NCBI RefSeq assembly: GCF_016863315.1 | Contig: NZ_BOOQ01000019.1 | Coordinates: forward strand, 62,001-126,000 | DNA length: 64,000 nt | Direction of reading: 5' to 3' | Source of the DNA: Planotetraspora silvatica | GTDB taxonomy: Bacteria > Actinomycetota > Actinomycetes > Streptosporangiales > Streptosporangiaceae | In this document: positions 1 through 64,000 of the stretch, piece by piece | Layout of the letters: the number at the start of each line of letters is the position of its first letter | How positions within the stretch are numbered: the first letter of the stretch is position 1 | Notes under the pieces: model-generated | What the model saw: the letters and a program-made list of their open reading frames with translations, nothing else | Database searches by the model: none | What the model was told of the DNA's origin: nothing | Made by a program: the position numbers and the translations under genes

Positions 1-418
1 CGACGGCGACCAGACCGAGTACACCGTGCGCAACGCGGCCAACCTGGACTGGCTGGACAAGGGCTTCGCCGCGGCCAAGGCCGCCCACTCGAAGGCGATC
101 GTCATCGTTCTGCAGGCCGACATGTGGACCACCGAGCCGACCGCCCACTTCGCGGACACCAAGCGGAAGCTGGCCCAGCTGTCCATCGCCTTCCCGGGTC
201 AGATCCTGCTGGTCAACGGCGACAGCCACGTCCTGAAGATCGACAAGCCGCTCACCGATGCGAACGACCAGGCGATCCAGAACGTCACCCGGGTGCAGAC
301 CTTCGGCAGTGCCCAGAACCACTGGGTGAGCGCGGAGATCGACCCGCGGGACCCGGACGTGTTCACCTTCCACCAGCACATCGTGAAGGCGAATCTCCCC
401 ACCTACGTCAGCCCCTGA
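1..418 (+). CDS. Metallophosphoesterase-like protein, C-terminal part (5' end outside window)
   Basis: The open frame runs in from the left edge without a start, so only about the last 138 residues are present. The segment LLVNGDSHVLKIDKPL resembles the C-terminal GD[ST]H...DKPL motif of calcineurin-like metallophosphoesterases, in which the His is a metal ligand; this is the only functional hint. The substrate cannot be inferred. A strong hairpin follows 18 bases after the stop, so the gene ends its transcript here. It converges with the histidine kinase gene on the other strand. The family call is moderate because the N-terminal metal-binding motifs are not in the window. Confidence 0.55.
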   Translation, partial: DGDQTEYTVRNAANLDWLDKGFAAAKAAHSKAIVIVLQADMWTTEPTAHFADTKRKLAQLSIAFPGQILLVNGDSHVLKIDKPLTDANDQAIQNVTRVQTFGSAQNHWVSAEIDPRDPDVFTFHQHIVKANLPTYVSP

Positions 419-436
419 CGCATCGCCGAAACGCCC

Positions 437-466
437 GTCGCGGGGCCGCACGTGCGGTCCCGCGAC
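437..466. terminator. Near-perfect 30-bp palindrome, probable bidirectional terminator
   Basis: Positions 437-451 pair with 452-466 over 15 bp with a single G:U position. It lies between two convergent genes. No U-tract follows, which is usual for actinobacterial hairpin terminators. Confidence 0.6.
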
Positions 467-557
467 ATATCCCGATGAACGACTCGGCTCAGTCTGCCCT
501 CCGGGGGACGCCGTTCGGCTTCAAGGGGTCACCCGGGCGCGGTCTGCGTCCGGGCGC

Positions 558-1937
558 TCAGTCGGACGGACTCCGGAGGGCCGGGTCCCGCACGGACACG
601 GTCACGGCCGTACCCGCACCCGGCTCGCTGATCACGACGAACCGCCCACCCTCGTCTTCGATCAACCGCCGGACCAGTCGCAGCCCGATGTGGCCCGGGC
701 GGCGGATTCGGCTCGGGTCGAACCCGACGCCGTCGTCGGTGACGGTGAGCTCGACCGCCGCCCCCGGACCCGTGCCGACGGCGGCGACGCGGATGCGCAC
801 CGTCCGGGCCTGGGCGTGCCGAAACGCGTTGCGGAGCAACTCGCCTGCCACCCGGTGCAGGATGACGGCCGGCTGCTCACCCAGGTGTCCGATGCCGGAG
901 ACGTCGATGTCGACGGCCGGCGCCGGCCCGGTGGTCTCGCCTTGCCGGATCCGTGCGGCGAGGTCGGACAGCGCGCCCGCGAAGTCCCGGCCCACGGGTT
1001 CGTCCGGCAACAACTCCGTCAGCAACGTGCGCAACTCACGAACCTCGCCCGCGAGCAGGTTCTGCGCGCGGTCGAGCAGGTCGCGGCGCCGGGACCAGCC
1101 GTGATCGGAGGTGCTCCCGCTCTGACGGTCCGCGGCCGACCGGACCCCCTGCAGGAGGAGGCCGACCCCCGCGAGGTTCGGGATGACCCCGTCGTGCAGG
1201 CGCCGTGCCACATCTCTCCTGGCGAGCTCGGCGGCGGCCAGGCCGTACTCGCGGGACGCGCGCTGCTCCGCGCGGTCGCGCTCCATCCGGCGTGCCAGCG
1301 TCACCGACAGCGGGACGGTGGCCGCGGTGAGCAGCACCAGGCCGATCAGGACCGTCGGCAACAGGACGAGGACCGCGTGCCTCGTGGTGCCGGGCACGTC
1401 CACCGGCAGGTAGAGCTCGAGCCGCATGTCGTTGTCGCCGGCGTCGCGGAAGCCGAGGAAGACCTCCAGCCTGCTGCCCGCGAGGCCGGTCTCATAGCGG
1501 TGTTCCGCGTCGACCGGCACCGGACGGACGAGCACCTCGCCGGGGTCCAGGCTCGTGGCGAGCTGGGAGTCCTGGCGGCCCGACAGGCCCTCGACGCGAG
1601 GCTCGTCGGAGAACACCACCGTGGCCAGATCGCCGTCGACCCGGAAGACCTTGATCCGCTGCACCGTCCCGGACTCGAGGAACGGGGAGACGTGGTCGCG
1701 CAGATGTCCCCGGCCGACGCCGTCCAGCCGCACGAAGTTCTGCTCGGTCATCGGCACGAGCACGGTCGCGGCGACCTGGCGGGCCACGCTCTCCACGCGC
1801 CGGCGTGCGTCATCTTCGGCGAACCGCCACCCGCCCAGCGTGACGAGTGCGGAGATCACGACGGCGACCACGCTGGCGAGGAGCATGTGCCGGGCGAGCG
1901 TGTGCCAGATGACATGGCGCCCTGCTGGCAAGGTCAC
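558..1937 (-). CDS. Two-component sensor histidine kinase, NarL/LuxR-type partner (HisKA_3)
   Basis: A 459-residue membrane sensor kinase. Two hydrophobic segments (about residues 18-36 and 188-212) bracket an extracytoplasmic domain of roughly 150 residues. The dimerisation box has the phosphoacceptor His248 in RRLHDGV, followed by an N box near 366-375 (ELLRNAFRHA) and the ATP-lid motif DDGVGFDP at 401-408. It autophosphorylates and passes phosphate to the response regulator encoded immediately upstream, which ends 3 bases before this start. The pair diverges from a ferric iron transporter across a region with an iron-box-like operator, so iron or haem status is a plausible signal. The signal itself is not shown by the sequence. 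Confidence 0.88.
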   Translation of the reverse strand: MTLPAGRHVIWHTLARHMLLASVVAVVISALVTLGGWRFAEDDARRRVESVARQVAATVLVPMTEQNFVRLDGVGRGHLRDHVSPFLESGTVQRIKVFRVDGDLATVVFSDEPRVEGLSGRQDSQLATSLDPGEVLVRPVPVDAEHRYETGLAGSRLEVFLGFRDAGDNDMRLELYLPVDVPGTTRHAVLVLLPTVLIGLVLLTAATVPLSVTLARRMERDRAEQRASREYGLAAAELARRDVARRLHDGVIPNLAGVGLLLQGVRSAADRQSGSTSDHGWSRRRDLLDRAQNLLAGEVRELRTLLTELLPDEPVGRDFAGALSDLAARIRQGETTGPAPAVDIDVSGIGHLGEQPAVILHRVAGELLRNAFRHAQARTVRIRVAAVGTGPGAAVELTVTDDGVGFDPSRIRRPGHIGLRLVRRLIEDEGGRFVVISEPGAGTAVTVSVRDPALRSPSD

Positions 1938-1940
1938 AGG

Positions 1941-2561
1941 TCAGTATCCCGAGCCGATGGTGATGAGGCCGAGCCGGTCGGCGGACACCACCGCATCGAG
2001 CTGTGTGTGCACGCCGAGCTTCGCCATGAGCCCCTTGATGTGGTCACGCGTCGTGTGCAGCGAGATCCCCAGATCGGCCGCGATACGACCGGCGTCGTGC
2101 CCCTGACCGAGTTCGCGCAGCACGTCGTACTCGCGGTCGGTGAGGCGGATCCGGCCGGCCGCGCCCCCACGCTCCACGTCGACCATCGGGTGTGCCGCGT
2201 CCGCGGATCGGATCGCGGCGAGAATCCGGGCCAGCGGCGCGCCCTTGCCCAGGAACGCCACCGCACCGGCGGCGATCGCCCGTTCGGCCAGGCTCTCCCG
2301 CGAGTGCGCGGTGAGCACGACGATCCGCGCCTCGGGACGCAACCGCCGTAGTCCCGCGATGACGTCGAAACCCCGCGCATCGGGCAGTTGAAGGTCGACC
2401 ACGGCGACGGCGAAGTCGATCGCCGCGGCCTTGGCCAGGCCGTCGCGAGCGGTGTGCGCCGCGGCGACGCAGCGCAGGTCAGGCTCGAAGTCGATGCTCA
2501 GCGCCAGGGACTCGGTGAAGACCCGATGATCGTCGAGCAGCAGGACAGGCAGGGGCGACAT
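1941..2561 (-). CDS. LuxR/NarL-family DNA-binding response regulator
   Basis: A 206-residue protein with a receiver domain (acidic pair Asp10/Asp11, phosphoacceptor Asp56 in VVDLQLP, Thr84, Lys106) and a C-terminal LuxR-type helix-turn-helix starting at about residue 140 (LTDREYDVLRELGQG). It is the first gene of the leftward two-gene operon with the sensor kinase. Its ATG is only about 85 bases from the start of the divergent iron-transporter operon, so the two units share one regulatory region. It probably controls itself and possibly the transporter; this is inferred from position. Confidence 0.9.
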   Translation of the reverse strand: MSPLPVLLLDDHRVFTESLALSIDFEPDLRCVAAAHTARDGLAKAAAIDFAVAVVDLQLPDARGFDVIAGLRRLRPEARIVVLTAHSRESLAERAIAAGAVAFLGKGAPLARILAAIRSADAAHPMVDVERGGAAGRIRLTDREYDVLRELGQGHDAGRIAADLGISLHTTRDHIKGLMAKLGVHTQLDAVVSADRLGLITIGSGY

Positions 2562-2571
2562 CTCCCCAATT

Positions 2572-2611
2572 TTAGGGAGGTCACCCTAACTAAGGGAAGG
2601 CTAACCTTCCC
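2572..2611. promoter_or_regulatory. Iron-box-like operator (IdeR/DmdR1 type) plus adjacent dyads
   Basis: Positions 2591-2609 match the 19-bp actinobacterial iron box (TTAGGTTAGGCTAACCTAA) at 14 positions, including the unbroken core AGGCTAACCT. The same stretch contains a perfect dyad, GGGAAGG-CTAA-CCTTCCC (2594-2611). A second dyad, TTAGGG-n6-CCCTAA, lies at 2572-2589. An iron-dependent repressor bound here could control both the iron transporter operon and the divergent two-component genes. Confidence 0.6.
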
Positions 2612-2645
2612 ATGTCACATCGAGATCAGCTGAAAAGGAGTCCGC

Positions 2646-3686
2646 GTGCGCACCCGACACACCCTCGTCGCGCTTGCCGTCACGGCCGCGATCGGCCTCA
2701 CGGCCTGCGGCACCAACGAGGCACCCGCCGGCACGGCGAGCGGCGCCGGCGCCGCGAAGGCGGCTCTGGTGCTGTACAACGCGCAGCACGAGGAGGTCGG
2801 CCAGGCCTGGGCCGACGCCTTCACCGCGAAGACCGGCGTCAAGGTGGAGGTCCGCAACGGCAGCGACTTCGAGTTGGCCAACCAGATCGTCGCCGAGGGC
2901 GCGGCCTCCCCCGCCGACGTGTTCATCACCGAGAACTCGCCCGCGATGGCGCTGGTGTCGAGCAAGGATCTGTTCGCGCCCGTCGACGCGGCGACCAAGG
3001 TGCAGGTCCCGGCGCAGTACTCCTCCAGCAAGGGCGACTGGGTCGGCGTCGCCGCGCGTTCGACGGTGTTCGTCTACAACAGCTCTCAACTGACGGACGC
3101 GCAACTCCCGCAGTCGATCATGGACCTGGCGAAGCCGGAGTGGAAGGGACGGTTCGGCATCTCCCCCAGCGGCGCCGACTTCCAGGCGATCGTCAGTGCC
3201 GTCTACGCCGTCCAGGGCGACGCCGCCGCGGCCGCCTGGCTCCAGGGCGTCAAGGACAACGCCAAGATCTACCGCGGCAACGGCACCATCCTGAAGGCGG
3301 CCAATGCGGGCGAGGTTCCCGGCGGGGTCATCTACCACTACTACTGGTACGGTGACCAGGCGGACGGCGGCGCCGGCAGTTCGAACACCAAGCTCAAGTT
3401 CTTCGGCGGCAAGGACGCCGGCGCGTTCCTGAGCGTGTCCGGCGGCGGGGTCCTGAAGTCGAGCAGGCACCCCGCCGAGGCTCAGTCGTTCCTCGCCTAC
3501 ATGAGCGGCGCCGAGGGCCAGAAGTTGCTGGCCGACGGCGACGCCCTGGAATACACGGTCGGCAACGGAGTCGCGGCCAACCCGAAGCTGAAGCCGCTGG
3601 CGGAGTTGGACGCCCCTCCCGTCGATCTCAACACCCTCAACGGCCCGAAGATCGTCGAGGAGATGCAGCGGGTCGGCCTGCTGTGA
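2646..3686 (+). CDS. fbpA: Ferric iron ABC transporter substrate-binding lipoprotein (FbpA type)
   Basis: A 346-residue secreted lipoprotein: basic N-terminus, hydrophobic core, and a lipobox with Cys21 in GLTAC. The mature part matches bacterial transferrins that bind Fe3+. It has the N-lobe His48 in YNAQHEE, Glu96 in FITEN, and the C-lobe tyrosine group Y230/Y232/Y233 in VIYHYYWYG, which are the positions used for iron in FbpA/FutA proteins. GTG start preceded by AAAGGAG. It is first in a three-gene operon with permease and ATPase and sits behind an iron-box-like operator, so expression is probably raised under iron starvation. Confidence 0.9.
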   Translation: MRTRHTLVALAVTAAIGLTACGTNEAPAGTASGAGAAKAALVLYNAQHEEVGQAWADAFTAKTGVKVEVRNGSDFELANQIVAEGAASPADVFITENSPAMALVSSKDLFAPVDAATKVQVPAQYSSSKGDWVGVAARSTVFVYNSSQLTDAQLPQSIMDLAKPEWKGRFGISPSGADFQAIVSAVYAVQGDAAAAAWLQGVKDNAKIYRGNGTILKAANAGEVPGGVIYHYYWYGDQADGGAGSSNTKLKFFGGKDAGAFLSVSGGGVLKSSRHPAEAQSFLAYMSGAEGQKLLADGDALEYTVGNGVAANPKLKPLAELDAPPVDLNTLNGPKIVEEMQRVGLL

Positions 3687-5221
3687 ACCGAAGCCTCATG
3701 GCGGGTGCCCGGCTGCGGTACCCGCCGCTTCGCCTCGTCCCGGCCCTCGCCGTGGCGGGGCTCACACTCCTGCCCGCCGCCTACGTGCTCGCCAGTGTGC
3801 TCGCCGGCGGCGACACCGCCCGTCTCCTGTGGCGGCCCCGAGTCGGCGAACTGCTCACGAACACCGTCCTGCTCGTCCTGCTCGGCACGTCGGCGTGCGT
3901 GACCGTCGGGACCCTCGCCGCGTGGGTGGTCGAACGGACCACCCTGCGCGGACGCCCGCTGTGGACCGCGCTGATGGTCGCACCGCTCGCGGTCCCGGCG
4001 TTCGTGAACAGCTTCGGCTGGTACTCGCTGTCCCCGTCGTTCGCGGGTCTGGGCGCCGCGGTCCTCGTCACCACCCTGTCCTACTATCCGCTCGTCTACC
4101 TGCCGGTCGCCGCCATGTTGCGCGGCGTCGACCAGGCGCTCGAAGAGCAGTCGCGGATTCTCGGCAACGGCACGTGGCGGACCTTCGGCCGGATCGTCCT
4201 TCCGCAGTTGCGGCCCGCGATGTCCGGCGGCGCGCTGCTCGTGGCGTTGCACCTGCTGGCCGAATTCGGCGCCCTGCAGGCATTGCGCTTCGACACGTTC
4301 ACCACCGCGATCTACGACCAGTACCAGTCCACCTTCAACGGAGCCGCCGCCACCACGCTCGCGGGCGTGCTGATCCTGCTGTGCCTGGTGACGCTCGGCT
4401 GCGACCTCGGGCTGACCGGCCGCGCCCGCCTCGCCCGAGTCGGTCGCGGCGCGGCGCGGCCGGCCATCACGCACCGGCTGGGTCACGCCACGCCGGCGGC
4501 GTTCGCCGGGCTGGTCCTGCTTGCCGCCGCGGCGTTGGGCGTTCCGCTGGGATGCATCGCGTTCTGGCTCCTCACCAGCACCTCGACCGCGTTCCCCGCC
4601 GGGGAGCTGTGGCAGACGACGAGCACCTCGATCATCTTGGCCCTGCTCGGCGCGGCGGTCACGATCACACTCGCGTTCCCGGTGGCCTGGTTGTCGATCC
4701 GGCGCCCAGGACGTCTGAGCCGGCTCGTCGAGCGAAGCACCTACCTGGGCAACTCGCTGCCCGGCATCGTCGTCGCGCTCGCACTGATCACCATCGCCGT
4801 ACGGTACCTGCCGTCGCTCTACCAGAGCACGGCCATGCTGCTCACCGCGTACGCGGTGCTGTTCATGCCACGCGCCATGGTGAGCCTGCGGGCCGCGCTG
4901 AGGCAGACGCCGCCGGAATTCGACGACGTCGCCCGCTCCCTCGGGGTCAGGCCCGCCGCGGTCTTGCTGCGGGTCACCCTTCCTCTGATCGCCCGAGGCG
5001 TCGGGGCCGGCTCGGCGCTGGTGTTCCTCGCCGTCATCACCGAGCTGACCTCGACACTGCTGCTGGCGCCCATCGGCACCCGTACGCTCGCGACCCAGTT
5101 CTGGAGCGGCTCCACATCGATCAACTACGGGCAGGCCGCGCCGTACGCACTGTTGATGATCCTGGTCTCCGCGCCCGCGGCGTATCTGCTGACCCGTCGA
5201 AGCAGGATGGTGGAGTCATGA
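3683..5221 (+). CDS. fbpB: Ferric iron ABC transporter permease (FbpB type)
   Basis: A 512-residue polytopic inner-membrane protein made of two BPD_transp_1 modules in tandem, the organisation typical of FbpB/HitB. Each half carries an EAA-like loop (EEQSRILGNGTWRTFGRI in the first; PPEFDDVARSLGVRPAAVLL in the second) that contacts the ATPase. The GTG start overlaps the stop of the binding-protein gene by four bases (GTGA), indicating translational coupling. An ATG 15 bases downstream is a possible alternative start. Confidence 0.9.
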   Translation: MNRSLMAGARLRYPPLRLVPALAVAGLTLLPAAYVLASVLAGGDTARLLWRPRVGELLTNTVLLVLLGTSACVTVGTLAAWVVERTTLRGRPLWTALMVAPLAVPAFVNSFGWYSLSPSFAGLGAAVLVTTLSYYPLVYLPVAAMLRGVDQALEEQSRILGNGTWRTFGRIVLPQLRPAMSGGALLVALHLLAEFGALQALRFDTFTTAIYDQYQSTFNGAAATTLAGVLILLCLVTLGCDLGLTGRARLARVGRGAARPAITHRLGHATPAAFAGLVLLAAAALGVPLGCIAFWLLTSTSTAFPAGELWQTTSTSIILALLGAAVTITLAFPVAWLSIRRPGRLSRLVERSTYLGNSLPGIVVALALITIAVRYLPSLYQSTAMLLTAYAVLFMPRAMVSLRAALRQTPPEFDDVARSLGVRPAAVLLRVTLPLIARGVGAGSALVFLAVITELTSTLLLAPIGTRTLATQFWSGSTSINYGQAAPYALLMILVSAPAAYLLTRRSRMVES

Positions 5222-6273
5222 CCGCCCCGGGCTTGAGTGTGGCGGGCCTGTCGAAGTCCTTCGGTGCGCTGACCGTTCTCAAAGAACTCGATCTGACGGT
5301 CCCCGCCGGGGAGCTGACGGCACTCATCGGGCGCTCCGGATCCGGCAAGTCGACCCTGTTGCGCCTCATCGCGGGATTCGACCGGCCCGGCACCGGAACC
5401 GTGACGGTCGCCGGCCGCACCCTCACGGCACCGGCGATCGACGTGCCGTCGCACCGGCGCCGCATCGGCTACGTGACGCAGGAGGGGAGCCTGTTCCCCC
5501 ATCTCACCGTGGCCGAGAACGTCACGTTCGGGCTCCCGCGACGTACCCGGCACGACGATCGGGTCGTCGCGGAGCTGCTCGAACTCGTCGCGCTCGACCA
5601 CCGGTACGCGCGCCGCCACCCCCACCAACTGTCCGGGGGCGAGCAGCAGCGCGTGGCACTCGCCCGCGCCCTCGCCACCCGGCCGGACCTCGTGCTCCTC
5701 GACGAACCGTTCTCCGCCCTCGACGCCGAACTCCGCGCGGACACCCGGCGTGCGGTCACGGCGGCGCTGGCGGCCACCCGCACCACCGCCGTGCTGGTGA
5801 CCCACGACCAGAGTGAGGCGTTGTCACTCGCCGAACAGGTGGCCGTCCTCCGCGACGGCATGATCGTGCAGGTGGGCTCGCCTGTGGAGGTCTACCGCCG
5901 GCCCGTCGACCGCACGGTCGCCGCGTTCGTCGGCGAGCTGACCGCGATCCCGGCGTCGCTGAACGGTGACACCGCCGACACGGCGCTCGGCCGCATCTCC
6001 CTGCCGGAGCCCGCCCACGGCATCGGCGCCGTGCTCGTGCGTCCCGAGCAGATCGTGGTCACCGATCCGGCGCCCGGCCTCGCCCACGCCACAGCACTCG
6101 CGATCGACTTCCGCGGCCACGACGGCCTCGTGCGGCTGCGGGTGGACACCGAGTACGCGGACGCCGAGAGCGGGCTCACGGTGACCGCCCGCAGTGCCGG
6201 GCAGCTGCTGCCCGAGCCCGGGCAACGAGTGGGAGTGCGGCTCACCGGCACCGCGCTGGCCAGTACGCGATGA
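5218..6273 (+). CDS. fbpC: Ferric iron ABC transporter ATP-binding protein (FbpC type)
   Basis: A 351-residue ABC ATPase with Walker A GRSGSGKST (38-46), Q-loop near 88 (VTQEG), signature LSGGEQQ (138-144), Walker B LVLLDEP (158-164) and the H-loop in LVTHDQ. The C-terminal third (from about residue 240) is a TOBE-type regulatory domain, as in FbpC and PotA subunits. The ATG overlaps the permease stop (ATGA). Its own stop lies two bases from the end of the convergent alpha-galactosidase gene, so no terminator is visible. Confidence 0.92.
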   Translation: MTAPGLSVAGLSKSFGALTVLKELDLTVPAGELTALIGRSGSGKSTLLRLIAGFDRPGTGTVTVAGRTLTAPAIDVPSHRRRIGYVTQEGSLFPHLTVAENVTFGLPRRTRHDDRVVAELLELVALDHRYARRHPHQLSGGEQQRVALARALATRPDLVLLDEPFSALDAELRADTRRAVTAALAATRTTAVLVTHDQSEALSLAEQVAVLRDGMIVQVGSPVEVYRRPVDRTVAAFVGELTAIPASLNGDTADTALGRISLPEPAHGIGAVLVRPEQIVVTDPAPGLAHATALAIDFRGHDGLVRLRVDTEYADAESGLTVTARSAGQLLPEPGQRVGVRLTGTALASTR

Positions 6274-6275
6274 CC

Positions 6276-8396
6276 TCACGGGATGAGCTCACCGGCTCCG
6301 GCCTGGTGCACCCTCCGCAGGCGGACGAGCGTGCTGGCGTGGTCGCCCCGCGGCAGGCAGAGGGGCAGGCCCGACTGCAGCAACACGGCGCCCGGGTACG
6401 TCGCCCCGGTGTCCAGGTCCCGGTACACCGCCTCCGGCCGTACGGCGGCCAGGCGCAGCGGCGCCGGCGCGTGGCCGAACGCACGGGTGGGGCACCAGGC
6501 GAGCACCACGTGGTCGTCGTCGCGGACGTACTCGACGCCGGTCAGCGTCCCGTCACCGGCCAGCCGGTGCTGCGTGCCGTGCTGGACGACCGGCCGGACG
6601 CGCTTGTACGCGGCGACCAGCTCGGCGCTCTCCTTCAACTCTTCCTCGGTCCACGTGGTGAGGTCGCCGCCGATGCCGGGGACGCCGGCCATGGCGACGT
6701 GGAACCGGAAGCGCAGCGGGGTCCGCCGGGCGGTGGCCGGGTTGGGGCTGTCGGTGACCCAGGCGCTCATGACCTGGGCCGGGTAGAGCTGGCTGAACCC
6801 GTGCTGGATGCCGATCCGGTCGACCGGGTCGGTGTTGTCCGACACCCACACCTGGTCGGTGCGGGCCAGGATGCCCAGGTCGGCCCGGCCGCCGCCGCCG
6901 GAGCACGCCTCGATGCGCAGGCCCGGGTGGTCGGCCCGGAGCCGGTCCATGATCCGGTAGACCGCCCGCGTCTGGTCGATCCACAGCCGTTCGGGATCGC
7001 CGTTGCCCGGCCATCCGGCCTCGGTGAACGGGCGGTTGGCGTCCCACTTGAGGAAGTCGACGTCGTGCTCGGCGACCAGCCGGTCCAGCCAGGCGTGGGT
7101 CCACTCGGCGGTGTCCTGCCGGGCGAGGTTGAGCACCAGTTGGTGGCGCATCTCGGTCCGGTCGCGGTTGGCCATGTGCAGGACCCAGTCCGGATGGGCC
7201 CGGTAGAGGTCGCTGTCGGGGTTGACCATCTCGGGCTCCACCCAGATCCCGAAGCGCATGCCGAGCCGGCGCACCTCCGCCGCGAGCGGGGCGAGCCCGG
7301 ATGGGAAGCGGGCCGGGTTCGGCTCCCAGTCCCCGAGGCCGGCCCGTTCGCTGCTGCGGGCGCCGAACCAGCCGTCGTCCATGACGAACAGTTCGACGCC
7401 GAGGCTCGCGGCGCGGGCCGCCAAGGCCATCTGGCCGGCCTCGTCGACGTCGAACCCGGTCGCCTCCCAGGAGTTGTACAGCACGGGCCGGGTCTCGTCC
7501 GGGTGGGACAGCACGTGCCCGCGGACATGTCCGTGCCAGGCGCGGCTGGCCGCCCCGAACCCGTCCGGCGTGTAGAGGCCGGCGAAGACGGGGGTCTCCA
7601 GCGCCTCGCCGGGCGCCAGCGACCAGGTGAGGCCCTCGTGGCCGAACCCGCCCGTCCACGTGGTCCGGCCGACGGGGTCCCGGTGCAGGGTGATCCGCCA
7701 GCTTCCGCTCCAGGCGAGCGCGGTGCTCCAGACCTCGCCGTGGTCCTCGCCCGCGGTGCCGTCGTCGACGGCCAGCCAGGGGTTGGCGTGGTGGCTCGTC
7801 ATGCCGCGCCGGCTGGTCAGGACCGTCTCGGCCACGGGGACGTCGGTCCGCCGGACCTGGAATTCGCTGTTCCAGCCGCCGACGAGGTGGCTCATCCGGT
7901 AGTGCGTCCGGTGCGGTGCCGCCCAGGCGGCGGAGTCGCAGCGCAGCACCGTGACCGGTGCCTGGTCGCCGCGGTTCTCGACGTTCGTCCACCGCTCGAT
8001 CACGTCGCTGTCGCCGCGCACCCGGTAGTTCAGGGTCACGTGCAGCGGATAGTGCCGATCGCGCAGGTGGATGCGCAGGTGGCCGCCGTCGATGTCGTGG
8101 CCGTCGTAGCGCCACTGAACTCCGCGGGTGCCGTCGGCGAAACGCACGAGGAGGCTGGGCGGCCCGAAGCGGGCGCCGCCCTCCACCGCCAGCTCGTCCA
8201 CGCCGGCCACCGCCTCGAAACTGCTCGCCGCCGGTGACACGCGCTCGGCCAGCGTGACCGCCTGGTCGAGCGTCAGCACGGCACCCCAGTGGACGTGCCG
8301 TACGCCGTCGTCCTCGGCGAGCCGGATGGCATACGCCGAGGTAGGGCCGCGCAACAGCCACAGGCGGTGGTCGGGGTGGAACAGCACGGAGTGCAT
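6276..8396 (-). CDS. Alpha-galactosidase, glycoside hydrolase family 36
   Basis: A 706-residue GH36 enzyme that removes terminal alpha-1,6-galactose from oligosaccharides or galactomannan. No signal peptide is seen, so it probably acts in the cytoplasm. An N-terminal beta-sandwich is followed by the (beta/alpha)8 barrel with the motifs FVMDDGWFG (338-346), KWDANRP carrying nucleophile Asp452, and WVSDNTDP carrying the acid/base Asp520. The start was chosen because an AGAGGA site lies just before this ATG; the frame stays open far upstream, but that part is antisense to the ROK gene. It is divergent from, and presumably controlled by, the ROK repressor. Confidence 0.93.
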   Translation of the reverse strand: MHSVLFHPDHRLWLLRGPTSAYAIRLAEDDGVRHVHWGAVLTLDQAVTLAERVSPAASSFEAVAGVDELAVEGGARFGPPSLLVRFADGTRGVQWRYDGHDIDGGHLRIHLRDRHYPLHVTLNYRVRGDSDVIERWTNVENRGDQAPVTVLRCDSAAWAAPHRTHYRMSHLVGGWNSEFQVRRTDVPVAETVLTSRRGMTSHHANPWLAVDDGTAGEDHGEVWSTALAWSGSWRITLHRDPVGRTTWTGGFGHEGLTWSLAPGEALETPVFAGLYTPDGFGAASRAWHGHVRGHVLSHPDETRPVLYNSWEATGFDVDEAGQMALAARAASLGVELFVMDDGWFGARSSERAGLGDWEPNPARFPSGLAPLAAEVRRLGMRFGIWVEPEMVNPDSDLYRAHPDWVLHMANRDRTEMRHQLVLNLARQDTAEWTHAWLDRLVAEHDVDFLKWDANRPFTEAGWPGNGDPERLWIDQTRAVYRIMDRLRADHPGLRIEACSGGGGRADLGILARTDQVWVSDNTDPVDRIGIQHGFSQLYPAQVMSAWVTDSPNPATARRTPLRFRFHVAMAGVPGIGGDLTTWTEEELKESAELVAAYKRVRPVVQHGTQHRLAGDGTLTGVEYVRDDDHVVLAWCPTRAFGHAPAPLRLAAVRPEAVYRDLDTGATYPGAVLLQSGLPLCLPRGDHASTLVRLRRVHQAGAGELIP

Positions 8397-8438
8397 CTGG
8401 TCCTCTAGATCGGGCGGGCAGGCCGGTGGGTGCCGCTG

Positions 8439-8500
8439 AGCGTAGGACTTGCTCGGCGCGCGAATCAATACTTGACGAAGGAAATTATTACGCCTACGTT
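8439..8500. promoter_or_regulatory. Back-to-back promoters of the alpha-galactosidase and ROK genes
   Basis: Rightward: TTGACG (8472-8477), a 17-base spacer and TACGTT (8495-8500), ending 7 bases before the ROK ATG, which would give a leaderless mRNA. Leftward: TTGATT (complement of 8463-8468), an 18-base spacer and TACGCT (complement of 8439-8444). The two -35 boxes are three bases apart and form the small dyad TCAA-TAC-TTGA (8465-8475), so one bound repressor could block both directions. Confidence 0.6.
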
Positions 8501-8507
8501 TCGGGCC

Positions 8508-9674
8508 ATGGCTACCGAGATCGGCGCAGGCGCTCTCACGGAGACCCCGGCGGCGACCGCCGTGTTCACGGCGGTACTCACCGAAGGACCCCTGAGCCGG
8601 GTCAGCCTCGCGCACCGGCTCGGGCTGTCCTCCGCCGCCGTCACCAAGGCCGCGCGGCCGCTCATCGAGATGGGCTACCTGCAGGAGTTGGCCGCGACCG
8701 AGCGGACGGGACCGGGCGCGGGACGGCCGGCGAGTCCGCTCGCGATCCAGGCGGACCGCGAGTTCTTCGTCGGCGTGAAGATCACCGGCGACGAGCTCAT
8801 CGGCGTGGTCGTCGATCTCTGCGCGGATGTGCGGGTGTCGGCCCACCGGCCGCTGACCGACCCGGGCGTCGAGGCCGTCCTCACCGAGCTCGGCCGCCTC
8901 GTCGACGAACTGCTCGACGGCCCCGGCGGCTACCGGGCCCGCACCCGCCGGCTGGGACTCGCCGTCTCCGGCGACGTGGACCGCACCACCGGCCTGGTCC
9001 GCTACTCCCCGTTCCTCCAATGGCACAACGTGCCGCTGCGTGAGCGCGCGGCGGAGGTCACCGGGCTCACCGTCACGGTGGAGAACGACGTGAAGGCGCT
9101 GACCACGGCCGAACACTGGTTCGGCGAGGGCGTGGGCGCCGAGTCGTTCGCCCTCGTCACCGTCGGGACGGGCATCGGCTGCGGCCTGGTCGTCAACGGA
9201 CGGCTGGTCTCCGGCTCGCACGGCGTGGCCGGGGAGATCGGCCACATCGGGGTCGACGACACCGGCCCCGCCTGCCACTGCGGCGGCCGCGGCTGCGTGG
9301 AGGCGATCGCCGGCACGCCCGCCATCGTGCGGCAGGCCAGGGAGTCCACCGGCCGCCCTGAGCTCACCATCGACGACGCGGTGCGCCTCGCCCGCGGCGG
9401 CGACGAGAAGATCGGCGCCATCTTCGCCCGCGGGGGCGACGCGATCGGGCTCGGCATCGCGGCGGTCGCCAACCTGGTCGGCCCGGCCAGGATCGTCGTC
9501 TCCGGCGAGGGGCTCGCCGCCTACGACCTGTTCGAAACACACATCCGCTCGGGCTTCGAGCGGCAGGCGTTCGGCGCCGCCGTCGAGTGCCCGCTGTCCA
9601 TCCGCCCGCTGCCCTTCGAAGAGTGGGCCCGCGGGGCGGCCGCGGTGAGCATCCAGTCGCTCGTCGCCCCCTGA
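8508..9674 (+). CDS. ROK-family transcriptional repressor
   Basis: A 388-residue protein with an N-terminal winged helix-turn-helix (about residues 17-62; LSRVSLAHRLGLSSAAVTKA) and a C-terminal ROK sugar-sensing/kinase fold. It has ENDVKA with Asp194, GEIGHIG (242-248), and the zinc site His246 with Cys256, Cys258 and Cys263 in CHCGGRGC. ROK repressors leave DNA when the cognate sugar binds. The ATG at 8508 was chosen because a near-consensus promoter ends 7 bases before it; an in-frame start 78 bases upstream would lie inside that promoter. The divergent alpha-galactosidase and downstream GH95/esterase genes are the likely targets. Confidence 0.88.
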   Translation: MATEIGAGALTETPAATAVFTAVLTEGPLSRVSLAHRLGLSSAAVTKAARPLIEMGYLQELAATERTGPGAGRPASPLAIQADREFFVGVKITGDELIGVVVDLCADVRVSAHRPLTDPGVEAVLTELGRLVDELLDGPGGYRARTRRLGLAVSGDVDRTTGLVRYSPFLQWHNVPLRERAAEVTGLTVTVENDVKALTTAEHWFGEGVGAESFALVTVGTGIGCGLVVNGRLVSGSHGVAGEIGHIGVDDTGPACHCGGRGCVEAIAGTPAIVRQARESTGRPELTIDDAVRLARGGDEKIGAIFARGGDAIGLGIAAVANLVGPARIVVSGEGLAAYDLFETHIRSGFERQAFGAAVECPLSIRPLPFEEWARGAAAVSIQSLVAP

Positions 9675-9717
9675 TAGGTCGAGGTCCCGCTGAGCGTCCG
9701 GTAAGCAGCCCGTCAGA

Positions 9718-9746
9718 GGCCCGGGACGGCGTCACCGTTCCGGGCC
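9718..9746 (+). terminator. Hairpin terminator after the ROK gene
   Basis: A 12-bp stem (9718-9729 with 9735-9746, one G:U pair) around a 5-base loop, 43 bases after the ROK stop codon. It suggests that the GH95 gene has its own promoter or relies on read-through. Confidence 0.55.
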
Positions 9747-9800
9747 CCCGCATCATCGACTCCATCGGATTCACAGGGGCGTCAAGTGGAAGAGGAACAG

Positions 9801-12239
9801 ATGGCCGGCGACGATCTCGTGCTCGCCTGGCCGCGGCCGGCGTCGAGCTGGTTCGAGGCGGCGCCCGTCGGCAATGGACGGCTCGGCGCGATGGTGTTCG
9901 GCGGCGTCCGCCGAAGCCGGCTCCAGATCAACGACTCCACGGTCTGGTCGGGACGGCCGGAGGGCCCGGCCGACGCGCTCGCCCGGGTTCTCGACTCCGG
10001 GGCCGGCCCGGAACGGCTCGCCGAGGTACGGCAGGCCGTCCGCGACGAGGACCATCGGCGCGCCGAGAAGCTGCTCATGTCCTTCGAAGGCGACTACAGC
10101 CAGGAGTACCTGCCCTTCGTCGACCTGTGGACGACCCTGGAAGCCGGCGACTCACCCGGCGCTGAGGCCGCCTACCTGGGGCGCACGCTGAACCTCGACG
10201 ACGGCGTGGTCAGCGAGACGCTCGCGGTCAGTGGACGCTCCGTACGCCGGCGGACCTGGGCGAGCCGGCCGGCGCGGGCCGTCTGCGTCGAGGTGACCGT
10301 CGAGGGCGGGACCGCGGACATGCGGCTTGAGGTGTCCTCCCCGCTGCGTGTGGTCCACGGGGCGGCCGACGTGTCCGGGCTCACGCTCGGCGTCGAGGTC
10401 CCCGTCGACGGGGCGCCGCTGCACGAGCCGGACGTCGCCGAGCCCCTCCGATACGCGGCCGCAGCGGACGGCGGATACGACCCGTTCGCCGCGTCGGCCG
10501 TCCGGATCGGCACCGACGGCGAGGTCTCCGCCTCCGACGGGGTCTGGTCGGTCCGCGGCATGACACGGGCGCTGATCGTCCTCACCAGCTCGACCAGTGC
10601 CGCCGACTACTGGGCGAACCGCGCTGACGTGGTCCGTTCCGCGTCCAGGGATGAGCATCTGGCCCGTGCCGTACGCGACGCCGAGGCCGCGGTCGCGGCG
10701 GGTGCCGCGGAGCTGCTGCGGGCGCACCGCCAGGACCTGCGCGCCCTGCTGAGTGCGGCCGGGCTCACGATCGGAACCAGGCGGACGGGGACGTTCGACG
10801 TCGAGAGGGAGATCCTCGGCGGCGCGGACGAGGGCCTGGTCGCCACGGTGATGTTCCAGCTGGGCAGATATCTGCTCGCGTCGGCGTCCCGCCCCGCCGC
10901 GGGGCCGCCGGCCAACCTGCAGGGCCTGTGGAACGCCGAACTGCGTCCCGCCTGGTCGTCGAACTACACCATCAACATCAACACCCAGATGAACTACTGG
11001 GGCGCGGAGAGCGCGGGTCTGCCCGAGTGCCACGAGCCGCTGTTCGACCTGATCGAACGGCTCTCGCAGACCGGAGGCCGGGTCAGCAGGGAGCTGTACG
11101 GCACAGGCGGCTGGGTCGCCCATCACAACACCGACATGTGGGGCTGGGCCCTTCCCGTGGGCATGGGACACGGGAACCCGTCGTGGGCGATCTGGATGAT
11201 GGGCGGCGTCTGGCTGGCCCACCATCTCTGGGAGCACTTCGAATTCGGCCAGGACCTGGAGTTCCTTCGTGAGCGGGGCTGGCCCCTGCTTCGCGGCTGC
11301 GCCGAGTTCTGCCTGGACTGGCTGGTCGACGGCCCGGACGGTCTGCTGGACACCATCCCCTCCACCTCACCGGAGAACCTCTTCGTCTCGCACCGGTCGA
11401 CCCCGGAATCGCTCTCGTACTCCACCGCCATGGACATGGCGCTGATCCGCGCCCTGTTCTCCGACTGCCTCGCGGCGGCTGAGGCCCTGGGCCTCGACGA
11501 CCCGATCTCCGGCCGGATCCGTACAGCGATGCCGCGGTTGCGGGCTCCGCAGATCGCCCCCGACGGGCGGCTGCGGGAATGGGCCGAGGACCTTCCGGAA
11601 CAGGACCCGCACCATCGCCACCTGTCGTTCCTGGCCGGTGTCTACCCTCTGGGCCAGATCGACCCCGTCGAGACGCCGGACCTCGCGGCGGCGGCCGTAC
11701 GGTCGCTGGATGCCCGCGGTCCCGGCGCCATGGGATGGTCCTGGGCGTGGAAGATCGCGCTGCGCGCCCGGCTGGGTGACGCCCGGACGGCACGCGAGCT
11801 GTTCCTGGAGGCGACCCGCCCGTACAGCGACGACCCGTTGGTGAACGTCCCCGCCGACGGCTCACTCTGGGGCGGGCTGCTGCCCAATCTGTTCAGCACC
11901 CATCCCCCGTTCCAGATCGACGGCAACTACGGGATCACGGCGGCGCTGCTGGAGATGGTGGTGCAGAGCCACGGCGGGGTCATCCGGATCCTGCCCGCCG
12001 TACCGGCCGCCTGGGCGGACGGGTCCGCGTGGGGCGTCCGGTGCCGGGGCGGGTGGACCGTCGACCTCGAATGGCGGCGGGGCGAGCTCACCTCGCTGAC
12101 GGTTCGCAACTCCCTCCCCGGAACCCGTACGGCACGCGTCGGCCATGGCGCGACGACGGCGGAACTGACCCTCGCCGGGGGCGAACAGGTCCGGCTCGGA
12201 CCGTCGCTGGACATTCGTGAGAGGACACCACGCCCATGA
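9801..12239 (+). CDS. Glycoside hydrolase family 95 (alpha-L-fucosidase-type)
   Basis: An 812-residue GH95 protein, the usual size for the family. It opens with the diagnostic N-terminal motif APVGNGRLGAMVFGG followed by NDSTVWSG. Later it has SNYTININTQMNYW (family Asn residues), STSPEN and QIDGNYGITAALLEM near the C-terminus, containing the expected Asp. The family inverts alpha-1,2-fucosides, and some members cleave alpha-L-galactosides. No signal peptide is visible. The ATG at 9801 was chosen over a GTG 15 bases upstream because GAAGAGGA sits correctly before it. It is translationally coupled to the esterase gene. Confidence 0.9.
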   Translation: MAGDDLVLAWPRPASSWFEAAPVGNGRLGAMVFGGVRRSRLQINDSTVWSGRPEGPADALARVLDSGAGPERLAEVRQAVRDEDHRRAEKLLMSFEGDYSQEYLPFVDLWTTLEAGDSPGAEAAYLGRTLNLDDGVVSETLAVSGRSVRRRTWASRPARAVCVEVTVEGGTADMRLEVSSPLRVVHGAADVSGLTLGVEVPVDGAPLHEPDVAEPLRYAAAADGGYDPFAASAVRIGTDGEVSASDGVWSVRGMTRALIVLTSSTSAADYWANRADVVRSASRDEHLARAVRDAEAAVAAGAAELLRAHRQDLRALLSAAGLTIGTRRTGTFDVEREILGGADEGLVATVMFQLGRYLLASASRPAAGPPANLQGLWNAELRPAWSSNYTININTQMNYWGAESAGLPECHEPLFDLIERLSQTGGRVSRELYGTGGWVAHHNTDMWGWALPVGMGHGNPSWAIWMMGGVWLAHHLWEHFEFGQDLEFLRERGWPLLRGCAEFCLDWLVDGPDGLLDTIPSTSPENLFVSHRSTPESLSYSTAMDMALIRALFSDCLAAAEALGLDDPISGRIRTAMPRLRAPQIAPDGRLREWAEDLPEQDPHHRHLSFLAGVYPLGQIDPVETPDLAAAAVRSLDARGPGAMGWSWAWKIALRARLGDARTARELFLEATRPYSDDPLVNVPADGSLWGGLLPNLFSTHPPFQIDGNYGITAALLEMVVQSHGGVIRILPAVPAAWADGSAWGVRCRGGWTVDLEWRRGELTSLTVRNSLPGTRTARVGHGATTAELTLAGGEQVRLGPSLDIRERTPRP

Positions 12240-13207
12240 CCGCCGACGCGGACCAGGCCGATCTCTGGGCCTACCGCAGCGCCTACGAGACGCCCGCGGA
12301 CTTCGACGCGTTCTGGCGCGACACCCTCGACTCAGCGGCGGTCCATCCTCTCGATCTGAGGCTGACCCCCGTCGGCACGAGACTGCTGACCGTCGACGTG
12401 TTCGACGTGACCTTCAACGGATTCGGCGGTCACCCGGTCAGGGGATGGTTGCGCGTCCCCCGGCATCGAAGCGGTCCGCTGCCGGCCGTCGTGCAGTTCC
12501 ACGGCTACGCGAGCGGTCGCGGCCACCCCCTGGACGACCTGCTGTGGCCCAGCGCCGGCTACGCGCACCTGCTGATGGACACCCGGGGCCAGGGCGGCGC
12601 GTGGGCGGGCGGAGACACCCCTGACCCGGTCGGCTCGGGTGCGTCGTACCCGGGGTTCATGACCCGCGGCATCACCGCGAAGGAGACGTACTTCTACCGG
12701 CGCGTGTTCACCGACGCCGTCCGGGCGGTCGAGGCGGTGCGCGCCGTCGACCTGGTCGATCCTGCGCTGGTCTCGGTCGTCGGGGCGAGCCAGGGCGGCG
12801 GGATCGCGCTGGCCGCGGCGGGCCTGGTGCCGGATCTGCGCGCGGTTCATCTCCAGGCGCCGCTGCTGTGCGACATCCGGCGGGCGATCCGGTCGACCAC
12901 CGATGGCCCATACGTCGAAATTTCGGGATATCTGGCCACACATCGCGGCGCGGTGGAGAACGTCTTCGAGACCCTGGCGTACTTCGACGGGATCGCCTTC
13001 GCGCAGCGTGCCACCGCGCCCGCGTGGTTCTCGACCGGGCTGATGGACCAGGTGTGCCCGCCGTCGACCGCCTTCGCGGCCTACCACGCCTACGCCGGGA
13101 GGAAGGAGATCCGGGCTTGGGAGTTCAACGGGCACGAGGCGGGCGGGTCCCTAGATCTGGAGATCGCCCTGGACGCGTTCCACTCGGCACTGTCCGCGGC
13201 GCCGTGA
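12236..13207 (+). CDS. Acetyl xylan esterase / cephalosporin-C deacetylase family hydrolase
   Basis: A 323-residue alpha/beta hydrolase of the AXE1 family (carbohydrate esterase family 7 type). It has the N-terminal domain signature YETPADFDAFWRDTL, the oxyanion motif RGQGG, nucleophile Ser in VVGASQGGG, Asp in GLMDQVCPPST and His in FNGHEAGG. It removes acetyl groups from xylo-oligosaccharides or similar acetylated sugars and is probably cytoplasmic. Its ATG overlaps the GH95 stop (ATGA), so the two enzymes are made together; this fits stepwise trimming of an acetylated, fucosylated plant glycan. Confidence 0.9.
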   Translation: MTADADQADLWAYRSAYETPADFDAFWRDTLDSAAVHPLDLRLTPVGTRLLTVDVFDVTFNGFGGHPVRGWLRVPRHRSGPLPAVVQFHGYASGRGHPLDDLLWPSAGYAHLLMDTRGQGGAWAGGDTPDPVGSGASYPGFMTRGITAKETYFYRRVFTDAVRAVEAVRAVDLVDPALVSVVGASQGGGIALAAAGLVPDLRAVHLQAPLLCDIRRAIRSTTDGPYVEISGYLATHRGAVENVFETLAYFDGIAFAQRATAPAWFSTGLMDQVCPPSTAFAAYHAYAGRKEIRAWEFNGHEAGGSLDLEIALDAFHSALSAAP

Positions 13208-13261
13208 GAAGCGGCCTGAGAAGCGGCGTGAGAAGCGGCGCGGGGAGACGGCGCGCCCCGC
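13205..13261. repeat. Three tandem 12-bp repeats and a hairpin at a convergent gene junction
   Basis: TGAGAAGCGGC[C/G] occurs three times in tandem (13205-13240), the first copy supplying the esterase stop codon. It runs into a hairpin with stem GCGGGG/CCCCGC (13240-13261) that reaches the stop of the convergent GNAT gene. It may act as a weak bidirectional terminator. Confidence 0.5.
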
Positions 13262-14106
13262 TAACCCAGTTCGATGCTGGTGACGGCGAACATCCCGGGC
13301 AGGTCCACATCCGGCACCGGGCCGGTGTACATGCGGGCGGCTTCGAAGGCCGGCCGCAGTCCGAGTTCCTCCATCAACCGCACGGACGGCTTGTTGATGT
13401 CGGGGACGTCGATGGCGACGGGCGATCCCGGCACGGTGGCGGACAGCGCGTTCATCAGCGCGAGGGCGACGTCCGGGGAGGTGGCGTAGAGCGGGCCGAT
13501 CCGCGAGGCGCCGCTTGCGGCCCGCATGACGGCGAAACCGTGCAGCCGGCCGTCGCGTACGGCCGCGAGAGCCGTACGGTCGGGCAGGTTGACCCACGAG
13601 GCGAGGAACGCGTCCCGGGGCGCGGGGAAGAACCGGCGGTCGTAGGCGGCGAGTTGGCCGAACGGGACCGTCCGGATGTCGATCAGCCTGATGTCGCCCG
13701 GCGCCTCGGCGCCCGACGGCACGCCTTCGTAGCGGATGTTGTTCCAAGCACGCCGGAAGCCTGACTTCTGGTAGTTGTCCTGTTGCTCGACCACCCCGTC
13801 GAGCCCGATGTTGCGGCCGGCGAGGTGCTCCATCCCCGCCCGCCAGACCTGGATTCCGTACCCCTGGCCGCGAACCCAGGGGCGGGTGATGTAGAAACCG
13901 ATGAAGCCGAAGTCGGCTCCGTACCGGATGGCGGATATCGACGCGACGGCCTCGCCGTCGAGCCTCCCGAAGAAGAAGCCCCGCGGATCGGCGGAGAAGA
14001 AGGTCTGCCCGTCGGATCTCCCCGGGTTCCAGCCCTCGTCGTCGGCCCATTCGCCGAGCCGCTCGATGTCCTTCACACTCGCGGTGGAGATGCTGTAACT
14101 CGACAT
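13261..14106 (-). CDS. GNAT-family N-acetyltransferase with C-terminal second domain
   Basis: A 281-residue protein. The first half is a GNAT domain with the acetyl-CoA loop in YITRPWVRGQGYGIQVW (a degenerate R/Q-x-x-G-x-G/A motif). The second half (from about 165) looks like the extra acetyltransferase-like domain of YitH-type proteins, with FEAARMYTG near the end. The substrate is unknown. Start supported by AAAGGATGG upstream. It stands alone, convergent with the glycan-degradation operon. Confidence 0.8.
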   Translation of the reverse strand: MSSYSISTASVKDIERLGEWADDEGWNPGRSDGQTFFSADPRGFFFGRLDGEAVASISAIRYGADFGFIGFYITRPWVRGQGYGIQVWRAGMEHLAGRNIGLDGVVEQQDNYQKSGFRRAWNNIRYEGVPSGAEAPGDIRLIDIRTVPFGQLAAYDRRFFPAPRDAFLASWVNLPDRTALAAVRDGRLHGFAVMRAASGASRIGPLYATSPDVALALMNALSATVPGSPVAIDVPDINKPSVRLMEELGLRPAFEAARMYTGPVPDVDLPGMFAVTSIELG

Positions 14107-14309
14107 CGCCCATCCTTTCGAATAAGGATATTTCCGCCCTGCTCGCGTTCAGATCGTCAGGCAGGCGAGGATCGGCCGGCCGTGCCACCGGCGCTCACCG
14201 CGGACGTCCGCGGCGCCCTTTCTGACACGCTATGCCGGAATCCGATCGGCTACCTGGTCGCGCCACTCCCATGCTCCGTCGTCGGAGTGCCCCGGTAGGG
14301 TCCGTGCGT

Positions 14310-14897
14310 GTGAGCGACAAGGCCAAGGGTGCCGGGGCGGCCGTCACGGCGGCGATCGCACTGGGACTGGGATCGTGGGTCGCGGGCGATCGGCAGCCCA
14401 ACGCCTTCGACGGGGGACTCCAGCGATGGATCGACGGGGTGTTCGCCCACGAGGGAGCGCTGCTGCGCCTGTTCGTCCTGCCGACGGAGCCCTACGTCCT
14501 ACTCGCCCTGATCGCGCTGATGACCCTCGTCTGCGCGGCGCAGCGGCGGTGGGAGGGCGTGATCCTCTGCCTGGCCGGAACCGCGCTCCCGGTGGCGGTC
14601 AACACCTGGGTGCTCAAGCCGCTGTTCGACCGTCCGCTCAAGGACTACCTCGCCTATCCGAGCGGCCACACCGTCAGCCTCGTCGCCACGCTCACCGTGC
14701 TCGTCGTGCTGGCCAGGCCGGGCGCCGCGCGAGCCGTGGCCGCCGCCGTCGCGCTCGTCGTCACGGTCATGGCGGGGATCGGGCTCGTCGGCAGCGGCTT
14801 CCACTACCCGGTCGACGTGATCGGGGGCGCGTGCTTCGCGATCGCCGCGGTGCTCACGACGTCGATCATCCTGAGCCGGCGTCGCGGGGGCCGCTGA
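14310..14897 (+). CDS. PAP2-superfamily membrane phosphatase
   Basis: About 195 residues with five or six membrane segments and PAP2 (type 2 phosphatidic acid phosphatase) signatures: KPLFDRP, then YPSGHT and GSGFHYPVDVIGG, which hold the catalytic His residues. The first motif is degenerate, since the second Arg-Pro of K-x6-RP is Leu-Lys here. Likely substrates are lipid phosphates such as undecaprenyl pyrophosphate or phosphatidate. The GTG at 14310 was chosen because GGTAGGG precedes it; a longer start at 14232 is possible. Its 3' end overlaps the convergent XRE gene by about 32 bases. Confidence 0.82.
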   Translation: MSDKAKGAGAAVTAAIALGLGSWVAGDRQPNAFDGGLQRWIDGVFAHEGALLRLFVLPTEPYVLLALIALMTLVCAAQRRWEGVILCLAGTALPVAVNTWVLKPLFDRPLKDYLAYPSGHTVSLVATLTVLVVLARPGAARAVAAAVALVVTVMAGIGLVGSGFHYPVDVIGGACFAIAAVLTTSIILSRRRGGR

Positions 14898-15762
14898 CCG
14901 TCGCCGGGCGATCGCCGTTCCCCTCCGCGGCCGCCGCGTCGCGTTCGTCGGTGACCGCGATGGATCCGAGCAGGGCGAGAGCCTGGGCGGAGTCCGTCCC
15001 GGGTTCCGCGTGGTAGATGACGAGCTGCTGCCCGTCGGTTCCGGCGATGTCGAGCTTCTCTCGGCGCAGGTGCAGCTCGCCGACCTTCGGGTGCAGCATG
15101 TGGCTCGTGCCGTCTCTGCGATGGCCGACGTCGGCGCGGGCCCAGAGGGTTCGGAAACGATCGCTGCGGATCGACAGCTCTCCGACCAGAGCCGCCAGAC
15201 GTGGATCTTCGGGGTCGGTGCCGGTCACCGCGCGCAGACCGCCGACCACGCCGGCGGTCGCCCGTTCCCAGTCCAGGTGCAGTTCGCGGTCGGCCGGGTC
15301 CAGGAAGACCTGCCGCAGCAGGTTGCGGCCGGGTGCGAAGTTCGGTGACAGCGCACGGGCGAGCGGGTTGGCCGCCAGCACGTCGAAGTATCTGCCGGTC
15401 ACGTAGGCGGGCATCGGGAACTGGCCGATGAGCTGCGCGATCCCGGCAGGGACCCGTTCGGCACGCGGGCGCGGCGGACGGCGGACCCTGGGCCTGGCCA
15501 GCTCGTGCAGGTGGGCGGTGGCGGCCGCGTCGAGCCGCAGCGCCTTGGCCAGCGCGTCGAGTATCTGGACGGACGGATGTTGATCACGCCCCTGCTCCAG
15601 GCGCAGGTAGTAGTCGGAGCTGATGCCGGCCAGCATCGCCAGCTCCTCACGACGGAGACCGGGCACCCGTCTCCGCTCGCCCGCGATCAACCCGACGTCC
15701 TCGGGGCGAACCAGATCGCGCCGTGCGCGCAGGTAGGCGCCAAGGGCATTGGTCGTGTCCAC
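14866..15762 (-). CDS. XRE-family regulator with MmyB-type ligand-binding domain
   Basis: A 298-residue protein with an N-terminal helix-turn-helix (RRVPGLRREELAMLAGISSDYYLRLEQGR is its central stretch, named here in two halves: RRVPGLRREELAML and AGISSDYYLRLEQGR) and a MmyB-like C-terminal domain from about residue 105. Proteins of this type very often lie beside, and repress, a short-chain dehydrogenase gene, as here with the divergent SDR at 15897. GTG start. It shares its 3' end with the convergent PAP2 gene. Confidence 0.88.
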   Translation of the reverse strand: MDTTNALGAYLRARRDLVRPEDVGLIAGERRRVPGLRREELAMLAGISSDYYLRLEQGRDQHPSVQILDALAKALRLDAAATAHLHELARPRVRRPPRPRAERVPAGIAQLIGQFPMPAYVTGRYFDVLAANPLARALSPNFAPGRNLLRQVFLDPADRELHLDWERATAGVVGGLRAVTGTDPEDPRLAALVGELSIRSDRFRTLWARADVGHRRDGTSHMLHPKVGELHLRREKLDIAGTDGQQLVIYHAEPGTDSAQALALLGSIAVTDERDAAAAEGNGDRPATVSGPRDAGSG

Positions 15763-15896
15763 GGCTCGAGGCTAGCCGCCTTCGTCCCGACGTGACTGTC
15801 CCTGTCACTCCCAGGATGCCCGGGGCGTACCCGTCCCGGTCGGCGCCCGTCAAGAGTCGAGATCGCAACCCACGACCGAATCAGAAGAGATCTCTC

Positions 15897-16598
15897 ATGA
15901 CCATCACGCTCATCACCGGCGGCAACAAGGGCCTCGGCCGCGAATCCGCCCGCCGCCTCGTCGCGCTCGGCCACACCGTCTACATCGGCGCCCGGGACGC
16001 GCGGCGCGGCCAGGCGGCGGCCGACGACCTCGGCGCTCGCTTCCTGCTCCTCGACGTCACCGACGACGCCTCCGTCGCCGCGGCCGCGGCGACGCTCGCC
16101 GGCAGGGAGGGCCGGCTCGACGTCCTGGTCAACAACGCCGGGATCTTCGAAGGCATGGTGAAGCCCGAAGACGTCTCGATCGACACGCTGCGCTCCATCT
16201 ACGACGTGAACGTCTTCGGCGTCGCGCGCGTGACGCAGGCGTTCCTGCCCGTGCTGCGCGCGTCCGAGTCGCCCGTGATCGTCAACGTCGGCACCTCCCT
16301 CGGTTCATTCGGGGTGGTCACCGACCCCGAGCGTCCTGAGAGCGCGTATGCCCTTCCCGTTTACGCGTCGTCCAAGGCGGCGGTGAACATGCTCACCGTC
16401 CAGTACGCCAAGGGCCTGCCGGAGCTGCGCGTCAACGCCGTCGAACCCGGCTTCAGCGCGACCGACCTCCACGGCATGACGGGGCACGGAATCCAGACGG
16501 TCGAGCAGGGCGCCGAGGTGATCGTCCGGGCCGCGACCATCGGTGCGGACGGGCCCACCGGCACCTTCTTCGACCGCGCGGGGAGCCTGCCGTGGTAA
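15897..16598 (+). CDS. Short-chain dehydrogenase/reductase (SDR)
   Basis: A 233-residue classical SDR: nucleotide-binding TGGNKGLG (residues 7-14), NNAG, a serine in NVGTSLGS, and the catalytic YASSK motif. It oxidises or reduces an unknown small substrate with NAD(P). The ATG at 15897 follows AGAAGAGA and begins directly with the Rossmann strand, so the in-frame extension upstream is not needed. It diverges from an MmyB-type XRE regulator, which is its likely repressor. Confidence 0.9.
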   Translation: MTITLITGGNKGLGRESARRLVALGHTVYIGARDARRGQAAADDLGARFLLLDVTDDASVAAAAATLAGREGRLDVLVNNAGIFEGMVKPEDVSIDTLRSIYDVNVFGVARVTQAFLPVLRASESPVIVNVGTSLGSFGVVTDPERPESAYALPVYASSKAAVNMLTVQYAKGLPELRVNAVEPGFSATDLHGMTGHGIQTVEQGAEVIVRAATIGADGPTGTFFDRAGSLPW

Positions 16599-16645
16599 CG
16601 ACTCCCGGCAACCTCGCCTAGAGAGGCCCGCGGGTCGTGACCCCC

Positions 16646-16708
16646 TTGACAGCAGGCGTTCCCGGCCGCATGGTTGCTCTATTGTCCTATTGTCATAAGA
16701 CAATAGAG
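16646..16708 (+). promoter_or_regulatory. Promoter and three-half-site operator of the GntR/ABC operon
   Basis: TTGACA (16646-16651) with a weak -10 near 16669 is followed by the half-site CTATTGTC twice in direct orientation (16679-16686 and 16687-16694) and its inverse GACAATAG (16699-16706). The outer pair makes a perfect 10-bp dyad (16677-16686 / 16699-16708); the inner pair makes TATTGTC-ATAA-GACAATA. The layout fits autorepression by the GntR protein encoded 15 bases further on. Confidence 0.65.
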
Positions 16709-16722
16709 AGGAGGGCTCCGGT

Positions 16723-17130
16723 GTGATCGAGTTCCTGCTTGACGGCCACTCTCAGGTGGCGCCGTACATGCAGCTCGTCCAGCAGGTCAAACAGGGCTTG
16801 CGGACCGGGCTGATCGAGCCGGGCGACCAACTGCCCAAAGTGCGCAGCGTGGCCGAGTCGCTGGCGATCAACCCCAACACCGTGCTGAAGGCCTACCGCC
16901 ATCTGGAGGCGGAAGGCCTGGTGGAGGGCCGACCGGGGGTCGGCACGTTCGTCCGGCGCACCCTGGCGGGCCCCTCGCTCGCCGGTCAGGCCGAGTTGCG
17001 CCGCGAACTGGTCGGCTGGCTCCGCAGGGCCCGTACGGCGGGGCTGGAACAGGAGGACGTGGTCGCACTGATCCAGACCACGATGCGCGCCACCTTTCAG
17101 GACGACGAGAAGAGGGAGGAAATAGCGTGA
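16723..17130 (+). CDS. GntR-family regulator, YtrA subfamily
   Basis: A 135-residue repressor with an N-terminal winged helix (PYMQLVQQVKQGLRTGLIEPG, here spanning about residues 14-33, then LPKVRSVAESLAINPNTVLKAYR) and only a short C-terminal helical dimerisation tail. This is the YtrA pattern of regulators that control neighbouring ABC exporters in response to cell-envelope stress. GTG start with GAGAGGAGGG upstream. Its stop overlaps the next gene's GTG. A palindromic operator lies directly in front of it. Confidence 0.9.
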   Translation: MIEFLLDGHSQVAPYMQLVQQVKQGLRTGLIEPGDQLPKVRSVAESLAINPNTVLKAYRHLEAEGLVEGRPGVGTFVRRTLAGPSLAGQAELRRELVGWLRRARTAGLEQEDVVALIQTTMRATFQDDEKREEIA

Positions 17131-18010
17131 ACACGGCTCTGGAGACGCATGGCCTCGGCAAGCGGTACAAGCGCAACTGGGCGCTGCGGGACTGCTCGTT
17201 GCAGGTGCCCGCCGGACGGGTCGCCGCGCTCGTCGGCCCGAACGGCGCGGGCAAGTCCACCCTGCTGAACCTCGCCGTCGGCCTGCTGCGCCCGACCGAG
17301 GGCACGCTGCACGTGCTGGGCCGGCGCCCGGACGGCGACCGCGACCTGCTGGACCGCGTCGGCTTCGTGGCCCAGGACACCCCGCTCTATCCAGACTTCA
17401 CCGTGGCCGAGCTGATCACCATGGGGGCCGGCTCAACCGGCGCTGGGACACCCCGCTGGCCCGGGACCGGATGGAGCAGATCGGCATCCCCCTGGACCGC
17501 CGGGTCGAGGGGTTGTCCGGCGGTCAGCGCGCCCAGGTCGCGCTGACGCTGGCACTGGCCAAGCGGCCCGAACTGCTCCTGCTCGACGAGCCGGTCGCCA
17601 GCCTGGACCCGCTGGCCCGCCGTGAGTTCATGCAGGTGCTGATGGGCAGCGTCGCCGACGGCGACACCACCGTGCTGTTGTCCTCCCACCTGCTCGGCGA
17701 CCTGGAGCGGGTCTGCGACTACCTGATCGTGCTCCAGACCGCCCACGTGCAGTTGCTCGGCGGGGTGGACGAGCTGGTGAGCGAGCACAAGGCGCTGACC
17801 GGTCCCCGCCGGGACCGCACGGACGTCGCCGGTGTGGCGGCCGTGATCCGGGAGAGCCACACCGACAAGCAGACCACCCTGCTGGTCCGGACGGACGGGC
17901 CGATCCTCGACCCCGCCTGGACCGTGCACGACGTCACCCTCGAAGACCTCGTCCTGGCCTACCTCGCCTACCCGGCCCCCGGCCGGGCCGTGTTGGGAGT
18001 CGCGAAATGA
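17127..18010 (+). pseudogene. ABC exporter ATP-binding protein, disrupted by a -1 frameshift
   Basis: Two frames together encode one ABC ATPase. 17127-17429 carries VGPNGAGKST (Walker A) and VAQDTPLYPDFTVAEL; the second frame, read from 17429 on, continues RLNRRWDTPLARDRMEQ and contains LSGGQ (signature), LLLLDEP (Walker B) and the H-loop region LLSSHLL. The joint lies in the G/C run at 17423-17431, where one missing base would explain the switch. Read straight, the first product ends at 17546 without signature or Walker B. This may be a real mutation, a sequencing error or, less likely, ribosomal slippage. The following permease is intact and overlaps the stop by ATGA. Confidence 0.8.
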
Positions 18011-18981
18011 TCTGGCTGACCTGGCGGCAGCACCGCAAGCAGGCCCTGTTCACCGCGATGGGGCTCGCGGTGCTCGCGGCCCTGGTGATCCCGACCGGGA
18101 TCTCCATGCGCAACGCGTTCACCGACAGCGGGCTCGCCGCCTGCCTGCGCGGTCTGGGCAAGGCGGAGTTCCTCCAGGGGGACGGCTGCGAGGCGCTGTC
18201 CAGCGTGTTCAGCACCCGGTACGAGAATCTGGCCACGCTCAGCATGCTGCTCGTCTTCCTTCCGCTGTTCGTGGGGTTGTTCTGGGGCGCCCCGCTGGTC
18301 GCCCGCGAGCTGGAGCAGGGCACCCACCGGCTGGTCTGGACCCAGGGCGTGAGCCGGATGCGCTGGGCGGGGGTCAAACTCGGGCTCGTCCTCGCCGCGA
18401 CGGTGGTCGTGTCCGCCGGCTACGCGCTGCTGGTCTCGTGGTGGCTCGAACCGCTGAGCCAGGCGGGCCAGGGACGGATGGCCGAGCTCAGCTTCGACGT
18501 CCAGGGCATCGCGCCCGTGGCGTACACGCTGTTCGCGGTGGCGCTCGGCGTGTTCGCGGGGACCGTCTGGCGACGGGTCCTGCCCGCCATGGCGGCGGCG
18601 CTCGTCGGCTTCCTCGCTCTACGCTTCGTCGTGCTCCTGCAACTGCGGGGGAACTTCCTGGCCGCACACGAGCGCACCTACCCCGTGATCGGCGGGCAGC
18701 GACCCAACACGGCGCTCGGTGACTGGACGTTCTCCGTCGGGATCAAGAACGCCGCAGGCGAGGTGATCTCGAGCGGCGAGCAGATCCTTTGCTCGCCCAA
18801 CGTGGCCGGCCAGCCGGGAGGACCGTGCGCGTCCCTTCCCTCTGACGCCTACAACTTCCAGCTCTATCAGCCGGCCGGCAACTACTGGCCGCTCCAGTTC
18901 ATCGAGGCCGGCCTGTTCACCGCCCTGGCCGCGGTCCTGCTCCTCCTGGCGGTCCGGCAGATCCGCACCCGCATCGCCTAG
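18007..18981 (+). CDS. ABC transporter permease subunit (YtrC/D-like)
   Basis: A 324-residue membrane protein of the ABC-2 kind with about six membrane segments. There is a large extracytoplasmic loop between the last two (about residues 215-290) containing two Cys and a Pro/Gly-rich stretch. It starts with MIWLTWRQHRKQ, a common opening of actinobacterial permeases in GntR-ABC operons. It would form an exporter or stress-response pump with the upstream ATPase, which is frameshifted. The ATG overlaps the ATPase stop. Confidence 0.85.
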   Translation: MIWLTWRQHRKQALFTAMGLAVLAALVIPTGISMRNAFTDSGLAACLRGLGKAEFLQGDGCEALSSVFSTRYENLATLSMLLVFLPLFVGLFWGAPLVARELEQGTHRLVWTQGVSRMRWAGVKLGLVLAATVVVSAGYALLVSWWLEPLSQAGQGRMAELSFDVQGIAPVAYTLFAVALGVFAGTVWRRVLPAMAAALVGFLALRFVVLLQLRGNFLAAHERTYPVIGGQRPNTALGDWTFSVGIKNAAGEVISSGEQILCSPNVAGQPGGPCASLPSDAYNFQLYQPAGNYWPLQFIEAGLFTALAAVLLLLAVRQIRTRIA

Positions 18982-19062
18982 CGTGCGACGTGAGGACGGC
19001 TCCCATGGGCATCCGGGAGATCGTCCTCGCGTTCGCATGAGGGAACAGTCGTACGGGGGCGG

Positions 19063-19090
19063 TCTCACGTTCCGCGGCTCCCGGACGTCT
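19063..19090 (+). promoter_or_regulatory. ECF-type promoter, copy 1 (before the first ogt gene)
   Basis: TCTCACGTTCCG (19063-19074), 5 bases, then CCCGGACGTCT (19080-19090). The same two blocks with the same spacing recur before the ECF sigma gene at 19654-19681. GTTCC-type -35 and CGTC-type -10 elements are characteristic of ECF sigma factors. Confidence 0.75.
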
Positions 19091-19145
19091 TCAGGGTGTG
19101 AGGGACGCGACCGAGTGTCCCCGGCTCGAGGAAGGGCGAGGCACC

Positions 19146-19646
19146 ATGGCCAGGACTCATACCGTCATCGCGTCACCCGTGGGCGACCTGCTCGCGGTCG
19201 CCGAGGACGGCGTGCTCTGCGGGCTGTACTTCGAGAGGCACCTCCGCGGCCCCGAGCCGGAGGAATATGGCACCCGCGGCGACGCGGACTTCACCGAGGT
19301 ACGCCGCCAACTGGGCGAATACTTCGCCGGGGAGCGGACCCGCTTCGACCTTCCCCTGGCGCCCCGGGGCAACGAGTTCCAGCAGCGGGTGTGGCACCTG
19401 CTGACGGAGATCCCCTTCGGCGAGACCCGCTCCTACGGTGACCTGGCGCGCCGGTTGGGCGACGTGTCGCTGGCGCAGGCGGTCGGCTCCGCGAACGCCC
19501 GCAACCCCATATCCGTGATCGTTCCGTGCCACCGGGTGGTGGGCGCGGACGGCGGCCTCACCGGGTACGCCGGAGGGCTGGAGCGCAAGCGGTTCCTGCT
19601 CGACCTGGAGGAGCCGGCCGCACGAAAGGCGGCGAGGCTGTTCTGA
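19146..19646 (+). CDS. ogt: Methylated-DNA--[protein]-cysteine S-methyltransferase (Ogt type)
   Basis: A 166-residue suicide DNA-repair protein that transfers methyl from O6-methylguanine to its own cysteine. It has the N-terminal ribonuclease-like domain, the helix-turn-helix region with RSYGDLARRLG, and the active-site motif IVPCHRVVG. GYAGGLERKRFLL follows, as in Ogt/MGMT proteins. The ATG at 19146 follows GAAGGGCGAGG; an upstream in-frame GTG start is less likely. The gene has its own ECF-type promoter, identical in layout to that of the sigma gene that follows. Confidence 0.93.
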   Translation: MARTHTVIASPVGDLLAVAEDGVLCGLYFERHLRGPEPEEYGTRGDADFTEVRRQLGEYFAGERTRFDLPLAPRGNEFQQRVWHLLTEIPFGETRSYGDLARRLGDVSLAQAVGSANARNPISVIVPCHRVVGADGGLTGYAGGLERKRFLLDLEEPAARKAARLF

Positions 19647-19653
19647 GCCGCGA

Positions 19654-19681
19654 TCTCACGTTCCGGAGGGCCCGGACGTCT
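19654..19681 (+). promoter_or_regulatory. ECF-type promoter, copy 2 (before the sigma factor gene)
   Basis: TCTCACGTTCCG (19654-19665), 5 bases, CCCGGACGTCT (19671-19681). It is identical in both conserved blocks and spacing to the element before the first ogt gene. The repeat implies that the sigma factor transcribes its own operon and the upstream ogt gene. Confidence 0.75.
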
Positions 19682-19694
19682 ACCAGAGGTGAGC

Positions 19695-20189
19695 ATGCGA
19701 CGACCTTTCGAGCAGATCGTGGCCGAGTACGGGCCCATGGTGCTGCGCGTGTGCCGGGCCGTCCTCGGACCTCAGGACGCGGAGGACGCCTGGTCCGAGA
19801 CGTTCGTCTCGGCTCTGAAGGCCTACCCGGACCTGCCGCCTGACGCGAACGTCGAAGCGTGGCTGGTGACGATCGCCCATCGGAGATCCGTCGACGTCAC
19901 CCGCGCCGCCGCCCGCAGGCCCACTCCGGTGGAGACGCTGCCGGAGCGTCCCGGCGTCACCGGCAGGCCGGAGGACTGGGACGGCGACCTGTGGCGGGCG
20001 CTCAAGGCACTGCCCGCGCGGCAGCGCCAGGCGGTGGCCTACCACTACCTGGCCGGCCTGCCGTACAAGGAGATCGCCGCCCTGTGCGGCGGGAGCACGG
20101 ATGCCGCGCGCAGGGCGGCGGCCGACGGAATCAAGACCCTGCGCGGCACCTATCCCCGACTCACCGATCAGAGCGGAGTGGCACGATGA
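19695..20189 (+). CDS. RNA polymerase ECF-type sigma factor
   Basis: A 164-residue ECF sigma factor: region 2 (about residues 5-60; QDAEDAWSETFVSALKAYP contains the -10 recognition helix) and region 4 (about 105-155; PARQRQAVAYHYLAGLPYKEIA). No anti-sigma gene is adjacent. Instead it is coupled by ATGA overlap to a second ogt gene and preceded by an ogt gene under a matching promoter, so it probably runs a small DNA-alkylation response. An in-frame GTG lies 6 bases upstream (19689); the ATG is favoured because AGAGGTGAG precedes it. Confidence 0.9.
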   Translation: MRRPFEQIVAEYGPMVLRVCRAVLGPQDAEDAWSETFVSALKAYPDLPPDANVEAWLVTIAHRRSVDVTRAAARRPTPVETLPERPGVTGRPEDWDGDLWRALKALPARQRQAVAYHYLAGLPYKEIAALCGGSTDAARRAAADGIKTLRGTYPRLTDQSGVAR

Positions 20190-20806
20190 CGACCGCATCC
20201 GACCCGCAGGCCGGGCGCCTGTTCGCGGCGCTCCCCACCCAGGACGCACCCGCGATGGCCCGGCTCCACGAACGCCTCGTGGACGAGGCACAGCGCGAGG
20301 GCGTCCTCGACCTCGCCTACCGCACGATGGACACGCCCGTCGGAAGGCTCCTGCTGGCCTCGACCGTCCAGGGCCTGGTGAAGGTCGCCTTCGCCATCCA
20401 GGACCACGACGCCGTGCTGCGGCGCCTCGCCGACGACGTCAGCCCCCGCATCCTGGAGGCCCCGGCCCGCCTGGACGAGGTGAGCCGGCAGTTGGAGGAG
20501 TACTTCGCCGGGCGGCGGACCCGTTTCGACCTTCCGCTGGACTGGCGGCTGTCGAAGGGATTCCGGCGCGAGGTGCTGACGCACCTCCGCGAGATCGGCT
20601 ACGGCCGTACCGAGAGCTACGCCCAGGTCGCAGCCGCCGCGGGCAGCCCCCGGGCGGTCCGCGCCGTGGGCACCGCCTGCGCCACCAACCCGCTCCCCCT
20701 CGTCGTGCCCTGCCACCGGGTGGTGCGCTCCGACGGCAGCGCCGGAGGCTACGCCGGCGGCCCCGACGCCAAGCTCACGCTGCTGGCCATGGAGAGGGCG
20801 GCCTGA
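20186..20806 (+). CDS. Second methylated-DNA--cysteine S-methyltransferase
   Basis: A 206-residue paralogue of the first Ogt, longer by an N-terminal extension of about 40 residues. It keeps the alkyl-acceptor motif VVPCHRVVR and the GGYAGG segment. The extension (helical, with RLHERLVDEAQREG) could contact the sigma factor: the gene overlaps the sigma stop by four bases, and no conventional anti-sigma factor is present. This regulatory idea is inference; the repair activity follows from the family. Confidence 0.9.
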   Translation: MTTASDPQAGRLFAALPTQDAPAMARLHERLVDEAQREGVLDLAYRTMDTPVGRLLLASTVQGLVKVAFAIQDHDAVLRRLADDVSPRILEAPARLDEVSRQLEEYFAGRRTRFDLPLDWRLSKGFRREVLTHLREIGYGRTESYAQVAAAAGSPRAVRAVGTACATNPLPLVVPCHRVVRSDGSAGGYAGGPDAKLTLLAMERAA

Positions 20807-20884
20807 CGACCGCTCGATCGACATAAAGGATGTATTTCCTGCTATAAAAGTAGGCATTCGCAGCAAGCCTCCTGCCGACGGCCG

Positions 20885-21611
20885 GCGTTCTCGTTTCCGC
20901 AGGCGGATCCACCGCGGCACGTCGCGCTCGGGATCGCCACGCTCGACCGCATCAGCCACGGGCGCGCGGGATGGCACCCCAAGATCTCCCGGACGCCTGG
21001 CGAGACGGCCCAGATCGTGGACCACGTGCGCCCGGCTGTGGGGCGGCCTCCCGGACGGGCATCCGCCGGTGACCTCGGCGGCCCACGACGTCGAAACGTA
21101 CGAGTTCGCGGCGCGGGGCTGCGACGTCGTCTACGTGACCCCGCGGGACTGGCTGGACACCACCGTGATGGTGGACCAGGTGCGGGCCGCGGAGAAGGCC
21201 GCCGGCCGTACGGGACCCCGTTTGAAGGTCTTCGCCGACCTCGTGGTCTTCCTCGACCGCGATCCCGGCGTCGCCGCGGGCAGGAAGGCGCGACTGGACG
21301 ACCTCGACGGCGCGGAGTTCACCTCGGACGCCCTCGTGTACACCGGCACCGCCACGGGCCTCGTCGGCCTGATCCTGGACTGGCGCTCGGCGGGACTGGA
21401 CGGATTTCGCCTGCACCCCGGCGTGCTCCCCCACGACCTGTCCGCGATCACGCGGGGCCTCGTTCCCGAACTGCGCGCCCGGGGCGTCTTCCGTCACCGG
21501 TACGCCGCCGCGGACCTGCGCGGCCGCCTCGGCCTGCCCCGTCCGGACGGTCACGAGGGCGATCCCCCACGACCGTCGCGTCCGTACCGGCGACGCTGGA
21601 CGATGTCCTAA
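20885..21611 (+). pseudogene. Remnant of an LLM-class FMN-dependent monooxygenase (NtaA/SnaA/DszA type)
   Basis: Only the second half reads well: from about 21050 it gives PVTSAAHDVETYEFAARG and DVVYVTPRDWLDTT, and near the end LVPELRARGVFRHRY followed by LRGRLGLPRP, all typical of this family's C-terminal half. Upstream, another frame gives HVALGIATLDRISHGRAGW and TPGETAQIVDHV, matching the region usually 150-200 residues earlier. The frame changes near 21030, roughly 60 family residues between the two parts are absent, and the N-terminus is missing. The gene is decayed. A GTG at 21069 could start a 180-residue fragment. Confidence 0.75.
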
Positions 21612-22312
21612 CCGGCGGCGTGGAACTCGGCCCGCCAGCGTCGCCTCGGGGGGTCCTCGTCGTCGTGGAAGTCGGTGATCTCGGCGGCGTCGAGCCCGTG
21701 ACCGGCGAAGGACTCGATCTCGTCCCGGGTGAGCGGCCACGGCATCTCACCGGCGGGCTCGCGGTCGAGCCTGGCCCTGGCGATCACCAGGAGTGTGCCG
21801 CCCGGCGCCACGAGCGAGGAGACCCGTGCGACGGCTCGCTCGCGCGCCTCTCCCGTCAGCACCTGCAGGGTGTAGATCTCGACGACGAGGTCGAACCCGG
21901 CCCGCCACTCGTCCGGCGTCGCCAGCAGATCGGCCGCGACGTAGTGGACCGGCGAGCCGGGGAAGCGGCCGCGCGCGCCCTCGATCGCGCTCGGCGCGAC
22001 GTCGAAGGCGGTCACCTCGAAGCCCATCCCGGCAAGATGCTCGGCATCGTCGCCGAGGCCGCATCCGACGACCAGGGCCGTACGGCCGGCGCCGGAGAGG
22101 GCGCGGGACCCGGTCCAGGTCACCAGGTGGGGGTTGGGCTCGAGGTCCGCCCAGGGCACCACCGCCTCACCGCGGCCGGCGGCGGCGTACAACGGTTCGA
22201 ACCAGCCGGTGGGGTCGCCCCGCTCCACGTATTGCGCGGCCAGCCGCCGGGCGTACGCACGGGTGTCGTCAACGGGAGAGGTCATCTCGATCGTCACCTT
22301 TTCCATGTCCAC
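21608..22312 (-). CDS. Class I SAM-dependent methyltransferase
   Basis: A 234-residue methyltransferase with motif I ALVVGCGLGDDAEHL (about 77-91) binding S-adenosylmethionine, an acidic motif II TAFDVAP, and LVVEIYTLQVL. The thiopurine/TehB-like layout suggests a small-molecule acceptor that cannot be named. The start is uncertain: a second ATG 27 bases inside follows AAAAGGTGA. Upstream is an AT-rich stretch (22313-22381) with the dyad CATAT-n9-ATATG at 22341-22359, a likely promoter-operator. Confidence 0.82.
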   Translation of the reverse strand: MDMEKVTIEMTSPVDDTRAYARRLAAQYVERGDPTGWFEPLYAAAGRGEAVVPWADLEPNPHLVTWTGSRALSGAGRTALVVGCGLGDDAEHLAGMGFEVTAFDVAPSAIEGARGRFPGSPVHYVAADLLATPDEWRAGFDLVVEIYTLQVLTGEARERAVARVSSLVAPGGTLLVIARARLDREPAGEMPWPLTRDEIESFAGHGLDAAEITDFHDDEDPPRRRWRAEFHAAG

Positions 22313-22381
22313 GTTATGTGTCCCATGATCCCATAAAGCCCATATACCAAGACAATATGTATCAAATTGCGGACACGCGGG

Positions 22382-22909
22382 TCATCGGTGCGAGGGACCG
22401 GCGGCATCACCGGGTGGGGCCGACACGGCCGGATGCGGCAGGACGGAGACCGCACCCTTGGATTCGAAGATCGCGAGATGGATGCCGTCCGGGCCGAGGT
22501 GCCCGTGCTGACGCAGGACGGCCTCGAGATCGGCCTCGGTGAGCCCGCAACGGCGCAGGTTGCGCCGGTCGACCCGGCCGTCCCTGATCAGGATCCGCAG
22601 CGGCGGATCGACCAGGCGGCCGACGACCGGCAGGAACCGCAGCCTGGTGATGGCCGTGTGGACGGCGAGCAGAGCCACCAGCGCCGCGGCGCCGGTGAGC
22701 CACGACGCGTCGGTCGCGGTGGCGGTGCGCCCCACGAGGGCGCCGACCGCGACGGCGGCGACCCAGTCGAACGGGGCGAACTCCGCCATGGTCCTGCGCT
22801 CGGTGAGCCGGAACGCCACCGCGGCGGTGAGGAACAAGGCCACCGCCTTGACGGCGGCGTAGACGGCACGGTGCCAGTCACCGATCAGGGCCTCGCCGAA
22901 GGTGTTCAA
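22382..22909 (-). CDS. DUF421 (YetF-type) membrane protein
   Basis: A 175-residue protein with three N-terminal membrane segments (about 15-95) including the family signature FRLTERRTMAEFAPFDWV, and a cytoplasmic C-terminal domain with ILIRDGRVDRRNLRR and LTEADLEAVLRQHG. The function of DUF421 proteins is not established; YetF in Bacillus has been tied to spores and membranes. A tail of about 25 residues rich in Pro/Ala follows the domain. It is followed by the methyltransferase promoter region rather than coupled to it. Confidence 0.88.
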   Translation of the reverse strand: MNTFGEALIGDWHRAVYAAVKAVALFLTAAVAFRLTERRTMAEFAPFDWVAAVAVGALVGRTATATDASWLTGAAALVALLAVHTAITRLRFLPVVGRLVDPPLRILIRDGRVDRRNLRRCGLTEADLEAVLRQHGHLGPDGIHLAIFESKGAVSVLPHPAVSAPPGDAAGPSHR

Positions 22910-23202
22910 GCCTGGCTCCCCTCAGCCGGCGTCGACGATTCCACGGCGAGCCGACGACGCCCACCGCGTACGGGACCGGGACGACGAGCACGCCGACACC
23001 CATCCGGACGATACGCCCCGGCCGGCGGAACGCGGCCGTCCGACATGGCACCTTCTCCGAAGCATTCGCGGAACCTCCTCTCAGCGGCGAAAAGTCTCAT
23101 GGCCGGAACATGCCGGGAGGTGGGCGCGGCCACTTAGCCTCGCTCTCCGGGGGACGGAGATTCCGGCTTATGGAGCCTCCGACTGATGGAAAGGGAAGCG
23201 TG

Positions 23203-23919
23203 ATGTCAGCGAATCTGCAGGACAAGACCGTGCTCGTCGTCGGCCGCGGAAGCGGCATCGCCCGTGCGGTCACCCTCGCGGCGCGAGCGGCCGGCGCGCG
23301 GGTCGTGGTGGCGGGACGCGACCGCGCGGCCCTTGCACGGGCCTACGACGACGAGGGCGTCACCGCCGAGGAGGTGGATCTCACCGACGAGAAGTCGATC
23401 GCGACGCTGGCCGAACGGGTCGGCGAGGTCGACCACGTGGTGTCGACCGCCTCGGCACGCGCGCGTGGCCGCGTCGCCGACCTCGATCCGGACGCGCTGC
23501 TGGTCTCCTTCAGCACCAAGGTGATCGGGCCGATCATGCTCGCCAAGCACTTCGCACCGCGAATGCGTACGGGAGGATCCTTCGTCGTCTTCTCCGGGGC
23601 CGCGGCTCGCAAGCCGACCGTCGGAGTCCTGGGCGTCGCGGCCACCAACGGCGCGGTGGATGTCGTGACCAGGGCCCTGTCCGTGGAACTCGCCCCCATC
23701 CGGGTCAACGCCATCTCTCCCGGGACCGTCGACACCGGCGCCTGGGACGGGCTCGGGGCGGACAAGAAGGCGGAGCTGTTCGAAGAGCGCGCCGCGCACA
23801 ACCCCGCGCGCCGCATCGGAACGGCCGAGGACATCGCGGACGCGGTGGTGTTCGCGATGACCAACACCTTCATGACCGGGGTCACGTTGCCGGTCGACGG
23901 CGGCGAACCCCTGGTCTGA
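23203..23919 (+). CDS. SDR-family protein lacking the classical Tyr-x3-Lys motif
   Basis: A 238-residue Rossmann protein similar throughout to SDRs (VNAISPGTVDTGAW, GVTLPVDGGEPLV). The usual TGGxxGIG is VGRGSGIAR, and where YxxxK should be the sequence reads GVAATNGAVD, so both catalytic residues are missing. The serine in VFSGAAA is kept. A recognisable actinobacterial SDR subgroup carries ATNGA at this place, so it is probably a real, differently working protein and not a mutant. The ATG at 23203 follows AAGGGAAG. It converges with a quinone oxidoreductase gene. Confidence 0.85.
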   Translation: MSANLQDKTVLVVGRGSGIARAVTLAARAAGARVVVAGRDRAALARAYDDEGVTAEEVDLTDEKSIATLAERVGEVDHVVSTASARARGRVADLDPDALLVSFSTKVIGPIMLAKHFAPRMRTGGSFVVFSGAAARKPTVGVLGVAATNGAVDVVTRALSVELAPIRVNAISPGTVDTGAWDGLGADKKAELFEERAAHNPARRIGTAEDIADAVVFAMTNTFMTGVTLPVDGGEPLV

Positions 23920-23929
23920 CCGCGGTGGT

Positions 23930-24904
23930 TCAGGCGCGGACGACGACCATCTTGCCGGCGGCCTCTCCGGCCTCCATCACCCGATGCGCCTCGCGTATCT
24001 CCTCGAAACCGAACACGCGTGACGGCTTCGCCTTCAGCCGGCCCGCCGCCACCTGTTCGGCGATCGCCTGAAGTGGCACGTCGGACAGCGGGAAGCCCGG
24101 CGTCCCGAACACGAAGCTGGCGAAGAAGGTCAGGTAGACCCCGCTCGCCATCTGCAGCAGCGGGTTGAAGTCGGCGATCGGGCCGAGACCGCCCAGCCAG
24201 CCCGCCAGGCAGGCGCGGCCGCCCCGGCGCAACATCGCCAGGGAATCGAGGATCGTGCTGTTGCCCACGAGGTCGAGCACGGCGTCGATCCGCTTGGCCT
24301 CGGCGATCCGCTGGGAGAGTTCCGGCCCTTCGAGCTCGCCGCGGTCGGCGCCGAGATCCTCCAGCAAGGCGAAACGCCCTCGGTCGCGTGTCGTGGCGAT
24401 GACCCGAGCTCCGGCGTTCACCGCGAGGTTGACCGCGGCCTGGCCGAAGGCGGAGGTCGCACCCCGGATGACCAGCGTCTGTCCTTGAGCCACCTCCAGG
24501 TTGCGGAACAGGCAGGTCCAGGCGGTGGCGTAGGTTTCGGGGATCGCGGCGAGCTCGGCCCAGGGCAGATCGGATTCGATGAGCGCCACGTTCGACGCCG
24601 GCGCCCGGGTGTATTCGGCGTAGCTGCCGTCGATGGTGCGCCCGAGGCCGCCCATCAGCGCCGCCACCTTGGCGCCGACGGGGAACTCCCCTCCTGGACA
24701 GGCCTTCACCAGTCCGACGCACTCGATGCCGCTGACCTTCGCGGCCTCGGCCCACTCCCCTCTGCGCATGTGCATTTCCGCGTGGTTGAGGCCGAACGCC
24801 TTGACCTCGATGACGACCTGGCCGGACATGGGCTCAGGCTCGGGCAGTTCCGCATAGACGAGGCAGTCCGGCCCGCCGAATCTCTCGATGACGATGGCAC
24901 GCAT
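23930..24904 (-). CDS. Zinc-independent quinone oxidoreductase / MDR-type alcohol dehydrogenase
   Basis: A 324-residue medium-chain reductase: GroES-like N-terminal half, then the NADPH-binding stretch TLVIRGATSAFGQAAVNLA (about 147-165). No catalytic or structural zinc cysteines are visible, so it belongs with quinone oxidoreductases of the QOR type. It probably reduces quinones or enones. The ATG follows GAGAGGAA. It lies 19 bases downstream of the MOSC-reductase gene on the same strand and is probably co-transcribed with it; both would handle electrophilic or redox-active compounds. Confidence 0.88.
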   Translation of the reverse strand: MRAIVIERFGGPDCLVYAELPEPEPMSGQVVIEVKAFGLNHAEMHMRRGEWAEAAKVSGIECVGLVKACPGGEFPVGAKVAALMGGLGRTIDGSYAEYTRAPASNVALIESDLPWAELAAIPETYATAWTCLFRNLEVAQGQTLVIRGATSAFGQAAVNLAVNAGARVIATTRDRGRFALLEDLGADRGELEGPELSQRIAEAKRIDAVLDLVGNSTILDSLAMLRRGGRACLAGWLGGLGPIADFNPLLQMASGVYLTFFASFVFGTPGFPLSDVPLQAIAEQVAAGRLKAKPSRVFGFEEIREAHRVMEAGEAAGKMVVVRA

Positions 24905-24923
24905 CACGGTTCCTCTCCACGGT

Positions 24924-26675
24924 TCACAGATCGAGGACGAGATCGGTCTCCGGCCGGGAACAGCAGACGAGGACCTCGCCCTGGGCGGGAGGTTCGAGCG
25001 GAGCCGGTGAGTAGTCCACGTTCCCGCTGACGATCGGCGTCGTGCAGGTGTGGCAGACACCCGTACGGCATGACCATCGTGTGGGCACGTCGCAGGCGTC
25101 GGCGAGATCCAGCAGGGAGCGGAACCGAGGCGACCAGCGGACCGACAGGCCGCTGCGGGCGAAGGTGACCAGCGCGCCCGTGCCCGGTCGCCCGGGCGGC
25201 TGATGGGGCGGTGTGCGGGGCCGACCGGCGATTCCGGGAGTGACGGCGCCGCGAGCACCGAAGAGTTCGGTGTGGATGTGATCCGCCGCCAGGCCGATGT
25301 CGAGCAGTGCGTCGTGGAGGGCGCTCATGAAGCCTTCCGGCCCGCAGAGGTAGGCCGTCGCCTCCGCCGGGACGCCGAGGTCTCTCAGGCTGTCCTCTGT
25401 GGGCCGGCCACGGGTAACACCCGCCCTGGGGGCGGGCTCCTCCTCCGGCGAGGTGTAGAAGACGTGTTCGTGCGCTTCGTGCAGCGAGGCCAGCAGCGTG
25501 TGCGCCTCGCCGGCGAAGGCGTGCTGACTCCTGCTCCGTGTGGTGTGGATCCACCAGACCGGTCGCCGGGTCCGTTCGGCGGCGAGCCGGTGCAGCATCG
25601 ACAGGACCGGGGTCACCCCGATTCCCCCCGATATGAGGAGCACGGGCGCCGTGCCGGGCGTGAGGACGAAGTCGCCCCGGGGAGCCGCGGCCTCCAGGAC
25701 GGCGCCCGTACGGAGACCCGCGTGCAGGTACCGGCTCACGACGCCATGGGGGTCCCGTTTCACGCTGAGGCGGTACGCGGGCGACCCGGGGGCCGACGAG
25801 AGGGAGTAACTCCGTACGGGAGGAGGGTCCCCCGCACCGCTGACGCGAAGTGTCAGATACTGCCCCGCCTCGGCGGCGGGCAGGCTGCCGCCGTCCTCCG
25901 CCTCGAGCCGGATGGACAGGACCGACGGGGTCTCCTCGGTGATCCGGGTGACGCGCAACGGCCTGAAGCCCGGCCAGCCTCGTTCCCCGGCCGCGGAAAC
26001 GGTCGCCTGGTCCTCAGCCGCGGAAGCGGTCGCGTGGTCCTCGGCCATCTCGAGGAAGGACTGACGCCATCCGGGGCTCAGTGCCGGAATGGCCAGCGCC
26101 CTGCGCACCGTGTCCGGGTCGCGGCCCGGCAGATAGAGGAGCGCGTCGATTTCGGCGACACTGAGGGCTCCGGGCCCGGTCCTGGTCCGGATGATGTCGT
26201 CGCCGGCCCGCACCTCGCCTTCGGTGATGACACGGAGGTAGAAGCCGGGACGGCGATGGGAGACGAGAAGCGCGGGCATCTCCGGCTCGCCGAGACGCAG
26301 ACCCACGCGGTAGCAGGTGACCCGCGGCTGCGTCACCTCGAACTCGGCCCCGCCGATGCGGTACCGGTCGCCGATGCACACCTCGTCGTCGGGCAGGCCG
26401 TCGACCGTGAAGTTCTCCCCGAACTGGCCGAACTCGAAGTCCGTACGGCCCAGGTGCTCCTGCCAGTGCGCATACGACTGGATCTGGTAGACGAGCACGG
26501 CGCGCTGCTCCCCACCATGCCCCTGCAGGTCGCCCTGACCGTCACCGTCGACGTTGAGCCGCCGGACCGTCCGCGGACCCGTCACCGGGTGCTTCCACAC
26601 GCCGGTGTGGACGGTTCTGCCCTGCCACGGCACGTCCTTCGGCATTCCGACATTCACTGACAGGAGTCTTGCCAT
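24924..26675 (-). CDS. Fusion of MOSC domain and NAD(P)H/FAD/2Fe-2S reductase
   Basis: A 583-residue multidomain protein. Residues 1 to about 215 are a YiiM-like MOSC domain, with the conserved sulfur-carrying Cys in QPRVTCYRV, and a short three-helix segment. From about 240 a ferredoxin-reductase module follows with the FAD motif VRSYSLSS, nucleotide motif LLISGGIGVTPVLSML and YLCGPEGFM. The C-terminal 2Fe-2S ferredoxin has Cys in SCRTGVCHTC and LVCCSRPE. It would supply electrons to molybdenum-cofactor chemistry, for example reducing N-hydroxylated or other xenobiotic substrates. The start was chosen for GGGGAGGGG before the ATG. Divergent from a LysR regulator. Confidence 0.9.
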   Translation of the reverse strand: MARLLSVNVGMPKDVPWQGRTVHTGVWKHPVTGPRTVRRLNVDGDGQGDLQGHGGEQRAVLVYQIQSYAHWQEHLGRTDFEFGQFGENFTVDGLPDDEVCIGDRYRIGGAEFEVTQPRVTCYRVGLRLGEPEMPALLVSHRRPGFYLRVITEGEVRAGDDIIRTRTGPGALSVAEIDALLYLPGRDPDTVRRALAIPALSPGWRQSFLEMAEDHATASAAEDQATVSAAGERGWPGFRPLRVTRITEETPSVLSIRLEAEDGGSLPAAEAGQYLTLRVSGAGDPPPVRSYSLSSAPGSPAYRLSVKRDPHGVVSRYLHAGLRTGAVLEAAAPRGDFVLTPGTAPVLLISGGIGVTPVLSMLHRLAAERTRRPVWWIHTTRSRSQHAFAGEAHTLLASLHEAHEHVFYTSPEEEPAPRAGVTRGRPTEDSLRDLGVPAEATAYLCGPEGFMSALHDALLDIGLAADHIHTELFGARGAVTPGIAGRPRTPPHQPPGRPGTGALVTFARSGLSVRWSPRFRSLLDLADACDVPTRWSCRTGVCHTCTTPIVSGNVDYSPAPLEPPAQGEVLVCCSRPETDLVLDL

Positions 26676-26757
26676 CGTGGTCCCCTCCCCTGTTCCCCGC
26701 GTCACCGCTGGTCAGGGCCTCCTAGACCGACTGTAACCACCGGCCGGGGGGCCTCGC

Positions 26758-26787
26758 GTCCGTCGGAAGATGAAACTTCCGGCGGAC
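26758..26787. promoter_or_regulatory. Interrupted 30-bp dyad between the MOSC-reductase and LysR genes
   Basis: GTCCG-tc-GGAAG at 26758-26769 mirrors CTTCC-gg-CGGAC at 26776-26787 around ATGAAA. All ten arm bases pair. It lies 18 bases before the LysR ATG and is the best candidate operator for the LysR protein controlling both directions. Confidence 0.55.
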
Positions 26788-26804
26788 GGAGTTAGATTTT
26801 GCGA

Positions 26805-27716
26805 ATGGCCACTCTCCGAGCACTCGAGTGCCTCGTGGCCTTGGTCGACACCGGATCGGTGACCAGGGCCGCCGCGGAGCTGCACATGTCCCAGCCCGCG
26901 CTCTCGCACCAGATCGCCGCCCTCGAGCGGGAGCTGGGCACGCCCGTCGTGGAGCGCCTGTCGCGCGGCGTCCGGGTGACGGCCGCGGGTCGCGCCGCCG
27001 TAGGCGAGGCCCGCGTCGCGCTCCAGGCCGCGGCCCAGGCCGTCCATCTGGGTCGTGAGGTCGGCGCGGGACGCACCGGCCGTCTCCGGATCGCCTGCGC
27101 CGAGACGATGACCGCCTGGCTCCTGGTGCCGGTGTTACGCCGGTGGCGCGCCCGCCGTCCCGATGTCCGGCTGGACCTGATGGAGTTCACCAGCACGGAT
27201 CGCATGGTCGAGCGGCTCGAGGCGGGCGGCACCGACCTGGTGATCGGCCCGCGGCCGACCGGAACCTCCGCCCACCTCGAGGTGCTCGGCCAGGAGGAGA
27301 TGGTCGTCGTGGCGCCCGATGGCCACGGTTTCGCGGCCGAATCCTCGATCGCCCCCGCGCGGCTCACCGCCGAGCCGTTCGTGCACTACGACCCGGAGAA
27401 CGGGCTGGCGGTGTGGGTGGACCAGTTCGCCTCCGGGCATCAGGTCGCGCTCGCACCGGTGTTGCGGACGCGGAGCCCGCGGACCGCGGCGCAGCTCGCG
27501 GGGGCCGGGATGGGCGTGACCATCGTGCCCGCCTCCGCCCTCATGAGCCGCCCGTCCGGCGTGGTACGCCCGCTGAGCCCGCCCGTCCACCGCGACGTGG
27601 TCGCGATCGTGGCGGCTCCCGCCGACGAACTGGCCCGGCGGTTCGTCGCCGATCTGCACCGGCGCGGAATTCCCACGGCCGACTTCGAGGGTCGCCCTCC
27701 ATCCACCCAGGGGTAA
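26805..27716 (+). CDS. LysR-family transcriptional regulator
   Basis: A 303-residue protein: N-terminal winged helix-turn-helix (ALECLVALVDTGSVTRAAAE, then LHMSQPALSHQIAALERELG) and a two-lobed effector-binding domain from about residue 90. It probably regulates the divergent MOSC-reductase/quinone oxidoreductase genes in response to their substrate. The ATG at 26805 is preferred to a TTG 6 bases earlier. A TAGATT sequence ends 6 bases before the ATG, so transcription may be leaderless. Confidence 0.9.
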   Translation: MATLRALECLVALVDTGSVTRAAAELHMSQPALSHQIAALERELGTPVVERLSRGVRVTAAGRAAVGEARVALQAAAQAVHLGREVGAGRTGRLRIACAETMTAWLLVPVLRRWRARRPDVRLDLMEFTSTDRMVERLEAGGTDLVIGPRPTGTSAHLEVLGQEEMVVVAPDGHGFAAESSIAPARLTAEPFVHYDPENGLAVWVDQFASGHQVALAPVLRTRSPRTAAQLAGAGMGVTIVPASALMSRPSGVVRPLSPPVHRDVVAIVAAPADELARRFVADLHRRGIPTADFEGRPPSTQG

Positions 27717-27994
27717 CCCCTTGGTTCGTCAGGGACCCCGCCGGGTGGCCAGGCCTCTGCCCGAACACAAGTAACTACTTTTCCGTAGTTTTGCCGGTGC
27801 CGGGGGTCAACCCCCGTCTGCGTGCCGCTTTGCCCGTCCGGAACGGGCCGACAGAACCCCGTGAAACCGTAAAGAAGCATGTGAATGCAATTGGCCGGCG
27901 CCCTGCTGACTTGAGTCGTTCAAGTTTCAACGTATACCGTATGCAAGACCCCAAAGACGTGGTCATCCCATCAATTCACACACCGGGAGGGGTC
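27717..27994. promoter_or_regulatory. Relatively AT-rich leader with two dyads and a promoter, before the orphan 107-residue gene
   Basis: This 278-base gap is less GC-rich than its surroundings. It contains AACTAC-n6-GTAGTT (27773-27790) and ACTTGA-gtcgt-TCAAGT (27909-27925). The second overlaps a possible promoter TTGAGT (27911-27916), 16 bases, TATACC (27933-27938). A GGGAGGGG ribosome site ends just before the ATG at 27995. The long leader suggests tight regulation. Confidence 0.45.
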
Positions 27995-28318
27995 ATGGTG
28001 GACGAACTAAGACCTAACCAGGTGCCCGAAGAGGCCCGCGGGGAGCTCCAGGATCTGCTTCACCACCTCGTCAGACTCGCCGGCTCACCGAGCGTCCACA
28101 GGATTCTGCTCAACGCCTGGCTGTCGCGCGAGGACTACGGGACCTTCGTGCATACGCTGCACCTGGCGTCCTACCTCATCGCGCATCTATGGGACTGGTT
28201 CGGCATCTACCTGCCGGACATGTTCCCGAGCGTGACTCCGTACCTGTGCCCGCACTGCGGGAAGCAGGCATGGCCTCGGGGGCCGGGGTTCGGGTTCCCC
28301 AACCCGGCCAGCAACTGA
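27995..28318 (+). CDS. Orphan 107-residue protein, function unknown
   Basis: I do not recognise this protein. It starts MVDELRPNQVPEEARGEL, is mostly helical with leucine/histidine-rich stretches (LLHHLVRLAGSP, TFVHTLHLASYLIAHLWDWF), and ends with YLCPHCGKQAWP, a single CxxC pair that could be half of a zinc-binding site, followed by a Gly/Pro tail. There is no signal peptide. The helical part could be a weak membrane or membrane-surface segment. A good ribosome site and its own promoter support it as a real gene. It stands alone between a LysR gene and a convergent CGNR regulator. Confidence 0.65.
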   Translation: MVDELRPNQVPEEARGELQDLLHHLVRLAGSPSVHRILLNAWLSREDYGTFVHTLHLASYLIAHLWDWFGIYLPDMFPSVTPYLCPHCGKQAWPRGPGFGFPNPASN

Positions 28319-28407
28319 CCTTGGAGTAGTCCTGCCAGGACGTTCGCCTCGGCGTGGACGCTTCGGCAATCGCTGGGGCAAGGGCAGACCCTCGCTCCCC
28401 GTAGGTA

Positions 28408-28434
28408 CGGCCCGCGGCCGACGGCGGCGGGCCG
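28408..28434. terminator. Hairpin between convergent genes
   Basis: CGGCCCGC (28408-28415) pairs with GCGGGCCG (28427-28434) around an 11-base loop, between the orphan gene and the end of the CGNR gene. Confidence 0.4.
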
Positions 28435-28445
28435 GCCGTTCCGGA

Positions 28446-28967
28446 TCAGTCGACCGGCGCCTGACGCGCCCTCTGGTAGTGCCGCCGGGCCTTCATCCTG
28501 TTCCCGCAGGCGGCCATCGAGCACCAACGGGCCTGATTGGTCTTGCTGCGGTCGAGCAGGAAGAGGTGACACTCGCCGTTGGCGCACGGCCTGAGCCGTC
28601 CCGGCTTCGTGCTTTCCACGGCGCTCCAGGACAGGACGGCTCTGACCGCCGACGCGCGCTCCGCCGGTGCGTCGAGGGACCATTCCACCCCGCGCTCCGA
28701 CACGACCGGGCGGTAGCCGACCCCTTCGAGGAACGGCGCCAGGACGGTCGGCGGCCGCTCACCGCTTACGACCGACTGCAGCGCGTCCCGCGCCTGCCGC
28801 GCGGCCTCCCAATCGGCGTGCGACCCGGATCCTCCTCGTTCCCGTAGCCAGACCCGTGCCTCGGCGGCGTCGCTCAGATGGTCCTGAACGACGCCGTCGA
28901 CGATCGGCGTGCTGTTGAGCAGGTCCAAGAGTGCGTCTTCGTCCGCCCGCGTCGTGGGCACGTACAT
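28446..28967 (-). CDS. CGNR zinc-finger (ABATE-domain) regulator
   Basis: A 173-residue protein with an N-terminal ABATE domain (about residues 8-120) and the C-terminal CGNR zinc finger CANGECHLFLLD...RWCSMAACGNRMKARRHY, with the four Cys in place. These proteins are predicted stress-responsive transcription factors. The gene is divergent from an alpha/beta hydrolase, its likely target, and the shared 83-base gap has two equally spaced TAACC/GGTTA dyads. Confidence 0.88.
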   Translation of the reverse strand: MYVPTTRADEDALLDLLNSTPIVDGVVQDHLSDAAEARVWLRERGGSGSHADWEAARQARDALQSVVSGERPPTVLAPFLEGVGYRPVVSERGVEWSLDAPAERASAVRAVLSWSAVESTKPGRLRPCANGECHLFLLDRSKTNQARWCSMAACGNRMKARRHYQRARQAPVD

Positions 28968-28970
28968 CTC

Positions 28971-29047
28971 TAACCTCTCTTCTTTATTTGACAGGTTACA
29001 TCTTGTCCTGGTTTGCTGCTAACCATCCAAGCCACTCATGGGGGTTA
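28971..29047. promoter_or_regulatory. Two equal TAACC-N18-GGTTA dyads in the CGNR/hydrolase gap
   Basis: TAACC (28971-28975) and GGTTA (28994-28998), then TAACC (29020-29024) and GGTTA (29043-29047): both pairs are separated by exactly 18 bases and the two dyads start 49 bases apart. A TTGACA box (28988-28993) lies in the first. The outer half-sites also serve as parts of the ribosome sites of the two genes. Confidence 0.5.
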
Positions 29048-29050
29048 GTT

Positions 29051-29923
29051 ATGGGGAACGTCCACCACCGTTACGCGACCGTGCAGGGCCGGCGGCTCTT
29101 CTACCGGGAGGCCGGACCGGCCGACGCACCCGTGCTCGTGTTGCTGCACGGCTTTCCGACCAGCTCGTTCATGTTCCGCGATCTCATCCCGGCCCTGGCG
29201 GACCGGTACCACGTCATCGCCCCCGACCACCTGGGCTTCGGGCTGTCCGACGCGCCGTCCGCCGACGAGTTCGACTACACCTTCGACGCGCTCACCGAAC
29301 TGACCGAGGGTCTGCTGAGCCAGTTGGGGGTCTCCCGCTACGCCATCTATGTCCAGGACTACGGCGCCCCGATCGGATGGCGGCTCGCCCTGAACCGGCC
29401 CGACGCGATCACGGCGATCATCACCCAGAGCGGCAACGCCTACGATGCCGGGTTCGTCGAGAACTTCTGGGAGACCGTCTGGGCCTACCAGCGCGAGCAG
29501 ACCCCGGAGACCGAGACGGCCATCCGGCAGGCCCTCACCCTCGAGGCGATCAAGTGGCAGTACGTCACCGGGGTGCAGGACGAGACCGTCGTCAGCCCGG
29601 ACACGTGGCATCACGACTTCGACCTGGTCTCACGCCCGGGCAACGACCGCGTCCAACTGGCCCTGTTCCTGGATTACGCGACCAATCTCCCGCTCTACCC
29701 GCGCCTGCACGAATACCTTCGCTCGCGGCAGACGCCCCTGCTCGCCGTCTGGGGACAGGGCGATGAGATCTTCGGCCCTCCGGGCGCTCTGGCCTTCGCC
29801 GACGACCTGCCCGACGCCCGGATCCATCTCCTCGAGGGTGGCCACTTCCTCCTCGAGAGCGCACTGGACGAGGTCACCGCCCTGATCCGAACCTTCCTCG
29901 CCCATTCACTGCCCAAGGACTGA
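29051..29923 (+). CDS. Alpha/beta hydrolase, epoxide hydrolase / haloalkane dehalogenase-like
   Basis: A 290-residue alpha/beta hydrolase. It has the oxyanion motif HGFPTSS, the nucleophile Asp in VQDYGAP, the acid region in LAVWGQGDEIF and the catalytic His in GGHFLLES. An Asp nucleophile is the mark of epoxide hydrolases and haloalkane dehalogenases. The residue after it is Tyr where true dehalogenases have a halide-binding Trp, which argues for an epoxide hydrolase or a different ester-type substrate. GTTAGTT-ATG start with a G-rich ribosome site. Divergent from the CGNR regulator. Confidence 0.85.
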   Translation: MGNVHHRYATVQGRRLFYREAGPADAPVLVLLHGFPTSSFMFRDLIPALADRYHVIAPDHLGFGLSDAPSADEFDYTFDALTELTEGLLSQLGVSRYAIYVQDYGAPIGWRLALNRPDAITAIITQSGNAYDAGFVENFWETVWAYQREQTPETETAIRQALTLEAIKWQYVTGVQDETVVSPDTWHHDFDLVSRPGNDRVQLALFLDYATNLPLYPRLHEYLRSRQTPLLAVWGQGDEIFGPPGALAFADDLPDARIHLLEGGHFLLESALDEVTALIRTFLAHSLPKD

Positions 29924-29939
29924 CCCCCCCCACCTGGGG

Positions 29940-30338
29940 CGTGATCATGCACAGGTTCGTGGATTGCCCGCCTGAGCAGCAAACACTCCCGCCGTGATCA
30001 TGCACGGATTCGTGAGCTGCGGGCATGACCAGCGGAATCTCCACCCGTGATCATGCACACTTTCCGGGAAACGGCCCCTGAACTGGGACGACATCATCCG
30101 TGATCATGCAAAGTCAGGGGCATGCGAACAGGGCCGCCCAAGATGTACGGCCGGCCGAGCGTGACACTGCATGATCACGAAAGACGATTCGCCTGCTCAC
30201 CGGCCCCCCACCCGAACCTGCGCATGATCACGGAGAGAGTCTTCGCTGGTCGACCATGTAGATCACGAACTTGTGCATGATCACGGTTAAAGTTCGGGCA
30301 GGTCAGGGGGCCTTCATGCGAATGTGTGCATGATCACG
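29940..30338. repeat. Symmetric array of eight 12-bp repeats with exact 53-bp period (4 direct + 4 inverted)
   Basis: CGTGATCATGCA stands at 29940, 29993, 30046 and 30099; its reverse complement stands at 30168, 30221 (one mismatch), 30274 and 30327. Every step inside a block is exactly 53 bp and the whole is symmetric about 30139. The 41-base spacers are also related when read in core orientation: TTC at spacer positions 5-7, GA at 23-24, C at 26 and G at 28 are shared by all six. The centre (30111-30167) is different but holds a compressed spacer piece at 30114-30128. The array fills the gap between two convergent genes, and its last copy supplies the stop codon of the Gfo/Idh gene. It contains no convincing gene. 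As RNA it could fold into one long nested hairpin. Confidence 0.9.
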
Positions 30339-31458
30339 CGGGGGTTATGGGGGTGGCGGGGGTTGTGGGGGTGGTGGATTCGCCGGTGGTGGGGGGGAGG
30401 TCGTTGAGTTCGAGCAGCCTGGTCACCGCTTGCTGCGCGGTCACGATGTCCTCCAAGGCTCCCGGCACTCCGGTGAGAGGCGGTACCCCGGAGGTCACCA
30501 TCGCGTGGAAGGCCGCGAGTTCACGTTCGAAGGACGGGGTGACGTCGCTGAACGCCACCCGCCCTTCGGCGCTCACGTCGGTGAGCCGGGTGGACGCGCC
30601 CAGCAGGTACGGCGTGGGGAAGACCATCTCGAAGGTGCCGGTGGCGTGGTGCACGGCCACGGTCTCCCGGTAGGCGGGATAGTCCTCCAGATAATGCCAA
30701 TGGATGGCATAACGCCCACCGGCGCGCAACGGGCCCGCCATCTCGACCGAGCGCCCGCCCGCTCCAGGCCAGGTCGTCACGTGGTCGACGCCCGACGGTC
30801 CGCCCGCGAGAAGGCGCAGCAGCGACAGATCGTGGCAGATGCTGTTGAGGATGGTCGTGTAGAGCCCGCGCGCCTCGGGCGGGGCGTCCCCGATGGCGGC
30901 GCGGATCAGCTCGTCCTCCCGGGCCCGGAACCTGTCGAGAACCTCGGCGGGCACGTCTGCGGGCGGTTCCGGGAGCCGGGCGAACGCCAACTGCGACCGG
31001 TCGCTCGGATGGAGCACGGTCACCTGGACGGCACGCACGTCGGCGGCCCGTCCGGCGACCCGCTGCACGGCGGGGTCGTACTGCTTCATGTACCCGACCA
31101 TCAGCCGGGGTCGCCCGGGATCCTCCAGTTCCGCGATCTCGGCCGCCTCCGCGCGGGTGTAGGCGAGAGGCTTCTCGCACAGTACGGCGTAGCCCCGGCG
31201 GAGCGCGTCGACGACCACGCGCCCGTGCGAACCCGACGTCAGCACCAGCACGGCGTCGAAGCCGCCCGCGTCGAGCATCTCCGTCACGTCGGTGTAGCGC
31301 CCGGCCACGCCGTACCGGTCGGCCATCCGCGCGGTCAGCGAGGCCGACAGGTCGCAGAGGGCGACCACCTCGAACAGGTCGCCGCGCCGCTCCAGCAGGG
31401 GCAGGTGCACCGTCTGCGCGATGACGCCGAGCCCGGCCACCGCCACCTTGAGCCTCAC
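30334..31458 (-). CDS. Gfo/Idh/MocA-family sugar oxidoreductase
   Basis: A 374-residue NAD(P)-dependent dehydrogenase: Rossmann motif VAGLGVIAQTVHLP (7-20), CEKPLAY (the EKP motif with catalytic Lys) and the C-terminal alpha/beta domain. It would oxidise or reduce a sugar or inositol derivative. Its GTG overlaps the stop of the isomerase gene (GTGA). It is last in the seven-gene leftward sugar operon. The final 18 residues are a low-complexity Thr/Pro tail (TTPTTPATPITPA) read from a G/T-rich stretch that runs into the 53-bp repeat array, which provides the TGA stop. Confidence 0.9.
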   Translation of the reverse strand: MRLKVAVAGLGVIAQTVHLPLLERRGDLFEVVALCDLSASLTARMADRYGVAGRYTDVTEMLDAGGFDAVLVLTSGSHGRVVVDALRRGYAVLCEKPLAYTRAEAAEIAELEDPGRPRLMVGYMKQYDPAVQRVAGRAADVRAVQVTVLHPSDRSQLAFARLPEPPADVPAEVLDRFRAREDELIRAAIGDAPPEARGLYTTILNSICHDLSLLRLLAGGPSGVDHVTTWPGAGGRSVEMAGPLRAGGRYAIHWHYLEDYPAYRETVAVHHATGTFEMVFPTPYLLGASTRLTDVSAEGRVAFSDVTPSFERELAAFHAMVTSGVPPLTGVPGALEDIVTAQQAVTRLLELNDLPPTTGESTTPTTPATPITPA

Positions 31459-32327
31459 AGGCCCACGCTCCTCAGAAGGTCCCGGTTGGCCCGCTGGTCG
31501 GCGAGGATCGCGCCGAGGTCCTGGCCGGTGGCGGGCGCGTCCTGCTCGATCACGATCCAGCCCTGATAGCCGACCTCGCGGAGCACGTCGGCGAACCCGG
31601 CGATGTCCACCTCACCCCGTCCCAGCGCGGGGAAGCAGCCGTTCGCCACCGCCGTGGTCAGGTCGCCGCCCCGGGCGAGAACCGCACGGTCGGCGTCCTT
31701 GACGTGGACCTGTGTCACGCGACCGGACCAGGCCCTGAGCGCGGCGACGGGGTCGCCTCCCGCGAGCCAGAGGTGGCCGGTGTCGAGGCAGATCCCGACG
31801 TCGGTGAGCTCGAGGAGCCTTTCGACGTCCTCCGGCGTCTCCACGTCGGTGCCGAGGTGGTAGTGGAAGGCCGGTTCCAGGCCGGCCTCACGGCACACCT
31901 CGGCCGCGGCCTGCACCCGGGCGGCGAACTCCGGCCAGTCCTCAGCGGCGATCCCGGGGGCCGCGCCTCCGGGACGCGCGAACCTGGCGACGTTGCTCGG
32001 GCAGGCAAGCGTCGGCCTGGGGGCGAAACGGGGGTCGTCCACGGGGACGCTCGCGAACACCTCGAGCGCCGCCCGCAGGCCGGTGAGGTCGGCGTCGAAC
32101 CCGGCGGCGTCGCCGTACCTCAGGTCGACCCAGCCGCCCGCCAGCCCGAGGCCCGCCCGCGCGAGATCGCCCGCTCCCAGGTAGCCGATCGGGCCGGAGT
32201 CGACCCCGTCGTATCCGGCCTCGGCCATCCCGGCGAGCAGTTCGCCGGGGCCGATCAGGTCGGTGTCGTGCCGGTAGATCCCGAAGTTCACAGGGGCGCT
32301 CGCCACCCGTGTCGTCGTGACTTCCAA
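31455..32327 (-). CDS. Sugar phosphate isomerase/epimerase (AP-endonuclease-2-like TIM barrel)
   Basis: About 290 residues of the xylose-isomerase-like TIM barrel family (IolE/hydroxypyruvate isomerase relatives). Metal-binding residues fall in FHYHLGTDVE, CLDTGHLWLAGGD and TQVHVKDAD, and it ends with WIVIEQDAP. It probably acts with the Gfo/Idh dehydrogenase on the same sugar. TTG start at 32327, chosen because GGAGGAG lies 6 bases upstream; the first ATG-type alternatives would enter the beta-galactosidase gene. Fourteen bases separate it from that gene. Confidence 0.82.
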   Translation of the reverse strand: MEVTTTRVASAPVNFGIYRHDTDLIGPGELLAGMAEAGYDGVDSGPIGYLGAGDLARAGLGLAGGWVDLRYGDAAGFDADLTGLRAALEVFASVPVDDPRFAPRPTLACPSNVARFARPGGAAPGIAAEDWPEFAARVQAAAEVCREAGLEPAFHYHLGTDVETPEDVERLLELTDVGICLDTGHLWLAGGDPVAALRAWSGRVTQVHVKDADRAVLARGGDLTTAVANGCFPALGRGEVDIAGFADVLREVGYQGWIVIEQDAPATGQDLGAILADQRANRDLLRSVGL

Positions 32328-32341
32328 GAGACTCCTCCGCT

Positions 32342-36223
<3,882 letters not shown>

Positions 36224-36224
<1 letters not shown>

Positions 36225-37195
36225 TACGCCGCCCCCTTGTCGCGGCGCTGGACGAGGCGCCAGTTGATGGCCGTGAACAGCAGGATCACCACGAAGACGG
36301 CCCAGGCGATGGCGGCGCCGTACCCGTAGTCGTTGTTGCTGAAGGCCTCGCGGTAGAAGTAGAGGATCGCGGTGAGGCCCGCCTGTCCCGGCCCGCCGGA
36401 ATTGGGGTTGATCGAGGCGTTGCCGCCGAACAGGACCTGCGGCTCGGTGAAGGTCTGCATCCCGTTGATCGTCGAGACGACGACGGTGAACAGGATGATC
36501 GGCCGGAGCTGCGGAACGGTGATCCGGAAGAACGTCTGGACCGGCCCCGCTCCGTCGATCTTGGCCGCCTCGTACATCTCCGTCGGGATCGCCTGAAGGC
36601 CGGCCAGGTAGAGGATCGCGTTGTAGCCCGTCCACTGCCAGGTGATGAGACTGGCGATGACGAGTTTGATCGTCCACTCGTTGCTCAGCCACGGCACCGC
36701 GCCGATGTGCAACGAGCCCAGGATCGCGTTGATCAGGCCCTGGTTGGTGCTGAAGACCGCGCCGAAGACGATGGCGATGGCCACCAGCGAGGTGACGTTC
36801 GGGATGAAGTACGCGATCCGATAGACCGAGGTGAAGCGGACCTTGGAGTTGAGCAGGACCGCGAGCACCAGCGCCAGGAACAACATCGGGACCGTGGACA
36901 TGATCCAGATCACGAAGGTGTTGTACAGCGACAACCAGAACGTGGAGTCCTTCACGAGGAACTCGAAGTTGCGAAGTCCCACGAACTGCATGTCGCCGAT
37001 GCCGTCCCAGCGCTGGAACGCGAGGTACAGCGAGAAGAGCACCGGCACCAGGCCGAACACCAGGAACAGCACGTAGAACGGCGAGATGGCCAGGTAGTGC
37101 GGCCAGTAGGTTCTCAACGCCCCCCGCCGGCGCCCCGCCGCGGGGCGTGCCCCAGGGGGAGCCTCGCGGGGAGGCGTCGTGCGGGTGTCGGTCAT
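36224..37195 (-). CDS. Carbohydrate ABC transporter permease (MalF type)
   Basis: A 323-residue permease with six or seven membrane segments starting near residue 30 (YLAISPFYVLFLVFGLVPVL) and the EAA loop EMYEAAKIDGAGPVQTFFRI. A Pro/Arg-rich cytoplasmic N-terminus of about 28 residues precedes it. It pairs with the MalG-type subunit. The ATG lies two bases after the stop of the binding-protein gene. Confidence 0.92.
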
Positions 37196-37196
37196 G

Positions 37197-38468
37197 TCAG
37201 TTCACACCCTGGCGCTCGGCGATCTCCTTGGCCTTGCTCACCGCGTCGGCCCACGCGGTGTCGGGGTTCTTGCCCTTCGCCCAGACGCTGAGGACTTCGT
37301 CGAAGTACGGCGCGGACACCGCGGCGTCGGCCGGCGCCTCGTAGCTGGCCGGGATCTTCTGCGCGGCCTCTCCGAAGACCTCGACGGTCTTCTGCCCGCC
37401 GAAGTACGGGTCCGGAGCGGTCAGCGCGGGCAGCGTGTAGGCGGCCGGGCTGGAGGGGAAGAGCGCCGCGTCGGTGAAGCCGCGACCCTGGTTCTCCGGG
37501 CTGAGGAGCCACGTGACGATCTGGAAGGCCAGCTGGGGGTTGCGGCACTCCCTGGGCAGGGCCAGGAACGAGCCGCCGTAGTTGGAGGGGCCGCCGGGCA
37601 TGGAGGCCACCCGCCAGTTGCCCGTGTCGTCGGGGAGGGCGTTCTTGAGGTCCTGCCCGCGCCACGCGGCGCCGAACAAGGACGGCGACTTGCCCCTGCT
37701 GGCGGCCGTGAACTGGTCGCTCTCGCCGGCCTGCGGGGCGGCGATGCCGAGCTGGATGGGCTTGATCGCCAGGTCCCAGGCGTTGCGGATGTGGTCCTGG
37801 TCGCCGATGAACTTGCCGCTCTCGTCGATGAAGCGCTTGGTCCCCTGGCCGATGACCATCTGGAAGATCGTGGGGATGTCCATGACCATGCTGGCGCCGG
37901 TGTTCGCCTGCTTCATCTTCACGCCGGCCGCGTAGTAGTCGTCCCAGGTGGACATGGCCGCGGCCACGTCCTCGGGCTTCGAGGGCAGCCCCGCCTTCTC
38001 GAAGTCGGCCGGGCGGTAGTACATCGCGGTGGGGCCGATGTCGATCGGGAAGCCGATGAGCTTGCCGTCCTTGGTCGAGCCCTGCTTCCACTTCCAGTCC
38101 ACGAACTGGGAGGCGAGCTTGTCGGCGCCCAGCGTGTTGAGGTCGATGAACCGGTCGGCCTGGACCAGCAGCGACGCGATGTCCTCGCCCTTGACCCCGG
38201 TGATGTCCGGGACGAACTTGCGGCCGGTCAGGGTGGTCACCAGCTTCTGCTTGAAGTCGCCGCCGATCACCGAGGGCTTCAGCTTCGTCTGCGTGAACTG
38301 CTTCACCGCGTCCGCGACGACCTTGTCGCTGAGGCCCCCACCCCAGTACCAGAGCGTCAACTCCTTGGCGTCCGCCCCCGAACCGGAGCCGGAGCCGCAC
38401 GCGGCCAGCGCCGCCGAGCCGGCGGAAACAAGTGCGACCTGAAGAAGCCTTCTCCGGGAGAGTTCCAT
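37197..38468 (-). CDS. Sugar ABC transporter extracellular binding lipoprotein
   Basis: A 423-residue family 1 solute-binding protein. The N-terminus has SRRRLLQVALVSAG, a twin-arginine-like basic start, and a lipobox ending in LAAC before a Gly/Ser linker, so it is anchored outside the membrane. The body shows ELTLWYWGGG and later GGSFLALPRECRNPQLAFQ, typical of the family. The ligand is unknown but should be an oligosaccharide cleaved by the GH2/GH4/GH38 enzymes of this locus. The ATG follows AAAGG; a TTG 15 bases earlier is possible. Confidence 0.92.
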   Translation of the reverse strand: MELSRRRLLQVALVSAGSAALAACGSGSGSGADAKELTLWYWGGGLSDKVVADAVKQFTQTKLKPSVIGGDFKQKLVTTLTGRKFVPDITGVKGEDIASLLVQADRFIDLNTLGADKLASQFVDWKWKQGSTKDGKLIGFPIDIGPTAMYYRPADFEKAGLPSKPEDVAAAMSTWDDYYAAGVKMKQANTGASMVMDIPTIFQMVIGQGTKRFIDESGKFIGDQDHIRNAWDLAIKPIQLGIAAPQAGESDQFTAASRGKSPSLFGAAWRGQDLKNALPDDTGNWRVASMPGGPSNYGGSFLALPRECRNPQLAFQIVTWLLSPENQGRGFTDAALFPSSPAAYTLPALTAPDPYFGGQKTVEVFGEAAQKIPASYEAPADAAVSAPYFDEVLSVWAKGKNPDTAWADAVSKAKEIAERQGVN

Positions 38469-38479
38469 ATCAGGGCCTT

Positions 38480-39418
38480 TCAATCAGGGATGACATCGGA
38501 GAGGAATGCGTGCGCCCGGCGGAGATCCGGATCGGTGACGTCGCGCCACCAGCGGGCGATTCCGGACCAGCCGGGCGCCGCCAGCGATCCGCCGATGCCC
38601 TGCACGGACAGCGCGGCGGACAGGTTGGCAAAACGCAGCCGGTCGGCGAGCGGCCAGCCGGCGAGCGTGCCGGCGACGAGGCTCGCTCCGAACACGTCGC
38701 CGGCGCCGGTCGGGTCGATCGCGTCCACGGAGAGCCCCGGGACCCGGGCGGACTCACCTGTGGTGGAGTCGACGGCCAGCACGCCCTCGACTCCGCAGGT
38801 GACGACCGCCAGCGGCACCAACTCGGCCAGCTTCGCCAGCGCGGCCTCGGGAGTGTCGGTCCGGGTGTAGCTCATCGCCTCGTACGCGTTGGGCATGAAG
38901 GCGTGGCATCCGGCGAGCTGGTCGAGCATCTCCGGCGACCATTCCTGGGAGGGGTCCCAGCCCAGGTCGGCGAAGATCAGGCCGCTGCCGCGGGCGGGAC
39001 CCGTGCCGAGATGGACGATCGACGCCCGGGCCGCCGGCGGCTCGCCGAGCAGCCCTTCGGGGCCTCCCGGCGGTTCGGCGCCGTGGGTCACCAGCGCCCG
39101 GTCCCCCTGGTAGGCCAGCGAGACGGTCACCGGCGTGTTCCAGCCGGTCAGACGCCGCGACGGCGACAGGTCGACGCCCTCGGACTCGAGGGTGTCCCAG
39201 CAGTAACGGCCATAGGAGTCGTCTCCGAACGCGGCCGCCAGTGATGTGCGCAGACCGAGCCGTCCGAGCGTGACGGCGAAGTTGGCGATGCCGCCGGGCC
39301 CCGACGCCATGCCCGTGGTCCACGTCTCAGTGCCCAGCTTGGGCGCGCCCTCCAGCCCGGTGAAGACCAGGTCGTAGAAGAGCAGCCCAGACAGGAACAC
39401 ATCCACGTCTGCGGTCAT
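38480..39418 (-). CDS. PfkB-family carbohydrate kinase
   Basis: A 312-residue sugar kinase of the ribokinase fold with the N-terminal GPGGIANFAVTLGRLGL (PfkB signature 1 region) and the catalytic DPTGAGDVFGASLVAG near residue 245. It phosphorylates a sugar brought in by the ABC transporter. It is the first gene of the leftward operon (kinase, binding protein, permeases, GH2, isomerase, dehydrogenase) and diverges from the DeoR regulator. Phosphorylation here could create the phospho-sugar that GH4 and DeoR proteins commonly recognise; this is inference. Confidence 0.9.
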   Translation of the reverse strand: MTADVDVFLSGLLFYDLVFTGLEGAPKLGTETWTTGMASGPGGIANFAVTLGRLGLRTSLAAAFGDDSYGRYCWDTLESEGVDLSPSRRLTGWNTPVTVSLAYQGDRALVTHGAEPPGGPEGLLGEPPAARASIVHLGTGPARGSGLIFADLGWDPSQEWSPEMLDQLAGCHAFMPNAYEAMSYTRTDTPEAALAKLAELVPLAVVTCGVEGVLAVDSTTGESARVPGLSVDAIDPTGAGDVFGASLVAGTLAGWPLADRLRFANLSAALSVQGIGGSLAAPGWSGIARWWRDVTDPDLRRAHAFLSDVIPD

Positions 39419-39497
39419 GCGGCATTACCCACCTTGTGAGAATAATGAACTGATTTGGGCCGGAACGCACCGACCGAGTACGCAGGATCGTGCACCC

Positions 39498-39558
39498 ATG
39501 AGCACTCCTTTAGCAAGAGTCTGACCGAAATTGCTCATATCGACCTATGGATGTGAGC
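39498..39558. promoter_or_regulatory. Candidate DeoR operators between the divergent sugar operons
   Basis: GCTCATAT (39533-39540) and ATGTGAGC (39551-39558) form a dyad with one mismatch around 10 bases. A further half-site ATGAGC lies at 39498-39503. They stand in the 165-base gap between the kinase gene and the DeoR gene, 26 bases before the latter. Confidence 0.45.
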
Positions 39559-39583
39559 GAGTTTGCACGCTAAGGTCACTGAC

Positions 39584-40336
39584 ATGCTCAGGGACCGACG
39601 GCACGAGTTGATATTGCGCATCCTCCGAGCCGATGGCCCGGCCACCGTCGAGCTGCTCGCGGAACGGCTGGACGCGAGTCACGCGACCATCCGGCGCGAC
39701 CTCGTGCAGCTCGGCGAGGAAGGGCTGCTCAGGCGGGTGCACGGCGGCGCGATGCCGATCGACGACAGGGACGATCCGTTCGTGGACGTCGCGGAGGTCA
39801 GGTCGGCGGAGAAGGACGCGATCGCACGGCGCTGCGCGGAGCTGGTCAAGGACGGCGAGACCGTCCTGCTGGACATAGGGACGACCGCGCATCGGGTGGC
39901 CCGGCAGCTGAAGGGCCGCTCGATCACCGTGATCACGAGCAGCCTCGCCGTCCTGGACGAGCTCCAGGACGAGGAGGACATCCAGATCATGCTTCTGGGT
40001 GGGATGTTGCGGCGTGACTACCGGTCGCTGGTCGGCTTCCTGACCGAGGACAACCTGCGGCAGGTCCACGCGGACCGGCTGATCCTCGGAACCAGCGGGA
40101 TCCGTCCCGGAGGGCACGTCATGGACACCACCGTGGTGGAGGTCCCGGTCAAACGGGCCATGATCGCCGTAAGTGACCAGGTGGTCCTGGTCGCCGACGT
40201 CGGCAAGTTCCCCGGGACGGGCATGGCCAAGGTCTGTGAGCCAGGTGATCTGAACATCGTGGTGACGAACGCGCCCGTGGAGCCGGTGACCGGCACCGCG
40301 TTGCGCGAGGCGGGGGTAGAGGTGATCGAGGTATGA
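39584..40336 (+). CDS. DeoR-family transcriptional repressor
   Basis: A 250-residue DeoR/GlpR-type regulator: N-terminal helix-turn-helix (RRHELILRILRADGPATVEL with the signature LDASHATIRRDLVQLGEEGLLRRVHGG given here in part as SHATIRRDLVQL and LRRVHGGA) and a DeoRC sugar-phosphate-sensing domain with the DIGTT motif. It should derepress both divergent operons when the phospho-sugar binds. The ATG at 39584 follows CTAAGGTC; an upstream in-frame GTG-type start is less likely. The stop overlaps the GH4 gene by four bases. Confidence 0.9.
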   Translation: MLRDRRHELILRILRADGPATVELLAERLDASHATIRRDLVQLGEEGLLRRVHGGAMPIDDRDDPFVDVAEVRSAEKDAIARRCAELVKDGETVLLDIGTTAHRVARQLKGRSITVITSSLAVLDELQDEEDIQIMLLGGMLRRDYRSLVGFLTEDNLRQVHADRLILGTSGIRPGGHVMDTTVVEVPVKRAMIAVSDQVVLVADVGKFPGTGMAKVCEPGDLNIVVTNAPVEPVTGTALREAGVEVIEV

Positions 40337-41673
40337 GGCTGACCATTCTCGGTGGCGGGGGCTTCCGGGTCCCACTGGTCTACCGGGCGCTCCTGGAGGA
40401 CAGGGGGAAGGGCCGGGTGACCCACGTCACCCTGTACGACCTGGACGCCTCCCGGATGGCGACGATCGGCCGGGTGCTCGCCGAGCAGGCGGAGGGCGTC
40501 GCCGACGCCCCGGAGGTGCGCGTCACCACCGACCTCGACGAGGCTCTCACCGGAGCGGACTTCGTCTTCTCCGCGATCCGCGTCGGCGGTCTCGAAGGCC
40601 GTGCCGTGGACGAGCGGGTCGCGCTCCAGGAGGGCGTGCTCGGCCAGGAGACGGTGGGGGCCGGCGGCATCGTCTACGGCCTGCGCACGCTCCCGGTGGC
40701 CGACCACATCGCCCGCAGGGTCGCCGCGCTCGCCCCCGACGCCTGGGTCATCAACTTCACCAACCCGGCCGGCACGGTCACCGAGGCGATGTCCCGCCAT
40801 CTCGGCGACCGCGTCATCGGCATCTGCGACTCACCGGTCGGGCTGGGCCGCCGTGTCGCGTCCGCGCTCGGCGTGGATCCGGCCGCCGTCTGGCTCGATT
40901 ACGCGGGCCTCAACCACCTGGGCTGGCTGCGCGCCGTACGGGTCGAAGGCCGTGACCTGCTGCCCGGCCTGCTCCAGGACGACGACGCCCTGACCTCCTT
41001 CGAGGAGGGCAAGCTCTTCGGCGCCGAGTGGCTGCGCACGATCGGCGCCATCCCCAACGAGTACCTGCACTACTACTACTTCAACCGCGAGGCCGTGACG
41101 GCCGCGAGGGCGGCCCGGCAGACGCGGGGGGCGCTGCTCATCGACCAGCAGCGGCGTTTCTACACGGAGACGACCGGCTCGGCGCTGGCCCTGTGGGAGA
41201 GCACCCGGCTGGAGCGCGAGACCACTTACATGGCGGAGAACCGCGAGGCGGTCGGCGCCGGGGAACGCGAGTCCTGCGACCTGGAGTCCGGCGGCTACGA
41301 GCAGGTCGCCCTCGCGCTCATGCGGGCGATCGCCCTCGACGAGCGCACGACGCTCATCCTCAACGTCCGCAACCGCGGCTCCATCGCCGCGCTCGACGGT
41401 GACGCCGTGGTCGAGGTGCCCTGCTTCGTGGACGCCAACGGCGCCCGGCCCTTGGCCGTCGACCCGCTCCCCGACCACGCCCAGGGCCTGGTCACCAGCG
41501 TCAAGGCGGTCGAGCGGGCGATCATCGAGGCGGCCGCCACCGGCTCCCGGCAGGCCGCTGTGCGCGCCCTGGCCGTTCACCCGCTCGTCGACTCCGTCAA
41601 ACTTGCCGGACGGCTCCTGGAACGTTACGAACAGGAGCTTCCTCAGCTCGGCTACCTCCGCGGAAGGAACTGA
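40333..41673 (+). CDS. Glycoside hydrolase family 4 (6-phospho-beta-glucosidase type)
   Basis: A 446-residue NAD+- and metal-dependent glycosidase. It has the N-terminal Rossmann motif LTILGGGGFRVPLV (3-16), INFTNPAGTVTEA, GICDSP with the metal-ligand Cys, and LNHLGW with the metal-ligand His. GH4 enzymes work by oxidation at C3 and elimination. This sequence is closest to the phospho-beta-glucosidase branch, although no PTS is nearby; the PfkB kinase may supply the phosphate. ATGA overlap with DeoR; the alpha-mannosidase follows after 6 bases. Confidence 0.9.
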   Translation: MRLTILGGGGFRVPLVYRALLEDRGKGRVTHVTLYDLDASRMATIGRVLAEQAEGVADAPEVRVTTDLDEALTGADFVFSAIRVGGLEGRAVDERVALQEGVLGQETVGAGGIVYGLRTLPVADHIARRVAALAPDAWVINFTNPAGTVTEAMSRHLGDRVIGICDSPVGLGRRVASALGVDPAAVWLDYAGLNHLGWLRAVRVEGRDLLPGLLQDDDALTSFEEGKLFGAEWLRTIGAIPNEYLHYYYFNREAVTAARAARQTRGALLIDQQRRFYTETTGSALALWESTRLERETTYMAENREAVGAGERESCDLESGGYEQVALALMRAIALDERTTLILNVRNRGSIAALDGDAVVEVPCFVDANGARPLAVDPLPDHAQGLVTSVKAVERAIIEAAATGSRQAAVRALAVHPLVDSVKLAGRLLERYEQELPQLGYLRGRN

Positions 41674-41679
41674 ACACCG

Positions 41680-44600
41680 ATGCACGATGACCGCGAGCTC
41701 GTCGAGGCGCGGATCGACCGGGTGCTGCGGCAGCGCGTCACCCCCGCGATCCACGCCGAGCGCGTCCCGCTGACACTGGCGGCGTGGCACGTCCCCGACG
41801 AGCCCGTGCCCGTGGCGGAGGCGCTGGCCGCGGACTACGAGCCGTTCGAGGCGGGCACTCGCTGGGGCCGGCCGTGGTCCACCACCTGGCTGCGCGCGAC
41901 CGGCACCGTGCCCGCCGAATGGGCCGGGCGCCGGGTCGAGGCCGTCTTCGACCTGGGCTTCATCGGCGACTGGCCGGGCGGCCAGGCCGAGGCGCTCGTC
42001 TACGATCTCGGCGGACGGCCCGTCAAGGGAATCGAGCCGCAGAACCAGTACGTCCCCGTCGCCGGCCCCAGCGAGGGCGGCGAGCAGGTCGGGTTCCTGC
42101 TGGAGATGGCCGCCAACCCCGACATCCTGGCCGGCGACTTCCTCCCGACGCCGCTGGGCGACAAGGCCACGGCCGGGGACGAGCCGCTCTACCGGCTGGC
42201 CTACGCCGACCTCGCCGTCCTCGACGAGAACGTCTGGCACCTGCGCCTGGACATCGAGGTGCTCAAGGAGCTCATGGCGGAGCTGCCCACCGACAGCCCG
42301 CGCAGGCACCAGATCCTCCGCGCGCTCGAGCGCTGCATGGACGCCATCGACATCCAGGACGTCTCCGGTACGGCCGAGCAGGCGCGGGCGCTCCTCGTGG
42401 ACGTGTTGTCCTCCCCCGCGCACGCCAGCGCGCACACCGTCTCCGCGACCGGGCACGCGCACATCGACAGCGCGTGGTTGTGGCCGATCAGGGAGACCAA
42501 GCGGAAGACCTCCCGGACCTTCTCCAACGTCACGGCGCTGGCCAAGGACTACCCCGAGTTCGTCTTCTCCGGACCGCAGGCCCAGCAGTACGCGTGGGTC
42601 AAGGAGCGTTACCCGGAGATCTTCGAGCGGATGCGCGAAGCGGTCAAGGCGGGCCAGTGGGTGCCCGTCGGCGGCATGTGGGTGGAGGCCGACGGCAACC
42701 TGCCCGGCGGCGAGGCCCTGGCCCGTCAGCTCGTCCACGGCAAGCGGTTCTTCATGGACGAGTTCGGGGTGGAGACCCGCGGCGTCTGGCTGCCCGACTC
42801 CTTCGGTTACTCCGCCGCGTACCCGCAGCTCGCCCGCCTCGCCGGGAACGACTGGTTCCTCACCCAGAAGATCTCCTGGAACCAGACCAACAAGTTCCCC
42901 CACCACACGTTCTGGTGGGAGGGCATCGACGGCACCCGCATCTTCACGCACTTCCCGCCCGCCGACACCTACAACGGCACGTTCAAGGGCGAGGAACTGG
43001 CGCACGCCGTAAGGAACTACGCGGAGAAGGGCGCGGGCGTGCGCTCGCTGCTGCCCTTCGGCCACGGGGACGGCGGTGGCGGCCCCACCCGCGAGATGCT
43101 GGAGAAGGCCCGGCGCCTGCGCGACCTCGAAGGATCCCCGCGGGTCGTGATCGAGGACCCCAACGAGTTCTTCGCCGCGGCCCGTGCCGAGCAGCCCGAC
43201 GCGGCCGTCTGGTCCGGCGAGCTCTACCTGGAGCTGCACCGCGCCACCTACACCAGCCAGGCCAGGACCAAGGCGGGCAACCGGCGCAGTGAGCACCTGC
43301 TGCGCGAGGCGGAGCTGTGGGCGGCGACCGCCTCCGTGTACGCCGGGTTCGCCTACCCGCACGAGGAGCTGGACCGCCTCTGGAAGATCGTGCTGCTGCA
43401 CCAGTTCCACGACATCCTGCCGGGCAGCTCGATCGCATGGGTGCACCGCGAGGCCGAGGCGACCTACGCCCAGGTCCGCGCCGACCTCGAGGCGATCATC
43501 TCCGCGGCGGCCGCGGCACTGGCCGGGGCCGGGCGGTCCGCGTGGGTGCTGAACACCAGCCCCGAGGCGCGCGCCGAGGTGGTGACCGTCCCCGGCGAGC
43601 TCGCGGCCGATCTCACCGGGCACGCCGGCCAGACGCTCGCCGACGGATCGGCCGCCGTCTTCGCCGAGGTGCCCGGTTCCGGCGCCGTACGGCTCGGCGG
43701 CTCGGCGACGCCTCCCGCGCCCGTCACCGTGACGGGGACGACGATCGACAACGGCGTGGTCCGGGTGGAGATCGACGAGGCGGGGCTGTTCAGCTCGGTC
43801 AGGGACCTGGTGGCGGACCGCGAGGTGCTGGCTCCCGGATCCCGGGGCAACCTGCTGCAGCTCCACACCGACTTCCCGAACCACTGGGACGCCTGGGACA
43901 TCGACCGGCACTACCGGCGGCAGCACGTCGACCTCACCGAGGCCGACTCGGTCACCGTCGTCGAGAGCGGGCCGCTCGTCGCCGCCGTCAGGATCGAGCG
44001 CTCCTTCGGCGCCTCGCGGATCGTCCAGACGGTCCGGGTGAAGGCCGGCAGCCCGCGGATCGAGATCGAGACCGAGATCGACTGGCACGAGCGCGAGAAG
44101 ATCCTCAAGGCGGCGTTCCCGCTGGACGTGCACGCCGACCGCTCGGCGGCCGAGATCCAGTACGGCCACATCTTCCGCGCGACCCACACCAACACCAGCT
44201 GGGACGCGGCCAGGTTCGAGGTCTCCAACCATCGCTGGATCCACCTCGCCGAGCCCGGGTACGGCGTGGCCGTCGCCAACGACTCCACGTACGGCCACGA
44301 CGTCGGCCGCACCACCCGGCCGGACGGGGGGACCACCACGACCGCCCGGCTCAGCCTGGTCAGGGCGCCCCGCGTCCCCGACCCCGAGGCCGACCAGGGC
44401 GGGCACCGCCTGACCTACGCGCTGGTTCCGGGCGCGACCGTCGCCGACGCCGTGGCGTCGGGATACGCCCTCAACATGCCCCTCCGGGTGACGCCGGGCG
44501 GGACGGGCGACTCCTCCGCGCCGCTGGTGACGGCGGAGGGCCGTGCCGTACGGATCGAGGCGGTCAAGCTGGCGGACGACCGCTCGGGCGACGTGATCGT

Positions 44601-44799
44601 CCGGGTGTACGAGTCACTGGGCGGCCGGGGCGTCACACGGCTGCTCCCGGCCTTCCCCGTCACCGCGGTGGAGGTGGACGACCTGCTGGAGCGCCCGCTG
44701 GACGGCGAGCAGGTCGCCGTGGACGCCGACGGCGGCATCCCGATCAGGCTCCGGCCGTTCCAGGTGCTGACCCTGCGCCTGCGCCGCGAGGCCTCCTGA
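41680..44799 (+). CDS. Alpha-mannosidase, glycoside hydrolase family 38
   Basis: A 1039-residue cytoplasmic GH38 enzyme with the full domain set: N-terminal domain, catalytic barrel with zinc ligands in GHAHIDSAWLWP, nucleophile Asp in WLPDSFGYSAAYPQ, later HQFHDILPGSSI with another zinc ligand, and the C-terminal beta domains. It releases alpha-mannose from oligosaccharides, for example N-glycan-derived ones. It ends the rightward operon and is followed by a strong terminator. Together with GH2 beta-galactosidase it suggests a mannose/galactose-containing glycan as substrate. Confidence 0.94.
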   Translation: MHDDRELVEARIDRVLRQRVTPAIHAERVPLTLAAWHVPDEPVPVAEALAADYEPFEAGTRWGRPWSTTWLRATGTVPAEWAGRRVEAVFDLGFIGDWPGGQAEALVYDLGGRPVKGIEPQNQYVPVAGPSEGGEQVGFLLEMAANPDILAGDFLPTPLGDKATAGDEPLYRLAYADLAVLDENVWHLRLDIEVLKELMAELPTDSPRRHQILRALERCMDAIDIQDVSGTAEQARALLVDVLSSPAHASAHTVSATGHAHIDSAWLWPIRETKRKTSRTFSNVTALAKDYPEFVFSGPQAQQYAWVKERYPEIFERMREAVKAGQWVPVGGMWVEADGNLPGGEALARQLVHGKRFFMDEFGVETRGVWLPDSFGYSAAYPQLARLAGNDWFLTQKISWNQTNKFPHHTFWWEGIDGTRIFTHFPPADTYNGTFKGEELAHAVRNYAEKGAGVRSLLPFGHGDGGGGPTREMLEKARRLRDLEGSPRVVIEDPNEFFAAARAEQPDAAVWSGELYLELHRATYTSQARTKAGNRRSEHLLREAELWAATASVYAGFAYPHEELDRLWKIVLLHQFHDILPGSSIAWVHREAEATYAQVRADLEAIISAAAAALAGAGRSAWVLNTSPEARAEVVTVPGELAADLTGHAGQTLADGSAAVFAEVPGSGAVRLGGSATPPAPVTVTGTTIDNGVVRVEIDEAGLFSSVRDLVADREVLAPGSRGNLLQLHTDFPNHWDAWDIDRHYRRQHVDLTEADSVTVVESGPLVAAVRIERSFGASRIVQTVRVKAGSPRIEIETEIDWHEREKILKAAFPLDVHADRSAAEIQYGHIFRATHTNTSWDAARFEVSNHRWIHLAEPGYGVAVANDSTYGHDVGRTTRPDGGTTTTARLSLVRAPRVPDPEADQGGHRLTYALVPGATVADAVASGYALNMPLRVTPGGTGDSSAPLVTAEGRAVRIEAVKLADDRSGDVIVRVYESLGGRGVTRLLPAFPVTAVEVDDLLERPLDGEQVAVDADGGIPIRLRPFQVLTLRLRREAS

Positions 44800-44810
44800 G
44801 GAACCGTGTG

Positions 44811-44840
44811 CGAGCCTGCCGGCCCTGGCCGGCAGGCTCG
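44811..44840 (+). terminator. Strong hairpin terminator after the alpha-mannosidase gene
   Basis: A perfect 14-bp inverted repeat (44811-44824 with 44827-44840), 11 bases after the stop. It closes the rightward sugar operon. Confidence 0.75.
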
Positions 44841-44988
44841 TCCGCGGGGCAGGCTCCTCCGCACGGGAGGCGGGGTGACCCGCCGGTGCGAGGGCCCGTC
44901 GACCGCACGCGACGGCGACCCGGATCATCCCGGCACGACGTCGCACGTATTCTTGCTGCGTCCATCGCGTCGCCAGAGTCGGAGCCCC

Positions 44989-46200
44989 ATGAACAGCCCT
45001 GAGCCGCCCTTCCGCCTGATCGTCACCGGGGGCGGGACGGGCGGCCACACCTATCCGGCCCTCACCGCGGTGCGCAGCCTGCAGGCCCGGCTCGCCGCCA
45101 GGGGTGAGGCACTGCAGGTGCTGTGGGTCGGCACGGCCAGCGGGCTCGAGGCCCGTGTGGCGGCGAGCGAAGGCATCCCGTTCGCGGAGGTCGCGACCGG
45201 GAAGGTGCGCCGCTCCCGCAACCCGCTGAAACTGGTCTCACCGGCCAACGTCAAAGACATGGGGCGCGTCCCGCTCGGCGTCGCGCAGGCACGGTCGATC
45301 GTCTCCGACTTCCGCCCGGACGTCGTCCTGGCCACCGGCGGCTACGTCGCCGTCCCCGTGGGACTCGCCGCGAAGATGTGCCGCCGCCCTCTCGTCGTCC
45401 ACGAGCAGACGGTCCGGCTCGGCCTCGCCAACAGGATGCTCGCCCGCGCGGCGACACGCGTGGCGGTGTCGTCCGACTCGACTCTGCCGCTGCTGCCCGA
45501 CTCGGCCCGGGAGGCCGCCGTCGTCACCGGCAACCCGGTACGGCCCGAGGTGCTGACAGGCCATCCCGGCAAGGCCGTCGACGTCCTGCGCCCGCACGGC
45601 TTCGCCTTCGACCACGCCCGGCCCACCGTGTACGTCACCGGTGGAGCCCAGGGGTCGCAGCAGATCAACGGGCTGATCCTGGCCGTGCTCCCGTGGCTGC
45701 TCGCCCATGCCAACGTGATCCACCAGTGCGGCCCGGCGAACCTTCTGGACCTCCGGAGCCGCGTCGCCGGACTCCCGCCGGCCCTGGCGGCCCGCTACCA
45801 CCTCACCGACTACATCGGCCCCGAACTGCCCGACGTCCTGGCTCTGGCCGACGTGGTCGTCTCCCGGTCCGGCGCCGGAACGATCGCCGAACTGACCGCG
45901 CTGGGCAAGGCCGCGGTGCTCATACCGCTGGCCGCCTCAGCCGGCGGGGAGCAGGCTCACAACGCGCGTCACCTGCACGAGTCCGGGGCCGCGATCGCCC
46001 TGCTCGGCGAGGTGACCCCCGCCCGCCTGCAGGAGGCGGTCGCCCCCCTGCTCGCCGACCCGCGCATGCGCTCCGGGATGGCGGCGCGGGCGCGGGAGCA
46101 CGGCCGCCCGGACGCGGCCGAGCGGCTCGTCGACGTCGTCCTGTCCGTCGCCCACCGCCGACGCCCGGCCCCTCCGACCGGGGCTTTCGGCCCGCTCTGA
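44989..46200 (+). CDS. MurG-like UDP-GlcNAc glycosyltransferase
   Basis: A 403-residue GT-B glycosyltransferase of family 28 with the N-terminal lipid-side loop TGGGTGGHTYPA, LATGGYVAVP, VHEQTVRLGLANRML, and the C-terminal donor site GGAQGSQQIN and SRSGAGTIAELTALGKAAVLIP, all MurG hallmarks. MurG adds GlcNAc to lipid I during peptidoglycan synthesis. No other cell-wall (dcw) gene is adjacent, so this is probably an extra copy, perhaps with a modified role. The ATG follows GGAG. About 150 bases with no visible gene precede it. Confidence 0.87.
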   Translation: MNSPEPPFRLIVTGGGTGGHTYPALTAVRSLQARLAARGEALQVLWVGTASGLEARVAASEGIPFAEVATGKVRRSRNPLKLVSPANVKDMGRVPLGVAQARSIVSDFRPDVVLATGGYVAVPVGLAAKMCRRPLVVHEQTVRLGLANRMLARAATRVAVSSDSTLPLLPDSAREAAVVTGNPVRPEVLTGHPGKAVDVLRPHGFAFDHARPTVYVTGGAQGSQQINGLILAVLPWLLAHANVIHQCGPANLLDLRSRVAGLPPALAARYHLTDYIGPELPDVLALADVVVSRSGAGTIAELTALGKAAVLIPLAASAGGEQAHNARHLHESGAAIALLGEVTPARLQEAVAPLLADPRMRSGMAARAREHGRPDAAERLVDVVLSVAHRRRPAPPTGAFGPL

Positions 46201-46256
46201 CCGGCACTTTCGGCGACGCACCGTGGCCGACACCGGGCGCACCGTGTCCACCCGCC

Positions 46257-46286
46257 TTGACCTGCACCACGTGTTACGGGGAAAAT
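46257..46286 (+). promoter_or_regulatory. Promoter of the riboswitch-terC unit
   Basis: TTGACC (46257-46262), 18-base spacer, GAAAAT (46281-46286). The predicted start, near 46293, is just ahead of the riboswitch core. Confidence 0.5.
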
Positions 46287-46292
46287 GGGCCC

Positions 46293-46420
46293 GAGACAGT
46301 GGAGGGGAGTACTCCTTCGCGGCCCGTCGTCATCACGGACTGTAACGTCCCGGCGCGGCCGGCTCGCCCGAGGCGAGCGGAGAAGACCTCCGACAGACGT
46401 ACCAACGCCCAGTCGGAGGA
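46293..46420 (+). ncRNA. Probable yybP-ykoY-type manganese riboswitch with ribosome-site-masking hairpin
   Basis: The leader of the TerC gene begins with GGGGAGTA (46304-46311), the most conserved element of the yybP-ykoY class, followed by a multi-stem region including GCTCGCC/GGCGAGC (46362-46378). Its 3' end forms a perfect 8-bp stem, CCTCCGAC (46387-46394) with GTCGGAGG (46412-46419), that buries the GGAGG ribosome site, so control would be translational. yybP-ykoY aptamers sense Mn2+ and are often found before TerC-family genes. Exact aptamer limits are approximate. Confidence 0.65.
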
Positions 46421-46426
46421 TCACGC

Positions 46427-47497
46427 ATGCCACCACCTATGTCCGTGCCCGCTTGGGTCTGGGCCGCGGCCCTGGCCGGTCTGCTCGCACTCATCCTGCT
46501 CGACCTCGTCGTGGTCGACCGGAAACCTCACAAGATCAGCGTGGCCGAGGCGGCGAAGTGGGTCGCGTTCTACATCGGCTGCGCCGTGGCCTTCGGAATC
46601 GGCGTATGGATCTTCGGGGGAAGCGACCAGGCGGCCGGCTTCGCCACCGGATACATCACCGAGTATTCGCTGAGCGTCGACAACCTCTTCATCTTCATGA
46701 TCATCATGACGAACTTCGCGGTGCCCGAGATCCATCAGCACCGGGTGCTGCTCATCGGGATCATGATGGCGCTGGTCATGCGGGGCGTCTTCATCGGCGT
46801 GGGCGCGCAGGCAGTCCAGAACTTCAGCTGGATCTTCTGGATCTTCGGCGGAATCCTCATCTACACCGCCTGGAAGTTCGCCTCCGACAAACAGGAGTCC
46901 GAGGAGTACGACCCCAATGGGGGCCTCGTACGCCTGGTCCGCAAACTGTTCCCGGTGACGGACGACTACCACGGGTCACGGCTGACGATCAAACGGGACG
47001 GCCGGCGCTGGGTGACCCCGATGTTCATCGTCATCGTCGCCATCGGCGGGGCGGACCTCGTCTTCGCCGTCGACTCCATCCCGGCCATCTTCGGCATCAC
47101 CCAGGACGCGTTCCTGGTCTTCGCGGCCAACGCGTTCGCCCTGATGGGGCTCAGGCAGCTCTACTTCCTGCTCGGCGGACTGGTGGAGAAGCTCGTCTAC
47201 CTCTCCCACGGCCTGGCGGTCATCCTCGGCTTCATCGGCGTCAAGCTGGTGATGCACGCCCTGCACGAGAACGAGTTGCCGTTCATCAACGGCGGCGAGC
47301 ACGTCACCTGGGTGCCGGAGATCAACAACTGGGTCTCCCTCGGCGTCATCGTGTCGGTCCTCGGCGTCACCACGCTGGCCAGCATCCTCAAGACCCGGCG
47401 GGACGGGCAGCGAGACGGGCAGGGAGGCGGCGACGGGACGTCCGCCGTCGAGGCCGAGCCGCCCGCGCCGGAAGTGGCCGGCAACGCACCGCACTGA
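46427..47497 (+). CDS. TerC-family integral membrane protein (probable Mn2+ exporter)
   Basis: A 356-residue membrane protein with about nine segments and the TerC signatures TEYSLSVDNLFIF and GGADLVFAVDSIPAIFGITQ, whose acidic residues are thought to bind metal. TerC/Alx proteins export manganese, often loading exoenzymes. The C-terminus has a hydrophilic tail of about 40 residues (Arg, Gly and Pro/Glu-rich). Behind the leader riboswitch it should be made when cytoplasmic Mn2+ rises. ATG 7 bases after GGAGG. Confidence 0.92.
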   Translation: MPPPMSVPAWVWAAALAGLLALILLDLVVVDRKPHKISVAEAAKWVAFYIGCAVAFGIGVWIFGGSDQAAGFATGYITEYSLSVDNLFIFMIIMTNFAVPEIHQHRVLLIGIMMALVMRGVFIGVGAQAVQNFSWIFWIFGGILIYTAWKFASDKQESEEYDPNGGLVRLVRKLFPVTDDYHGSRLTIKRDGRRWVTPMFIVIVAIGGADLVFAVDSIPAIFGITQDAFLVFAANAFALMGLRQLYFLLGGLVEKLVYLSHGLAVILGFIGVKLVMHALHENELPFINGGEHVTWVPEINNWVSLGVIVSVLGVTTLASILKTRRDGQRDGQGGGDGTSAVEAEPPAPEVAGNAPH

Positions 47498-47512
47498 CGG
47501 GCGGGACTCTCC

Positions 47513-47559
47513 CGGTCTCCGCCCGGCGCGGGCGCATCGTCCGCGCCGGCCGGAGACCG
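47513..47559. terminator. Bidirectional terminator between terC and a response regulator gene
   Basis: CGGTCTCC-gc-CCGGCGCGG (47513-47531) pairs with CCGCGCCGG-cc-GGAGACCG (47541-47559) around a 9-base loop, giving 17 pairs with one internal 2x2 mismatch. It lies between convergent genes. Confidence 0.8.
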
Positions 47560-47571
47560 ATGGGCGGCCGG

Positions 47572-48216
47572 TCAGCTGCCGAGATAGCGGAGGACGGCGA
47601 GCACGCGCAGGCTGTACCCCGAGGTGTGCGACAGCTCGAGCTTGTCGAAGATCGCACTGATGTGCTTTTCGACCGCGCTCTGGGAGACGTGGAGGAGCTC
47701 GGCGATCGAGGCGTTCGTGTAACCCTGCGCCATCGCGTCGAGCACCTCCCTTTCACGCGGCGTCAGGTGACTGAGCGGATCGGTGTGGGTCGTCCTGGCG
47801 AGGAGCTGCCGCACCACCTCCGGGTCGAAGGCCGCGCCTCCCGCCCCGACCCGTTCCAGCGCGTCCATGAACTCGCCGACCTGGGCGACCCGGTCCTTCA
47901 GCAGATATCCCACTCCGGCGGTGTCCGCGGTGATCAGCTCCGTGGCGTAGCGCTTCTCGACGTACTGGGAGAGCACCAGGACGGCGATGCCCGGCCGGCG
48001 GCGGCGGATCTCCAGCGCGGCCCGCAGGCCCTCGTCGGTGTGCGTGGGCGGCATACGGATGTCCACGACCACCAGGTCGGGGCGGTGCGCGTCGACGGCG
48101 TCGAGCAGCGCCTGCCCGTCACCGACCGCGGCGACGACCTCGTGCCCCTCCTCGACGAGCAGCCGGATCAGTCCTTCACGGAGCAACGTCGAATCCTCAG
48201 CGAGAATCAGTCGCAT
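47572..48216 (-). CDS. LuxR/NarL-family response regulator
   Basis: A 214-residue regulator: receiver with the acidic pair in LILAEDSTLL, phosphoacceptor Asp in VVVDIRMPP, Ser in VLVLSQY and Lys in YLLKDRV. A LuxR helix-turn-helix follows from about 150 (LTPREREVLDAMAQGYTNAS). It is last in a DedA-kinase-regulator operon and its start overlaps the kinase gene by ten bases. Confidence 0.9.
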   Translation of the reverse strand: MRLILAEDSTLLREGLIRLLVEEGHEVVAAVGDGQALLDAVDAHRPDLVVVDIRMPPTHTDEGLRAALEIRRRRPGIAVLVLSQYVEKRYATELITADTAGVGYLLKDRVAQVGEFMDALERVGAGGAAFDPEVVRQLLARTTHTDPLSHLTPREREVLDAMAQGYTNASIAELLHVSQSAVEKHISAIFDKLELSHTSGYSLRVLAVLRYLGS

Positions 48217-49379
48217 GGGAACTCCGCGGTGATGATCGTCGGGCCGCTCAGGGGGCTGTCCACGGCGAAGCGCCCGTCGAGGGCGGCGACTCTGCGCGCC
48301 AGACCGGACAGTCCGCCGCCCGACGGATCGGCACCGCCGGATCCGTCGTCGCTCACCCGCACGACGATCATTCCGCCCTCCTCCTTGATCTCTACGACGA
48401 CCTCCCCTGCCCCCGAATGCTTGGCCGCGTTGGCGACGGCCTCCCGTACGACGAAGTAGGCGGCGGTCTCGACCGTGCCCGCGGGACGCCGGGCCAGGCC
48501 GTACCGGACGGTGACCGGGACACCGGCTCGTCCCGCGACGGCCGAGAGCGCGTCGTGCAGGCCGAGGGAGTCGAGTCCGCTCGGGTAGATCCGCCAGGCC
48601 ACGTCGCGCAACTCGTTCAGCGCCTCCTGGGCCTCCTGCTGGGCCTGGCGGAGGAGATCCTCCAGATGTTCCTGCGAGCGTCCCCTCCGGGCCCGGCCGA
48701 TCAGCAGGGCCAGGGCCACGAGCCGCTGCTGGACCCCGTCGTGGAGGTCCCGTTCGATCCGGCGCCGCTCCTGGTCGACCACGGTCACGATGCCCGCCCG
48801 GCTCTCCGCCAGTTCGGCGACGCGCCGTTCCAGCGCCTCGGTGGAACTCGGGCCGAGGAAACGCCGGGCGATCCCCAGTTCCAGGGCCGCGACCCCGACG
48901 ATCCCCATGATGTCGAGGAAGAGCATGACCACCCCGGCGACCGCGAGATAGGCCACGATCCAGGGGGTGGGCGGGATGCCGTCCGGGCTCTCTCCCCGCG
49001 CCCACCCGGCCACGAACGACACCCCGGTGGCGGCGCCGAGGCCCAGCAGGAACAGCACCAGGCCGCCCAGCACGCCGACGAGCCATCGGACGGCGAGGTA
49101 GGCGATCGCCCGGCCTCCGCGGTGTGCGGAGACGACCTGGCCGCCGAACAGGCCCAGCCGCCGGACCTCCAGTTCGGCCAGCCCGCCGGCGGCGAGGAGA
49201 ACCAGTCGCGCCGACGCCGGCCCCGGCCGCCGATGGACGCGCGACACGAGCAGGATGGGCCCGGCCACGAGGAGGAAGACGATTTCGACCGCGGCGGTCA
49301 GCGTCCCCAGGACGAGCGCCGCCAGCACCCGCCCCGCCCGTGCCGCCCGCGTGATCAGACGTTCCCGCCGCTCAGGCAT
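48207..49379 (-). CDS. Two-component sensor histidine kinase (HisKA_3)
   Basis: About 390 residues. The N-terminal sensor region has four membrane helices (near 15-40, 90-120 and 130-165) with almost no outside loop, so it may sense an event within the membrane. HisKA_3 has the phospho-His in RRRIERDLHDGVQQRL and the ATPase motifs NAAKHSGAG and SDDGSGGADP. The ATG at 49379 follows CGGAG; a GTG at 49403 is an alternative. Co-transcribed after dedA. Confidence 0.87.
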   Translation of the reverse strand: MPERRERLITRAARAGRVLAALVLGTLTAAVEIVFLLVAGPILLVSRVHRRPGPASARLVLLAAGGLAELEVRRLGLFGGQVVSAHRGGRAIAYLAVRWLVGVLGGLVLFLLGLGAATGVSFVAGWARGESPDGIPPTPWIVAYLAVAGVVMLFLDIMGIVGVAALELGIARRFLGPSSTEALERRVAELAESRAGIVTVVDQERRRIERDLHDGVQQRLVALALLIGRARRGRSQEHLEDLLRQAQQEAQEALNELRDVAWRIYPSGLDSLGLHDALSAVAGRAGVPVTVRYGLARRPAGTVETAAYFVVREAVANAAKHSGAGEVVVEIKEEGGMIVVRVSDDGSGGADPSGGGLSGLARRVAALDGRFAVDSPLSGPTIITAEFPCD

Positions 49380-49406
49380 GGACGGCTCCGCGGCTCGCAC
49401 CACGCG

Positions 49407-50045
49407 TCACCGGGCGTGTCTGCCCGCGCCGTGGCGCTCGCGCAGCCGGACGGCGACGAAACCGGCCACGGCCACGACCACCGCCACCACGACGACCTTG
49501 GACAGGATCCCCACGTACTGCTCCACCAGAGGCCAGCTCTCCCCGAGCAGATATCCCGCCATCACGAAGATCGTATTCCAGATGAGACTCCCGGAGAGGG
49601 TGAGGGCGAGGAAGGTGCCCATCGGCATGCGCTCCACGCCCGCGGGAACCGAGATGAGGCTGCGGAACAGCGGGATCATCCGCCCGAGGAACACCGTCTT
49701 CGCACCATGCCGGCCGAACCATGCCTCCGCCTTCTCGATGTCGGCGACCTTGACCAGGGGCAGCCTCGCCGCGATCGCCACCGTACGCTCCCGCCCGAGC
49801 AGCGCGCCGACCCAGTAGAGCGCGAGCGCCCCGATCACCGATCCCAGGGTCGTCCAGCACAGAGCGGCGACGAGACTCATGTCGCCCCTGCTCGCGGTGA
49901 AGCCCGCCAGGGGCAGGATCACCTCGCTCGGCAGTGGCGGGAAGAGATTCTCCAGAGCGATCGCCAGGCCCGCTCCCGGCGCCCCGAACCCCTCCATCAG
50001 TCCGATCGCCCACCCGGTGATTCCGTCAAGATCAGCTGCGTTCAT
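49407..50045 (-). CDS. DedA-family membrane protein (VTT domain)
   Basis: A 212-residue protein of the DedA/SNARE-associated family with the motif ENLFPPLPSEVILPLAGF and the later FLGRMIPLFRSLISVPAGV, which carries the conserved Arg residues. DedA proteins are needed for envelope integrity, and some flip undecaprenyl phosphate or phospholipids. Being first in an operon with a membrane-sensing kinase and its regulator points to an envelope-homeostasis circuit; this is inference. Confidence 0.9.
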   Translation of the reverse strand: MNAADLDGITGWAIGLMEGFGAPGAGLAIALENLFPPLPSEVILPLAGFTASRGDMSLVAALCWTTLGSVIGALALYWVGALLGRERTVAIAARLPLVKVADIEKAEAWFGRHGAKTVFLGRMIPLFRSLISVPAGVERMPMGTFLALTLSGSLIWNTIFVMAGYLLGESWPLVEQYVGILSKVVVVAVVVAVAGFVAVRLRERHGAGRHAR

Positions 50046-50173
50046 GAGACGAACCTACGAAGCGGCGGGTGCGGGGGCCATGTGGCCGGCCGCCGGGCCC
50101 CGGATGGATCACCGGAGTCCGGGGGGTGGGGAAAACCGCACCATGAAGACAGGACGGACGTCCCGCGCAATCG

Positions 50174-50214
50174 ATGTAAAGAAAACTAGACATCATGTCC
50201 GGGTTGCTTTACAT
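50174..50214 (+). promoter_or_regulatory. Operator repeats of the XRE-regulated membrane protein operon
   Basis: ATGTAAAG (50174-50181), AAAA and CTAGACAT (50186-50193) make an imperfect 20-bp palindrome with six of eight bases paired. A perfect partner of the left arm, CTTTACAT, recurs at 50207-50214, eight bases before the ATG. It is the probable binding site of the XRE protein of the same operon. Confidence 0.6.
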
Positions 50215-50221
50215 TCAAGCC

Positions 50222-50650
50222 ATGGCATTCGAAGAGAAACGCGCGTGGATCATGGTGGTGGTCACGATCGTCGCGTACGCGACCTACCTCGCCGTCGTCC
50301 TGGGGCGGGCGGGCGACATCCCGCTCGCCGAGGTTCCGTACGCGGGGGCGCTGCTGTGGACCGTCGGCGGCGCGGTCGTGGCGTCGATCGTGCTCCACAT
50401 CGTGGTCGCGATCGCCTCGCCCGAAGAGGCCGACCAGAAGGACCAGCGCGACCGGGAGATCAACCGGTTCGGCGAACACATCGGCCAGTCGTTCGTCGTC
50501 ATCGGCGGCGTGGCGGCGCTCGCCATGGCGATGGCCGAGCTCGACTACTTCTGGATCGCCAACGTGATCTATCTGATGTTCGTCCTGTCGTCGCTCCTCG
50601 GATCGACGGCCAAGATCTTCGCCTACCGCGGGGGCTTCCAGACGTGGTGA
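50222..50650 (+). CDS. Small membrane protein of unknown function (XRE-linked)
   Basis: A 142-residue protein with four predicted membrane segments (about 10-30, 44-65, 92-112 and 117-137) and a charged cytoplasmic loop (EEADQKDQRDREINRFGEH). Proteins of this size and layout often precede a small YgzD-like XRE regulator. The biochemical role is unknown. The ATG at 50222 is used; the frame is open for 27 more bases, but these overlap the operator. Confidence 0.75.
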   Translation: MAFEEKRAWIMVVVTIVAYATYLAVVLGRAGDIPLAEVPYAGALLWTVGGAVVASIVLHIVVAIASPEEADQKDQRDREINRFGEHIGQSFVVIGGVAALAMAMAELDYFWIANVIYLMFVLSSLLGSTAKIFAYRGGFQTW

Positions 50651-50877
50651 AGCCGACCCGGGTCACCAACACGATCCGGTCCCTGCGATTCGCGGACGGC
50701 GAGATGACACAGGCGGAACTGGCCCGTCGCATCGGCGTGACCCGCCAGACCGTCATCGCCATCGAACAGGGCCGCTACTCCCCCTCTCTGGAGATGGCCT
50801 TCCAGATCGCCCGGGTGTTCGGCGTTCCGCTCGACGAGGTGTTCCAGTACGGCGACAGCGAAGGAGAAACGCCATGA
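50647..50877 (+). CDS. Small XRE-family regulator (YgzD type)
   Basis: A 76-residue protein that is essentially one helix-turn-helix domain: IRSLRFADGEMTQAELARRI followed by GVTRQTVIAIEQGRYSPSLE and FGVPLDEVFQY. Regulators of this type repress the membrane protein gene in front of them. GTG start overlapping the upstream stop (GTGA), and its own stop overlaps the dehydrogenase ATG, so three products are coupled. Confidence 0.9.
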   Translation: MKPTRVTNTIRSLRFADGEMTQAELARRIGVTRQTVIAIEQGRYSPSLEMAFQIARVFGVPLDEVFQYGDSEGETP

Positions 50878-51842
50878 AGGCGATCGCGCACGACAGGTAC
50901 GGCCCGCCCGGCGTCCTGCGACTCGATGACGTCGACATGCCGGAGCCGGGGGACGACGAGGTGCTCGTCCGCGTCCACGCGGCCGGCGTCGATCCGGGCG
51001 TCTGGCACCTCACGACGGGCCTGCCGTACGCCGTCCGCCTCGGCTACGGGCTCCGTGCGCCCAGGACCCGTGTCCGGGGCATGGACATGGCGGGGCGGGT
51101 CGAGAGGGCCGGGAGGAACGTGACCCGGTTCAAGCCGGGTGACCAGGTGTTCGGCTCCTGCGACGGCGCCTTCGCCGAGTACGCGTGCGCCCGGCAGGAC
51201 AGGCTCGCGCCGAAACCGGCGAACCTCACCTTCGAGCAGGCGGCGGCCGTCCCCGTCTCCGGGTGCACGGCCCTCCAGAGTCTTCGCGACAAGGGAGAGG
51301 TGCGGCCGGGACAGAGGGTCCTGATCATCGGCGCGGCGGGAGGCGTGGGGACGTTCGCGGTGCAACTGGCCAAGGCGTTCGGAGCGCACGTCACCGGCGT
51401 GTGCAGCACGACGAAGACGGAACTGGTCCGGTCGATCGGCGCGGACGACGTCGTCGACTACACGCGCGACGACTTCGCGGACGCGGGGCACCGCTACGAC
51501 CTCATCCTCGACACCGCGGGCCTTCGCTCGTTGTCGCACCTCCGACGTGCCCTCACCCCCCGGGGGACCCTCGTCATCGTCGGAGGCGAAGGGAAAGGAC
51601 GTTGGCTCGGCGGCACGGATCGCATGCTGAGGGCGCTCCTGCTGGCGCCGTTCATCGGCCAGCGGCTGCGCGGGCTGTTCTCCACCCAGCGTCAGGACGA
51701 CCTGCGGCTCCTGGCCGAGCTCATCGAGGCCGGCGAGGTCACGCCGGTCATCGACAGGACGTACGCGCTGGAGGAGGTCCCCGAGGCCGTCCGGCATGTG
51801 GCGGAGGGCCGGGCCCGCGGCAAGGTCGTCGTCACCGTGTGA
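50874..51842 (+). CDS. NAD(P)-dependent quinone oxidoreductase-like alcohol dehydrogenase
   Basis: A 322-residue medium-chain reductase with GroES-like N-terminal domain (GDDEVLVRVHAAGVDPGVWH) and cofactor-binding LIIGAAGGVGTFAVQLAKAFGA. No zinc Cys are apparent, so it is of the quinone oxidoreductase/reticulon-4-interacting type. It is third in the membrane protein-XRE-dehydrogenase operon; the substrate is unknown. Confidence 0.9.
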   Translation: MKAIAHDRYGPPGVLRLDDVDMPEPGDDEVLVRVHAAGVDPGVWHLTTGLPYAVRLGYGLRAPRTRVRGMDMAGRVERAGRNVTRFKPGDQVFGSCDGAFAEYACARQDRLAPKPANLTFEQAAAVPVSGCTALQSLRDKGEVRPGQRVLIIGAAGGVGTFAVQLAKAFGAHVTGVCSTTKTELVRSIGADDVVDYTRDDFADAGHRYDLILDTAGLRSLSHLRRALTPRGTLVIVGGEGKGRWLGGTDRMLRALLLAPFIGQRLRGLFSTQRQDDLRLLAELIEAGEVTPVIDRTYALEEVPEAVRHVAEGRARGKVVVTV

Positions 51843-51854
51843 GACCCGCGCACG

Positions 51855-52445
51855 TCAGGAACCCTTCGGGCGGGCCCGCACGTGCAGCCGCTCCCCCTGC
51901 GGGCCGAACAGCATGAGGACCTCGACCGGCCGGGATCCGGCGTTGGCGAACGCGTGCGGCACGCGGGTGTCGAACTCGGCGACCTCCCCGGCGGCGAGGA
52001 CGAGGTCGTGTTCGCCGAGGACCAAGCGCAGCCGGCCGGAGAGCACATAGAGCCACTCGTAGCCTTCGTGGACCTTCTGCTCCAGATCTCCGCACTCCGC
52101 GCCTCCCCCGGGGATGATCGCCTTGTAGGCGAGGAGCCCGCCGGACTGACGGGTCAGCGGCACGAAGGTTCTGCCGTTCCGGGTGAAGGGACGCATGTGG
52201 ACGCGGGGGTCGCCGGTCGCCGGCGCGCCGACCAGTTCGTCCAATTGCACGCCGTAAGCCTTCGCCAGAGGCAACAGCAGTTCCAGAGTCGGTTTGCGCT
52301 GCCCGGACTCCAGTCGGGACAGCGTGCTGAGCGAGATGCCGGTCGTCTCGCTCAGCTGGGCCAACGTGGTGTCCCTCTCCCGGCGGAGGGCGCGCAGTCG
52401 CGGGCCCACCGCCGTCAGCACGCTCGCGAGGTCGTCTTCTTCCAT
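51855..52445 (-). CDS. XRE-family regulator with C-terminal cupin domain
   Basis: A 196-residue protein: helix-turn-helix in the first 75 residues (LAQLSETTGISLSTLSRLES, then GQRKPTLELLLPLAKAYGV) and a single cupin sensor domain (about 110-185; HEGYEWLYVLSGRLRLVLGE). ATG with AGAGGG upstream. It is divergent from a methyltransferase gene with a perfect palindrome between them and presumably represses both. Confidence 0.9.
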   Translation of the reverse strand: MEEDDLASVLTAVGPRLRALRRERDTTLAQLSETTGISLSTLSRLESGQRKPTLELLLPLAKAYGVQLDELVGAPATGDPRVHMRPFTRNGRTFVPLTRQSGGLLAYKAIIPGGGAECGDLEQKVHEGYEWLYVLSGRLRLVLGEHDLVLAAGEVAEFDTRVPHAFANAGSRPVEVLMLFGPQGERLHVRARPKGS

Positions 52446-52453
52446 CCCTCTAT

Positions 52454-52468
52454 TTGCCGGTCCGGCAA
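52454..52468. promoter_or_regulatory. Perfect 15-bp palindrome, probable operator of the XRE-cupin regulator
   Basis: TTGCCGG-T-CCGGCAA, 8 bases upstream of the regulator ATG and about 75 before the methyltransferase ATG. Confidence 0.65.
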
Positions 52469-52542
52469 GCAGGTTTGTCAACTTCCGCCGTCCAGGTGGA
52501 GCATTCGTGGTCTCAACAGAACGCACGGGAGGACGGACACCG

Positions 52543-53175
52543 ATGACCGAGGACACCATGTCGGATGAGGAGTTCTGGGACGCCCGCTACGGGCACGACG
52601 AGCAGGTCTGGAGCGGGAACCCCAATGTCATCCTGGTCCGCGAAGTCACCGATCTCGAGCCGGGCAGGGCACTGGACCTGGGATGCGGCGAGGGAGCCGA
52701 CGCGATCTGGCTCGCCCGGCGAGGGTGGCACGTGACCGCCACCGACATATCCCGCGTCGTCCTCAGCCGCGCCGCCCGGCACGCGGAGTCCGCGGGCGTC
52801 GCCGACCTCGTCGACTGGCAGCACCACGATCTCGGCGCGTCCTTCCCCGCCGGCGAGTTCGATCTCGTCTCCGCCCATTTCCTGCACTCGCTCGGGGACA
52901 TGCCGCGGGAGCGGATCCTGCGGACCGCGGCCGCGGCCGTCGCACCCGGCGGCGTGCTGCTGGTCGTCGGCCATTCGGGACCTCCCCCCTGGGATCACGA
53001 GCATGCCCACGTGGTGCTGCCGTCGCCGGAGGAGGTCCTCGAAGCCCTCCGTCTCCCGGACGGGCAGTGGGAGGTCCTGCTCTGCGAGGAACACGAGCGG
53101 TTCCAGACCGCCCCCGACGGAAGCCCCGCCACGCGGACGGACAACGTCGTCAAGGTCCGCCGCCTGCGCGAATGA
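52543..53175 (+). CDS. Class I SAM-dependent methyltransferase
   Basis: A 210-residue methyltransferase with an N-terminal FWDARYGHDEQVWSGNPN, motif I ALDLGCGEGADAIWLARRGW (about 45-64), TATDIS (motif II) and HDLGASFPAGEFDLVSAHF. This pattern matches the TehB/thiopurine-like group acting on small toxic molecules. The ATG follows GGGAGGA. It is divergent from, and probably repressed by, the XRE-cupin protein, which could sense the substrate. Confidence 0.9.
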   Translation: MTEDTMSDEEFWDARYGHDEQVWSGNPNVILVREVTDLEPGRALDLGCGEGADAIWLARRGWHVTATDISRVVLSRAARHAESAGVADLVDWQHHDLGASFPAGEFDLVSAHFLHSLGDMPRERILRTAAAAVAPGGVLLVVGHSGPPPWDHEHAHVVLPSPEEVLEALRLPDGQWEVLLCEEHERFQTAPDGSPATRTDNVVKVRRLRE

Positions 53176-53239
53176 CCTCGATGCCGGACGCCCGCGTATT
53201 CTCCATGTCGCCAAACCTGACCGTCCTGGAGCGTGTCGC

Positions 53240-54217
53240 GTGACGATCCCCCATCTCTCGGTGTCCCTGGGCTACTGGCAGGACCGCCCTCCGGAGGAGG
53301 CGCTGCTCACCGCCGAGACCGCCGACCGGCTCGGGTACGGCGAGCTGTGGATCGGCGAGATGGCCACGTACGACGCGTTCGCCCTGGCCGTCCGGATCGC
53401 CGGCGTCACCGGGGCGATCGCGCTGACCCTCGGCCCGCTGCCCGTCTCCGTGCGCGACCCGATGACCATCGCCCGCGGGGCGGCCTCGGTCGCCGGCCTC
53501 ACCGGCAGGCGGATCGGCGTCGCCATCGGCACCTCCAGCGACGTCGTCGTCGCCGGCTGGCACGGCCGCGACCGGCGACGGGCGGGCACGGCCCTGCGGG
53601 AGTCGGCGGTCGCGCTGCGGCAGTTGCTCGACGGGCACAAGACCACGTTCGAGGGCGAGGTGGTGCGGACCCGCGGTTATCACCTGCGGCTGCCCGCGCC
53701 CGAGTCCGAGCTCACCGTCGCGGCGTTCGGACCGGCGGCGGTGCGCACCGCCGCCCTCCACGCCGACCGGATGGTGCTGAACCTCATCACCCCGCGTTCC
53801 GCCGCGGTCCTCGTCGAGCGGATGCGGGACGAGGCCGAGCAGGCGGACCGTGCCGCGCCGAGGGTGGCCGCCTGGGTGACCGCGGCCGTCGACCCGTCCG
53901 AGGCGGCGCTGGAGCAGATCCGCCGGGCCGTCGTCGGCTATCTCGCCGCCCCCGGATACGGCGAGATGTTCGGCGAGGCCGGCTTCGAGGATCTGGTGCG
54001 ATTCGCCAGGACCCGGCCGCACCCGCGTGACCTGCTCGCCGAGATCCCGGATGAGCTGGTCGCGGCGGTCGGACTCGTCGGGGACGGCGACGCCGTACGT
54101 GCCCGCCTCGAGGAGTACGCGGCCGCCGGCGTCGACGAGGTCGCGCTCGTCCCCGTCAGCGTCCCCGACGATCCCCGCGGCGGCAGGACCCTGACGGCGC
54201 TGCGCGCCCTGACCTGA
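53240..54217 (+). CDS. LLM-class F420-dependent oxidoreductase
   Basis: A 325-residue luciferase-like TIM-barrel protein beginning HLSVSLGYWQDRPPEEALL with ELWIGEMATYDAF and the cofactor loop VAIGTSSDVVVAGWHGR. The family uses F420 or flavin to oxidise or reduce small molecules. GTG start at 53240; another GTG is 7 bases earlier but out of frame. It ends 10 bases from a convergent membrane-protein gene. Confidence 0.87.
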   Translation: MTIPHLSVSLGYWQDRPPEEALLTAETADRLGYGELWIGEMATYDAFALAVRIAGVTGAIALTLGPLPVSVRDPMTIARGAASVAGLTGRRIGVAIGTSSDVVVAGWHGRDRRRAGTALRESAVALRQLLDGHKTTFEGEVVRTRGYHLRLPAPESELTVAAFGPAAVRTAALHADRMVLNLITPRSAAVLVERMRDEAEQADRAAPRVAAWVTAAVDPSEAALEQIRRAVVGYLAAPGYGEMFGEAGFEDLVRFARTRPHPRDLLAEIPDELVAAVGLVGDGDAVRARLEEYAAAGVDEVALVPVSVPDDPRGGRTLTALRALT

Positions 54218-54227
54218 CCGGCCGCTC

Positions 54228-54956
54228 CTACTCGCGCTCACGCAGGTGCGGCTGGCCGGACAGGTGCCGGCCCCGCCCGAAGGTGCTGCCGAGCAGGACA
54301 TATCCAAGCGCGTACGGTGCGGCACCGATGATCTCGAAGAGCGATGTGATCATTGAATGCGGCCCGAAGCCGAACAGCGCCGCAGTGCCACCGAGCGCGT
54401 ACACCACGCCACCGAATCCCAGCAGCAGACCGGTCCACCGCTGGCCGTACCGGTTGAGCAGAAGGGCGAGCAGCACGTACCCCAGAGGAAAGAGGACATT
54501 CGCCGCCAGCACGATGATGCTGCCCTCGATGTCGAGATCCGCGGACGTGTGCACGATGTCGGGCGCGTACTTGGCCGCCACCGGGTTGTGGCCGCCGTCG
54601 AAGATGATGAGACCGAACCAGAACATGGTCCCGGCAAGAGCGGTGTACAGCGCCGCGAGTCCTCGCGGACCGAACCCGCGCATGCCCAGAGCCAGCACAC
54701 CGGCCAGGCAGGTCGCCTGCACCAGCAGGCTGATCGCTTCCATGGAATGGGTGAACGCGTACCACTCGGCGTGCGCCGCAATGGCGTGCCCGTCGCGCGC
54801 CGGGTGCAGTATGACGGTGAGCAGGAACAGCGGCCCCCCGATCATCGCGGTTATCTTCACCATCATCCGTACATGCCGAGTGTCGTCTTCGGCATCGCCT
54901 TGACGAAGGCGGCCGCGAGGCGTCACGGCACCTTGCGCCGAGTGGTGGACAGTCAT
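54228..54956 (-). CDS. Hypothetical multi-pass membrane protein
   Basis: A 242-residue protein with seven hydrophobic segments beginning near residue 35 (ITAMIGGPLFLLTVILHP) and a basic C-terminus. There are conserved-looking polar residues inside the membrane region (HAEWYAFTHSMEA, FDGGHNPVAAKYAPD). I cannot assign a family. The start at 54956 follows AGGAGAA. It lies 131 bases downstream of the MFS exporter on the same strand and could be transcribed with it. Confidence 0.75.
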   Translation of the reverse strand: MTVHHSAQGAVTPRGRLRQGDAEDDTRHVRMMVKITAMIGGPLFLLTVILHPARDGHAIAAHAEWYAFTHSMEAISLLVQATCLAGVLALGMRGFGPRGLAALYTALAGTMFWFGLIIFDGGHNPVAAKYAPDIVHTSADLDIEGSIIVLAANVLFPLGYVLLALLLNRYGQRWTGLLLGFGGVVYALGGTAALFGFGPHSMITSLFEIIGAAPYALGYVLLGSTFGRGRHLSGQPHLRERE

Positions 54957-55087
54957 CGTTGTTCTCCTCATCTGCTGGTTCAGACCGATGTGCCGTCGAT
55001 TCGCCTGCGTGCAGGTGGGCTCTGTGTTCGGGCACGCGACTCATGGGCGTGGGTGTCAGGTATGCGGTGCGCAGTTGACGCGTGGCA

Positions 55088-56521
55088 CTAGTGGGTGTGC
55101 GGAATCGCACCGGCGGGTGCGACGCCTGCGGGCACGATGATCGCGGCCAGCACGGCGGCGACCACGGCCGCGACAGCACTGACCGTGAAGGCGTGGGCGA
55201 CCCCGGACGTGCTGATGTCGCCGGTCACGCCGCCGACGGCGACGCTGGACAGGACGGCGACCCCGAGCGCGCCGCCGAGTTCGTGGAAGGTGTTCACGAT
55301 TCCCGAGCGTGTGCCCGCCTCGTCGGGGACGACCCCGCTCAGCGCCGCGGTGACCGCCGTGACCAGCGCGGCGCCGACACCGATCGCTGCCACGCTGAGC
55401 CCGGCGACCAGACCGACCGGGCCGCCCGCGGCGGCCGCCAGCCCGGAACCGAGCGCGGCGACTGCCAACGCGCCCGCGGCGAGCACGCGCCCGTCGAGCT
55501 TCGTGACGGCCTGGCTGCCGCCGTGGGCCCCGATGATCGTGCAGAGCGCGATCGGCAGGAAGGCCAGACCGGTCCCCGCAGCGCTGTAGCCATGAAGGCG
55601 CTGGAGGTAGAACGACCCGAGGTAGAACGCGCCCACCAACAGGCCGGTGGCGACCAGCATCAGCATCACCCCGGCCACCACCGGACGACCGGTCAGCACC
55701 CGCAACGGCATCAGCGGTGCGACGGCCACGCGCTCGACCAGCACGAACACCCCGTACAGCAGAACCGCCACGGCCAACGGCACGAGCGTCGACACCGCGA
55801 GCCAACCGTGTCCGCCGACGTTGACCAGCCCGTATATGGCGGCGCCGGTGGCGAGGGTGACCGAGAGCGCCCCGGCCGCATCCACCTGGACCGGCCCGGA
55901 CCGGTGTCGCCACCTGGCGGGAATCACCATGGGCGTCAGCGCCAGGACGATCAGCCCGGCCGGCACGTTGATGAAGAACACCCACCGCCAGCCCGGGCCA
56001 GACGTCAGCAGGCCGCCGAGAATCACGCCCAGGGCCGAACCCGCACCGGCGATCGCCGCCCATATGCCCAGTGCCCTTGCGCGGTCCTTGCCGGCGAAGG
56101 TCGTGGTGACCATCGACAGCGCTGCCGGTGACATCAACGCCGCCCCGACGCCCTGCGCCGCACGACCGGCCAGCAGCATCGCCGCGTCGGCCGCGAGTCC
56201 GCTGACCAGCGACGCGACAACGAAGATCGCCAGACCGCCGAGGAGCACCCGGCGGGCACCGAACATGTCGGTGGCGCGGCCGCCGAGCAGCATGAGACCG
56301 CCGAAGACCAACGTGTACGTCGTCAGCACCCACGGCATGATCCCCCGGTGCAGCGCCAGGTCGACGCCGATGTCGGGCAGCGCCACGTTCACGACGGTCA
56401 CGTCGAGAACGAGCATGAACTGTGCGACGCTCAACAGCCCCAGCAGCCACCACCGCCGCGCGTCAGGCGATTCGGCGTGCTCCCGGTCGTTGGAGATGGG
56501 CAACGGTGACATAGCCGCCAT
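55088..56521 (-). CDS. MFS drug exporter, DHA2 (14-segment, EmrB/QacA) family
   Basis: A 477-residue, 14-segment proton-coupled exporter. It has the motifs LDVTVVNVALPDIGVDL (motif D1), LLGGRATDMFGARRVLL (motif A) and VGAALMSPAALSMV, with motif C-like GAGSALGVILGGLL after it. It exports antibiotics or dyes. The ATG at 56521 follows GGAGGGAG; a TTG-type start 24 bases earlier is possible. Divergent from a TetR repressor with shared operator repeats. Confidence 0.92.
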   Translation of the reverse strand: MAAMSPLPISNDREHAESPDARRWWLLGLLSVAQFMLVLDVTVVNVALPDIGVDLALHRGIMPWVLTTYTLVFGGLMLLGGRATDMFGARRVLLGGLAIFVVASLVSGLAADAAMLLAGRAAQGVGAALMSPAALSMVTTTFAGKDRARALGIWAAIAGAGSALGVILGGLLTSGPGWRWVFFINVPAGLIVLALTPMVIPARWRHRSGPVQVDAAGALSVTLATGAAIYGLVNVGGHGWLAVSTLVPLAVAVLLYGVFVLVERVAVAPLMPLRVLTGRPVVAGVMLMLVATGLLVGAFYLGSFYLQRLHGYSAAGTGLAFLPIALCTIIGAHGGSQAVTKLDGRVLAAGALAVAALGSGLAAAAGGPVGLVAGLSVAAIGVGAALVTAVTAALSGVVPDEAGTRSGIVNTFHELGGALGVAVLSSVAVGGVTGDISTSGVAHAFTVSAVAAVVAAVLAAIIVPAGVAPAGAIPHTH

Positions 56522-56585
56522 GGCCTGCTCCCTCCTCTGTGTCAACGGCCGCCGCGTACACGATCGGCCTCCGCGGAACTAACTT

Positions 56586-56773
56586 GAACATGTCTGTTCG
56601 GGTTAAACGCTAGCATTAACTCCTACACGGGTGTTCGACTTAACTCAAGCCATGGCGAAGCGGTACGCGGCCACCAGGAGGGGCCGGACATTTCTGGCTC
56701 CTTCCGCGCCGTCGCCCACAGGACGAGAACGCGGGTGTCGCGAGGACAACACGAACTAGACTGTTCGAGTTAC
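56586..56773. promoter_or_regulatory. Three copies of a TGTTCG-based TetR operator motif
   Basis: GAACATGTCTGTTCGGGTTA (starting 56586) and GAACTAGACTGTTCGAGTTA (starting 56753) agree at 16 of 20 bases, and the first contains the dyad GAACA-TGTC-TGTTC. A third partial copy, TGTTCGACTTAA, is at 56632. The motif starts 31 bases before the TetR ATG and about 65 from the MFS ATG, as expected for a repressor that controls both. Confidence 0.6.
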
Positions 56774-56803
56774 TCGGCGACCTTCAGCTCACAGGAGTCA
56801 GGG

Positions 56804-57451
56804 ATGGCAGCCACACCGCGCGGCGCCGGGCCCAGGTCCCCGCAGCGCCCAGCGGCGCCGCTCATGGAGCGGCGGGCCGACGCCCGGCGCAACATCGCGT
56901 CCATCCTGGACGCGGCCGTGCTGCTTCTCTCCCGTGACGCCGACGCCAGCGTCGCCGACATCGCCAAGGCGGCCGGTGTCGGCCGGGTCACGCTCTACGG
57001 GCACTTCAGCACCCGCGCAGACCTCGTCGACGCTGTGCTGACGCGCACCGTGGAGCAGGCTGACGCCATTCTCGACGCGACCGACACGGCCGGTGACCCG
57101 CGCCAGGCGCTGACCCGACTCGTCGGCGCCTCATGGCAGATCGTCCACCGGTTCCGGTCCGTGCTTCAGGCCGCCCAGCGCGAACTTCCCGCAGAACGGA
57201 TCCGCGCCGTCCACGACCGGATCCTGCATCGCGTCCAGACGATCATCGACCGCGGGCGACAGGCCGGCGTCTTTCGCGACGACCTCCCCGAGGAGTGGCT
57301 CGTCACGGTCGTGTTCAGCCTGATGCATGCCGCAGCCGAAGACAGCGCCGCCGGCGCGCTGGACACCGATGACGCGGCGCGGATCATCGCGGCGACGCTG
57401 CTCGCAGCCCTCACCGCGCCCGGTGCGACCGTACCCACGGTGAACCCGTAG
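56804..57451 (+). CDS. TetR-family transcriptional repressor
   Basis: A 215-residue regulator: N-terminal helix-turn-helix (ILDAAVLLLSRDADASVADI, then AKAAGVGRVTLYGHFSTRADL) and a helical ligand pocket. The ATG follows AGGAG. It is divergent from the MFS exporter and should release the operators when the exported drug binds. 248 bases without a recognisable gene separate it from the next gene. Confidence 0.9.
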   Translation: MAATPRGAGPRSPQRPAAPLMERRADARRNIASILDAAVLLLSRDADASVADIAKAAGVGRVTLYGHFSTRADLVDAVLTRTVEQADAILDATDTAGDPRQALTRLVGASWQIVHRFRSVLQAAQRELPAERIRAVHDRILHRVQTIIDRGRQAGVFRDDLPEEWLVTVVFSLMHAAAEDSAAGALDTDDAARIIAATLLAALTAPGATVPTVNP

Positions 57452-57699
57452 CCGCCTGAACGCGCGGCAGTGCTCAGCACTACATCCCTGACCGGATGTG
57501 GAATCCGCCGGCCTACGCCGCCCGTGGTAGCGGCAAAGCCCTCCCCTGTCTGACGACCGGGACCGCTTGCGGCCGACATCGTGACCTCATCACACGGACG
57601 GCGCGGGTGGAGCGCCGGCTGGGGGACTTCGTCACCCGTTGAGGAATCCCGAGCCGGCGTGCCGCGATCACAGCACCACCGGTTGAAAGAGGGAAACGC

Positions 57700-58332
57700 A
57701 TGAAGATCACGCTCTTCGGGGCGACCGGAGGCACCGGCGGTCAGGTGATCCGGCAGGCCTGCGACGCGGGCCATGAGGTCACCGCGGTGGTGCGGGACCC
57801 GGCCCGGCTCACCGAATCGCATCCCCACCTGACGGTGCTGCAGGCCGACGTGATGGACCCCGCCGCGATCGGCCCGGCCATCGACGGGCGTGACGCCGTG
57901 GTGTCGGCGCTGGGCTCCCGTGACGGGCGGGTGCCGACCACCGTCTGCACGGACAGCACGCTCAGCATCATCAAGGCCATGCACACCGAAGGCGTGCGAC
58001 GACTCGTCGTGGTCAGCGCCGGCACCCTCACCACCGACGGCGACGGACCAATGACCCGCCTGATCCTCAAACCGATGCTGGGCAAGGTGCTCAAGCACAC
58101 CATCGCCGACAAGCGCCGGATGGAGGATGTCATCCGCGCCAGTGATCTGGAGTGGACGATCGTGCGTCCGCCGATGCTCACGGACGGGCCCCGAACCGCT
58201 GACTATCGCAGCGCCGTCGACCGCAACGTGCGCGGCGGGATGCGCATCTCGCGCGCCGATCTCGCCGACTGCATCCTGCGTTGCCTGGTCGATCACGACC
58301 CGATCAATGCCGCGATCTCGATCGGAAACTGA
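57700..58332 (+). CDS. NAD(P)-binding SDR_a5/NmrA-type oxidoreductase
   Basis: A 210-residue atypical SDR with the N-terminal FGATGGTGGQVIRQA dinucleotide motif, LVVVSAGTL and WTIVRPPMLTDGP. Members are often flavin/biliverdin reductase-like or redox sensors. The ATG follows AGAGGGAAA. It is followed by a truncated methyltransferase fragment and an MMPL gene on the same strand. Confidence 0.87.
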   Translation: MKITLFGATGGTGGQVIRQACDAGHEVTAVVRDPARLTESHPHLTVLQADVMDPAAIGPAIDGRDAVVSALGSRDGRVPTTVCTDSTLSIIKAMHTEGVRRLVVVSAGTLTTDGDGPMTRLILKPMLGKVLKHTIADKRRMEDVIRASDLEWTIVRPPMLTDGPRTADYRSAVDRNVRGGMRISRADLADCILRCLVDHDPINAAISIGN

Positions 58333-58423
58333 CCCGGCCATCGGGCACCGCATGCCCCCGCACCCGGCCGCCATGCCATCCATCGACGCCCTATCCACCC
58401 ATGTCATCACCACAGGAGATGCG

Positions 58424-58564
58424 ATGCCGGTCATCGTCGACGACCATCAGGCCGATGCCTGGAACGGTTACCAAGGCCACCATCGGGTCGACCATCACGA
58501 GCGCCACAACGCGGTGAACGACGGGCTGAACGAGGCCGTCCACCCCGGGGCGTCGCGAGCATGA
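58424..58564 (+). pseudogene. 46-residue fragment: N-terminus of a SAM-dependent methyltransferase
   Basis: The frame reads MPVIVDDHQADAWNGYQGHH and later DHHERHNAVNDGLNEAVHPG, which matches the N-terminal entry of actinobacterial class I methyltransferases (the WNGYEGxHWxxHHDRY...GFNE type), but it stops before the SAM motif. AGGAG stands 5 bases before the ATG, and its stop overlaps the MMPL start (ATGA). It is therefore a truncated remnant that may now act as a short leader for translational coupling. Confidence 0.6.
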
Positions 58565-60738
58565 GCACCGGCGCCGAAGTCCGCAGCCCGGCCATCATCC
58601 AGTTCTCCCGCTTCGTACTCCGCCACAAGCTGGCGGTGACACTGTCCTGGCTCGTGCTCTTCCTTGCCGGTGGCGCGGCCTCCGGCCAGCTGTCGGGCCA
58701 CCTGTCCCACGACTTCTCCTTTCCGAACGCGGCCGGCGACAAGGCGAACCACGCCATCCTGACCGCCTACGGCACGGGAGCCGGCACATATCCGCTGGTT
58801 CCCGTGATCGTCCTCCCCGACGGAACCACCGCCGACGACCCGGCGGTCGAGCAGGCGTTCAACGCGGCGGCCGTCACCCCGCGGATGCGGGTGGTGTCCT
58901 ATCCCTCCACCGGCGACCACCGGTTCGTCGGCGCCGACGGGCGGACCGTCTTCGGACTGGTCTTCACACCGCCCGCCCGTGGCGCGTCCACACCCGACTA
59001 CGGCGGGCAGATCACCCGGGCGATGGCGAGCGTCCTCCCGGCGGGCGCGACGGTGCACGTGACCGGAATCAGCGAGCTGTCCACCGCGGACGACACCGGC
59101 TCGGGCAGCAGTGTTCTGACCGAGACGCTGATCGGTGGGCTCGGTGCGCTCATGGTGCTGGCCTTCGTCTTCGGCTCGTTTCTGGCCCTGGTACCGCTGC
59201 TGGTGGCGGCCGTGTCGATCCTCACCACGTTCCTCATCGTGCTCGGGCTGACCCAGGTCTCCGACGTGAGCTTCATCGTCCAGTTCCTGGTCGCGCTGAT
59301 CGGCCTGGGCGTGGCCATCGACTACTCGCTCCTGCTGGTCACCCGATGGCGGGAGGAGCGGGCCCACGGCTACTCCGGCGACGAGGCGGTACACCGCGCG
59401 ATGGCCAGTGCCGGGCGGGCCGTGCTGTTCAGCGGGGTGACCGTGGCCATCGGGCTGATCGCGCTGGTGGTTCTGCCCGTACCCTTCATGCGCAGCGTCG
59501 GATATGGCGGGATGCTCGTCCCCCTGGTCAGCGTGCTGGTCACCCTCACCCTGCTGCCGGTGCTGCTGGCCGCTGTCGGGCACCGAGTGGATTGGCCCCG
59601 GGTACGCCGGGAGGAGTCGGCCAGCCGCGTCTGGCGGGCGTGGGCCGGTGGTGTCGTCCGCGCCCGCTGGCTCGCCGCCGCCGGCGCGCTGATGGTCCTC
59701 GGCGGTTTGGCCGTCGCCGGTTCGGACATCAAGCTCGGCGACGCCCACAGCGCCGCGCTCGCTCGCTCGGCCCGGCCGGCCGCCGCAGCCGGACTGGCCG
59801 ACCTGACCCGGGCCGGGATACCCAGCGGCGTGCTGACCCCCATCGAAGTGCTCATCCCCGCCGGCGCGCAGCCACCGTCGACGCTGGACGGCCTGCCCGG
59901 CACCTTCGCGGCGGTCGCGCCATCCGACCCCGCGTGGCACCAGGCCGCGACGCGGCTGCTGGTCGTGCTGCCTGGCGACGAGGCGAGCAGCGACGCCGGT
60001 AAGGCCACCATCACCCGGGTACGCGATGTGCTGCACCGTGTGCCTGGCGCGCAGGTGGGCGGGCTGGGCGTATTGGAGCAGGACGCCGAAAACGTGCTCT
60101 ACGGACCGTTCCCGCTGCTGCTCGCACTCATCGGACTGATCACCTTCGTCCTGCTGACCCGGGCGTTCCGCTCAGTGTTGCTGGCGCTCAAGGCGGTCGT
60201 GCTCAACCTGCTGTCCCTGGCCGCCAGCTATGGAGTGCTGGTCCTCGTATGGCAGAACGGCCACGGCTCACATGCCATCTGGGGGGTACCGGCCACCGGC
60301 GCGATCACCTTCTGGGTACCGCTGATGGGCTTCGCCTTCCTCTACGGGCTCTCCATGGACTACGAGGTATTCATCCTCGCCCGGATGCGGGAGGAGTACG
60401 ACCGCACCGCGGACACCCGCACAGCGATCGTCGAAGGCCTCGGCCGTACCGGCAGGCTGGTCACCAGCGCCGCGCTGATCCTGTTCCTTGCCTTTGTCTC
60501 GCTGGCCACGGCGCCGGGCACCGACATCAAAATCCTGGCGACCGGACTGGGCGCGGGCATTCTGCTCGACGCGACAGTGGTCCGCAGCCTGCTGGTGCCG
60601 GCCACGGTGTCGCTGTTCGGCCGGTGGAACTGGTGGTTGCCCGGTTGGGCCGCCCGCCTGTTGCGCGTTCCGGCGGTGCCGGTCGACGCGACGTCCACGT
60701 CCGTCGCCGGCCCGGCTTCCCGTACCGCGGTCGGCTGA
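58561..60738 (+). CDS. MMPL-family RND transporter
   Basis: A 725-residue, 12-segment MMPL protein with two repeats: the first segment RHKLAVTLSWLVLFLAGG, a large outside loop (about 60-170), then VAIDYSLLLVTRWREE and in the second half LSMDYEVFILARMREEYD, the paired Asp-Tyr motifs of proton-driven MMPL pumps. Such proteins export lipids, siderophores or drugs. The substrate cannot be told; no lipid-synthesis genes are adjacent. It is coupled to the methyltransferase fragment. Confidence 0.92.
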   Translation: MSTGAEVRSPAIIQFSRFVLRHKLAVTLSWLVLFLAGGAASGQLSGHLSHDFSFPNAAGDKANHAILTAYGTGAGTYPLVPVIVLPDGTTADDPAVEQAFNAAAVTPRMRVVSYPSTGDHRFVGADGRTVFGLVFTPPARGASTPDYGGQITRAMASVLPAGATVHVTGISELSTADDTGSGSSVLTETLIGGLGALMVLAFVFGSFLALVPLLVAAVSILTTFLIVLGLTQVSDVSFIVQFLVALIGLGVAIDYSLLLVTRWREERAHGYSGDEAVHRAMASAGRAVLFSGVTVAIGLIALVVLPVPFMRSVGYGGMLVPLVSVLVTLTLLPVLLAAVGHRVDWPRVRREESASRVWRAWAGGVVRARWLAAAGALMVLGGLAVAGSDIKLGDAHSAALARSARPAAAAGLADLTRAGIPSGVLTPIEVLIPAGAQPPSTLDGLPGTFAAVAPSDPAWHQAATRLLVVLPGDEASSDAGKATITRVRDVLHRVPGAQVGGLGVLEQDAENVLYGPFPLLLALIGLITFVLLTRAFRSVLLALKAVVLNLLSLAASYGVLVLVWQNGHGSHAIWGVPATGAITFWVPLMGFAFLYGLSMDYEVFILARMREEYDRTADTRTAIVEGLGRTGRLVTSAALILFLAFVSLATAPGTDIKILATGLGAGILLDATVVRSLLVPATVSLFGRWNWWLPGWAARLLRVPAVPVDATSTSVAGPASRTAVG

Positions 60739-60794
60739 ACCGGCGGCCGCACCAGCCGGGCCGCCGCCCTTCAACGGCGTCCTATCATCCTGCT

Positions 60795-61136
60795 GTGTAC
60801 GACGACGGCCTGGTGACGTGTACTGACGCAGAGTTGATCATCAACAGGTACTACTTCCCCTTCGGGTCGGCCAAGCGGATCCCGCTCTCCGGCATCCGTG
60901 GGGTGCGGTGGATGCCGCTCCCCCACGGAAGCCTGCGGATCTGGGGTTCCGGCGACTTCGTGCACTGGCTCAACCTCGATTTCGGCCGATCCCAGAAGAA
61001 GGCCGCGCTCGTCATCGATCTCGGCCGCAGGATCGTGCCGGTGATCACGCCCGACGAGCCGGCCCGGCTCGTGGCGGAGCTCGCCGCCCACGGGATCGCC
61101 ACCAGCGGGTTCCCGCAGGGCCCCGCACGGGCCTGA
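60795..61136 (+). CDS. Small PH-domain-like protein, function unknown
   Basis: A 113-residue protein, beta-rich, with LIINRYYFPFGSAKRIPLSG, then WMPLPHGSLRIWGSGDFVHWL and a final helix (EPARLVAELAAHG). The pattern resembles bacterial pleckstrin-like domains found as free-standing proteins. There is no signal or membrane segment. GTG start 56 bases after the MMPL stop; it converges with the AraC gene, 9 bases away. Confidence 0.7.
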   Translation: MYDDGLVTCTDAELIINRYYFPFGSAKRIPLSGIRGVRWMPLPHGSLRIWGSGDFVHWLNLDFGRSQKKAALVIDLGRRIVPVITPDEPARLVAELAAHGIATSGFPQGPARA

Positions 61137-61145
61137 TCGCGCTCG

Positions 61146-62078
61146 TCACACCGGTGACGGGGTGCAGCTGAGATCCCCGGCCTGCTGCCGCAGCCGTGCG
61201 GCGTCCTGCCCCGGCGGCACGCCGAACAGCCGGCGGTACTCGCGGCTGAACTGCGACGCGCTGTCGTAGCCGACCGTGAACCCGACGGCGGCCACATCCC
61301 GCGAACCGCTGAGGAGCAGCAGCCGGGCCTCCTGCAGGCGAATGCGCTTCTGGTACTGGATGGGCGTCATCGCGGTGACGGCGCGGAAGTGCCGGTGGAA
61401 CGCCGACGCGCTCATCCCCGAAATCCCCGCGAGGTCGTCCACGCGGATCGCCTCCGCGTGGTGGTCGCGGATCCATCGGATGGCGCGGCCGACGTGGGAC
61501 AGGCGGCTGTCGGCGAGGCCGATCTGGCGGACCGTCGCCCCCTGCTCGCCGGTGAGCAGCCGCCAGTGGATCTCCCGCTCGATCATCGGTGCCAGCACCG
61601 GCGCGTCGGCCGGGCGGCCGAGCAGTCTGACCATCCGCACCATCGCGTCGAGGAGGTCGTCCGGGGCGTCGCTGACCGCGACACCCCGCGGAGTCTCGGA
61701 TCTTCGGCCCGGCTCACGCGTGTGCGCGGCGGGCCCGGCCTCCAAGATGAGCGACGCGATGACGGCCGGGCTGAGAGTGAGGCCGCAGCCGAGGAAGGGC
61801 CGCTCCGGACTGGCCTGCGCGAGTTGGCCGGTCACGGGCAGGCCGACCGAGACCACCAGGTACTGGCCCGCACCGTAGTCGTAGATCCGGTCGCCCAGAG
61901 TGAGACGTTTCGCGCCTTGCGCGACCACGGCGAGCGTGGGCTCGGCGACGGTTGCCGTGGGAGGGGACGGCTTGTCGGCCGCCGACAGCAGCAGGCCGCC
62001 GACGGCGGGGCCGGATCGCCCGGCATGGCGGGTGATCAGGGAACGCAGCTCGTCCAGGGACACGTTCGATTCAAGCAT
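61146..62078 (-). CDS. AraC-family transcriptional regulator
   Basis: A 310-residue activator with an AraC_N cupin-like domain (about 30-185; QGAKRLTLGDRIYDYGAGQY) and the C-terminal double helix-turn-helix (MSASAFHRHFRAVTAMTPIQ, and VAAVGFTVGYDSASQFSREY). It diverges from an aldo/keto reductase, a frequent pairing in actinobacteria and proteobacteria in which it activates the reductase in response to aldehydes. The ATG at 62078 begins MLESNVSLDEL; an open extension of 30 residues upstream is unlikely. Confidence 0.9.
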   Translation of the reverse strand: MLESNVSLDELRSLITRHAGRSGPAVGGLLLSAADKPSPPTATVAEPTLAVVAQGAKRLTLGDRIYDYGAGQYLVVSVGLPVTGQLAQASPERPFLGCGLTLSPAVIASLILEAGPAAHTREPGRRSETPRGVAVSDAPDDLLDAMVRMVRLLGRPADAPVLAPMIEREIHWRLLTGEQGATVRQIGLADSRLSHVGRAIRWIRDHHAEAIRVDDLAGISGMSASAFHRHFRAVTAMTPIQYQKRIRLQEARLLLLSGSRDVAAVGFTVGYDSASQFSREYRRLFGVPPGQDAARLRQQAGDLSCTPSPV

Positions 62079-62219
62079 CGAGCGCGGAGCCTTCCATCCC
62101 GGTCCCGCCGAAGTCGACAGGATCGTGCAAGACACCGGCAGTATCGATCTAACGTTTGCGCAGGTCATGCCGCTTTACTCGAAGGGCTGGTTTCCACCCA
62201 CGAGTACAGGAGCACAAGC

Positions 62220-63302
62220 ATGGCGCTCGATTCCTACGTGAGCCTCGGTCACTCCGGCCTCAAGGTGAGTCCTTTCTGCCTGGGGGCGATGAACTTCGGC
62301 GAGGACGGCGGGATGGGCTGCGGCGTCGAGGAGTCGCAGAAGATCCTGCAGACCTACCTCGACCGCGGCGGGAACTTCGTCGACACCGCCAACTTCTACA
62401 CGAACGGCCACTCGGAGAAGATCATCGGCGATTTCTTCGCCCAGCGCCCCGGGCTGCGCGACCGCGTCGTCCTGGCGACCAAGTTCTTCTGCAATCTGCA
62501 CGTGGGCGACCCGAACGGCGGCGGCGCGGGCCGCAAGGCGATCTTCGGGCAGGTGGAGGACTCGCTGCGCCGCCTGCGGACGGATTACATCGACCTCTAC
62601 TGGCTGCACAACTACGACTGGTCCACGCCCGTGGAGGAGACTCTGCGGACGCTGGACGACCTCGTCACCGCGGGCAAGATCCGATACGTGGGCTTCTCCG
62701 ACACTCCGGCCTGGTTCACCGCGAAGGCGCACACCATGGCCCTGCTGCGCGGCTGGACGCCGATCACCGCACTTCAGATGGAGTACTCCCTGCTGGAGCG
62801 CACGATCGAGGGCGAGCTGATCCCGCTGGCGCAGGACGCCGGCATGGGCGTGCTCCCCTGGAGCCCGCTCAAGAGCGGTTACCTGTCCGGGACGTACACC
62901 CGCGGCAACGGCATCCCCGCCGGCACCAGGCGCTCGGCGGTGCTCGGCGCGCCCAGCGAGGCCCAGTTCACTGTGATCGACGCACTCGCCGCCGTCGCCG
63001 AGGAGGCCGGTGCGAGCTCCGCCGCGGTCGCGCTCGCCTGGGTGCAGAACCGCCCCGGCGTCACCTCCACGATCATCGGGCCCCGCCGGCTCGACCACCT
63101 CGAGGCGAACCTCGCCGGGCTGGAGGTGCGGCTGACCGAGGAGCAGACCGCCCGCCTGGACGAGGCGTCGGCCCCCACGCTGAACTTCCCCGCCGAACTC
63201 AACCGCCGGGTCGCGCCCATGCTCAAGTACTCGGGCGCCACCGTCGACGGCCAGAAGTCGTCCGTCTACCCGCCTCTGCTGGAGAGCACGACCCGCTACT
63301 GA
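62220..63302 (+). CDS. Aldo/keto reductase
   Basis: A 360-residue NADPH-dependent reductase of the AKR fold: Asp and Tyr of the tetrad in FVDTANFYTNGHSE, Lys in VLATKFF and His in LYWLHNYD. The cofactor end is STIIGPRRLDHLEANL. It reduces aldehydes or ketones to alcohols. The ATG follows CAGGAG. Divergent from the AraC regulator, and followed immediately by a thiolase fragment. Confidence 0.92.
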   Translation: MALDSYVSLGHSGLKVSPFCLGAMNFGEDGGMGCGVEESQKILQTYLDRGGNFVDTANFYTNGHSEKIIGDFFAQRPGLRDRVVLATKFFCNLHVGDPNGGGAGRKAIFGQVEDSLRRLRTDYIDLYWLHNYDWSTPVEETLRTLDDLVTAGKIRYVGFSDTPAWFTAKAHTMALLRGWTPITALQMEYSLLERTIEGELIPLAQDAGMGVLPWSPLKSGYLSGTYTRGNGIPAGTRRSAVLGAPSEAQFTVIDALAAVAEEAGASSAAVALAWVQNRPGVTSTIIGPRRLDHLEANLAGLEVRLTEEQTARLDEASAPTLNFPAELNRRVAPMLKYSGATVDGQKSSVYPPLLESTTRY

Positions 63303-63590
63303 GCCGGCCAAGGCAGCGACCTGCGGACCCTCGCCGGCCTCCGGCCCGCCTACTACGACGAGGACGTCGCCCGGCGGTTCCCCCAGATCGCCTGGAACGT
63401 CACCGCCGCCAACGCGAGCCAGATCAACGACGGCAGCGCCGCGGTCCTGATCACCACCGGCGAGACCGCCGCGAAGCTCGGCCTCACCCCGCTGGCGCGC
63501 CTGCACAGCTTCGCCGTCGCGGGTGACGACCCCCTCTACATGCTGACCGCCGTCATCCCCGCCACGCGTCAGGTCCTGCGGCGGACTTTC
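63303..63590 (+). pseudogene. Internal fragment of an acetyl-CoA acetyltransferase (thiolase)
   Basis: Starting directly after the reductase stop and in one frame, the sequence reads DLRTLAGLRPAYYDEDVARR, then NASQINDGSAAVLI and later FAVAGDDPLYMLTAVIPATR, a clear match to the middle of thiolase (about residues 220-320 of 390). There is no start, neither catalytic end (the N-terminal Cys and C-terminal His/Cys motifs are absent), and the frame dissolves after 63590. It is a decayed remnant. Confidence 0.8.
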
Positions 63591-63597
63591 CTCCGGC

Positions 63598-64000
63598 TCA
63601 GCCGAGTCCATAGGCCCGGGCAAGTACGCGCACGGTGTCCGCCATCATCTGACGCAGTTCCAGGGGTGCGACGACCTCGACATCGACACCGAGTCTCAGC
63701 AGTTCGCCGCAGGCATGCTCGACGCTCTCGATGGGGATGACCGCCTCGATCCAGTCGTCGCCGTCGACCGCGGTCGCCGTGGAGTCGAAGGACCGCACCA
63801 CCTCCGGGGGGACATTGGCGGCCAGCCGTTCATGCCCCCGGGGGGACAACCGGATGGTGGCCGTGCCCGTATAGCGACGCGCATGGAAGTCGTCCAGGTA
63901 GGACGACCAGTATTCACTCAGGACGAAGCCCTCCGGCCGGTCGAAGCGCTCGTCGCTCAGCACCGCGTCGAGGACCTGGGTGACCCGGTAGGTGGCGGTT
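63598..64000 (-). CDS. WYL-domain transcriptional regulator, C-terminal part (5' end outside window)
   Basis: About 134 C-terminal residues of a YafY/DeoR-like regulator: ATIRLSPRGHERLAANVPPE and AVIPIESVEHACGELLRLG, then the common ending EVVAPLELRQMMADTVRVLA of the WCX extension after a WYL domain. The DNA-binding N-terminus lies to the right of the window. Its target is unknown. It converges with the thiolase remnant. Confidence 0.82.
   Translation of the reverse strand, partial: TATYRVTQVLDAVLSDERFDRPEGFVLSEYWSSYLDDFHARRYTGTATIRLSPRGHERLAANVPPEVVRSFDSTATAVDGDDWIEAVIPIESVEHACGELLRLGVDVEVVAPLELRQMMADTVRVLARAYGLG

Follow-up and report, generated by a model that had tools for sequence, protein, structure and literature searches.

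What purpose could be served by an exactly periodic array of short repeats that turns to face itself between two converging bacterial genes? The question is raised by positions 29940 to 30338 of the window, by which we mean the whole 64,000-nucleotide stretch of DNA analysed here. A sequence-only reading had described eight like copies of a 12-bp core at this locus. The positions are correct: plus-strand cores start at 29940, 29993, 30046 and 30099 and minus-strand cores at 30168, 30221, 30274 and 30327, every step within an arm measuring 53 bp. The likeness is not quite complete, in that the copy at 30221 is CGCATGATCACG, with one mismatch (92%). The array does occupy a convergent intergenic region, in which the ends of a hydrolase gene (plus) and an oxidoreductase gene (minus) face each other, with the hydrolase stop at 29923, 16 bases ahead of the first core, and the TGA of the minus-strand gene inside the outermost minus-strand core. 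The features are:

28931 to 29923, plus strand: upstream gene, alpha/beta hydrolase; start uncertain, our own gene caller favouring 29051
29940 to 29951, plus strand: core copy 1, outermost of the plus arm, CGTGATCATGCA (sequence match)
29993 to 30004, plus strand: core copy 2 of the plus arm (sequence match)
30046 to 30057, plus strand: core copy 3 of the plus arm (sequence match)
30099 to 30110, plus strand: core copy 4, innermost of the plus arm (sequence match)
29940 to 30098, plus strand: three full 53-bp units of the plus arm, with core, T17T18C19 and the G35A36..C38.G40 columns
30111 to 30167, no strand: 57-bp centre between the facing arms, without a U-tract terminator
30168 to 30179, minus strand: innermost core of the minus arm (sequence match)
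30221 to 30232, minus strand: core of the minus arm with one mismatch (sequence match)
30274 to 30285, minus strand: core of the minus arm (sequence match)
30327 to 30338, minus strand: outermost core of the minus arm, containing the TGA stop of the minus-strand gene
30180 to 30338, minus strand: three full 53-bp units of the minus arm
30334 to 31458, minus strand: convergent gene, GFO/IDH/MocA oxidoreductase

The centre measures 57 bp here and 57-59 bp in three congeners (G004, G003 and G002). The motif TACGGCCGGC, which it contains, was rejected as special, having 25 copies in 0.78 Mb against 14 of the reversed word and only 2 near arrays. Because the 53-bp period is not divisible by 3 and each core contains TGA, the stops of three successive units at 29940-30338 fall into all three sense frames, which may be an incidental advantage of this spacing. 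Elsewhere in the window, ARAGORN reports an undetermined tRNA-like match at 31801-31894 on the plus strand, which lies inside a reversed coding gene and is probably spurious.

A repeat with a fixed 53-bp period, in hundreds of copies

The array is real and one of hundreds. The exact 12-bp core has 388 + 363 = 751 matches in the 8.66-Mb genome, about one per 11.5 kb and distributed over many contigs of the chromosome assembly, against none for the word read backwards, so that chance cannot account for it. In 0.78 Mb of this genome (contigs C1 and C2 and the window) we found 37 oriented arrays, one of them (C2:346754) doubtful as it overlaps another, and each of the 116 exact cores in this DNA belongs to an oriented array or stands no more than 60 bp from one, counting as such the weak two-core site at C2:65062. 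At many loci an arm holds 2-6 core copies.

The period is very nearly invariant. Among 568 core-to-core steps of 50-54 bp, taken between neighbouring same-strand cores of C1, C2, the window and 96 loci of named genomes, 524 measure 53 bp, 28 measure 52, 12 measure 54, and 50 and 51 occur twice each; other steps are rare (106 in six cases, 62 in three, 42 in two, the rest single), with none of 43, 63 or 64, and the distribution has no peak one helical turn away from 53. The proposal that the spacers share the columns TTC, GA, C and G, made from six spacers, holds across the clade: in 523 distinct units, T17 is conserved in 92%, T18 in 99%, C19 in 100%, G35 in 80%, A36 in 86%, C38 in 93% and G40 in 99%, and the full set of conserved columns outside the core comprises A14, T17 T18 C19 G20, Y34 G35 A36 C37 C38 W39 G40 S41, A46 and C47. 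Few of these units are alike, given that 489 of the 523 were left after removal of those at least 85% identical outside the core.

A search for the core with its 53-bp spacing, in this genome and its relatives, yielded arrays in all five genomes of the genus that were covered (this one and G001-G004), with between 242 and 940 exact cores each. A chance local duplication had been considered for the event that close relatives should lack the array; the array withstands this check, since a facing array stands at the same locus in three of the four congeners (G002, G003 and G004), with none at that gene end in G001, and the neighbouring genus (G085) has a reversed array only, beside another gene. 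When two cores (position 8 free) were required 53 bp apart with at most 2 mismatches, 16 of 341 genomes of the family matched, in 7 of 68 genera, and controls gave 0 throughout. Strong sets are found in genus g1 (5/5 genomes), g80 (G085), g86 (5 of the 15 genomes listed) and g55 (2/2); G077 has two matches, and G121 and G158 a single weak match each. When named genomes were scanned for core pairs with a 53-bp step, at least 96 stretches emerged, all from Planotetraspora among the matches listed.

The same 53-bp search in 394 genomes of the class, including this one, found six that match, our own and G143 together with four from outside the family, namely G291 (6 matches), G232 and G350 (1 each) and G453 (a weak one), while facing cores 0-30 bp apart occur in six of the 394 (own 14, G143 8, G291 30, G438 11, G232 2, G350 1). 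Thus the core, with a lineage-specific extension behind it, is shared by three more actinobacterial families, mostly at gene ends; of the loci read in them, a majority lie at a gene end and a majority of pairs are facing. G291 has one-direction as well as mixed-orientation clusters, with one divergent locus of 17, and G232 has one divergent pair. The TGA of the core serves as the stop codon at both G350 loci, at one of five G438 loci and in one of 17 G291 clusters. Since neighbouring cores in G291 are not evenly spaced, the strict 53-bp period is a property of the Streptosporangiaceae sets and the core is the wider element. In another genus of the family, G028 holds 71 exact cores; in the 12 stretches seen there (L187-L198) the core sits mainly in near-perfect palindromes of ~63 bp, some intergenic regions having two or three of them some 220-500 bp apart. 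An origin from phages or plasmids was rejected, the array pattern having 0 matches in viral contigs and blastn none against phages and plasmids.

Facing order and position at gene ends

Wherever arrays of opposite orientation meet, the forward array comes first and the reversed one second, so that the two face each other (93 of 93 cases, with only identical sequences removed and orthologues of different species counted apart; two of the 93, L120 and L146 with a gap of 39, are artefacts of the core's partial palindrome). One exception lies outside the 93, a single exact reversed core ahead of the forward array at C2:346754. The gap between the innermost facing cores also has preferred lengths, 13 bp in 22 of the 93, 29 in 8, 2 in 6 (all in g86 and g55 loci) and 23 and 35 in 4 each, and no conserved sequence inside it in these cases. 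A gap with preferred lengths but a free sequence suggests contact between the two arms as well, by way of the putative protein discussed below.

That the arrays are intergenic at convergent ends, a point that had been raised for checking, describes an enrichment and not a rule. Among 135 loci from Planotetraspora in the wide sense (stretches of our genome, G003 and G004 and named loci, including Planotetraspora sp. A-T 1434), 57 were called convergent, 61 tandem and 17 divergent, against 179, 586 and 284 of the 1049 background intergenic regions (50 bp or longer) in this DNA; the calls come from our own codon-usage script rather than a published gene finder, some being doubtful and some strand calls possibly wrong. 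A single orientation is present in 61 of the 135. One-sided arrays in tandem intergenic regions (all groups, n=33) are sense in 21 and antisense in 12, and where a tandem region holds a facing pair one arm is always antisense.

Many arrays follow stop codons closely. In three genomes, 39 of 57 oriented arrays have a sense stop codon between -70 and +60 relative to their edge, and in 10 of the 57 it is the TGA of the core itself; the edge of an antisense gene lies within the same interval in 3. On re-examination of 14 arrays, several turned out to be the partner arm in a facing pair between tandem genes; tRNA or tmRNA genes, considered as the cause of arrays not behind a stop codon, were rejected, none lying near these 14. 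The arrays cannot be a general terminator, since the DNA of our genome that was covered shows 25 sense-array ends against 669 called genes. The neighbours are ordinary and mixed (subtilase, MerR, lumazine synthase, ThiI, HemN-type radical SAM and Glycos_transf_3 among 8 proteins scanned), and the arrays thus mark gene ends, not a pathway. In three named Planotetraspora species (L132, L106, L078), arrays on both sides face across the whole of a gene that we take to be typA/bipA. A core outside any regular array (C2:65115 of our genome, L034) is conserved in our genome, G003 and G004 between tandem genes; the gene whose 3' end lies close by presumably resembles, by eye, the glutamate synthase small subunit.

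The hairpin excess seen at other convergent ends is missing from array-bearing ones. The median hairpin excess in the 100 bases behind the stop, computed with our own routine over four dinucleotide shuffles per end, is -0.9 kcal/mol at 39 array ends (from our genome, G003 and G004, orthologous ends of the three species being counted separately) versus -4.1 at 116 array-free convergent ends (p=3e-5), -2.5 at 159 tandem ends (p=0.014) and -1.0 in 108 coding windows (p=0.94), with GC differing between end classes (0.63 vs 0.73). At 10% of the 39 array ends the excess still exceeds 6 kcal/mol. An uncorrected first comparison of 25 array ends with 210 convergent ends in our genome's DNA agrees. Hence the arrays stand where terminator hairpins stand elsewhere. 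At the window locus (29800-30500) there is no U-tract. Wide centres between facing arms sometimes hold, by eye, an ordinary strong hairpin (C2:533273-533371 of our genome, L152, L105 and L134), as though arrays had been added to either flank of a common terminator serving both directions; arrays and terminators can therefore coexist, and a terminator may lie beyond the 100 bases tested. The role at transcript ends that had been proposed for the array is supported indirectly, by its position behind stops and by the missing hairpins.

Selection on the unit and the possible reader of the arrays

Comparison between species separates the constrained parts of the unit from the free ones. Seven of our array-bearing intergenic regions have both flanking genes paired to G003 and G004, and an array is present in 5 of the 7 in G003 and 6 of the 7 in G004, the weak two-core site among them being scored in our genome only; in the cases without a true array in G003, the two flanking genes have become separated. 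In 26 orthologous unit pairs with G003, differences amount to 0.029 in the core, 0.187 in motif columns and 0.44 in free columns, and in 32 pairs of 53-bp units with G004 to 0.026, 0.067 and 0.19, respectively. Fourfold sites differ by 0.19 (G003) and 0.059 (G004), all non-array intergenic regions by 0.144 and 0.048, and convergent non-array regions by 0.328 (11 regions) and 0.132 (13 regions). Hypermutable spacers, conceivable given that free columns diverge ~2-3 times as fast as fourfold sites and 3-4 times as fast as all non-array regions, were dropped as an explanation; convergent non-array regions diverge nearly as fast, which places the free columns close to neutrality. Between species, a single length change (53 to 52) is seen among the regular steps of six loci, and non-array convergent regions have 24 gap runs to 158 substitutions (G004) and 34 to 351 (G003), i.e. 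one per 7 to 10. Judged by these comparisons, core, motif columns and spacing are under purifying selection, with the free columns drifting near neutral. In pairs with G004, column 14 differs in 44% and column 16 in 28%, chiefly by A-G exchange and sometimes jointly; among columns 12, 14 and 16, the latter two are A or G in most units despite this change. Whole units are gained or lost by arms between species, and irregular extra cores 21-31 bp outside some arms are present in one species and missing in another.

What is selected does not look like an RNA. Mutual information over 489 units gave no pairing covariation that stands out, the strongest pairs all being 1-3 bases apart; three pairs 7-9 apart (13-20, 13-21 and 43-52) slightly exceed the shuffle maximum, and at 43-52 C-G and G-T are enriched with no stem seen. 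Arms that run antisense to the tandem genes on either side fit the motif no worse than sense arms do (score 17.69, n=118, versus 17.88, n=134; p=0.54). As a single arm folds no better than its shuffles (z = -1.02), this equality points to the double helix as the form that is read.

Fixed spacing, facing geometry, the lack of RNA structure and the position of arrays at hairpin sites lead us to infer a bound protein that ends or insulates transcription. We consider it an even chance that the arrays are binding sites of a host protein by which transcription is stopped or insulated at gene ends. Each 53-bp unit of double-stranded DNA would be covered by a single protein or protein unit, with its main contact at the 12-bp asymmetric core and further contacts at T17-G20, Y34-S41 and A46C47. 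With a step of 53 bp, roughly five turns of the helix, the copies would lie on one face of it and be bound side by side. The array at a gene end would then form a directional barrier at which RNA polymerase is halted or released directly behind the stop codon, and two facing arrays as a bidirectional barrier or insulator between adjacent genes. The multi-site landing pad for a DNA-binding protein, one of several options first listed, is thus the best supported, by a spacing that is held while free bases drift, by the missing covariation and by the equality of sense and antisense arms, the binder itself being putative. Speaking against a barrier, however, are the loose tie of orientation to transcription (12 of 33 one-sided tandem arrays are antisense) and the 17 divergent calls among the 135 loci, and likewise the single reversed core ahead of the array at C2:346754, the G291 clusters of mixed or single orientation and the irregular extra cores outside some arms.

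Divergent and tandem loci would be less surprising if an architectural protein or a topoisomerase organised or relaxed the DNA between converging genes, any effect on transcription being secondary. The dispersal over the genome among ordinary, mixed neighbours, the convergent enrichment, the in-phase 53-bp period and the facing geometry also agree with such a nucleoid or topology element. By itself, however, it accounts neither for the array edges near stop codons (39/57) nor for the missing terminator hairpins just behind these edges, and we regard it as unlikely, albeit as a serious contender. The nucleoid or segregation element among the options first listed thereby stays in the field as a rival.

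A third explanation would have the core as the end of a non-autonomous miniature element of the REP/REPIN/MITE kind, which spreads into gene ends and has little function for the host. Arrays are indeed patchy within genera: 5 of 15 g86 genomes have them, G291 has 30 facing pairs and its congener G247 none, and the intergenic region between the same two genes measures 430 bp in G291, with nine cores, but about 70 bp in G247, with no core, such that a copying step must have happened. Lineage-specific extensions with near-identical copies, e.g. the palindromes of roughly 63 bp in G028, point the same way. However, 11 of the 15 genomes tested that bear arrays or palindromes have no Y1_Tnp domain (PF01797) and 4 of 5 g86 genomes without arrays do have it, most clade loci compared are stable between species, few units are alike (489 of 523 kept), and motif and spacing are under purifying selection. 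We therefore hold this reading to be rather improbable for the arrays as they are; it may describe their origin rather than their present state.

An array in the 3' UTR could alternatively fold, or bind a protein, as RNA and so set mRNA 3' ends or stability, with facing arms forming one long hairpin, much as the giant nested hairpin ending two transcripts that had been suggested from the sequence. The frequent position behind stop codons agrees with this, as does the fold of the whole facing intergenic region at the window (z = -8.05), and two facing copies form long hairpins in G350, G438, G232 and G028. The giant hairpin, however, follows from the facing arms; a single arm has no such fold, 61 of 135 loci are one-sided, antisense arms are equally conserved, clear long-range covariation is missing from the 489 units, and, by our reading of ten G291 palindromes, their two arms vary independently. 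An RNA element is thus very unlikely. Rfam models had 0 matches at E <= 1 in 29800-30500. Finally, a DNA-uptake or other recognition word of the USS/DUS kind (Pasteurellaceae, Neisseria; there also in facing pairs at gene ends) would suit the word length, the copy number, the dialects between lineages and the facing pairs, but is scarcely credible given that all 116 exact cores keep to the arrays instead of being scattered through coding DNA, and we know of no role in DNA uptake for a fixed 53-bp period with conserved interior columns.

Returning to the protein-bound barrier, a wider form of it is conceivable, which we put forward as a tentative conjecture that is somewhat more likely wrong than right: an actinobacterial protein whose reading head for CGTGATCWTGCA is conserved, and whose secondary contacts are particular to each lineage, would bind helically phased, oriented arrays behind stops, terminating or insulating in place of hairpins, and its set of sites would have been rebuilt separately in at least four actinobacterial families. 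The shared core with its lineage-specific extensions, and the array-bearing and array-less genomes within one genus, offer a natural experiment for a search for the protein.

Likeness to known systems

The finding is widespread and is not explained by any of the families tested. The impression that it fits no described family was borne out for REP/REPIN-RAYT, stoperators, intrinsic terminators, CRISPR, USS/DUS and Rfam. Word searches of the open PMC literature, subscription papers lying outside their scope, found no description of such arrays, and among the matches listed for the core word in open PMC papers all appear unrelated, going by titles and the beginnings of abstracts. A CRISPR array was rejected, the spacers sharing conserved columns, the repeat core measuring 12 bp and the arms holding only 2-6 copies at many loci.

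According to standard teaching, transcription in bacteria ends at hairpins or through Rho. Like intrinsic (Rho-independent) terminators, the arrays stand behind stop codons and have a bidirectional use between convergent genes; unlike them, an arm has no hairpin excess and, at the window locus, no U-tract. If our reading is true, phased and oriented arrays of protein-sized sites, with hairpins missing, would add a third mode of ending or insulating genes to these two, one that is directly testable by virtue of its clean sequence code. In eukaryotes, the Sal-box/TTF-I terminators of rDNA are oriented, protein-bound boxes behind the gene that stop the polymerase one way; the likeness is an analogy only, the Sal-box concerning RNA polymerase I and one type of locus. 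Pairs of uptake sequences form terminator stems in H. influenzae, as stated in an excerpt of PMC5217627.

REP, BIME and REPIN elements, as portrayed in parts of four papers (PMC3116915, PMC8049555, PMC2817692, PMC3733652), have many intergenic copies that are regularly spaced, alternating or facing, and long-lasting. The present arrays are likewise high in copy number (751 exact cores) and biased to gene ends (57 of 135 convergent). They differ in that the unit is not a palindrome, runs in one direction within an arm and has a fixed period and diverged spacers, and the core contains neither GTAG nor CGTC; palindromes of the G028 type come closer to the REP palindrome than the 53-bp units do. 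PF01797, the RAYT domain, has 0 matches in our genome and 10 more of the 15 array- or palindrome-bearing genomes and is present in G001, G143, G109 and G060; as it does not track arrays within g86 either, membership through RAYT/REPIN mobilisation was rejected.

The nearest working model is provided by the stoperators of cluster A mycobacteriophages, which are bound by a repressor of the L5 type. In the portions of PMC9283540 and PMC6550527 drawn on here, stoperators are asymmetric 13-bp sites in short intergenic spaces, more than 20 per genome and oriented with transcription, at which the bound protein stops elongation and whose reversal abolishes the effect. The asymmetric 12-bp core with its extended columns agrees, by sequence, with an asymmetric site of ~13 bp, as a putative binding site. 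Set against the orientation rule of stoperators, 39 of 57 arrays lie behind a sense stop and one-sided tandem arrays divide into 21 sense and 12 antisense. Unlike stoperators, the arrays are chromosomal, number hundreds of sites, keep an exact 53-bp period, form facing pairs and have conserved interior columns, and it is by these differences of scale, order, location and period that we regard them as a thing of their own.
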